From Candidatus Kuenenia stuttgartensis (GTDB lineage: Bacteria; Pseudomonadota; Alphaproteobacteria; SMXS01), in the NCBI GenBank assembly GCA_943329845.2, contig CALQFM020000043.1, forward strand, positions 1 through 35,404: a stretch of 35,404 nt of DNA, written 5' to 3'. Every line of letters begins with the position of its first letter. Position 1 is the first letter of the stretch. The notes under the pieces were generated by a model. The model saw only the letters and a program-made list of their open reading frames with translations, searched no databases and was not told where the DNA came from. Of this stretch, positions 1 to 35,404 are shown one piece after another. Both the position numbers and the translations under genes were made by a program.

Positions 1-147
1 AGCTGTTGCTACGAAAGGCAGCCGAACGATCCGTCGAGGCAACCTGGCGCCGCGTCGGCAACCTGCTCGACGCATTCCCTGCGCACGAATGCGCCAACTA
101 CTTCAGAAACTCCGGATACGCTTCAACCTAAATGAAAACGAGTCTAG
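1..147 (+). mobile_element. Right end of an IS630-family insertion sequence (cut by window edge)
   Basis: The left edge of the window lies inside an IS630-like element, because the reading frame from base 3 encodes the typical C-terminal tail of that transposase family. The element should end shortly after the transposase stop at 129-131. The bases after it, with a CTAG near 144-147, contain a TA that would fit the TA target preference of the family. The exact end cannot be fixed without the other terminal repeat. The htpX stop codon lies at 152-154, so the element sits immediately against the 3' end of htpX. Confidence 0.6.
3..131 (+). CDS. IS630-family transposase, C-terminal fragment (5' end outside window)
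   Basis: Frame 3 from the first bases reads LLLRKAAERSVEATWRRVGN, continues with a segment containing DAFPAHECANYFRNSGY, and ends in AST followed by TAA at 129-131. The HECANYFRNSGY tail is the typical C-terminus of rhizobial-type IS630 transposases (DDE enzymes that insert at TA dinucleotides). Only about 42 residues are inside the window, so the catalytic residues are not visible and I cannot say whether the gene is intact. No frameshift occurs in the visible part. Identification rests on recognising this tail; the visible length is too short for finer placement. Confidence 0.8.
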   Translation: MLLRKAAERSVEATWRRVGNLLDAFPAHECANYFRNSGYAST

Positions 148-151
148 CGCA

Positions 152-1009
152 TCAGCCCCAGGGGCCGCGCGCGCCCGCGCCCGCCATGGCCCGGAGCGCG
201 GCGATGCGGTTGGCCGTGCTCGGATGGGTGGTGAACAGGCCGTCCATGGCGCCGCCATGCAGCGGGTTGATGATGAACATATGGGCGCTGGCCGGGTTCT
301 GCTCGGCGGTCGGGTTGTCGATCCGCCGCGCGCCCATCTCCAGCTTCTCCAGCGCCGAGGCAAGCCACAGCGGCCGGCCGCTGATCTCGGCGCCGGCGCG
401 GTCGGCGGCATACTCGCGGGTGCGCGAGATCGCCATCTGAACCAGCATGGCGGCGATCGGCGCCAGGATCATCATGGCGATGGAGCCGATGAGGCCCATC
501 GGGTTGTCGCGGTTGCCGCCGGTGAACATGGCGAAGTTGGCCAGCATGGAGACGGCGCCGGCGATGGTCGCCGTGATCGTCATGATCAGCGTGTCGCGGT
601 TCTTGATATGCGCCAGCTCGTGGGCGACGACGCCGGCCACCTCCTGGTGGCTCAGCAGGCGCAGCAGGCCGGAGGTCACGGCGACGGCGCCATTCTCGGG
701 GTTGCGGCCGGTGGCGAAGGCATTGGGCTGGTCCTCGTCGACGATGTAGAGCCTCGGCATGGGAATGCCGGCGTTCTGCGCCAGCTGGGCGACCATGTCA
801 TGCAGTTCGGGTTCGGTGCGCGCGTCGACCGGCTGCGCGTTGTGCATGCGCAGCAGCATCTTGTCCGAGTTCCAGTAGGCGAACAGGTTCATGCCGCCCG
901 CCACCAGCAGGGCGATCAAGGCGCCCGTACCGCCACCGATCAGGCCGCCGATAACCATGAACAGCGCGGTGAGCGCCGCCATCAGCAGGGTAGTGCGAAA
1001 CCAGTTCAT
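152..1009 (-). CDS. htpX: HtpX, membrane zinc metalloprotease (M48 family)
   Basis: This is an integral inner-membrane protease that degrades damaged or misfolded membrane proteins, alongside FtsH. The 285-residue product has two N-terminal hydrophobic segments (about residues 7-22 and 27-45), the zinc motif HELAH at 130-134 (H130, E131, H134), two further membrane segments at about 142-160 and 172-194, and the third zinc ligand in REYAAD (E199). The length matches the family and the C-terminus ends in the GPWG seen in alphaproteobacterial copies, so the neighbouring IS630 end has not truncated it. The start at 1009 gives the usual MNWFRT N-terminus. It is divergent from the DUF1674 gene; the 93-bp gap must hold both promoters, but I see no convincing -35/-10 boxes. 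Confidence 0.97.
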
Positions 1010-1102
1010 CGAGAGTTTTCCGACTCATTAACAGTTGCGAACTTCCCGATATGTGGGGATTGTCTGCGTCCATTCAATGAACCGCCCGACGGATTCGCGA
1101 GC

Positions 1103-1261
1103 ATGACCGACCCCAAGGAAAAGCAGCCCGAGGCGACGCCGGAAGACGTGGCGAAACCCGCCGATCCGAAGCAAAAGCCGGCGGAGATCGGCGGCCCCAA
1201 GGGCCCCGAGCCGACCCGCTACGGCGACTGGGAACGCAACGGCATCGCCAGCGACTTCTAG
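1103..1261 (+). CDS. DUF1674 family protein (SDHAF4-like succinate dehydrogenase assembly factor)
   Basis: This small 52-residue protein ends in GGPKGPEPTRYGDWERNG followed by IASDF. That is the conserved block of DUF1674, the family of mitochondrial SDHAF4/Sdh8, which binds flavinylated SdhA during succinate dehydrogenase assembly. The N-terminal half (residues 1-28) is charged, rich in Lys, Glu and Pro, and probably disordered. The ATG at 1103 was chosen because the residues before it in the same frame do not resemble the family; the ribosome site is weak. It lies divergent from htpX and 50 bp upstream of the MAPEG gene. The bacterial function is inferred from the eukaryotic homologue. Confidence 0.85.
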   Translation: MTDPKEKQPEATPEDVAKPADPKQKPAEIGGPKGPEPTRYGDWERNGIASDF

Positions 1262-1311
1262 GCGCGTTCGCCCTACACTCCGCTCCTCCTGATGACGAGG
1301 GAGGACCAATC

Positions 1312-1710
1312 ATGATCATGGCCAAGCTGACCGCGCTGGTGACCATCGCGGCGATTCTTTACACCTTCGTGCTGGGCGCCCGGGTGGGCGCGTTGCGCGG
1401 CAAGACCGGCATCGCGGCGCCCGCCACCACCGGCGACCCGATCTTTGAGCGCGCGTTCCGGGTCCACATGAACACCATCGAGCAACTGGTGGTGTTCCTG
1501 CCGGTGCTGTGGCTGTCGGTGACGGTGATCGGCGACGTGTGGACCGGGCTGGCCGGCGTGGTCTGGCTGGCCGGCCGGGTGTTCTATGCCAGCGGCTACA
1601 TGAAGGATCCAACCAAGCGCGGCCCGGGCATGCTGATTACCCTTTCGGCCACGCTGGTGTTGATCGTCGTCACTCTCGTCGGCATCGTTCGCGGCTTCCT
1701 GGGGATGTAG
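1312..1710 (+). CDS. MAPEG family membrane protein
   Basis: This 132-residue protein belongs to the MAPEG superfamily (membrane-associated proteins in eicosanoid and glutathione metabolism), whose bacterial members are mostly uncharacterised and some of which have glutathione transferase activity. Four hydrophobic segments fit the four-helix fold (about residues 5-24, 58-75, 78-94 and 106-127). The family residues are visible in R50-x3-N54-x2-E57 and in the GRVFYASGY segment (88-96). The ATG at 1312 is preceded by GGGAGG at 1299-1304 with good spacing; a second ATG at 1318 is possible. The gene ends 6 bp before the convergent TerC stop. Substrate unknown. Confidence 0.88.
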   Translation: MIMAKLTALVTIAAILYTFVLGARVGALRGKTGIAAPATTGDPIFERAFRVHMNTIEQLVVFLPVLWLSVTVIGDVWTGLAGVVWLAGRVFYASGYMKDPTKRGPGMLITLSATLVLIVVTLVGIVRGFLGM

Positions 1711-1716
1711 CGCCGA

Positions 1717-2445
1717 TCAACCCTCGGGCGGATGCTTGCTGGCCCGGCGCTTCTGCACCGCCAGGTTCAGCACCTCGACCAGCACCGAGAAGCCGATGGC
1801 GGCGTAGATGTAGCCGCGCGGCAGGTGCGCGCCGAAACCGTCGGCGATCAGCGCCATGCCGATCATCAGCAGGAAGCTGAGCGCCAGCATCTTGGTCGTC
1901 GGATGCTTGTGGATGAAGTCCGAGATCGGTCCGGCCGCGAACAGCATCACGCCGATGGAGATCACCACGGCGGCAATCATCACCTCGATGTGTTCGGCCA
2001 TGCCGATGGCGGTCAGCACCGAATCCAGCGAGAACACCAGGTCGAGCGCCATGATCTGGGCGATGATCAGGCCGAACGCCGCCGCCGCGCCCACCTTCCG
2101 CTCCTCCACATGACCCTCGATGGAATGGTGGATCTCGATCGTCGCCTTGACGACGAGGAACACGCCGCCGCCGATCAGGATCAGGTCGCGCCACGAGAAG
2201 GTGTTGCCGGCCAGGTCGAACAGCGGCTTGGTGAGCCTGGTCAGCCAGACGATGGCGAACAGCAGCAGCACGCGCATGATCAGCGCGCCGCCCAGGCCGA
2301 GCACGCGCGCCCTGGCCTGCTGCTCGACCGGCAACCGTTGGACGAGGAGGGCGATGAAGATGACGTTGTCGATACCGAGAACGATTTCCAGGATCGTCAG
2401 GGTCGCCAGCGACGCCCAGACGTCCGGATTGGTCAACAGCTCCAT
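1717..2445 (-). CDS. TerC family integral membrane protein
   Basis: The 242-residue polytopic protein of the TerC/YkoY family has about seven hydrophobic segments. Acidic residues lie within membrane stretches, as in LEIVLGIDNVIFIALL near the N-terminus and ALDLVFSLDSVLTAIGM in the middle, which is the family signature. Members have been linked to tellurite resistance and, in better-studied cases, to manganese export or to metalation of exported enzymes. Which applies here cannot be told from sequence. The gene starts 15 bp downstream of the acs stop on the same strand with a GAGG site ahead of the ATG at 2445, so acs-terC may be co-transcribed. I see no manganese riboswitch upstream. Confidence 0.9.
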   Translation of the reverse strand: MELLTNPDVWASLATLTILEIVLGIDNVIFIALLVQRLPVEQQARARVLGLGGALIMRVLLLFAIVWLTRLTKPLFDLAGNTFSWRDLILIGGGVFLVVKATIEIHHSIEGHVEERKVGAAAAFGLIIAQIMALDLVFSLDSVLTAIGMAEHIEVMIAAVVISIGVMLFAAGPISDFIHKHPTTKMLALSFLLMIGMALIADGFGAHLPRGYIYAAIGFSVLVEVLNLAVQKRRASKHPPEG

Positions 2446-2460
2446 TCGCGCCTCATCGGA

Positions 2461-4404
<1,944 letters not shown>

Positions 4405-4449
4405 GCTTGTCTCCCTTTTCTGCCCGGCCGGATGATAGGTGGCTGCCCC

Positions 4450-4469
4450 ACGCCCGCACAATAGGGCGT
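4450..4469. repeat. Short inverted repeat upstream of acs
   Basis: ACGCCC (4450-4455) and GGGCGT (4464-4469) form a perfect 6-bp inverted repeat with an 8-nt centre, 46 bp upstream of the acs start codon. This is where an acs promoter or operator would lie. At this GC content a 6-bp match can occur by chance. The rest of the 147-bp space between acs and the next gene shows nothing else I can call. Confidence 0.25.
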
Positions 4470-4551
4470 AGACCGATCATGGACAGGAAAGGTTGCCGGT
4501 AGTTTACCGAAACATGGTTGGCGCGCAAGACGATATCGCTTGAGCCCCTGC

Positions 4552-5403
4552 TCAGAGCAGCGCGGAAGCGGTCTCCTCGATGAAACGCCGCGCCCTGTCG
4601 ACGAGCGGACCGTCGCCGGCGAGCGTCGGCACCAGATTGAGGCGGTGTACACCCAGATCCTCGTAGCGCCGGAGCCGGTCGCGGTCGATCTGCCCGCGCG
4701 GCGTGACTGAAATCTCCAGCTCGTCGAATCGCCCGGCGCGGCCGGCCTCGAGCGCCGCGTCCTTCAGGCCCTTGATGGATTCCGCGACAGCGTCCTCCTT
4801 CTGGCCGTAGCCGTACCAGCCGTCGCCGTGCCGGATGGCGCGCTGGTATCCCGCCGGCGACATGCCGCCGATAATGATCGGCGGATGGGGCTTCTGCACG
4901 GGCAGCGGCTTCTGCTGGATGCGGTCGAACTTGGTGAAGCTGCCGTCGAAGGCCGGCTTGTCCTGGGTCCACAACGTGCGGATGACCTCGATATGCTCGT
5001 CCACGCGCGCGCCGCGCTCGTCGTAGGGCACACCGATGGCCTCGAACTCGCGCGGGATATAGCCCACGCCCACGCCGAAGATCAGCCGGCCGCCCGACAG
5101 CACGTCGATGCTGGTCAGTTCCTTGGCCAGCACCACCGGATTGCGCTGCGCCAGCAGGATGATACCCGAGCCCAGCTTCAGCTTGCTCGTGACCCCGGCC
5201 GCGAACGACAGCGCCGCGACCGTGTCGATGAAGGGGAACTCCGGCGGCACCGGCGATGGCGGCTCCTGCGGATCGATCACCACCACATGCTCGCCGGTCC
5301 AGGCGGACTCGAACCCCGCGTCCTCGGCGCATTTCAGCAGATCGGCGATCGCCTGCGGCTGTGCAAGCGGCCCGGCGTTGAACCCTGTATACCCGAGTTT
5401 CAT
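4552..5403 (-). CDS. LLM-class F420/FMN-dependent oxidoreductase
   Basis: The 283-residue protein is a luciferase-like monooxygenase-fold (TIM-barrel) enzyme using reduced flavin or F420. It begins MKLGYTGFNAG and contains the typical segments AEDAGFESAWTGEHVV, KLKLGSGIILLAQRNPVVLAKE, LSGGRLIFGVGVGYIPREFE and PPIIIGGMSPAGYQRAIRHG, the last near the cofactor-binding C-terminal part. The ATG at 5403 was chosen over upstream in-frame codons because it follows a GGGGAGA site and gives the family N-terminus. The substrate cannot be predicted. It is divergently arranged with the mazEF-like pair across 115 bp. A second, only distantly similar LLM protein lies at 29147-30028. Confidence 0.92.
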   Translation of the reverse strand: MKLGYTGFNAGPLAQPQAIADLLKCAEDAGFESAWTGEHVVVIDPQEPPSPVPPEFPFIDTVAALSFAAGVTSKLKLGSGIILLAQRNPVVLAKELTSIDVLSGGRLIFGVGVGYIPREFEAIGVPYDERGARVDEHIEVIRTLWTQDKPAFDGSFTKFDRIQQKPLPVQKPHPPIIIGGMSPAGYQRAIRHGDGWYGYGQKEDAVAESIKGLKDAALEAGRAGRFDELEISVTPRGQIDRDRLRRYEDLGVHRLNLVPTLAGDGPLVDRARRFIEETASALL

Positions 5404-5481
5404 GGGCTTCTCCCCTGATGGCATCCAATGACGTGGTGGCGTCCGCAGTCTAGCCATCCCTCTTCCCAATTCCACTCCTTG

Positions 5482-5507
5482 ATGATAGGTTACATGTAAC
5501 CATTCAT
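5482..5507. promoter_or_regulatory. Palindromic operator candidate ahead of the toxin-antitoxin pair
   Basis: GGTTACATGTAACC at 5488-5501 is a perfect 14-bp palindrome. Its symmetry continues outward after a 2-bp mismatch on each side, with ATGA at 5482-5485 pairing with TCAT at 5504-5507, so 22 of 26 positions are symmetrical. It lies 11 bp upstream of the antitoxin ATG at 5519 and about 80 bp from the divergent LLM start. This is the place where MazE-type antitoxins and MazEF complexes bind to repress their own promoter. The symmetry is seen directly; the binding role is inferred. Confidence 0.65.
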
Positions 5508-5518
5508 GGAGATCGGTC

Positions 5519-5743
5519 ATGGCCACGGCACCGGGAAGAAGGCCCTCACGGCTGAAGGTGCGCGAACATCGGGAGAGGCTGCGCATGCAGGGCCTGCGTC
5601 CGATCCAGATCTGGGTGCCGGACGTACGCGCGCCGGCGTTCAGGTCAGAGGCGCACCGCCAGTCCCTGGCTGTCGCCGCCAGCGCCGAGGCGCGCGAAGA
5701 CCAGAGCTTCATCAACGCGATCTCCGACTGGAGCGACGAGTGA
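5519..5743 (+). CDS. MazE-family antitoxin (DUF3018 type)
   Basis: This 74-residue protein is the likely antitoxin of a type II pair. The segment VREHRERLRMQGLRPIQIWV, followed by PDVRAPAFRSEAHRQSLAVA, is the typical arrangement of the DUF3018/MazE-like family: a basic N-terminus for DNA contact, a short strand ending in the IQIWVPD motif, then a helical segment. The acidic C-terminus (DQSFINAISDWSDE) is where such antitoxins clamp the toxin. The ATG at 5519 follows GGAG at 5508-5511 with 7-nt spacing. The stop overlaps the toxin start by 4 bp (GTGA), so the two are translationally coupled, antitoxin first. Confidence 0.88.
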   Translation: MATAPGRRPSRLKVREHRERLRMQGLRPIQIWVPDVRAPAFRSEAHRQSLAVAASAEAREDQSFINAISDWSDE

Positions 5744-6087
5744 GGCGAGGCGATATCTGGACGGTGTCCGGCGGCAAGGACTATGCCGGCAAGCCGCGCC
5801 CTGTCGTCATCGTCCAGGACGACAGTTTTGACGCGACCGACTCCATCACCGTCTGCGCATTCACCACGGATGGCACCGACGCGCCGCTGTTCAGGCTGGC
5901 CGTCGTCGCAAACGAACGTAACGGGTTGCGCATGCCTTGCCGGCTGATGGTGGACAAGGTCACGACTGTGCCGAAGTCCAAGGTGGGTGCTCAGGTCGGC
6001 CGACTGGACGATGAAGACATTCTACGGCTCAACCAAGCGCTGCTCGTGTTCTTGGGACTTGCGGTATCGCCACGGGCCAGGCTGTAG
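5740..6087 (+). CDS. MazF/PemK-family mRNA endonuclease toxin
   Basis: The 115-residue protein starts with the family signature RRGDIWTV, followed by GKPRPVVIVQDD, the standard MazF/PemK N-terminus that forms the RNA-binding groove. A region equivalent to the conserved second motif is RLMVDKVTTVPKSKVG. MazF enzymes cut single-stranded mRNA at short sequence-specific sites and arrest growth when antitoxin is lost. The start is GTG at 5740, sharing GTGA with the antitoxin stop; an open frame continues upstream but runs through the antitoxin gene. It ends 2 bp before the convergent Rieske gene stop. Cleavage specificity cannot be told. Confidence 0.9.
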   Translation: MRRGDIWTVSGGKDYAGKPRPVVIVQDDSFDATDSITVCAFTTDGTDAPLFRLAVVANERNGLRMPCRLMVDKVTTVPKSKVGAQVGRLDDEDILRLNQALLVFLGLAVSPRARL

Positions 6088-6089
6088 CC

Positions 6090-6470
6090 TCACGCAACAA
6101 GGATCTCGTCGCCCCTTATCGCGATGCGCACGGGCGTCAGGTATTCGCCCTTGCATGGCCCGTCGATGCACAGGCCGTCCTCAACCCGGAAGCGGGCGCC
6201 GTGATGGCCGCACTGGATGTTGACGCCCTCGAAGTCGAGGAAGTGGCCGCGCCGCCAGTCCAGCGGCAGGCCCAGATGCGGGCAGACGTCCCGGTAGGCA
6301 TAGACCTTGTCGTCCCAGCGCTGGATGAAGATGTCGTAGCGTAACTTGCCGTCGCGGAACTGGAATTTTTTGGAGCCGTGCAGCGGCAGGTCGCTGAGGA
6401 GGCACAGCACCGACCCGAACGCCGGGGCGCCGGGAATTTCGTCCAGACTCTCGGCGCGGGGCGGCTTCAC
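6090..6470 (-). CDS. Rieske [2Fe-2S] domain protein
   Basis: This small 126-residue soluble protein is essentially a single Rieske domain. The cluster ligands are C63 and H65 in DVCPHLGLPLDW and C87 and H90 in IQCGHHGARF. Such stand-alone proteins act as electron carriers for oxygenases or have unassigned roles; no oxygenase gene is adjacent. The start is GTG at 6470, overlapping the EVE-gene stop by 4 bp (GTGA), which indicates translational coupling. It is the last gene of the run gpsA, YciI, EVE, Rieske. The partner is unknown. Confidence 0.88.
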   Translation of the reverse strand: MKPPRAESLDEIPGAPAFGSVLCLLSDLPLHGSKKFQFRDGKLRYDIFIQRWDDKVYAYRDVCPHLGLPLDWRRGHFLDFEGVNIQCGHHGARFRVEDGLCIDGPCKGEYLTPVRIAIRGDEILVA

Positions 6471-6880
6471 GGTTTCACGCCGCCCATGCCGCAGATGATC
6501 GCCCACTGCTCGTCGGTCACCGGCACCACCGACAGCCGCGACTGGCGCACCAGCCCGAAGTCGGCCATGCGCGGATCGGCCTTGATGTCGGCGAGCGTCA
6601 CGGGTTTCGGCACCGGCTTGCCCGCCTTCAGGTCGACGGTGACGAAGCGGCCGGTCGGGTCGGTCTTGTCCGGATAGGCTTCCTTGACCACCTCGACGAT
6701 GCCGACGATCCGCTTCTCGTCGACCGAATGATAGAAGAACGCCTTGTCGCCCTTCTTCATGGCCTTCAGGTTGATCGCCGCCTGATGGTTGCGCACACCG
6801 GTCCACGACGTAACCTTGTCGCGCACGTGGTCGTCCCACGACCAAGCGCCCGGCTCGGACTTGACCAGCCAGTGCGCCAT
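6467..6880 (-). CDS. EVE domain protein (thymocyte nuclear protein 1-like)
   Basis: The 137-residue protein is a single EVE domain, a PUA-related fold thought to bind modified bases in RNA or DNA. Typical family segments are MAHWLVKSEPGAWSWDD at the start, SWTGVRNHQAAINLKAMKKG, then DKAFFYHSVDEKRIVGI and VVEVV-like strands, with FGLVRQSRLSVVPV near the end. The ATG at 6880 gives the standard N-terminus and overlaps the upstream YciI stop by one base (TGATG). It is co-transcribed with YciI upstream and the Rieske gene downstream. The ligand is unknown. Confidence 0.93.
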   Translation of the reverse strand: MAHWLVKSEPGAWSWDDHVRDKVTSWTGVRNHQAAINLKAMKKGDKAFFYHSVDEKRIVGIVEVVKEAYPDKTDPTGRFVTVDLKAGKPVPKPVTLADIKADPRMADFGLVRQSRLSVVPVTDEQWAIICGMGGVKP

Positions 6881-7179
6881 CACAGCTTGTCCGCGAGCAC
6901 GCCCAGTGGCAACCGGACGGCGGTGATGTCGATCCGCTCGAACACGCCATCGGTCCAATAGGGATCCTGGAACGCCGCCTCGCGCACGCTCTCGATGTCG
7001 TCGGCCTCGACGATCAGCATGCTCCCCTGCATGTCGCCGGTGCCCTCGTCGAGCATGGGCCCGGCCAGGATCACCTTGAACGGCGCGTTCTTGCCCCAGT
7101 ATTCCAGATGGCGCGGCCGGGTGGCGGCGCGGCGCTCCTTGGAGTCGGATTTATCGGGCGCGTAGATGACGTACAGCAT
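6880..7179 (-). CDS. YciI-like family protein
   Basis: This 99-residue protein has the ferredoxin-like alpha/beta fold of the YciI/YCII family: MLYVIYAPDKSDS at the start, RPRHLEYWGK with the conserved His of the family, KVILAGPML in the middle strand and EAAFQDPYWTDGVFERIDITAV near the end. Biochemical roles are mostly unassigned; the fold is shared with dye-chlorinating or dehydrochlorinase-like relatives. It lies 9 bp downstream of gpsA and shares one base with the start of the EVE gene. This gpsA-YciI-EVE order is common in alphaproteobacteria. Confidence 0.92.
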   Translation of the reverse strand: MLYVIYAPDKSDSKERRAATRPRHLEYWGKNAPFKVILAGPMLDEGTGDMQGSMLIVEADDIESVREAAFQDPYWTDGVFERIDITAVRLPLGVLADKL

Positions 7180-7188
7180 GGGATCCTC

Positions 7189-8178
7189 CTAAACGGTCTC
7201 GACCTTGAACGGACGGCTGAGCAGGCCCTCGATCTCGTCGCCCACCGCCGCCCCGTGATTCAGCACCCTGTCCATGGCGGCGCAGATCGGCATGTCGATG
7301 CCGTGCCGGGCCGCCAGCGCGGCAACGCCGCTGGCCGTATAGACGCCTTCGGCGACCGACCGGCGCTCGCCCAGGATGTCGGCCAGCTTGCGGCCTTCGC
7401 CCAGCGCCTTGCCCAGCGACATGTTGCGCGACTGGGTGCTGCCGCAGGTCAGCACCAGGTCGCCCAGGCCGGACAGGCCCATCAGCGTCTCGCGCCGGGC
7501 GCCCAGCGCCGCGCCGAGGCGCATGATCTCGGCAAGCCCGCGGGTGATCAGCGCCGCCGCCGCGTTGTCGCCGAGCCGCGCGCCGGCGACGATGCCCGAG
7601 GCGATGGCCAGCACGTTCTTCACCGCGCCGCCGATCTGGGCGCCGATGACGTCGTGGGACTGGTACGGCCGGAATCGGTTGTGGCCCAGCGCGTCGATCA
7701 GCGACCGGGCGAGCCCGTCATCTCTTGCCGCCAGCGTCACGGCGGTCGGCAGGTTCTTCGCCAGCTCGGCCGCGAAGGTGGGGCCCGACAGCACCGCCAG
7801 GTCGATGCAGGGCGCGGTGTCGGCCAGTACGTCGCTCATCAGTTGCAGGGTCTTCTGCTCGATGCCCTTGGCGCAGATCACCAGCGGCGCGTCGGCGCCC
7901 GCGTCGACAACCTGGGCGCTGACCGCGCGCATGTGCTGCGCCGGGCAGACCAGCAGCAGGACGTCGGCCTGCGCCGCCTCGTCCATGTCGCCGGTGGCGC
8001 GCAGCGCCGGGTCGAGGGCCACGCCCGGCAGATAGAGCGGATTCTCGTGGGACCCGTTGACCGCCTCGACCACCTCGGCCTCCAGCGCCCAGAGCGTCAC
8101 GCGCCGGCCGGCGCGCACCGCGCTGGCCGCCAGCGCCGTCCCCCACGCGCCTCCGCCGATGACCCCGACATGATTCAA
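7189..8178 (-). CDS. gpsA: NAD(P)-dependent glycerol-3-phosphate dehydrogenase
   Basis: This cytosolic enzyme reduces dihydroxyacetone phosphate to sn-glycerol-3-phosphate for phospholipid synthesis. The nucleotide-binding motif GVIGGGAWG lies at residues 5-13, the CAKGIE segment with K104 follows, and the catalytic lysine is K187 in QIGGAVKNVLA. The length of 329 residues is normal. I chose the TTG at 8178 as start: it is preceded by GGAGG (8186-8190) with 7-nt spacing and gives MNHVGVIGGG, while the longer open frame up to 8346 encodes unrelated sequence. YciI, EVE and Rieske genes follow in an apparent operon. A TetR gene lies divergently upstream. Confidence 0.95.
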   Translation of the reverse strand: MNHVGVIGGGAWGTALAASAVRAGRRVTLWALEAEVVEAVNGSHENPLYLPGVALDPALRATGDMDEAAQADVLLLVCPAQHMRAVSAQVVDAGADAPLVICAKGIEQKTLQLMSDVLADTAPCIDLAVLSGPTFAAELAKNLPTAVTLAARDDGLARSLIDALGHNRFRPYQSHDVIGAQIGGAVKNVLAIASGIVAGARLGDNAAAALITRGLAEIMRLGAALGARRETLMGLSGLGDLVLTCGSTQSRNMSLGKALGEGRKLADILGERRSVAEGVYTASGVAALAARHGIDMPICAAMDRVLNHGAAVGDEIEGLLSRPFKVETV

Positions 8179-8302
8179 ATCGCGTCCTCCGATGGCACGT
8201 TTATGCCCGCTGCGGCAAGCCGCCGCAAGCCGCGCGCCAACGCATGACCGGCGTTCCAAATCCCCGATTGCACGCCACAACAAGCCTCCGTAATGTCGCC
8301 CC

Positions 8303-8902
8303 ATGGCAAGCACACTGAAATCCGTCGACGACGTTCGCCGCCGCATCCTCGATGCCGCCGGCGGCCGTTTCAGCCAGTATGGCTACGGCAAGACCAACGT
8401 GGCGGAGATCGCCGCGGACTGCCGCATGTCGCCCGGCAACCTCTACCGCTACTTCAAGAACAAGGCCGACATCGCCGAAGTGATCATGCGCGAGGCCATG
8501 GACCAGGTGCTGAACGAGTTGCGGTCTGTGTTCGCGCTGCCGCACCTGACCATCACCGGCCAGTTCCGCGAGTTCGTGCTGCGCGAGTTGCACTTCACCT
8601 TCGAGCAACTCGAGACCTATCCCACCCTGCAGGAGCAGGTGCGCGACCCGCAGGGCAAAGGGCCGATGCTGGCGCAGGAGTACCTGTCCCAGTCCCGCGG
8701 CCTGCTGGCCGAGATACTGAAGGCGGGAGTCGCCGCCGGCGAATTCACCGTCGAGGATCCGGACGCGGCGGCCTCCTACATCCAGGACGCCACCTTCCGT
8801 TTCCGCTACCCGCAGCTCCACAACCCGTGCGACGTGCGCGAACTGGAGCCGCACCTGGAAGGCGTCATCCAGCTGCTGCTGACGGGTTTGCAGAAGCGGT
8901 AA
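8303..8902 (+). CDS. TetR/AcrR-family transcriptional regulator
   Basis: The 199-residue regulator has an N-terminal TetR DNA-binding domain. RRRILDAAGGRFSQYGYGKT is helix 1 to the turn, NVAEIAADCRMSPGNLYRYF (about 32-51) is the helix-turn-helix, and KNKADIAEVIM leads into the ligand-binding domain, whose sequence I cannot assign to a ligand. It sits inverted between gpsA and tsaD, which are often neighbours in this class. The 124-bp space to gpsA holds a tandem 9-bp repeat GCAAGCCGC at 8215-8223 and 8225-8233, but no clear palindromic operator. Its stop (8900-8902) directly abuts the tsaD stop. Target genes are unknown. Confidence 0.93.
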   Translation: MASTLKSVDDVRRRILDAAGGRFSQYGYGKTNVAEIAADCRMSPGNLYRYFKNKADIAEVIMREAMDQVLNELRSVFALPHLTITGQFREFVLRELHFTFEQLETYPTLQEQVRDPQGKGPMLAQEYLSQSRGLLAEILKAGVAAGEFTVEDPDAAASYIQDATFRFRYPQLHNPCDVRELEPHLEGVIQLLLTGLQKR

Positions 8903-9955
8903 CTAAGCCTTCACGCCCGCGCCCATTGCCGCCGGTGCGTCCGGATCGAGCGGCCAGCGCGCCCTGGCCGGCGCTTCCAGCGTGTCCACCAATCCCAATG
9001 ACAGCCGTTCGACGCCCGCCCACGCGATCATGGCTCCGTTGTCGGTGCACAGCGAGGGCGGCGGGCAAACCATCGGGAAACCTTCCCGCTCGCACAGCAC
9101 CGAAAGCCGCTCGCGCAGGTACCTGTTGGCGGCGACGCCGCCGGAGATGACGAACGCGCCCTTGCCGCCGGTGCGGCGCACGAAAATCTCCATGGCGCGG
9201 CGCGACCGGTCGATCAGCACGTCGGCGGCGGCGGCCTGGAAGCCGGCGCAGAGGTCGGCCTTGTCCTGGTCTGTCGGGCCGGCCAGCTTCTCCACCTCGC
9301 GGCGGATGGCGGTCTTCAGGCCCGAGAACGAGAAATGGCAGTCATCTCGGCCGATCAGCGGGCGCGGCAGGTCGAAGCGCTTGGGGTCGCCGGACTTCGC
9401 CGCCACTTCCACCGCCGGGCCGCCGGGATAGCCCAGGCCCAGCAGCTTGGCGGTCTTGTCGAACGCCTCGCCGACCGCGTCGTCGATGGTGGTGCCGAGC
9501 CGGTGGAACTTGCCGACGCCCTCGACGATCAGCAACTGGCAATGACCGCCAGAGACAAGCAGCAACAGGTAGGGGAAGTCGACCTTGTCGGTCATCCGCA
9601 CCGCGAGCGCGTGGGCTTCCAAGTGGTTTACCGCGACGAAGGGCAGGTTGTGGGCGCTGGCGACGGCCTTGGCCGTCATCAGGCCGACCATGACGCCGCC
9701 GATCAGGCCCGGGCCGGATGTGACCGCGACGCCGTCGAGATCGCCATAGGAGACGGCCGCCTCGGCCATGGCCTGCGCGATCAGCCCGTCCAGGTGGTCG
9801 ATGTGGGCGCGGGCGGCGATCTCGGGCACCACGCCGCCATAGGGCCGGTGCTCGTCGAGCTGGCTGAGCACCACGTTCGAGAGGATGCCCCGTTCGCTGT
9901 CGACGACGGCGGCGGCGGTTTCGTCGCAGCTGGTTTCGATGCCGAGGACGCGCAA
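8903..9955 (-). CDS. tsaD: tRNA N6-adenosine threonylcarbamoyltransferase
   Basis: TsaD (Kae1/YgjD) transfers the threonylcarbamoyl group from the adenylate made by TsaC onto A37 of ANN-decoding tRNAs, working with TsaB and TsaE. The product has 350 residues with the metal-binding HLEAH motif (H111, H115), the ASKHA nucleotide-binding segments IETSCDET (6-13) and [12 protein letters not shown], and the later [14 protein letters not shown] and [10 protein letters not shown] motifs. The TTG at 9955 was chosen because it gives the family N-terminus [13 protein letters not shown] and has AGGGA 6 nt upstream; the open frame continues upstream through hemC without homology. It is divergent from hemC across 52 bp and convergent with the TetR gene with no spacer. 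Confidence 0.96.
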
Positions 9956-9971
9956 AACCGTTCCCTGACGC

Positions 9972-9999
9972 TTCAAGTTCTGTTCGCGGCCTGTTATAG
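9972..9999 (+). promoter_or_regulatory. Possible hemC promoter
   Basis: In the 52-bp space between tsaD and hemC, TTCAAG (9972-9977) and TTATAG (9994-9999) are separated by 16 bp and resemble weak -35 and -10 boxes. A start point 6-8 bp after the second box would fall at or next to the hemC ATG (10008), implying a very short or absent leader. The boxes are poor matches, so this is tentative. Confidence 0.25.
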
Positions 10000-10007
10000 G
10001 CACATTC

Positions 10008-10934
10008 ATGACCGAGACAACCCGCACCATCCGCATCGGCACGCGCGGCAGCCCGCTGGCGCTGGCGCAGGCGCACGAGACCAAGAACCGGCTGTTGGCC
10101 GCGCACGCGCATCTGCGCGACGCGGACATCGAGATCGTCCCCATCTCCACCAAGGGCGACAGGGTCCAGGACCGCCCGCTGTCTGAGCTTGGCGGCAAGG
10201 GCCTGTTCACCGAGGAGATCGAGAACGGATTGTTGGACGGCTCGCTCGACATCGCCGTGCATTCGATGAAGGACATGCCGACGGTGATCTGCGACGGGCT
10301 GGGCATTCCCTGCCTGCTGCCGCGAGAGGACACCCGCGACGCATTCATCAGCCACAAGGCGTCCAGCCTCGAGACGCTGGCGGCCGGCATGCTGGTCGGC
10401 ACCGCCTCGCTGCGGCGCCAGGCCCAGGTCCTGCGGCTGCGGCCCGACCTGCGCGTCGCGACGTTCCGGGGCAACGTGCAGACCAGGCTGCGCAAGCTGG
10501 AGGAAGGCCAGGCCGACGCGACCATGCTCGCCATGGCCGGCCTGCGCCGGCTGGGGCTGGAGCATGTCGTCGCCTCGCCCATCGAGACTTTCCTGCCCGC
10601 CATCGCCCAGGGCGCCATCGGCATCGAGGCGCGGCTTGGCGACGCCGCCATGGCCGAACTGCTGCTGCCGATCAACGACGAATCGACACACCACTGCGTG
10701 AACGCCGAGCGGGCGCTGCTCGCGGCGCTGGACGGCTCGTGCAGGACGCCGATCGCCGGGCTGGCCACGCTGGAGAACGGTCGCATCCGGCTGCGCGGCG
10801 AAATTCTGACCCCGGACGGCCGCGAGCATCACATGGTCGAGCGCGAAGGCCCGGTCAGCGATGCCGCCGCGCTGGGGTACGACGCCGGTGCCGAACTGAA
10901 ACGGCGTGGCGGCCCGAGCTTCTTCACCACCTAA
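10008..10934 (+). CDS. hemC: Hydroxymethylbilane synthase (porphobilinogen deaminase)
   Basis: HemC polymerises four porphobilinogen units into hydroxymethylbilane in the heme/tetrapyrrole pathway. The 308-residue enzyme shows [14 protein letters not shown] (9-22), the catalytic-site segment HSMKDMP (85-91), the substrate-binding RR in [10 protein letters not shown] (131-140), and C245 in [11 protein letters not shown], which carries the dipyrromethane cofactor. The ATG at 10008 gives the usual N-terminus; only a weak AGG lies upstream. It is the first gene of the hemC-hemD-mic60-prpE-hemY cluster, with hemD starting 3 bp after its stop. Confidence 0.97.
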
Positions 10935-10937
10935 GCC

Positions 10938-11642
10938 GTGGCCCGCATCCTCATCACCCGGCCGGAAGAGGATGCGGCGGCCTTGGCCGAAACCCTCACC
11001 GGGCTTGGTCACCAGGTGCAGCTCGAGCCGCTGTTGAGCGTGCGTCTGCGCGAGGACGCCGCGCTTGATGTGACGGGCGCGCAGGCGCTGCTGTTCACCA
11101 GCGCCAACGGCGTGCGCGCCGCCGCGATGCTGACCGGCGAGCGCGGCCTGCCAGCCCTGTGCGTGGGCGACGCGACGGCGCGGGCGGCGCGCGATGCGGG
11201 GTTCCGCACGGTCAAGAGCGCCGCTGGCGACGTCCACGATCTCGCAGCGCTGGTCCGCGGCGCAAGCCGCCCATACGCGGGGCCGCTGGTGCATGTGGCA
11301 GGCACGGTCGCGGCGGGCGACCTGGCCAGCGACCTGGCGGCGTCGGGCTTCGAGGTCAGGCGCGCCGTGGTCTACGAAGCCGTTGCCGCCGAGCGCTTTT
11401 CCGAAGCGACGCACGCGGCGATCAAAGGCCGCCGGATCGACGCCGTGACGCTGTTTTCGCCACGTACGGCCCGAACCTTTGCTAGGATCGTGCAAGAGGC
11501 AGGCCTTGGCGCCATGCTCGACACGGTCGACCTGCTGTGCCTGAGCGCCGCCGTGGCGGAAGCCCTCGACGCCCTGCCGAGAAGGAGATTGCTGGTGGCT
11601 GCAGAACCGACCCAGACCGCGCTGATCGACCTGATCCGATGA
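10938..11642 (+). CDS. hemD: Uroporphyrinogen-III synthase
   Basis: HemD closes hydroxymethylbilane with inversion of ring D to give uroporphyrinogen III. The 234-residue sequence is divergent, as usual for this family, but shows the expected ILITRPEEDAAALAETL start, LLFTSANGVRAA (about residues 51-62) and the later AVTLFSPRTARTF segment. The start is GTG at 10938, three bases after the hemC stop. The stop overlaps the following mic60-like start (ATGA). The position directly after hemC strongly supports the call. Confidence 0.93.
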   Translation: MARILITRPEEDAAALAETLTGLGHQVQLEPLLSVRLREDAALDVTGAQALLFTSANGVRAAAMLTGERGLPALCVGDATARAARDAGFRTVKSAAGDVHDLAALVRGASRPYAGPLVHVAGTVAAGDLASDLAASGFEVRRAVVYEAVAAERFSEATHAAIKGRRIDAVTLFSPRTARTFARIVQEAGLGAMLDTVDLLCLSAAVAEALDALPRRRLLVAAEPTQTALIDLIR

Positions 11643-12643
11643 CCGACGCCCCGCTGAGCGGCCAGCGCCCGTCCGTGCGCAAGAAGCGCCGGATCCTGCC
11701 CTGGCTGATCCTGATCCTGCTGGCCGGCGTGTTCGTGGCCGGCGTGGTCCTCGCGCCGCGGATCATGGCGGCGCTGCCGGCCTGGATCACCGGTGCCGCG
11801 ACGCCGCGGCCGGTCGCCGCCCTGCCCGCCGCATCGCCGGTAGACGCCGCGCCGGCGCCACCGGCCGCCGTAGAGCCCTCGATCACGTCTCCCGTGCCAG
11901 ACGTCGCCGAACTGGCCCGGCAACTGGCGGCGCTGGAAGCCGAGGTCTCCCGCCTGCAGGGCGAAGAGGCCGCGGACGCCTCGACCTCCGAGGCCGTGAC
12001 CTCCATGGGCGCGCAGCTCGCCCACATGCTCAACCAGCTCACCGAGCAGCAGCAGCGGCTGATGGCGTTGGAGCAGACCTCGCCCCAGGCGCTGGTCAAG
12101 CCTATGGCGATCCTCGGCGTGGCGCGGCTGCGCCAGGCGGTCGAGCAGGGGTCGTCCTATGCAGGCGCGCTGGTCGGCCTTGAGCGCCTGTTGGACAAGG
12201 CCGCCCTGCCCGAGGCGGCGAATGCGGCGCTGCTGACACTGGACGCGCACAAGACCGAGGGCGTGATCTCGGCGCTCGCCCTGCGCGACGGGTTCGCCGA
12301 AAGAATCGACGATATCATCGACGCCGAAGCCGCGCCCGCGGACGCATCATGGTGGGACCGCACCCTCGCCCGGCTGGAGAACATGGTGACCGTGCGTCCG
12401 ACCGGCGACGTCAAGGGCCGGGACGCGCCCGCCATCGTCGCCCGCGCCGAGGCGGCCCTTAACCGCGGCGAGGTGGATCGGGCGGTGACCGAGTTGCAGG
12501 CCCTTTCCCCCAATGCCGCCGTCGCAGCCGCCGACTGGCTGCAACAGGCCCAGACCCGTCAATCCGTGCTGGGCGCGGTCGATACGCTTGAAACCGCGCT
12601 GCTCGACCAGGCGGCACCGAAGAACGAGGAACCGATACCGTGA
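11639..12643 (+). CDS. Mitofilin/Mic60 homologue (COG4223-type inner-membrane protein)
   Basis: This 334-residue protein has a basic cytoplasmic N-terminus (VRKKRR, residues 13-18), one membrane anchor (about 19-40), a Pro/Ala-rich linker (about 55-85), a predicted coiled coil (about 89-146, heptad-like ELARQLAALEAEVSRLQ) and a helical C-terminal domain (about 150-334) corresponding to the mitofilin region. Alphaproteobacterial homologues encoded between hemD and hemY are the ancestors of mitochondrial Mic60, which shapes cristae; in bacteria they have been linked to intracytoplasmic membrane shape and outer-membrane contact. The ATG at 11639 overlaps the hemD stop (ATGA), and its stop overlaps the next start (GTGA). 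The call depends on architecture plus gene order. Confidence 0.85.
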   Translation: MTDAPLSGQRPSVRKKRRILPWLILILLAGVFVAGVVLAPRIMAALPAWITGAATPRPVAALPAASPVDAAPAPPAAVEPSITSPVPDVAELARQLAALEAEVSRLQGEEAADASTSEAVTSMGAQLAHMLNQLTEQQQRLMALEQTSPQALVKPMAILGVARLRQAVEQGSSYAGALVGLERLLDKAALPEAANAALLTLDAHKTEGVISALALRDGFAERIDDIIDAEAAPADASWWDRTLARLENMVTVRPTGDVKGRDAPAIVARAEAALNRGEVDRAVTELQALSPNAAVAAADWLQQAQTRQSVLGAVDTLETALLDQAAPKNEEPIP

Positions 12644-14547
12644 GCCTGTACGACCAGACCTATGCGCGCGCCATGGCGGACCCGGAAGGCTTCTGGGGCG
12701 AAGCCGCGTCGCATATCGACTGGATCAAGCCCTGGGGCAAGGTGCTCGACGACAGCAACGCGCCGTTCTACCGCTGGTTCACGGGCGGCGAGGTCAACAC
12801 CTGCTACAATTGCCTGGACCGCCATGTGGCGGCCGGGCGTGGCGACCAGAACGCGTTGATCCACGACAGCCCGATCACCGGCACCGTCCGCAGCTTCACC
12901 TACAGCGAGTTGCTGGAGCGGGTGTCGAAAACCGCCGGCGGCCTCAGGGCGCTGGGCGTGAACAAGGGCGACGGGGTCATCATCTACATGCCGATGATCC
13001 CCGAGGCGATCATCGCCATGCTGGCCTGTGCGCGCATCGGCGCTGTCCATTCCGTGGTGTTCGGCGGCTTCGCGTCCCACGAACTGGCGAGCCGGATCGA
13101 TGATTCACAGCCAAAGGTGATCCTGTCCGCATCGTGCGGGATCGAGCCGGGCCGCGTTGTGCCTTACAAGCCGCTGCTCGACGAAGCCATCGAGCTGAGC
13201 ACGAGGAAGCCCGCGGCCTGCGTCATTTTCCAGCGCCCGCAGTCGCCCGCCATCATGGTTGCCGGCCGCGACCATGACTGGAGCGAATGGGAGAACGGTT
13301 CGGCGCCCGCCGATTGCGTGACCGTCGCCGCGACCGATCCGCTCTACGTGCTCTACACGTCCGGAACCACGGGCACGCCCAAGGGCATCGTGCGCGACAA
13401 TGGCGGCCATATGGTCGCGCTGTCGTGGTCCATGCGGAACCTCTATGGCGTGCAGCCCGGCGACGTGTGGTGGGCAGCCAGCGACGTGGGCTGGGTGGTC
13501 GGTCATTCCTACATCTGCTACGGCCCGCTGCTCAACGGCAACACCTCCATCCTGTTCGAGGGCAAGCCGGTCGGCACGCCGGACGCGGCCACCTACTGGC
13601 GGATCATCGAACGGCACGGCGTGAAGGCCATGTTCACCGCGCCCACCGCCATCCGCGCCATCAAGCAGCAGGACCCGCAGGGAAAGCTCGCGAAGGACTT
13701 CGACCTGAGCCGCTTCGCCACGCTGTTCCTGGCCGGCGAACGCGGCGACCCGAACACCATCCAGTGGGCCGAAGAGGCACTGAACGTGCCGGTGATCGAC
13801 CATTGGTGGCAGACCGAGACCGGCTGGGCGATCAACGGCAACTTCGCCGGGCTGGGCCTGCTGCCGGTCAAACACGGTTCGCCGACGAAGCCCTCGCCCG
13901 GCTATGACGTGCAGGTTGTGGACGAGCATGCCCTGCCCGTCCCCGCCGGCCAGACAGGGGCCATCGTCATCCGCTTGCCGCTGCCGCCGGGCTGCTTCCC
14001 GACGCTGTGGGGGAACGACGACGCCTATGTGGAAAAATATCTGACGGAATTTCCTGGATACTATCAGACCGGCGACGCGGGCTACATCGACGAGGACGGC
14101 TATCTTTTCGTGATGAGCCGGACTGATGACGTGATCAACGTAGCCGGCCACCGGCTGTCCACCGGCGCCATCGAGGAAGTGCTTGGCGGACACGCCGACG
14201 TTGCCGAATGCGCCTGCTTCGGCGTCGCCGACGCGCTGAAGGGGGAGACGCCGATCGGCCTGGTCGTGCTGAAGGCCGGTGTCAACCGGCCCCACAACGA
14301 GATCATCGACGAACTGGTCGACCGGGTGCGCGAACATATCGGGCCGGTGGCCGCCTTCAAGACCGCCGCCGTGGTACCGCGCCTGCCCAAGACCCGCTCC
14401 GGCAAGATCCTGCGCGCCACCATGCGCAAGATCGCCGACGGCGAGACCTGGAAGATGCCGGCCACCATCGACGATCCGGCCACGCTGGACGACGTGGCTC
14501 GCGCGCTGCGCTCGGTGGGCTACGCGAAGGAGTCCGAATCAGCATGA
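12640..14547 (+). CDS. prpE: Propionyl-CoA synthetase (AMP-forming)
   Basis: The 635-residue enzyme activates propionate (or another short acyl acid) to its CoA ester through acyl-AMP. Motifs are TSGTTGTPKG (240-249), the pocket segment DHWWQTETGW, which differs from [10 protein letters not shown] of acetyl-CoA synthetase at the positions typical of PrpE, SRTDDVINVAGHRLSTG, and the C-terminal [10 protein letters not shown] with the catalytic and acetylation-controlled K589. It starts with GTG at 12640 overlapping the mic60 stop, and its stop overlaps the hemY start (ATGA). Its place inside the heme cluster is unusual. Substrate preference is inferred from the pocket motif and overall resemblance and should be treated as probable. 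Confidence 0.88.
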   Translation: MSLYDQTYARAMADPEGFWGEAASHIDWIKPWGKVLDDSNAPFYRWFTGGEVNTCYNCLDRHVAAGRGDQNALIHDSPITGTVRSFTYSELLERVSKTAGGLRALGVNKGDGVIIYMPMIPEAIIAMLACARIGAVHSVVFGGFASHELASRIDDSQPKVILSASCGIEPGRVVPYKPLLDEAIELSTRKPAACVIFQRPQSPAIMVAGRDHDWSEWENGSAPADCVTVAATDPLYVLYTSGTTGTPKGIVRDNGGHMVALSWSMRNLYGVQPGDVWWAASDVGWVVGHSYICYGPLLNGNTSILFEGKPVGTPDAATYWRIIERHGVKAMFTAPTAIRAIKQQDPQGKLAKDFDLSRFATLFLAGERGDPNTIQWAEEALNVPVIDHWWQTETGWAINGNFAGLGLLPVKHGSPTKPSPGYDVQVVDEHALPVPAGQTGAIVIRLPLPPGCFPTLWGNDDAYVEKYLTEFPGYYQTGDAGYIDEDGYLFVMSRTDDVINVAGHRLSTGAIEEVLGGHADVAECACFGVADALKGETPIGLVVLKAGVNRPHNEIIDELVDRVREHIGPVAAFKTAAVVPRLPKTRSGKILRATMRKIADGETWKMPATIDDPATLDDVARALRSVGYAKESESA

Positions 14548-15824
14548 TCCGGCTGCTGTTCGCCCTCGCCGTCGCGGCCGTCCTGGCGGCGGCGGGCGCG
14601 TGGGTGGTGGACCATCCGGGCCGCGTCGCCATCGAGCTCGAAAACCACCGGCTCGACACGTCGGTGGCCATGCTGGCCGTCGCCATGGCGGCGCTGATGC
14701 TGCTGTCGGCGCTGCTGATGCTGCTGTGGCGCTGGATCACCACCGGCCTGTGGGAGCGCCAGAAGCTGGCCCGCCACCGGCGCGGCTACAACGAGCTGGC
14801 CTGGGGCCTGTCGTCGCTGATGGAAGGCGACGGCAAGCGCGCCGCCCGCCACGCGAAGAAGTTCGAGGAGCTGGTCGGCCAGACCACGCTGTCGGACGTG
14901 CTTGCCGGCCAGGCGGCGCTGGCCGAAGGCGACATGGCGACCGCCCGCAAGCGCTTCCGGACGCTGGAGGGTGACCGCCGCACCAGGGCACTGGCGCTGC
15001 ACGGCCTGTTCGCGGTCGACACCGCCCAGGGCGACCGGCCGGCCATGCTGGCGACGGCGCGCCGGGCGATCGAGCAGCTGCCCCGTGCCGAATGGGCGCA
15101 GACCGGCCTGTTCGAGGGCGCGGTGGCGCTGGGCGACTGGCCGGCCGCCGACAAGGCGCTGCTCGCCGCCTACCGCTCGAAGCGCGTGTCCGACCAGGAA
15201 TTCCACCACCGCCGCGCCGCGATAAGGCTGGCCGAGGCCCGCAAGGCCGACGCCGAGGGCCGTGACGACGATGCGTTGCGGCTGGCGCGCGAGGCCATCA
15301 AGCTGGAGCCGGAAATGGTTCCCGCGCGGCTGCTCGCCGCCGCCCAATACCGCAAGAAGGGCTCCCTGCGCCGCGCCCGCGCCGTGGTGCGCGAGGGCTG
15401 GCGGCACACGCCCCACCCCGACCTGTCCGCGGCCTGGCTCGACCTCGCCGACGACACCTCGCCCGCACGCCAGTACCAGCAGCTCGAGGCGCTGGTCGGC
15501 GAACGGCAGACCATCGACGGCCATCTGGCGCTGGCGAAGCAGGCCATCGCCGCCGACCTGCCCGGCCCCGCCCGCAGCCACCTGACCGCGGCGCTGGACC
15601 TGGGTCCGCAGCGGCGGGTCTACCAGGCGCTGGAGGCTCTCGAGCAGAAGCTCGGCAACGACACCGCCGCCAGATTCGCCGCGGCAAAAGCCACATCGGC
15701 GCCGCGCGACCCGGCCTGGCAATGCACCAATTGCGGCTACCGGCAGAGCATCTGGTCCGAGCTGTGCGGCAGCTGCGGCAGCTTCGCGACCCTCGACTGG
15801 ACCGCCGTGAGGGCGGAAGATTAG
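14544..15824 (+). CDS. hemY: HemY-type TPR membrane protein with C-terminal zinc ribbon
   Basis: This 426-residue protein is of the proteobacterial HemY family (not the Bacillus protoporphyrinogen oxidase of the same name). It has two N-terminal membrane helices (about residues 4-22 and 36-57), then the RQKLARHRRGYNELAWGL segment and a long TPR-like helical domain. It ends in a zinc ribbon, C394-x2-C397 and C408-x2-C411, in CTNCGYRQSIWSELCGSCGS. The ribbon is common in alphaproteobacterial HemY and recalls LapB. Its role in late heme synthesis is poorly defined. The ATG at 14544 overlaps the prpE stop. It ends 2 bp from the convergent fdsD stop. Confidence 0.9.
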   Translation: MIRLLFALAVAAVLAAAGAWVVDHPGRVAIELENHRLDTSVAMLAVAMAALMLLSALLMLLWRWITTGLWERQKLARHRRGYNELAWGLSSLMEGDGKRAARHAKKFEELVGQTTLSDVLAGQAALAEGDMATARKRFRTLEGDRRTRALALHGLFAVDTAQGDRPAMLATARRAIEQLPRAEWAQTGLFEGAVALGDWPAADKALLAAYRSKRVSDQEFHHRRAAIRLAEARKADAEGRDDDALRLAREAIKLEPEMVPARLLAAAQYRKKGSLRRARAVVREGWRHTPHPDLSAAWLDLADDTSPARQYQQLEALVGERQTIDGHLALAKQAIAADLPGPARSHLTAALDLGPQRRVYQALEALEQKLGNDTAARFAAAKATSAPRDPAWQCTNCGYRQSIWSELCGSCGSFATLDWTAVRAED

Positions 15825-15826
15825 GC

Positions 15827-16063
15827 TCAGGCGGCCCCCGCGGCAGCCTTGTCGGCCTTCCGCAACGCGGCCGCGGCTTCAATCACCAGCGGATCCAGGC
15901 CTTCGCCCCCAGCATCCACCAGTCTATAGAGCCCCTGTCGCATGCGCGGCTCCCAGAAGCTCCTGATGTGGGCGGCGACACCCTTGGCCGCCTCGCCATC
16001 TCCGGAAGCGGCGAAGAAGTCCGCGATCTGGTTGGCCATACGGTTCAGGTCTGATCCGTCCAT
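15827..16063 (-). CDS. fdsD: Formate dehydrogenase delta subunit
   Basis: The 78-residue protein matches the small FdsD subunit of NAD-dependent formate dehydrogenases: LNRMANQIADFF near the N-terminus, VAAHIRSFWEPRMRQGLYRL in the middle, and LDPLVIEAAAALR near the C-terminus. FdsD is needed for maturation or stability of the FdsABG complex. The ATG at 16063 shares one base with the fdhD stop (TGATG); an in-frame TTG just before it is less likely. It is the last gene of the fds operon. Confidence 0.92.
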   Translation of the reverse strand: MDGSDLNRMANQIADFFAASGDGEAAKGVAAHIRSFWEPRMRQGLYRLVDAGGEGLDPLVIEAAAALRKADKAAAGAA

Positions 16064-16857
16064 CAATCTGCTCCGAACGTGACGATCCCATCAGGTGAAA
16101 GGCAGGCAACGCCCATACCCGCATTCCGCGCCATGGATAGCGCGAGCGTCGTCGGCGCGGAGATACTTGCCAGATAGGGCACGCCGACGGCGGCAGCTTT
16201 CTGTACCAACTCGAAACTGCATCGGCTGGACAGCGCGACGAACCCGTTTGCCGGATCGAGGCCGTCGCGCAACAGCGAACCCAGCAGCTTGTCGAGGGCG
16301 TTGTGACGGCCCACGTCCTCGCGGGCACGCAGGATATCGCCTTCCGGAGAACACCACGCCGCTGCATGGACCGAATGGTTCAGCCGGTTGAGCGGCTGGT
16401 GGTCCGGCAGCGCCGCCAGCGCGCGGGCCACTGCTGCCGCATCGAGCGCAAACCGTCGCGTCACGGCACGGGCGGGCCGCACCGCGTCCTCCAGCGAGTC
16501 GACGCCGCACAGGCCGCAGCCGCTGCGGCCGGCGATGACCCTTTCGCGGCCCGCGCGCTCGGTCAGCCGGTTTGCCCTGATGTCGATGACGTAGCCGTTG
16601 GCGCTGGCCAGCACGTCGATTTTCGTGATGTCGGCAGTGGCCGCCACCATGCCCTCACTGACCGAAAAGCCGACGGCAAAATCCTCCAGGTCGGCCGGCG
16701 TGACCATCATCACCACGCTCGAGTCCTGGTTGTAGGTGAGCGCGGCGGGCACTTCCTCGGCCAGATGCCAGCGTACGACCCGGCCCGCGTCGAGGCGGCC
16801 GTCCACTACGGCATCGCCGCCACGGTACCGGGGCGGGCGCAGCACCGGGGTGCTCAT
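16063..16857 (-). CDS. fdhD: Formate dehydrogenase accessory sulfurtransferase FdhD/FdsC
   Basis: FdhD passes sulfur from a cysteine desulfurase to the bis-MGD cofactor, supplying the terminal sulfido ligand needed for formate oxidation. The 264-residue protein has the persulfide-carrying C114-x2-C117 in RSGCGLCGVDSLED, the SVSEGMV segment, and the C-terminal REDVGRHNALDKLLG and ALSSRCSFELVQKAA motifs of the family. The start (16857) overlaps the fdsA stop by 4 bp (ATGA). In fds operons this gene is called fdsC. Confidence 0.95.
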   Translation of the reverse strand: MSTPVLRPPRYRGGDAVVDGRLDAGRVVRWHLAEEVPAALTYNQDSSVVMMVTPADLEDFAVGFSVSEGMVAATADITKIDVLASANGYVIDIRANRLTERAGRERVIAGRSGCGLCGVDSLEDAVRPARAVTRRFALDAAAVARALAALPDHQPLNRLNHSVHAAAWCSPEGDILRAREDVGRHNALDKLLGSLLRDGLDPANGFVALSSRCSFELVQKAAAVGVPYLASISAPTTLALSMARNAGMGVACLSPDGIVTFGAD

Positions 16858-19643
16858 TCAGCCGCCTCGGCGTCCACCTGGAGGTTGGTCCGTGTCACCT
16901 GCACGGCGGTCACCTTGTATTCGGGGCAGTTGGTCGCCCAGTCCGACAGCTCGGTGGTGACGAAATTGATCTCGGTGATCGGGTGATGGAACGTGGTGTA
17001 GACCACGCCCTGCGGCATGCGATCGGTGATCAGCGCGTGCAGCGTCGTCGATCCCATGCGACTGGCCAGCATGACCCTGTCGCCGCTCGCGATGCCGCGT
17101 TCCTCGGCGTCGTGGGGATGGATCTCGAGCACGTCCTCGGGATGCCAGACCACATTGTCGGTGCGCCTCGTCTGGGCGCCCACATTGTACTGGGTGAGGA
17201 TGCGGCCCGTGGTCAGGATCAGCGGGTACATGCGGGTGGCACGCTCGGGCGTGGGCACGAACTCGGTCACCACGAAGTGACCTTTGCCGCGCACGAAGTG
17301 GTCCATGTGCATGATCGGCGTGCCCTCGGGCGCCGCGTCGTTGCAGGGCCACTGCACACTGCCGAGCCGGTCCAGTTTATCGAAGCTCACGCCAGAGAAT
17401 GTAGGGGTCAAGGCCGCGATCTCGTCCATGATGGCCGACGCGTTCGGATAGCTCATCGGATAGCCGAGCGCGGTCGCGAGGCGGCAGGCGACCTGCCACT
17501 CGTCGAGGCCGGTCTTCGACGGCATGACAGGGCGCACCCGGTTGATGCGCCGCTCGGCGTTGGTGAAAGTACCGTCCTTCTCGAGGAACGACGTGCCAGG
17601 CAGGAACACATGGGCGAGGCCGGAGGTCTCGTTGAGGAACAGGTCCTGCACGACGACGCAGTCCATGGCCTGCAGCGCGTCGTAGACATTCTTGGTGTTG
17701 GGCTCCGACTGCGCCAGGTCCTCGCCCTGGATGAAGATCGCGCGGAAGCTGCCGTCAAGCGCGGCGGACATCATGTTGGGAATGCGCAGCCCGGGCTCCG
17801 GCTCGATCTTCACACCCCAGACTTTCTCGAACAGGCCCCGTGCGGCGTCGTCGCTGACGTGACGGTAGCCGGGCAACTCATGGGGGAACGAGCCCATGTC
17901 GCACGAGCCCTGGACATTGTTCTGGCCACGCAGCGGGTTCACGCCGACGCCCTCGCGGCCGATGTTGCCGGTCGCCATGGCCAGATTGGCGAGGCCCATC
18001 ACCATGGTCGAGCCCTGCGAATGCTCGGTGACGCCGAGGCCGTAATAGATCGCCGCGTCGCCGCCGGTGGCATAGAGGCGGGCCGCCTCGCGCACCTGAG
18101 CGGCCGGCACGCCGGTCGAGTCTTCGAGCGCTTCCGGCGCGTTGCGCGGCTCGGCGATGAAGGCGGCCCAGCGGGCGAAGCTGTCGTCCTCGCAGCGCTC
18201 CCGGACGAACGCCTCGTTGACCAGTCCTTCGGTCACCACCACATGGGCGATGGCGTTGATCAGGGCGACGTTGCCGCCAGGCCGCACCGGCAGATGCAGC
18301 GCCTTCGGCATATGCGGCGCGTTGACCAGGTCGATGCGCCGAGGGTCGACGACGATCAGCCTGGCCCCCTGGCGCAGCCGCTTCTTCATTCTCGACGCGA
18401 ATACCGGATGGCCGTCGGTTGGATTGGCGCCGATGACCATGATGACTTCCGACTTAGCCACGCTGCGGAAGTCCTGGGTGCCGGCCGACGTGCCGAAGGT
18501 CTGCTTCAGCCCGTAGCCGGTGGGCGAGTGACAGACGCGGGCACAGGTATCGACGTTGTTGTTGCCGAACGCGGCGCGGATCATCTTCTGCACCACATAG
18601 ACTTCCTCGTTGGTGCAACGGGAGGAGGTGATGCCGCCGATGGCGCCGCGCCCGTATTTCTCCTGGATGACGCGGAAACGGCCCGCGGTGTAGGCGATGG
18701 CCTCGTCCCAGCTCACCTCGCGCCAAGGGTCGGTGATGCGCTCGCGGATCATGGGGTTGAGCACCCGGTCCCGGTGCACCGCATAGCCCCAGGCGAAGCG
18801 GCCCTTGACGCAGGAATGGCCTTCGTTGGCGACCCCTCCCTTGTAGGGAACCATGCGGACCACCTCGTTCCCCTGCATCTCCGCCTTGAACGAGCAGCCG
18901 ACGCCGCAATAGGCGCATGTGGTCAGCACGCTGCGCTCGGGCTGGCCCATCTCGATGACCGACTTCTCGGTCAGCGTCGCGGTTGGGCACGCCTGCACGC
19001 AGGCGCCGCAGGAGACGCATTCGGAGTCGAGGAAGCCGTCGAAGCCGCCGGGCGAGATCTGGGAACCGAACCCACGGCCGTCAACGGTCAGCGCGAAAGT
19101 CCCCTGCACCTCGTCGCACGCCCGGACGCAGCGCGAGCACAGGATGCACTTGGCCGGGTCGAAGGTGAAGTACGGGTTGCTCTCGTCCTTGGGCGCGTCG
19201 AAATGATTGGCGCCGCCATATCCGTAGCGCACCTCGCGCAGGCCGACCGCACCCGCCATGTCCTGCAGCTCGCAGTCGCCGTTCGCCGCGCAGGTCAGGC
19301 AGTCGAGCGGGTGGTCCGAGATGTAGAGCTCCATCACCCCGCGCCGCAGGTCCGCGAGCCGCTTCGTGTGGGTGCTCACCTTCATGCCCGGCGCGACTGG
19401 CGTGGTGCAAGACGCCGGCGTGCCCTTGCGGCCGTCGATTTCCACCAGGCACAGCCGGCAGGAGCCGAACGCCTCCAGGCTGTCGGTGGCGCAGAGTTTC
19501 GGTACGCTGACGCCGGCTTCCATGGCCGCGCGCATCACCGATGTGCCCTGGGGCACTGTGACCGTAATACCGTCGATCTCCAGGCTGACCGGTTCGCCGT
19601 CGCGCCCGGGCGTGCCGAAATCGGTTTCGTGGATCAGGCCCAT
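16854..19643 (-). CDS. fdsA: NAD-dependent formate dehydrogenase, molybdenum-containing alpha subunit
   Basis: The catalytic subunit (929 residues) oxidises formate to CO2 at a bis-MGD molybdenum centre and passes electrons along an internal Fe-S chain to FdsB. In order: an N-terminal [2Fe-2S] domain (C51, C62, C65, C79), the NuoG-like His-Cys cluster (H111, C115, C118, C124), a two-[4Fe-4S] ferredoxin domain (C166, C169, C172, C176; C209, C212, C215, C219), then the molybdopterin domain with its own [4Fe-4S] (C243, C246, C250, C278). The molybdenum ligand is cysteine C371 in DTCARVCHSPTGYG, not selenocysteine, followed by the conserved His. The length equals known FdsA proteins. fdsB ends 4 bp upstream. 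Confidence 0.97.
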   Translation of the reverse strand: MGLIHETDFGTPGRDGEPVSLEIDGITVTVPQGTSVMRAAMEAGVSVPKLCATDSLEAFGSCRLCLVEIDGRKGTPASCTTPVAPGMKVSTHTKRLADLRRGVMELYISDHPLDCLTCAANGDCELQDMAGAVGLREVRYGYGGANHFDAPKDESNPYFTFDPAKCILCSRCVRACDEVQGTFALTVDGRGFGSQISPGGFDGFLDSECVSCGACVQACPTATLTEKSVIEMGQPERSVLTTCAYCGVGCSFKAEMQGNEVVRMVPYKGGVANEGHSCVKGRFAWGYAVHRDRVLNPMIRERITDPWREVSWDEAIAYTAGRFRVIQEKYGRGAIGGITSSRCTNEEVYVVQKMIRAAFGNNNVDTCARVCHSPTGYGLKQTFGTSAGTQDFRSVAKSEVIMVIGANPTDGHPVFASRMKKRLRQGARLIVVDPRRIDLVNAPHMPKALHLPVRPGGNVALINAIAHVVVTEGLVNEAFVRERCEDDSFARWAAFIAEPRNAPEALEDSTGVPAAQVREAARLYATGGDAAIYYGLGVTEHSQGSTMVMGLANLAMATGNIGREGVGVNPLRGQNNVQGSCDMGSFPHELPGYRHVSDDAARGLFEKVWGVKIEPEPGLRIPNMMSAALDGSFRAIFIQGEDLAQSEPNTKNVYDALQAMDCVVVQDLFLNETSGLAHVFLPGTSFLEKDGTFTNAERRINRVRPVMPSKTGLDEWQVACRLATALGYPMSYPNASAIMDEIAALTPTFSGVSFDKLDRLGSVQWPCNDAAPEGTPIMHMDHFVRGKGHFVVTEFVPTPERATRMYPLILTTGRILTQYNVGAQTRRTDNVVWHPEDVLEIHPHDAEERGIASGDRVMLASRMGSTTLHALITDRMPQGVVYTTFHHPITEINFVTTELSDWATNCPEYKVTAVQVTRTNLQVDAEAAE

Positions 19644-19647
19644 GGGG

Positions 19648-21201
19648 TCACTCCGCCGCGGCGGCGGACCGCCGGAAATCGTCGGGGAAGTGGCGCAGCG
19701 CCGTGCGCACCGGCATCGGCGTCAGCCCGCCCATGGCGCAGAGCGACCCGTCTGTCATCAGCGTGCACAGGTCCTCGAGCAGGGCGAGGCTCTTCGCCGG
19801 CTCGACACCAGCGGCGATCCGGTCGATGACCTCGACGCCGCGCACCGCGCCGATGCGGCACGGCGTGCACTTGCCGCAGGATTCGTGGGCGCAGAATTCC
19901 ATGGCAAACCGGGCCTGTGCCAGCATGTCGGCCCGCTCGTCGAACACCACAAGCCCGCCGTGTCCCAGCATGAAGCCGGCGTCGGCCAGCGCCTCGTAGT
20001 CGGCCGGCAGGTCTAGCAGGTGCTCAGGAATATAGCCGCCGAGCGGTCCGCCCACCTGCACCGTCTTGAATGCCCTGCCCGTCGCCGTGCCGCCGCCGAA
20101 ATCCTCGACCAGCGCACGAAGGGTGATCCCGAAAGCCTTTTCCACCAGTCCGCCGTTGCGGACGCAGCCGGCAAGCTGGAACGGCTGGGTGCCGCGGGAC
20201 AGGCCCATGCCGAAATCCCGGTAATAGGCCGCGCCCCGAGCCAGGATCACCGGTACGGCGGCGAGCGTCAGCACGTTGTTGACCAGGGTGGGCTTGCCGA
20301 ACAGGCCTTCGAGCGCCGGCAGCGGCGGCTTGGCGCGAACCACGCCGCGCTTGCCCTCCAGGCTCTCCAGCATGGCGGTTTCCTCGCCGCAGATATAGGC
20401 GCCGGCGCCCTCGCGCACCTCGATGTCGAAGGCCTTGCCCGAGCCCCTGATGTCCGCGCCGAGCCAGCCGCCCGCGCGCGCCGTGTCGATCGCCCGGCGC
20501 ATCATGGCGACGGCCGCCGGATATTCGGAGCGGATGTAGAGGAAGCCCTTCGCGGCGCCGGTCGCCAGCGCGGCGATGGTCATGCCCTCGATCAGCAGGA
20601 ACGGGTCGCCTTCCATCAGCATGCGGTCGGCGAAGGTGCCGCTATCGCCTTCGTCGGCGTTGCAGCAGATGTATTTCACCTCGCCGGGCGCGCCGAGCAC
20701 GGTATTCCACTTCACGCCGGCCGGGAATCCCGCGCCGCCCCTGCCGCGCAGGCCGGAGTCGGTTACCGCCGCGACGATGGCCTCCGGCGCCATGCCGAGC
20801 GCGGCCTCCAGCCCCGCGAACCCGCCGTGAAACCGGTATTCGTTCACCGACCGCGGATCGACGATGCCGCAACGTTCGAAAGTCAGCCGCTCCTGCCGCC
20901 GCAACCATGGCAGGTCGTCCATCAGCCCCAGGCAGGTCCGCGCCTTGGGACTGATGCCGCTGTCGAACATCTCGGTGACGCATTCGGCCATGGTGCCCGA
21001 TGGGCGAAAGCCCAGGCGCCCGTCCTCGGTTTCGACCTCGAACATGGGTTCGAGGAAATAGAGGCCGCGGCTACCGGTCCGGACGATCCGCGCCTCGATG
21101 CCCCGGCGGGCCGCTTCCGCGGCGATGGCGCGTACCAGGTCGTCGGCGCCTACCGAAACCGATGCTGAATCGCCCGAGACGAAAAAGGTCGCCGCCTTCA
21201 C
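19648..21201 (-). CDS. fdsB: NAD-dependent formate dehydrogenase, NADH/FMN-binding beta subunit
   Basis: This 517-residue diaphorase subunit carries FMN and one [4Fe-4S] cluster and passes electrons to NAD+. An N-terminal thioredoxin-like NuoE-type part (about 1-100) precedes the NuoF-like core with the NADH/FMN loop GLRGRGGAGFP (150-160), YICCNADEGDSGTF (177-190) and GAGAYICGEETAMLESLEGKRG (266-286, listed here by position and key residues). The cluster ligands are C442, C445, C448 and C488. The start is GTG at 21201, overlapping the fdsG stop (GTGA); the open frame upstream of it only repeats fdsG out of frame. Confidence 0.96.
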   Translation of the reverse strand: MKAATFFVSGDSASVSVGADDLVRAIAAEAARRGIEARIVRTGSRGLYFLEPMFEVETEDGRLGFRPSGTMAECVTEMFDSGISPKARTCLGLMDDLPWLRRQERLTFERCGIVDPRSVNEYRFHGGFAGLEAALGMAPEAIVAAVTDSGLRGRGGAGFPAGVKWNTVLGAPGEVKYICCNADEGDSGTFADRMLMEGDPFLLIEGMTIAALATGAAKGFLYIRSEYPAAVAMMRRAIDTARAGGWLGADIRGSGKAFDIEVREGAGAYICGEETAMLESLEGKRGVVRAKPPLPALEGLFGKPTLVNNVLTLAAVPVILARGAAYYRDFGMGLSRGTQPFQLAGCVRNGGLVEKAFGITLRALVEDFGGGTATGRAFKTVQVGGPLGGYIPEHLLDLPADYEALADAGFMLGHGGLVVFDERADMLAQARFAMEFCAHESCGKCTPCRIGAVRGVEVIDRIAAGVEPAKSLALLEDLCTLMTDGSLCAMGGLTPMPVRTALRHFPDDFRRSAAAAE

Positions 21202-21692
21202 CGCACGGCTCCCAGCCGTTCCAGCACCAGGAATTCGGTGACCCTTCCGTACAGCGCGCCGTCCACGGTCACGGCAGGCGACAACGCGCAATTGCCAAGG
21301 CAGTAGACGGGATCGAGAGTGACCGCGCCGTCCTTGGTGGTTTCGCCAAGACCCACATCGAGACGCCTGCAAAGCTGCTCGGTCAGGCCACGCGCCCCCA
21401 TCGCCTGGCACGCCTCGGCCTGGCAGATCCGGATGATATGGCGGCCCGGCGGCGCGCGGCGCAGGTCATGGTAGAAGGTCAGCACACCGTAGACATCGGC
21501 GTGGGAAAGCCCGAGCGCCTTTGCCACGGGCTCGAGCGCCGCGGCGGGCACATAGCCGAACTCGCGCTGGATCGCCTGCAGGACGAGCAGGCACGCGCCG
21601 TCCGTCTCCTGATGCTCAGCGAGAATGCGGCCGATCCTGTCGGCCAGGTCCGCTGGTGTCGTTGCAACAGTCATTTTCGTTACTTCAGCCAT
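21198..21692 (-). CDS. fdsG: NAD-dependent formate dehydrogenase gamma subunit
   Basis: The 164-residue NuoE-like subunit has a thioredoxin-like fold with a [2Fe-2S] cluster bound by C90, C95, C131 and C135 (ICQAEACQAMGA and VYCLGNCALSP). It also shows the typical FGYVPAAALEPVAKALGLSH segment. It is the first gene of the fds operon. Two ATGs are possible, 21692 and 21674 (MTVATTPADL); neither has a strong ribosome site, and I kept the longer. The 111-bp space upstream should hold the operon promoter, but I see no clear boxes and no recognisable LysR-type FdsR gene next to it. Confidence 0.95.
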   Translation of the reverse strand: MAEVTKMTVATTPADLADRIGRILAEHQETDGACLLVLQAIQREFGYVPAAALEPVAKALGLSHADVYGVLTFYHDLRRAPPGRHIIRICQAEACQAMGARGLTEQLCRRLDVGLGETTKDGAVTLDPVYCLGNCALSPAVTVDGALYGRVTEFLVLERLGAVR

Positions 21693-21803
21693 CGATTCCG
21701 ACCATACAGGCGGCCATCACCTCGGCACATAAGTCGTTTTGCCCGGATCATCGCAGAAATTGCCGGCACCTACACGGGATTCCGCCATTCAGCGTCACCC
21801 GAT

Positions 21804-24521
21804 TCAGTTCTGACCTGACGACGAGCCATCATTGTCCACACCGGCCTGCGGTTCGGCGCCACGGTCGGCGCGGCGCTTGCGCACTTCGTCGATCTGGCCG
21901 GGCGTCAACCGCTGCTCGATGGAGCGGGCGGCGGCTTCCGCCTGGGTGCGGAGCTGGCCGGGCCTCAGCTTGTCGATCGCGACGCCGAGCCAGAACAGCG
22001 CTTCCTCCTGCACGTCAGGCGGCGCGCCCGGCTGGCCCGCCAGAATGCCGCCGAGCTGGATCTGGGCGTCGACGTGACCGTTGCGGGCGGCGCGGCGGAA
22101 CCATTCCAGCGCCCGCTCCTGATCGGCCACGACGCCCTCGCCGCGGGTGTACAGCATGCCAAGCGCGTACTGCGATCCGGGATGTCCTTTATCTGCCGCC
22201 TTGAGGAACCATTCCTTGGCTGCGGCGGCATCCTGGGGCACGCCACTGCCATAGTAGTAGGCCTCGCCGATCCCGGCGACGGCGCGCAGGTAACCCAGAT
22301 CGGCCGACTGGCGCAGATAGCGCATGGATGCGTCCCGGTCGACCGGCACGCCGTCACCCCTGGCGTAGAGCTGCGACAGGTACCAGAGCGACTCGCCGTC
22401 AGCCGCCGCCTCGAACAGGGCGCGGGCGCGCGCCATGTCCTTCGGCCCGCCCCAGCCCCAATACAGGGACTTGCCCAGCCATAGCCCGGCGCTCTTCCAG
22501 CCATTGTCCAGCGCGGTCTGGAACCAGCGGCGCGCGGCCGCGTCGTCGCGCGCCACGCCGATACCCTGCAGCAGCAGGCGGCCCACCCAGAACTGTGCAA
22601 CGGGAACACCGCCTTCTGCCGCCTTGCGATAGCCCCTGTAGGCGGCCTCGTTGTCGCGCGGGCCGCCGTCGCCGCTGAGCTGCATGTAGGCCAGGTTGGC
22701 GAGCGAGCCGAGATTGCCGGCCTCGGCCGCCGCGGCGAACCAGCGCCGCGCCTCGGCCGCATCCTGCGCCACGCCCTTTCCGAGGTAGTAGGCGACGCCG
22801 GCCAGCCTTTGGCCGTCCACGTTCCCCTTCTGCGCCGCCTTCAGGGCGGCGGCGAACGAGGCCGCGTCGTCGACCCGGCCGAACCTGGTGTCGGTGTAGA
22901 GCCTGGCGAGGATGTAGTCGGCCTCGGCGGAGCCCATGTCGGAAGCGGTCGACAGCTCGGCGATCGCCCGCTCGACCAGCGCCGGCGAGTCGGCTGCGTC
23001 GGCGCGGCGGGCCTTGGTCAGCAGGTCTCGGGCCCGGGCGATGCGCCCCTCGGCGCCGTCTGGCGCCGCCGGCGCCAGCGCCTGGCCCTGGTAGAGGCTG
23101 GAGGAAGAACTCGCCGCCGCCGGATCCGGCACGCCCGCGGCATCCTGCGCGGTGATGTATCGCAGCGCGGAACGGGCCTGGTCCACGCCGCCGGCGGCCG
23201 CCTGCTCCATCAGCCTGCGGGCCTTGGCGCTATCCTTGGCGACGCCTTCGCCGGTCATGTAGAGGCTGCCCAGCGCATATTGGGAATCCGGGTGCCCGGC
23301 CTCGGCGGCGCGGGTCCAGTATTCGACCGTCTTCGCCGGGTCGCTGCCCGCGCCGTCGCCGCGCAGGTAGAGGACGCCGAGATTGTAGAGGCAGTCCGCC
23401 TGGCCGGCCTGGGCGCACTTGTCGAGCCAGGATCGCGCCAGGGCCGCGTCCGCCGCGACGCCCAGGCCTTCGCGGTAGTAGGTGAACAGCAACAGCTGGC
23501 CGTAGGCCGATCCCTGCTCCGCCGACGCCTTCGCCAGTTCGAAGGCCTTGGCCGGATCCTTGTCCACGCCCTCGCCCATGCTGTAGGCGGCCGACAGGGC
23601 TGCCTGCCCATCGGGCACCCCCTGCCCGGCCGACTGGCGCAGCAGATCCATGCCGCGGCCCGCATCCTTGTCCCCGCCCCTGCCGGACAACAGCATGATC
23701 GCGGCCAGGTACTGGGCATAGCCATTCCCCAAGCTCGCCGAGCGCAAGAGCAGTTCGCGCGCCGACTTGTCGTCGCGTTCCAGCAGTTTGCCCTGGAGCT
23801 GAAGCTGCGCCAGCGAGATCATGCAGAGCTCCGAGCCTTCCGCGACGGCCTGGCGTACCTGTTCCGCCATGCGCTTGCCCGCGTCGGCAGTCGGATCATC
23901 TTCGAATTCGAGCTGGGACAACGCGCACAGGCCGTCGGGCAGACCCTTGTCATGGGCCAGCTTGAACCAGGTCCGGGCATGCCCGCGGTTGACCGGCATG
24001 CCCCAGCCGCGCATGGCCTGGAGGCCAAGCTGGTAGAGCGCCATCGGGATGCCGGCGTCGGCACCCTTCTGGAGCCACAATACGGCCCTGTCGTAGTCGA
24101 CCGGCGTGCCCAGGCCACGCTGGTAGACGCTGCCAAGGATTGCCGCCGCGGTCGGATTGCCCTTTTCCGCCGCCCGGGTCAGCCACGCGAACCCCGCCTC
24201 GGTGTTCACGGCGGTGCCGATGCCCCGGTAGTAGGACATCGCGAGCCGCCACTGGGCGTCGGCGTCGCCACGCTCGGCGCGGTCCTCGAGTTCGGAGAAG
24301 GTCTTGAGCTCCAGCAGGTAGTCGGTATTGTCGCCGCCGACCGCGAGAGGATCGGACGCGCGGGCGCCTTCCGGCTCGACCGCGCTCATGTCTACGCGGG
24401 GAACCTCGCCAACTGCCGCAAGAGCAGGTCCGCCGTAGGCCGCAAGGCAAGACAGTGCCGCACCGACAAGCACGCCGATCAGTGGCCGCGTGGTCCGGCG
24501 GTGGTCGATATCCAGCTCCAT
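21804..24521 (-). CDS. Exported protein built of about 17 Sel1-like repeats
   Basis: This 905-residue protein starts with a signal peptide (hydrophobic residues about 12-35, ending GGPALA) and consists almost entirely of Sel1-like (TPR-related) helical repeats of about 36 residues. Typical units are QYALGSLYMTGEGVAKDSAK, QYALGMLYTRGEGVVADQER and LGEAYYYGSG-like segments. I count eight repeats in an N-terminal block, then a Ser/Ala-rich linker with SSSSS, then about nine more, some degenerate. The C-terminus ends with a basic helix (IEQRLTPGQIDEVRKRR). Sel1 proteins scaffold protein-protein contacts; periplasmic ones such as ExoR regulate sensor kinases. The ATG at 24521 was chosen because it gives the signal peptide. 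It is divergent from the sensor kinase gene. Confidence 0.9.
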   Translation of the reverse strand: MELDIDHRRTTRPLIGVLVGAALSCLAAYGGPALAAVGEVPRVDMSAVEPEGARASDPLAVGGDNTDYLLELKTFSELEDRAERGDADAQWRLAMSYYRGIGTAVNTEAGFAWLTRAAEKGNPTAAAILGSVYQRGLGTPVDYDRAVLWLQKGADAGIPMALYQLGLQAMRGWGMPVNRGHARTWFKLAHDKGLPDGLCALSQLEFEDDPTADAGKRMAEQVRQAVAEGSELCMISLAQLQLQGKLLERDDKSARELLLRSASLGNGYAQYLAAIMLLSGRGGDKDAGRGMDLLRQSAGQGVPDGQAALSAAYSMGEGVDKDPAKAFELAKASAEQGSAYGQLLLFTYYREGLGVAADAALARSWLDKCAQAGQADCLYNLGVLYLRGDGAGSDPAKTVEYWTRAAEAGHPDSQYALGSLYMTGEGVAKDSAKARRLMEQAAAGGVDQARSALRYITAQDAAGVPDPAAASSSSSLYQGQALAPAAPDGAEGRIARARDLLTKARRADAADSPALVERAIAELSTASDMGSAEADYILARLYTDTRFGRVDDAASFAAALKAAQKGNVDGQRLAGVAYYLGKGVAQDAAEARRWFAAAAEAGNLGSLANLAYMQLSGDGGPRDNEAAYRGYRKAAEGGVPVAQFWVGRLLLQGIGVARDDAAARRWFQTALDNGWKSAGLWLGKSLYWGWGGPKDMARARALFEAAADGESLWYLSQLYARGDGVPVDRDASMRYLRQSADLGYLRAVAGIGEAYYYGSGVPQDAAAAKEWFLKAADKGHPGSQYALGMLYTRGEGVVADQERALEWFRRAARNGHVDAQIQLGGILAGQPGAPPDVQEEALFWLGVAIDKLRPGQLRTQAEAAARSIEQRLTPGQIDEVRKRRADRGAEPQAGVDNDGSSSGQN

Positions 24522-24698
24522 CACGGCAGAATAGCGGTGGACACGGCCAACCTCTAGATCATCCTGCATGCGAGGGCGCTCGGGAGACCTGTGAAGCGGA
24601 GCAGCAAGAAGTCGGCAGCCGCGAGGCAATCGGTGTAGCATGTGAAGCGCGCCGTCCAGGAGATCGGCGCGCCATGCCGGATTCTGGAATGGCGGCGG

Positions 24699-27600
24699 AT
24701 GATTGGGGGCATCGCATTGAAACCGCATTTGGCTACGTCGGTTCGGCTTCTCGTCGTGCTCCTGGCCGCGATCTCCGTCACTCTCCTGCTGGTGCACGGC
24801 CTGCAGATGCGCCTCGACCACAAGCGCGAGGCCGAGCAAGTCCGCAGCGATCTCCAGAACATCACCAAGGCCGTCGCCGTCCATGCCGGGCAAACGCTCG
24901 CCACCATCGATCGCGGCGTGAGCCAGTTCGCCGGCGGGCTCGACGTGGAGCAACCGCCCGGCCTGGTCCATGAAAGGCTGCGCGCCGGCCGCGACGCAGC
25001 CGTCGGCGTCCTGGAATTCTTCGTGCTCGACGCGAGCGGAAGGGTAAGCGCGGCGTCCTACGACCCGGCGCCCGAGCCAGTCGACCTTTCGCACGAACCG
25101 CCCTTCGACGTCGCTGCCACCGGACCCGAGACGGCCCCGCGTATCAGCCCGCCACTGGCAGGCCATGTGGGACGGGCGGTGGGCGCGGAGATCATCCGGC
25201 TGGCGCGTCCCCGCCTCGGCGCGGATGGCACAATCCAGGGCTGGGTGGTCGGCACGATCAGCGTGAAGCACTTCCGCGCGCTGTTCGACTCCATGGTCGT
25301 CCGGCACCAAACCAGCATTGCGCTATTCCGCGACGACGGTGTTCTGTTGTCGGGCAGCGGCGACGCCGCCGGCGCTTTCAGCCAGGGCCGCGGCGCGAAC
25401 ATGTTCCGCGCCCGTCTCGCGGGCCACAGCCCATCGGGATGGTTCTGGGCCGGTGGAACCGCCAGCACCGGTGAGCGCGCCATGGTGGTCTATACCCGGG
25501 TCGACGGCCTGCCACTGGTCGTTGTCGCGCGGCTGCCGGAATCCGAGGTCTTTGCGCGCTGGAAGATGCGGGCGCTGATCGGCACGCTGGTCGACGTCGT
25601 CCTGACCTTGTTCATCATCGGCGCGACCGGCCTCGCGGTACGCGAGCTGGGTCTGCGCCAACGCGAGCAGGACCGGACCACGGCGCAGCTCAACCGGTTG
25701 GCCGATGCGTCCATCGACATTTCGAGCCTGCGCAGTTCCGACGATGTCTTGCAGCGCGCGGTGGAGATATCCCGCGAGCTTGTACCCAGCCACCAGGCCG
25801 TCCTGAGCCTCACAATCGGCATGGATTATGCGCAGGCGGTCCACACCGTTTCGCTGTCAGACAAATACGGCAAATGGCGGAGCTATGGCGACCATGCGGA
25901 CGGATCGGGCATCTACCGGCTGGTCTGCATGAACAACCAGCCCATGCGCCTGACCCAGAACCAGCTGGAAGCCCATCCCGCGTGGAAAGGCTTCGGCGAG
26001 GCGCGGCAGCGCCATCCACCGATGCGCGGCTGGCTGGCCGTGCCGCTGATCGCCCAGGACGGCAGCAATCTCGGCCTCATCCAGTTGTCGGACCGCGAAA
26101 CCGCCGACTACGACGACCGGGACGAAGCGGTGCTGATGCAGCTGGCCCAGATGGTGTCCGCCGCCATCGAGAACGTGCGCCTGCTCGAGGCGCGCACCCG
26201 CGCGCTGGCGCTGGCGGAACAGGCGCGCGACGAGATCACCCGGATCTTCTCCACCATGTCGGACGGCCTCTATCACCTCGACCGGGACTGGCGCTACACA
26301 CGGGTCAACCGGGCGGCCGAGGAGATGTTCGGCATCAAGGAGGCCGACGTGCTCGGGAAGTCGATGTGGGACGTCTTCCCCGACCTGTACGGCACCGAAG
26401 TCTATACCAGCCTCCACCGCGCCATGGAGACCGGCGAGCACGCCACACTGGAAAACTACTATCCGCCCGTCGACCGCTACCACCTGGTGAGGCTGTTCCC
26501 CGGCGAGGATGGCATGACCGTCTACGTCTCGGATATCACGGATCGCCGCCGGGCCGAGCAGCAGCTGCGCAAGGCGCAAAAGATGGAAGCGGTCGGACAG
26601 CTCACCGGCGGCGTCGCCCATGATTTCAACAACCTGCTGACGGTGATCCTGGGCAACGCCGACATGTTGGTCGAGGAACTCAGCGGCAACGAGAACCTGC
26701 GCGGCGTCGCCGAGATGATCCAGAGCGCTGCCGAGCGGGGCGCCGACCTGACGCACCGACTGCTTGCCTTCTCGCGGCGGCAACCGCTCGCGCCGGTCAT
26801 TGTCGACGCCAATCAGCTCGTTTCCGGGCTCGAGGGGCTACTGCGGCGCACGCTGCACGAAAGCATCGACCTGGAACTGGTGCGGGGCGCCGGCCTGTGG
26901 AAGGCGGTGGTCGACCGCTCACAGCTCGAAAGCGCGGTGCTCAACATCGTGATCAACGCGCGCGACGCCATGCCCGATGGCGGCAAGCTGACCATCGAGA
27001 CCGCGAATACGCGGCTCGACGACCTCTATGCCGAGCAGGAGGATATCCGCGCCGGCCAGTACGTAATGATCGCCATCTCCGACACCGGCCACGGCATGGA
27101 TCCGTCGGTCCTGAACCGCGCCTTCGATCCGTTCTTCACCACCAAGGCGGTCGGCAAGGGCAGCGGCCTCGGCCTCAGCATGGTCTACGGCTTCGTCCGG
27201 CAATCGGGCGGCAACGTGAAGCTCTACAGCGAGCCGAGCTATGGCACGACGGTGAAAATCTACCTGCCGCGCGCCGCGGATCGTCAGGGCGCGGCAGAAG
27301 CCCGCAAATCGGATGTGCTGCAGACCGCCAAGGGTACCGAGAGGATCGCACTGGTCGAGGACGAGGAACTGGTGCGCCAGTTCGCCGAAATGAACCTGAA
27401 GGCCTTGGGCTACGTGGTCGCGTCTTTCCCGACCGGCCCTGATCTGTTGCGGGCGATGGACGGCGGCCTTGTGTTCGACCTGCTGTTCACCGACATCGTG
27501 CTACCTGGCGGCATGAACGGGCGGGACATCGCGGAAGAGGTTTTGCGCCGCGCGCCAGGGACCAAGGTGCTGTATTCGTCAGGCTACACCGACAACGCCA

Positions 27601-27707
27601 TCGTCCATCACGGCAGGCTCGATGAAGGGGTCAACCTGCTGAACAAGCCGTTCCGCAAGGCCGAGATGGCGCAAAAGGTCAGGATGGTGCTCGACGGCGC
27701 CGCATAA
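24699..27707 (+). CDS. Hybrid sensor histidine kinase with periplasmic sensor, GAF, PAS and receiver domains
   Basis: This is a membrane-bound hybrid two-component sensor of 1002 residues. Order: TM1 (about 14-33), a periplasmic dCache/PDC-like sensor (about 40-285), TM2 (about 292-315), GAF (about 345-495), PAS (about 512-615), HisKA with phospho-acceptor H641 in [11 protein letters not shown], ATPase with N753, D795 (DTGHGM), FDPFFTTK and GKGSGLGLS, and a C-terminal receiver with D932 in FTDIVLP and K983. No output domain follows, so phosphate must pass to another protein. The ATG at 24699 places TM1 correctly; an in-frame GTG at 24642 would add 19 residues. It is divergent from the Sel1-repeat gene across 177 bp. 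No separate response regulator lies next to it. Confidence 0.93.
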
Positions 27708-27873
27708 TGCGAGGCCGCCGCAGATTCCGCGTCGCCCTTTCGAGGGTCACGGGACGCAATCCCGGCGGCCGTTACACTCCCCGTGATACGCTGGCCCCCG
27801 CCATGGTGGATATGGCGAGCGGGGCACCGTACCTCTATGGTGCTTCGTGGGACCGCGCAGGAAGGGACCGTAA

Positions 27874-29160
27874 TTGCAGAAGAAAATCTGGATCGGCCTG
27901 GCGGCGGTGGTCGCCGTGGTGGCCGGAGCGGCCATTACCGTGGCCGTCTGGCCGCCGGCGACGAAGCTGGTCATGGATGCCTGGCAGGGCGACAGGTTCC
28001 GGGAAGTGCGGCAGGTGATCACCGATCCGCTGGCGACGGACCACTGGAGCAAGGCCCGCGTCGCCGACAAGGGCGTGACCATCTGGGATCCGATCAACGC
28101 CTATCGCGGCTTCACCCTCTACACGTCGGGGGAAGGTCCGGTGGCGCGGCTGGTCACCATGACCGGCGCGCCGGTCCACGAATGGACCATCCCCTACAGC
28201 AAGGTATGGAAGCTCGAGACCGCCGCGGTGCAGGAACCGCAGCCGGACAACCTCGTGTTCCTGCGCCATGCCCGCCTGCAACCGAATGGCGACCTGATCG
28301 CCGTGTTCGAGGCCGCCGGCCATATGCCGGCCGGCTACGGCATCGTGCGGGTGGACAAGGACTCGAAACCGCTTTGGAGCTATCTGCAGCGCGCCCACGG
28401 CGCCTTCGACGTGGCGCCGGACGGCCGTGTGTTCGTGCTGGTCCAGGCGATCCGCGAGGACGACGAGCCGACTTCGATGGTCGAGACGCCGTTCCTCGAG
28501 GATTTCCTGGTGGTGTTGGGTCCGGACGGCAAGGAGACGGCGAAGATTTCGCTGGTCGACGCGCTGGAACGCTCGCGCTTCGCCTCGCTCCTGGGAAAGG
28601 TGCCGGCCGGCGTTCACGACCCACTGGGTGCAACCAGCGTCCAGTATATCGGCGGCGATGCGGTGAAGGGCATCCCGGACAGCGCGGGCGAACGGGTACT
28701 GCTGTCGTTCGGCGGTCTCGACTCGGTCGCGGTAATGGATCTCGCCGGCAAGCAGATCAGCTGGGCCGCGCGCGGCGCGTGGCGGCGCCAGCACGAGGCC
28801 CGGATGCTGCCGGGCGGCGACCTGATGGTGGTCGACGCGCCGGACGAAAACGACGGCAGGGCGCAGCAGATCGACATGTCGAACAGCACGGTGGTCTGGT
28901 CCTTTGGTGGCGGAACCGATCAGCCCTTCGCCAGCACGGCGCGGCTGTCGGCGCAGCGGCTGCCCAACGGCAACACGCTGCTGACCGAGTCCGATGGCGG
29001 GCGACTGGTCGAGGTCGACCAGTCGGGCACTGTCGTCTGGGAATATACCAACCCGGCGCGAGCGGGCCAGGACGGCGCCTACATTCCGGTGATCGCGTCG
29101 GGCCAGCGCATCGAGGCGCGGGCGCTCGACACAAGCTTCCGCGGCTTCACACGACCATAG
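27874..29160 (+). CDS. Arylsulfotransferase (ASST)-family beta-propeller protein
   Basis: The 428-residue protein has an N-terminal membrane anchor or uncleaved signal (about residues 4-25) and repeated propeller strands of the type HARLQPNGDLIAVFE, HGAFDVAPDGRVFVLVQA, QHEARMLPGGDLMVVDAPDE and QRLPNGNTLLTESDGGRLVEVDQSG (given in parts). This is the pattern of the arylsulfate sulfotransferase family, whose active site uses histidines at the propeller centre. Activity is not assured, because the family is broad. The start is TTG at 27874, preceded by GGAAGGGA. The last 14 bp overlap the convergent LLM gene. The 166 bp between the sensor kinase and this gene holds an imperfect hairpin (GCCAT/ATGGC around 27798-27815) and no gene that I can support. 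Confidence 0.82.
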   Translation: MQKKIWIGLAAVVAVVAGAAITVAVWPPATKLVMDAWQGDRFREVRQVITDPLATDHWSKARVADKGVTIWDPINAYRGFTLYTSGEGPVARLVTMTGAPVHEWTIPYSKVWKLETAAVQEPQPDNLVFLRHARLQPNGDLIAVFEAAGHMPAGYGIVRVDKDSKPLWSYLQRAHGAFDVAPDGRVFVLVQAIREDDEPTSMVETPFLEDFLVVLGPDGKETAKISLVDALERSRFASLLGKVPAGVHDPLGATSVQYIGGDAVKGIPDSAGERVLLSFGGLDSVAVMDLAGKQISWAARGAWRRQHEARMLPGGDLMVVDAPDENDGRAQQIDMSNSTVVWSFGGGTDQPFASTARLSAQRLPNGNTLLTESDGGRLVEVDQSGTVVWEYTNPARAGQDGAYIPVIASGQRIEARALDTSFRGFTRP

Positions 29161-30028
29161 GCGCGGTCTGTCCCGCCTCGATGCGGTGGCGTACTTCCGA
29201 CAGGAAATCGATGTGCGCCTGAGCCGTGGTGAACCCCTTGCCCATGGGATTGACCGACGCGTGCGTGCCGCCGAGGTCCTGCCAGCGTTTCACGGTGTCG
29301 ACGGTTTCCTGGAGGTTGGTGGCGCGGATGGTGATCAGCTCGCGGCCAAAGCCCTTCTCGTCCCGGCCGGACTCCCGCAAATAGTGGCGGACCCGCTCCC
29401 ATCCCTGGGTCGCGTGGTCGATATCTCCGGCGAAGATGTAGCCGTCGCCCAGGCGGCCGCCACGGCGGAAAGCCGGCTCGGTGAATCCGCCGACCCAGAT
29501 CGGGATCTGGCGCTTGGGCCTGGGGAGGATGTTGCCCTTGTCGAGCCGGTCGAACCTGCCCTCGAAGCTCATGACGTGCTCGGACCACAGCCGGCGCAGG
29601 AACGGAATCTGCTCGTCGGCGCGGGCGCCGCGGCTTTCGAAATCCTGCCCCAGCGCATGGTATTCGACATAATTCCAGCCGGTGCCGATGCCGAGGCGCA
29701 GCCGCTGATGCGACAGCAGATCCACATCGGCGGCCTGCTGGGCGACCAGCACGGTCTGGCGCTGCGGCAGGATCAGCACGCCGGTGACCAGTTCGAGCCG
29801 GTGGGTGATGCCCGCCCAGTAGCCGAACATCACGAACGGATCGTGGAACGGATGGTTTTCGGTATAGGGTCCCCACAGCTTGGGCTCGCGGTCATGCGAC
29901 GCGCCGACCACGTGGTCGAACACCAGGATGTGGTCGTAGCCCAATTTCTCGACGGCGAGGCCGATGTCGTGGACGGCCTGCGGATCGCCCTTCAGTTCGG
30001 TTTGCGGATAGACGGCGCCCAGCTTCAT
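29147..30028 (-). CDS. LLM-class flavin-dependent oxidoreductase
   Basis: This 293-residue enzyme has the luciferase-like TIM-barrel fold. It contains MKLGAVYPQTELKGDPQAV, AVEKLGYDHILVFDHVVG, the catalytic-face segment RLELVTGVLILPQRQTVLVA, HQRLRLGIGTGWNYVEY and IPIWVGGFTEPAFRRGGRLG, all typical of the TIGR03619-type LLM proteins. The ATG at 30028 shares one base with the stop of the upstream NTF2-like gene (TGATG), so the two are coupled. The substrate is unknown; the pairing with a SnoaL-like protein is common in catabolic clusters. Its 3' end overlaps the ASST gene by 14 bp, tail to tail. Confidence 0.92.
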   Translation of the reverse strand: MKLGAVYPQTELKGDPQAVHDIGLAVEKLGYDHILVFDHVVGASHDREPKLWGPYTENHPFHDPFVMFGYWAGITHRLELVTGVLILPQRQTVLVAQQAADVDLLSHQRLRLGIGTGWNYVEYHALGQDFESRGARADEQIPFLRRLWSEHVMSFEGRFDRLDKGNILPRPKRQIPIWVGGFTEPAFRRGGRLGDGYIFAGDIDHATQGWERVRHYLRESGRDEKGFGRELITIRATNLQETVDTVKRWQDLGGTHASVNPMGKGFTTAQAHIDFLSEVRHRIEAGQTAPMVV

Positions 30029-30561
30029 CACGCTCTCCCCAGGTTCGGAAGCAAACGGTAGGACAGGTCCGAGGTGTCGCGCCTGCCTGCAAGCGGCTGC
30101 TGACCGGGCGTGCCCGGATGGAGGATACCACCGACGTCGCGGGCGCGCACCGGCACCATGGTGCTCATGTCCGAGACGAATACGCGATCAGCGATACGCC
30201 AGCGGCCGTCGGCCTTGCGCCAGGTGTCGAGGTAGCGACCATGGCCGATCAAGTCGATCAGCTCGTCCTGGGGCTGCATGCGCAGGGTGACCTGCACCAT
30301 GCTCTCGCTGACCGCCGCCATGTCGCCGGTGAAGTCGACCAGCATGTTGCAGACCCGATGGGTGTGGCAGACCATGGCCGCATGCACCGGCCACAGCCAT
30401 TCGACGAAGCCGGCGGGCGAGCCGTTGAAGAGGCCGCTGTATTCCAGCTTGGCGTCGGGCCAGAAGCAGTCGAGCGCCAGCGGCGCGTCCATGCGGTCCA
30501 TCGACTGGCAATAGCGGTAGAGCGTCTCGTGGATTTCCAGCTTGTCTTCGATGCCGGGCAT
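30028..30561 (-). CDS. NTF2-like/SnoaL-like family protein
   Basis: The 177-residue protein is of the nuclear-transport-factor-2-like superfamily (SnoaL_4 type), a cone-shaped fold found in dehydratases, isomerases and small ring-modifying enzymes. Typical segments are DKLEIHETLYRYCQSMDRMD, ALDCFWPDAKLEYSG, HRVCNMLVDFTGDMAAVSES and GRYLDTWRKADGRWRIADRV. The Tyr, Asp and His residues of these segments occupy the usual pocket positions. It precedes and is coupled to the LLM oxidoreductase gene. The specific reaction cannot be assigned. The 83 bp upstream, before the nrsF stop, shows nothing else. Confidence 0.87.
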   Translation of the reverse strand: MPGIEDKLEIHETLYRYCQSMDRMDAPLALDCFWPDAKLEYSGLFNGSPAGFVEWLWPVHAAMVCHTHRVCNMLVDFTGDMAAVSESMVQVTLRMQPQDELIDLIGHGRYLDTWRKADGRWRIADRVFVSDMSTMVPVRARDVGGILHPGTPGQQPLAGRRDTSDLSYRLLPNLGRA

Positions 30562-30644
30562 GGCGGTCCTCCCCTGTTCGGTCCCGCCGCCGTTCTAGCA
30601 TACCGTCCCGCCGCCCAAAAACCTGTCAGGACCCGCGGGCGGGC

Positions 30645-31280
30645 CTAGCGCCGCAGCAGCCGGCGGCCGGAAGCGGCCAGCACGGCGGTGACAATGGCGA
30701 CAGCCAGGGCATGGAAAGCGAGATCGGTCGCCGCTGCGTCCGCGGGATGGAAGAGGCTGAGCACGGTGGCCGACGCGGCGGCGCAGGCGAGGCCGGCGAC
30801 CAAGGCGGTCAGCGCCGGATAGAGCGGAAATGCCCGGCGCAGCATGACGACCATGGCAACAGCGAGCGGCGCCGAGATGCCGACGATGGACATCAGACAT
30901 TCCGAATGGATGTGGCCATCCCAGCCCACCGTGGCCCAGGTGCGCAGGCAGCCCATGCCGCTCGCCCCGATCCACAACAGCAAGCCGGGCAGCGGCAACA
31001 ATGCCCACAGCCGCGACCGCCCCGGCATCGCCAGCTCGAACGCGGCCTTGGCGGCGAAGGCCGCGGTGAGCAGGGAGCCCAGCACGGCAAGCCACATGTC
31101 GGCGGCCGAGCCTAGCCTCGCCATGGCGGCACGCATGTCGAAAACGACGGCGAGGCCGGCCGCGATCAACACGGAGCAGCCTAGCCAAAGGAGCGCGAGG
31201 CGGTTGGGCTCCGCGATGCGGCGCACCGGCGTCAGGCCGTCGCCCAGTTCGCGGATCAGGTTGTCGGTGGAGCGTGCCAT
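30645..31280 (-). CDS. nrsF: NrsF-type (DUF1109) membrane anti-sigma factor
   Basis: The 211-residue protein has six hydrophobic segments (about 28-47, 62-83, 92-108, 131-149, 153-176 and 186-205) and the N-terminal TDNLIRELGDGLTPVRR of the NrsF/DUF1109 family. NrsF proteins hold an ECF sigma factor of the SigF type at the membrane until heavy-metal or oxidative stress. Family proteins carry two functional cysteines; here C128 (HSECLM) is in place, C111 lies nearby, but the position where I would expect the second one reads LFHPADA without cysteine. It shares one base with the sigma factor stop (TGATG). Function is inferred from family and context. Confidence 0.88.
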   Translation of the reverse strand: MARSTDNLIRELGDGLTPVRRIAEPNRLALLWLGCSVLIAAGLAVVFDMRAAMARLGSAADMWLAVLGSLLTAAFAAKAAFELAMPGRSRLWALLPLPGLLLWIGASGMGCLRTWATVGWDGHIHSECLMSIVGISAPLAVAMVVMLRRAFPLYPALTALVAGLACAAASATVLSLFHPADAAATDLAFHALAVAIVTAVLAASGRRLLRR

Positions 31281-31840
31281 CAGCCCTCCTCCCCTGTCAG
31301 CCGGGCACGCAGAGTCTTCAGCGCCCGGTGCAGGTTGACCTTGAGCGCGCCCGTCGACCGCCCCGTGACCTGCGACGCCTCGGCCAGTGACCGGTCGTTC
31401 AGGGTGAGTTCCTCGACAGCCTGGCGCTGGCCTTCCGGCAGCGACTCGACGGCGCGGCGCAGGCCACCGTCGAGGCCGGCGGCCACGGGCTCGCCGGTCG
31501 CGGCGGGATGTGTCTCGTAGGCGATATCATCATGTACCTCCCGCGACCGCTGGCGGCCCTGGCGGCGCAGCAGGTCTACGGCCCGGCGGTCGGCGATGGT
31601 GCGCAGCCACGCCTGGAACGAGCGGGCCGGATCGTAGGTGTGCCGCGCCCGGTGGACGGTCAGCAGGGTTTCCTGGACGGCGTCGTCGACGGCGTCCGCT
31701 GGCACGCCGCGCCGGCGCGCTGCGGCACGGATGAACGGGACGCAGTCGCGCAGCAGCGCATCATAGGCGGCGCGGTCGCCGGCCTGCGCCGACGCCATCA
31801 GCCCGCCGAGGCGGCGATCGGTCTGGTCCCGTGTGTCCAC
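31280..31840 (-). CDS. sigF: ECF RNA polymerase sigma factor, SigF-like
   Basis: This sigma-70 family ECF factor has about 186 residues. Region 2 covers AYDALLRDCVPFIRAAARRR to DDAVQETLLTVHRARHTYDP with FQAWLRTIADRRAVDLLRRQ. Region 4 covers RRAVESLPEGQRQAVEELTL through GRSTGALKVNLHRALKTLRA, which contains the DNA-contacting helix-turn-helix. The start is uncertain: GTG at 31840 fits family length, whereas ATG at 31900 would add 20 residues with poorer coding character. It is coupled to the anti-sigma gene downstream. No promoter of its own is evident; it follows the molybdoprotein stop by 79 bp, so it may be read from the SigF-type promoter at 33352-33377. Confidence 0.9.
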   Translation of the reverse strand: MDTRDQTDRRLGGLMASAQAGDRAAYDALLRDCVPFIRAAARRRGVPADAVDDAVQETLLTVHRARHTYDPARSFQAWLRTIADRRAVDLLRRQGRQRSREVHDDIAYETHPAATGEPVAAGLDGGLRRAVESLPEGQRQAVEELTLNDRSLAEASQVTGRSTGALKVNLHRALKTLRARLTGEEG

Positions 31841-31919
31841 GCTGCTGGTTCCGGCGGCGCGAAGCGCGCCGGGCGCTAGGCTAAGGACACCGGCATGCAT
31901 TTGGCAAATTCCATCGCGC

Positions 31920-32678
31920 TCAGGAGCCGCTGAACCAGTTGTAGCCCTTGTCCTCCCAATAGCCGCCCGGATTGTCGTTGGTGACAAACAGGGCGGCGAT
32001 GTGCTTGGGGTTCTTGAAGCCCAGCTTGGTCGGCACCCGCAGCTTCATGGGGTAGCCGTATTTGCGCGGCAGCGGATCGTCGCCGAAATCCAGCGCCAGG
32101 ATGGTCTGCGGGTGGCGCGCGGTCGCCATGTCGATGCTGGAGTAGTAGCCGTCGGCGCATTTGAAGCCCACATAGCGCGCCCGCCGGTCGGCGCCGATTC
32201 GGTCGAGGAAGGTGCCGAATCGCACACCCGACCATTCGCCGACGGCGCTCCAGCCCTCGACGCAGATATGCCGGGTGATCTGGCTTTCCTGCGGCAGCGC
32301 GCGCAGGTCCTCGATGGCCCACATCCTCTTGTCGGCGACCAGTCCCGAGACCTCCAGCTTGTAGGTGGCGCCGTCGACGACGGGCGCGCGGGCCTCGCGG
32401 TAGAATGCGTTGAACGGGAACGGCGTGGTGATATCGGCCTTCGTGTAGGTCTGGGCCAGCTTGTTCGGGTCGAACAGCCAGGCCTGCGCCTTGTCGTTCC
32501 AGCGCGACATGGCCATCAGTGCCTTGTCGACCGCATTGCCTTCGACCAGGTTGCAGCCGGTAAGCATGGTGAGCGCGCCCAGGGACAGGCTGCCGCGCAG
32601 GAACAGGCGGCGTTCCAGGTCGACCAATTCGGGCTTGAGGTCGTCGAGGGACGGCCGTGGCGGCCTGATCAGGCTCAT
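31920..32678 (-). CDS. Exported sulfite-oxidase-fold molybdopterin oxidoreductase
   Basis: The 252-residue protein has an N-terminal Tat motif RRLFLRG (23-29) and hydrophobic stretch, ending in LTGC (39-42), which also fits a lipoprotein signal. The catalytic domain is of the sulfite oxidase/MsrP (YedY) type, with the molybdenum-ligand cysteine C139 in TRHICVEGWSAVGEWSGV and the segments CADGYYSSIDMATARHPQTI and RKYGYPMKLRVPTKLGFKNP. It is shorter than E. coli MsrP (334) and pairs with a b561-type rather than YedZ-type membrane partner. A role in reducing oxidised methionine or a related S-oxide is inferred from context. It overlaps the cytochrome gene by 4 bp (ATGA). Confidence 0.88.
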   Translation of the reverse strand: MSLIRPPRPSLDDLKPELVDLERRLFLRGSLSLGALTMLTGCNLVEGNAVDKALMAMSRWNDKAQAWLFDPNKLAQTYTKADITTPFPFNAFYREARAPVVDGATYKLEVSGLVADKRMWAIEDLRALPQESQITRHICVEGWSAVGEWSGVRFGTFLDRIGADRRARYVGFKCADGYYSSIDMATARHPQTILALDFGDDPLPRKYGYPMKLRVPTKLGFKNPKHIAALFVTNDNPGGYWEDKGYNWFSGS

Positions 32679-33316
32679 GGTGTTACCTCCGCGTCCTCGA
32701 CCGTGCCGCCGATAATCATGGGTGGCAGGGTTTTCGGGACGATCATGACGAGCAGGATGTGGACGATGAAGAACCCGACGATGCCCGCCATGGCGAGGAA
32801 GTGGACGACGCGGGCGCTGTCGAACCCGCCCATCAGCCAGGCCAGCGTCTGGAACTGCACCGGCTTCCAGACGGAAAGGCCCGACGCGACGGCCAGGATG
32901 ATCAGCAGGATCACGCCCGCATAGAGCAGCCGCTGCACCGCGTTGTAGTGGCCCAGCGCGTGCGGCAGCCGGAAGGCGAGCGCGGCTTTCACGTCGTGCC
33001 AGACGCCCGCCGGCGTGATCGGCAGCAGATCGCGTCGGAAATGGCCCGAGAACAGGCCATAGGCGAGATAGAACAGCAGATTGACGACCAGCACCCACAT
33101 GGCCGCGAAATGCCAGGCGATGGCGCCGCCCAGCCAGCCGCCCAGGGTGATCGTGTAAGGGAACTTGAAGGGGAATATCGGCGAGGCATTATATATCTGC
33201 CAGCCGCTCATGACCATGACGACCATCGCCGCCGCGTTGATCCAATGGGTCAGCCGGACGATAGAAGGATGGATGGCGCGCCGCTTTCGCGATGTGGAAC
33301 TGGCGTCATTGGACAT
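32675..33316 (-). CDS. Cytochrome b561-like membrane electron-transfer subunit
   Basis: The 213-residue di-heme b-type cytochrome has four membrane helices (about 25-42, 65-88, 130-148 and 172-194). Candidate heme ligands are H24, H69, H172 and H186, lying at helix ends as in the Ni,Fe-hydrogenase/formate dehydrogenase cytochrome b family. It should carry electrons from the quinone pool to the exported molybdoprotein encoded next (ATGA overlap). The ATG at 33316 lies 35 bp after a SigF-type promoter element at 33352-33377. It is the first gene of the leftward operon. Confidence 0.9.
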   Translation of the reverse strand: MSNDASSTSRKRRAIHPSIVRLTHWINAAAMVVMVMSGWQIYNASPIFPFKFPYTITLGGWLGGAIAWHFAAMWVLVVNLLFYLAYGLFSGHFRRDLLPITPAGVWHDVKAALAFRLPHALGHYNAVQRLLYAGVILLIILAVASGLSVWKPVQFQTLAWLMGGFDSARVVHFLAMAGIVGFFIVHILLVMIVPKTLPPMIIGGTVEDAEVTP

Positions 33317-33351
33317 GCGGCTTCCCCGATGCAGGACCGTATGAGGACTTA

Positions 33352-33377
33352 TTCGCCGGACGCGACCGGCGGGTTAC
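33352..33377 (-). promoter_or_regulatory. SigF-type ECF promoter for the cytochrome b561/molybdoprotein operon
   Basis: On the minus strand, GTAACC (forward GGTTAC, 33372-33377) is followed after exactly 16 bp by CGAA (forward TTCG, 33352-33355). This is the same bipartite element as the one at 33424-33449 facing the other way. It lies 35 bp upstream of the cytochrome start codon. From memory it matches the SigF consensus of Caulobacter, and an SigF/NrsF-like pair is encoded in the operon it controls. Confidence 0.78.
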
Positions 33378-33423
33378 ATCATGTCACGGATTTTTCCACC
33401 GGGTACCGAATAGGCGGCGACCT

Positions 33424-33449
33424 GTAACCTTGAGGCCCCCTCCGCCGAA
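33424..33449 (+). promoter_or_regulatory. SigF-type ECF promoter for msrA-msrB
   Basis: GTAACC (33424-33429) is followed after exactly 16 bp by CGAA (33446-33449), 48 bp upstream of the msrA ATG. The spacer sequence differs from that of the divergent copy at 33352-33377, so only the two boxes are conserved, as expected of a promoter. The two -35 boxes are back to back with 46 bp between them. Confidence 0.78.
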
Positions 33450-33497
33450 TGAGCCGGAGAAGGCCGCGTTCCACCCGCCGGCCGCAGGAGAGACTAC

Positions 33498-34211
33498 ATG
33501 AACCGTTCCATTCACCGCCTTTCCCGTTTCGTGTCCAGTACGCTGGGCGCCGCCGCGCTGGCCGTAGCCACGCTTCTGGTCTTGCCGGCCGGGGCCGCCG
33601 AGAAGGCCGTCGCCATCCCGGCGCCCGCGCTCGATACGCCGTCCACCGCACCGTCGGAAACCGCGATCCTCGCGGGTGGCTGCTTCTGGGGCGTGCAGGG
33701 CGTTTTCCAGCACACCAAGGGCGTGACCAGTGCCGTCTCCGGCTACGCGGGCGGTACGACCAAGTCGCCCAGCTACCACCAGGTTGGCTCGGGCGAGACC
33801 GGCCACGCCGAAGCCGTGAAAGTGACCTTCGACCCCAGGCAGGTGACCTACGGCCAGATCCTGCGCATCTACTTCTCCGTTGCCCATGACCCGACCCAGC
33901 TCAACCGCCAGAGACCGGACCGGGGCACCCAGTACCGCTCGGCCATCTTCACCACCAGCGACAGCCATATGAAGGTGGCGACCGCCTATATCGCCCAGCT
34001 CGATGGAGCCAAGGCCTATCCGAAGCCGATCGTCACCAAGGTGCAGCCCGCCGCGAAGTTCTGGCCGGCCGAGGATTATCACCAGGACTACGCCACGCTG
34101 CATCCTGACGACACCTACATCGCCTTCTATGATCTGCCCAAGATCGCCAACCTGAAGGTGATGTTCCCGTCCCACTACCGCGACCAGCCCGTGCTGGTCG
34201 CCGCCCGGTAG
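33498..34211 (+). CDS. msrA: Secreted peptide methionine-(S)-S-oxide reductase
   Basis: MsrA reduces the S-epimer of methionine sulfoxide. The 237-residue protein has a Sec-type signal peptide (basic start, hydrophobic about 15-33, AGAAEK near the cleavage site) and the catalytic motif GGCFWGVQGVF with nucleophile C62. Other family segments are SGYAGGTTKSPSYHQVGSG, GHAEAVKVTFDP, RGTQYRSAIF and AEDYHQDY. C62 is the only cysteine in the whole protein, so no resolving cysteine is available. The start follows an AGGAGA site. msrB follows 10 bp downstream. A SigF-type promoter lies upstream. Confidence 0.96.
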   Translation: MNRSIHRLSRFVSSTLGAAALAVATLLVLPAGAAEKAVAIPAPALDTPSTAPSETAILAGGCFWGVQGVFQHTKGVTSAVSGYAGGTTKSPSYHQVGSGETGHAEAVKVTFDPRQVTYGQILRIYFSVAHDPTQLNRQRPDRGTQYRSAIFTTSDSHMKVATAYIAQLDGAKAYPKPIVTKVQPAAKFWPAEDYHQDYATLHPDDTYIAFYDLPKIANLKVMFPSHYRDQPVLVAAR

Positions 34212-34221
34212 GAGCACGACC

Positions 34222-34722
34222 ATGCATACCAGACGATCCGTGCTGCTCGGCGGCGCCGGCCTTCTCGCCCTGTTTGGGATGGTAGGCGCTGCGCAATCGG
34301 GTACCAAGGCGAAGAAAGAGGCTGAGGTGTTCGAGGTCACGAAGACCGACGCCGAATGGCGCGCGCTCCTCAAGCCTGACGCCTATCAAGTGCTGCGGCA
34401 CGAGGACACTGAACGGCCCTACACAAGCCCGCTCAACCATGAGAAACGGGCCGGCACCTTCTACTGTGCCGGGTGCGACCTGCCCCTGTTCTCGTCGCAG
34501 ACCAAGTTCGACAGCGGCACCGGCTGGCCCAGCTTCTGGAAGCCCCTGGACAACGCGGTGCGCACCCGGAAAGACTATTCCGGCGGCTGGGTGCGGGACG
34601 AAGTGCACTGCCGCCGCTGCGGCGGGCATCTGGGCCATGTGTTCGACGACGGCCCCAGGCCGACCGGCCTGCGCTATTGCATGAACGGTCTGTCGCTGAC
34701 CTTCCGGCCCTCGAACGCGTAG
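34222..34722 (+). CDS. msrB: Secreted peptide methionine-(R)-S-oxide reductase
   Basis: MsrB reduces the R-epimer of methionine sulfoxide. The 166-residue protein has a Tat-like signal (TRRSVLLGG, residues 3-11, hydrophobic to about 24), structural zinc ligands C82, C85, C130 and C133, and catalytic C153 in RYCMNGLSLTF. The usual resolving cysteine of the FDSGCGWPSF motif is threonine here (T100 in FDSGTGWPSF), so this is a 1-Cys type enzyme. A GGAG overlapping the msrA stop serves as ribosome site. It is the second gene of the msrAB operon. Confidence 0.96.
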   Translation: MHTRRSVLLGGAGLLALFGMVGAAQSGTKAKKEAEVFEVTKTDAEWRALLKPDAYQVLRHEDTERPYTSPLNHEKRAGTFYCAGCDLPLFSSQTKFDSGTGWPSFWKPLDNAVRTRKDYSGGWVRDEVHCRRCGGHLGHVFDDGPRPTGLRYCMNGLSLTFRPSNA

Positions 34723-34742
34723 GCGCCGCGCGCCGGCGATCT

Positions 34743-34773
34743 GGCCGGGCCTGACCGAAATTTACGCCCGGCC
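34743..34773. terminator. GC-rich stem-loop between convergent genes
   Basis: GGCCGGGC (34743-34750) and GCCCGGCC (34766-34773) form a perfect 8-bp stem around a 15-nt AT-richer loop that contains the stop codon (34762-34764) of the leftward gene. It lies 20 bp after the msrB stop. Position suggests a bidirectional terminator, although no T-run follows on either strand, so termination would not be of the classical intrinsic type. Confidence 0.5.
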
Positions 34774-35004
34774 GGCCGGGACCGAGATCGGCGAGAGCGC
34801 GATGGTACGGTCGATGACTCCGTCCACGATCTCGTGGATATTGTCCCGGTCCATGCCGAGCTGGGCGAGTCCGCTCGCGCTGTATTGCAGGAACGCGCCG
34901 GCGGTGGCGATCTCCGAGATGCCGCGCGCCTTCATTTCACGGTATGCCGCGCGGCATACTTCGCGGGCAATTTCCTGCAGTTCTTCCTTCATCATGTCGG
35001 CCAT
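34762..35004 (-). CDS. Hypothetical small helical protein
   Basis: I do not recognise this 80-residue protein. It starts MADMMKEELQEIAREVCRAA, continues with YREMKARGISEIATAGAFLQ, and ends in an Ile/Val-rich segment (HEIVDGVIDRTIALSPISV). It has no signal peptide or membrane segment, one cysteine (C17), and should be mostly alpha-helical. The ATG at 35004 follows GAGGA at a spacing of 6-7 nt, which favours it over the in-frame ATG twelve bases upstream. It is convergent with msrB. Good ribosome site and typical codon use suggest a real gene. Confidence 0.65.
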   Translation of the reverse strand: MADMMKEELQEIAREVCRAAYREMKARGISEIATAGAFLQYSASGLAQLGMDRDNIHEIVDGVIDRTIALSPISVPAGRA

Positions 35005-35163
35005 GTGATTCCTCATCGCGTTCGTTGTTCCAGGCGCCTTTCCAGGCCGTTTGGCACCTGCTCCGTCACAAATGAATGCGTCCGGCGGCACGCCGGTTGC
35101 GATGCATCGATGCCGGAGCTGAACGGGCGTCGGCGCACGCCTCCCCAAGCCATCGAGTCAGAT

Positions 35164-35191
35164 GGCCCATCCGGACAGGTCCGGCCGGGCC
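35164..35191. repeat. 28-bp imperfect palindrome
   Basis: GGCCC (35164-35168) pairs with GGGCC (35187-35191), and CCGGAC (35171-35176) with GTCCGG (35179-35184), around an AG centre, with one 2-bp mismatch on each side. In total 22 of 28 positions are symmetrical. No T-run follows. It could be an operator, a hairpin in a leader RNA, or part of the mobile element end; I cannot decide. Confidence 0.4.
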
Positions 35192-35303
35192 GCGACTCAG
35201 GGAATGGCTGGCACGCCAACCGCCGGTAGCCCCCACCACCGCCTCGACGATGATCATTGCGTGCCTATCCGCTTGAGCCAGACACCCGCTAGATGTAGTC
35301 TCT

Positions 35304-35316
35304 CCCGATGATCGGG
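35304..35316. repeat. 13-bp palindrome just upstream of the IS1595 transposase
   Basis: CCCGATGATCGGG is a perfect 6-bp inverted repeat around a single G, ending 16 bp before the transposase ATG at 35333. In RNA, a one-base loop would open to a shorter stem. As DNA it could be a repressor or transposase binding site near the element end. Confidence 0.35.
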
Positions 35317-35332
35317 ACGGGCGAATCGTATC

Positions 35333-35404
35333 ATGACGGCGATGGACATTTTTCAGCGCGACGATCTGGGATTTCCGCGGTCGCTGCCTGAGTTTCAACG
35401 GCAC
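35333..35404 (+). CDS. IS1595-family transposase, N-terminal fragment (continues beyond window)
   Basis: The ATG at 35333 opens a frame that runs to the window end and encodes 24 residues, with FQRDDLGFPRSLPEFQRH at residues 7-24. The FPRSLPEFQR segment is the usual start of IS1595/ISXO2-type transposases, where it is followed by a zinc-ribbon domain and the DDE-type ISXO2 catalytic domain, both outside the window. The visible part has no frameshift. The call rests on a short but characteristic N-terminus. Confidence 0.7.
   Translation, partial: MTAMDIFQRDDLGFPRSLPEFQRH

Follow-up and report, generated by a model that had tools for sequence, protein, structure and literature searches.

The 181-bp interval at 33317-33497 of the window (the whole stretch of 35,404 nt analysed here) spans precisely the distance between the start codons of two divergent genes, a cytochrome b561 gene and msrA. 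It raises the question of whether one sigma factor reads promoters in both directions from this region and thereby turns on two complementary S-oxide repair routes, as an initial annotation had proposed.

Gene content and promoters of the divergent region

The genes flanking the region were those that had been claimed, each supported by Pfam. On the minus strand, a cytochrome b561-type membrane subunit of 213 aa (32675..33316; PF01292, 77.8 bits) was followed by a YedY-like molybdopterin oxidoreductase of 252 aa (31920..32678; PF00174, 103 bits), for which the nearest solved structure was 1xdq and whose start codon overlapped the b561 stop (ATGA). The N-terminus of this molybdoprotein (RRLFLRGS...LTGC) resembled a Tat lipoprotein signal, and the Mo-ligand motif was RHICVEGWS. 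The same run encoded an ECF sigma factor (SigF/ECF16-like, about 186 aa; 31280..31840, with a proposed GTG start; Sigma70_r2 and Sigma70_r4_2) and an NrsF anti-sigma factor (211 aa; 30645..31280; PF06532, 84 bits; six predicted TM helices), with the sigF stop codon overlapping the nrsF ATG.

On the plus strand, MsrA (237 aa; 33498..34211; PF01625, 201 bits; TIGR00401 above cut-off) and MsrB (166 aa; 34222..34722; PF01641, 161 bits; TIGR00357 above cut-off) were encoded. MsrA had an apparent Sec signal and MsrB a Tat-like signal (TRRSVLLGG); exported location was assigned throughout from N-terminal signals read by eye. The only cysteine of MsrA was the catalytic C62 in GGCFWG, and MsrB contained four cysteines as two CxxC pairs plus C153, taken as catalytic. 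A second MsrA was encoded elsewhere in the genome of the window.

The leftward run extended past nrsF. A SnoaL-like protein (30028..30561; PF13577) was encoded 83 nt after nrsF, and the next gene, for an LLM-class (luciferase-like) monooxygenase (29147..30031; PF00296; TIGR03619 above cut-off), overlapped it by 4 nt, both on the minus strand. The order nrsF-SnoaL-LLM was kept in G001, G002, G003, G005 and G006, that is, in every congener with sigF-nrsF, and the two genes probably form the tail of the leftward operon. An arylsulfotransferase-like protein (PF14269) was encoded on the plus strand at 27874-29160, convergent with the LLM gene.

GTAACC-N16-CGAA was found twice within the divergent region, with identical 16-bp spacing and at the positions and on the strands originally reported; the window held no third copy. 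The leftward promoter (GTAACCCGCCGGTCGCGTCCGGCGAA; minus strand, 33352-33377) consisted of a -35 box GTAACC at 33377-33372 and a -10 box CGAA at 33355-33352, and the rightward one (GTAACCTTGAGGCCCCCTCCGCCGAA; plus strand, 33424-33449) of GTAACC at 33424-33429 and CGAA at 33446-33449. Both matched the longer form TGTAACC-N16-CGAAT. The boxes faced outward with 46 bp between them, and the distance from CGAA to the ATG was 35 nt for b561 and 48 nt for msrA. The leftward promoter would drive b561-molybdoprotein-sigF-nrsF, probably with SnoaL-LLM, and the rightward promoter the exported msrA-msrB. Since the leftward operon includes sigF-nrsF, we propose that SigF amplifies its own synthesis together with that of its inhibitor.

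Taken as a whole, the divergent region probably comprises two ECF16 promoters that would drive an autoregulated molybdoenzyme-sigF-nrsF operon and the exported msrA-msrB under the gate of NrsF, with a DUF1223 gene as a further target. The two exported enzyme sets under the paired promoters probably act beyond the cytoplasm to repair oxidised methionine.

Molybdoenzyme function and related systems

Systems of this kind, in which SigF/NrsF is associated with YedYZ, MrpX and exported MsrA/MsrB, are known from Azospira, perchlorate islands, Brucella and Bradyrhizobium, and the idea that exported MsrA/MsrB and YedYZ are driven together by one ECF16 sigma factor has been published before (PMC4623255, PMC8315932, PMC3420878). 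According to PMC5748585 and PMC4623255, Azospira suillum shares with the window an ECF sigma factor and NrsF over a periplasmic YedY-type molybdoenzyme with a membrane partner (SigF/NrsF-yedY1 yedZ1-mrpX). In that system the methionine-rich sink peptide MrpX is central, whereas no MxKDx peptide (TIGR02953) scored above cut-off anywhere in the genome of the window; the window in turn has exported MsrA/MsrB across the shared divergent region. The perchlorate islands of P. militaris MP and D. hydrogenophilus LT-1, as described in PMC4623255, likewise contain sigF/nrsF, yedYZ and exported msrA and msrB homologs, but differ by mrpX and by the perchlorate-island setting.

Brucella BcrS/AbcS-bcrXQP also combines an ECF16 sigma factor with a DUF1109 anti-sigma factor, but with MsrQ/MsrP-type enzymes and the BcrX peptide (PMC8315932). 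Bradyrhizobium EcfF/OsrA places an ECF16 sigma factor over Msr genes, three in that case; unlike in the window, a molybdoenzyme is not listed and the electron donor is not DUF1223 (PMC3420878). Caulobacter SigF/NrsF has the same promoter, NrsF and a YedY-like target, whereas its msrA homologs are SigF-independent (PMC3511200).

The initial annotation had treated the molybdoprotein as an S-oxide reductase, a role that did not stand as an assignment. Its score against the MsrP (YedY) equivalog model NF003767 of NCBIfam was 84.4 bits, below the cut-off of 207, and its membrane partner belonged to the PF01292 cytochrome b561 family and not to the ferric-reductase-like MsrQ, so that neither an MsrP equivalog nor an MsrPQ system was accepted. 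It is reasonable to suppose by analogy that the molybdoprotein and b561 work like MsrPQ, but not that they are MsrPQ. The membrane-anchored molybdoenzyme would receive electrons from the quinone pool via b561.

In another view of the locus, SigF controls it but mainly for sulfur or sulfite metabolism or for metal stress, with a sulfite dehydrogenase-like molybdoprotein and MsrAB as one output among others. The SigF regulon of Caulobacter responds to Cr/Cd and not to ROS, and the YedY-like protein among its targets was interpreted as a sulfite oxidase (PMC3511200); DUF2282 targets were present in congeners, and SorA/SoxC models matched the molybdoprotein, albeit weakly. We nevertheless regard this alternative as unlikely. 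The best NCBIfam match of the molybdoprotein was MsrP rather than SorA/SorT, and in each of the five congeneric species with b561-molybdoprotein genes, exported MsrA and MsrB were divergent from them. In addition, an MxKDx-type methionine-rich ORF was present in 52 of the 80 best b561-molybdoprotein loci found among relatives, in 50 of them no more than 175 nt from the gene for the molybdoprotein, which ties the enzyme family to MetO chemistry. This combination with an MxKDx gene is the gene set of the hypochlorite-scavenging system (PMC5748585, PMC4623255).

Within the genus, no match to the MxKDx peptide above cut-off was obtained in G001, G002, G003 and G005, nor in G004, which is only 78% complete. 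A search of the window for an mrpX-like gene found none, the Met-rich ORFs there looking antisense or ordinary. In G006 and the outgroup locus L030, a gene for an MxKDx peptide followed nrsF and in both cases had a separate GTAACG-N16-CGAA promoter. Most simply, the lineage would have lost the sink peptide when exported MsrA/MsrB, also found in G006, were already present. SigF-like promoters lay 50-70 nt before genes for exported MxKDx peptides in L021 (6256, minus-strand coordinate), L030 (7190) and L031 (2774), and in L030 and L021 the peptide gene lay immediately 3' of nrsF.

Homologous regulons are induced by HOCl or H2O2 (PMC8315932, PMC3420878). The inducer is not readable from homology, because the Caulobacter regulon answers Cr/Cd and leaves its msrA homologs SigF-independent. 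The proposed signal for the window is an oxidant reaching the periplasm, for which reactive chlorine, or a comparable oxidant of thiols and methionine, is the most likely candidate.

Sigma factor assignment and promoter conservation

The SigF-like ECF factor and NrsF-like anti-sigma factor noted earlier in the leftward run were borne out by Pfam matches above cut-off. The sigma factor contained regions 2 and 4 only and was followed by a DUF1109/NrsF protein whose hydropathy fits six helices, the sole NrsF encoded in the genome. Among the NCBIfam sigma models shown, the general sigma70-ECF superfamily model passed its cut-off and no sigma equivalog did; the name SigF is used here on the basis of gene linkage and motif and not of published ECF-group models. 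A tGTAACc-N16-CGAA promoter preceded the sigma operon and its targets. The identity given for the motif was also correct, as GTAACC-N16-CGAA is the published sigma-F promoter of Caulobacter, backed there by 5'RACE and by mutants (PMC3511200). ECF16 promoters of Brucella (PMC8315932) and Bradyrhizobium (PMC3420878) agree with it, and the boxes deduced from 5'RACE for the HOCl-induced Brucella BcrS system are -35 TGTAAC and -10 GCGAA(A/T) (PMC8315932).

Co-regulation of both operons by SigF is very likely, because the boxes are conserved, the motif is a published one and sigF-nrsF lies in the leftward operon. Of the idea that one sigma factor turns on two S-oxide repair routes, the shared control therefore stands at that strength and the targets fit, while S-oxide repair by the molybdoprotein is a presumed activity. 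As the dependence of both promoters on SigF is deduced, they might be genuine promoters that another ECF sigma factor recognises, with sigF-nrsF nearby by coincidence. This is improbable, given the published ECF16 boxes, the single NrsF in the same operon and the arrangement in G003. That congener is without the b561-molybdoprotein-msr block, yet carries the motif immediately upstream of sigF-nrsF-SnoaL-LLM; this assigns the promoter to the sigma gene and makes the leftward operon autoregulated by position.

The locus was compared with its counterparts in four congeners, using genomes that were partly metagenome-assembled. The alignment of the divergent gap in the five species showed two conserved islands: 19 of 20 box positions were invariant, compared with 48 of 161 in the rest of the intergenic gap (Fisher p about 1e-8), and the spacers had changed. 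For the leftward promoter, all 10 box positions were invariant and 12 of 16 spacer positions varied; for the rightward promoter, the corresponding values were 9 of 10 and 14 of 16. There were two exceptions, a GTAACT box in G002 and a spacer in G001 that measured 17 and not 16. As judged from the alignment, this is the pattern expected of two constrained promoters, and not of an inherited repeat.

The layout was also found beyond the genus. Among 60 sigF-nrsF loci taken from the class, 15 had a back-to-back promoter pair within 150 bp (0 with the reversed-pattern control), and the partner gene across the pair was DUF2282 in most and DUF1223 or msrB in others. In Curvibacter, Hylemonella and Polaromonas, the same promoter pair separated sigF-nrsF from b561-molybdoprotein genes, and in L099 it lay between sigF-nrsF and msrA-b561-molybdoprotein. 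On these gene orders, the layout appears to be a recurring arrangement, which in the window has sigF inside the molybdoenzyme operon.

Dinucleotide shuffling gave an expectation of 0.02 copies of GTAACC-N16-CGAA in the window, and none of 100 shuffles contained two. The whole genome contained 7 matches against 2 for the reversed-pattern control, so that a lone copy is weak evidence, which is not the case for the pair. Hence, although single copies do arise by chance, a functionless chance pair has a negligible probability and is already refuted on sequence grounds by the low expectation, the constrained boxes between changed spacers and the recurrence of the arrangement in other families.

Several single matches were set aside. 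Other GTAACC/GTAACN-N16-CGAA matches on contigs C2 and C3 were apparently within coding sequence, and the gene downstream of a match on C80 was unconvincing. A match 26 nt upstream of dapF (C14; L003, L126, L110) had the same letters, including the spacer, in three congeners and was judged probably a chance overlap with the conserved dapF leader.

Proposed wider regulon and NrsF cysteines

The regulon had been described as self-contained, a description that no longer holds. The leftward run itself continues into SnoaL-LLM, and a scan of related genomes for the motif and its downstream genes, as had been suggested, gave DUF1223, DUF2282 and MxKDx peptide genes as targets, the latter two in congeners. 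GTAACN-N16-CGAAW occurred at eight places in the genome of the window, one of them on contig C6 just upstream of a DUF1223 gene (C6:74435-75135; L139, L147). The -35 box of this promoter (TGTAACT-N16-CGAAT) overlapped the stop codon with which the gene before it ends. A single-locus observation thus becomes a candidate regulon spanning contigs.

DUF1223 was encoded in 4 of the 7 genus genomes, including that of the window, with the promoter upstream in all four and spacers changed. DUF2282 (bufferin-type), a known Caulobacter sigma-F target (PMC3511200), occurred in three, with the promoter upstream in all three, and was absent from the genome of the window in the search of the seven genomes. 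The pattern found upstream of all these DUF1223 and DUF2282 genes was GTAACY-N16-CGAA. Outside the genus, in an unrelated family (L183), DUF1223 and sigF-nrsF flanked a back-to-back pair, an arrangement that points to an independent DUF1223-SigF link.

DUF1223 has a thioredoxin fold (structure 2axo; PMC3091736), and the protein of the window's genome had an N-terminal signal and a CSSC motif. With a single cysteine in the exported MsrA, and one in MsrB besides its two CxxC pairs, both enzymes depend on an external reductant, and the DUF1223 protein may feed electrons to them. A similar electron path has been proposed in Bradyrhizobium, where EcfF co-regulates the membrane-anchored periplasmic thioredoxin Bll1026 and the DsbD-like Bll1027 with an Msr enzyme as its proposed donors (PMC3420878). 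One DsbD-type candidate was found in the genome of the window.

The NrsF proteins described previously share a cysteine pair, C131/C181 in Caulobacter (PMC3511200) and C129/C179 in Brucella AbcS (PMC8315932) and Bradyrhizobium OsrA (PMC3420878), and OsrA requires C179 to respond to H2O2 (PMC3420878). The NrsF of the window differs from these in having C128 at the first position, H178 at the position of Caulobacter C181 and an extra cysteine, C111. With H178 instead of the second cysteine, it cannot act through the C131/C181 pair; it was not accepted as that type (two periplasmic cysteines, 50 residues apart) and represents another subtype of the NrsF family.

Among 74 NrsF proteins (that of the window and 73 others), the first conserved cysteine was invariant. 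The second position was Cys in 38, none of which had Cys at window position 111, and His in 31, of which 29 had Cys111; the remaining 5 had Glu or Asp. With the second cysteine elsewhere in about four of ten sampled proteins, the "sensor" cysteine pair of ECF16 anti-sigma factors is not universal, and models based on C131/C181 cannot cover the family. In a tree built without the typed columns, the His-type proteins formed essentially one clade. Repeated independent C-to-H exchange, or covariation of C111 and C178, was therefore rejected, and the mutual exclusion of the two reflects a single ancient change kept by descent. Hydropathy, from which the topology was inferred, placed positions 111 and 128 at either end of one periplasmic loop and 178 in another, making C111/C128 the obvious candidate for the sensing pair.

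In the resting state, NrsF, an anti-sigma factor with six membrane helices, would hold SigF. The periplasmic oxidant would alter C111/C128 and free SigF, which would then induce three exported protein sets, namely the molybdoenzyme, MsrA with MsrB, and the DUF1223 protein encoded on the other contig. This lineage appears to have lost the sacrificial MxKDx peptide, shifted a sensor cysteine and gained a thioredoxin-like DUF1223 gene. We put forward only tentatively, as a rather doubtful extension, that these changes amount to a re-wired clade version of the system, in which NrsF, with His in the former position, senses through the relocated C111/C128 pair in one loop, the MxKDx peptide has been abandoned and SigF-controlled DUF1223 feeds the exported one-cysteine MsrA and MsrB. 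If so, this would be the first role for the uncharacterised DUF1223 family; a function is thereby suggested for a secreted thioredoxin-fold family with a crystal structure that is listed as of unknown function. In one species (G002, contig C1; L107), an exported redoxin-like gene had GTAACT-N16-CGAA 92 nt upstream.
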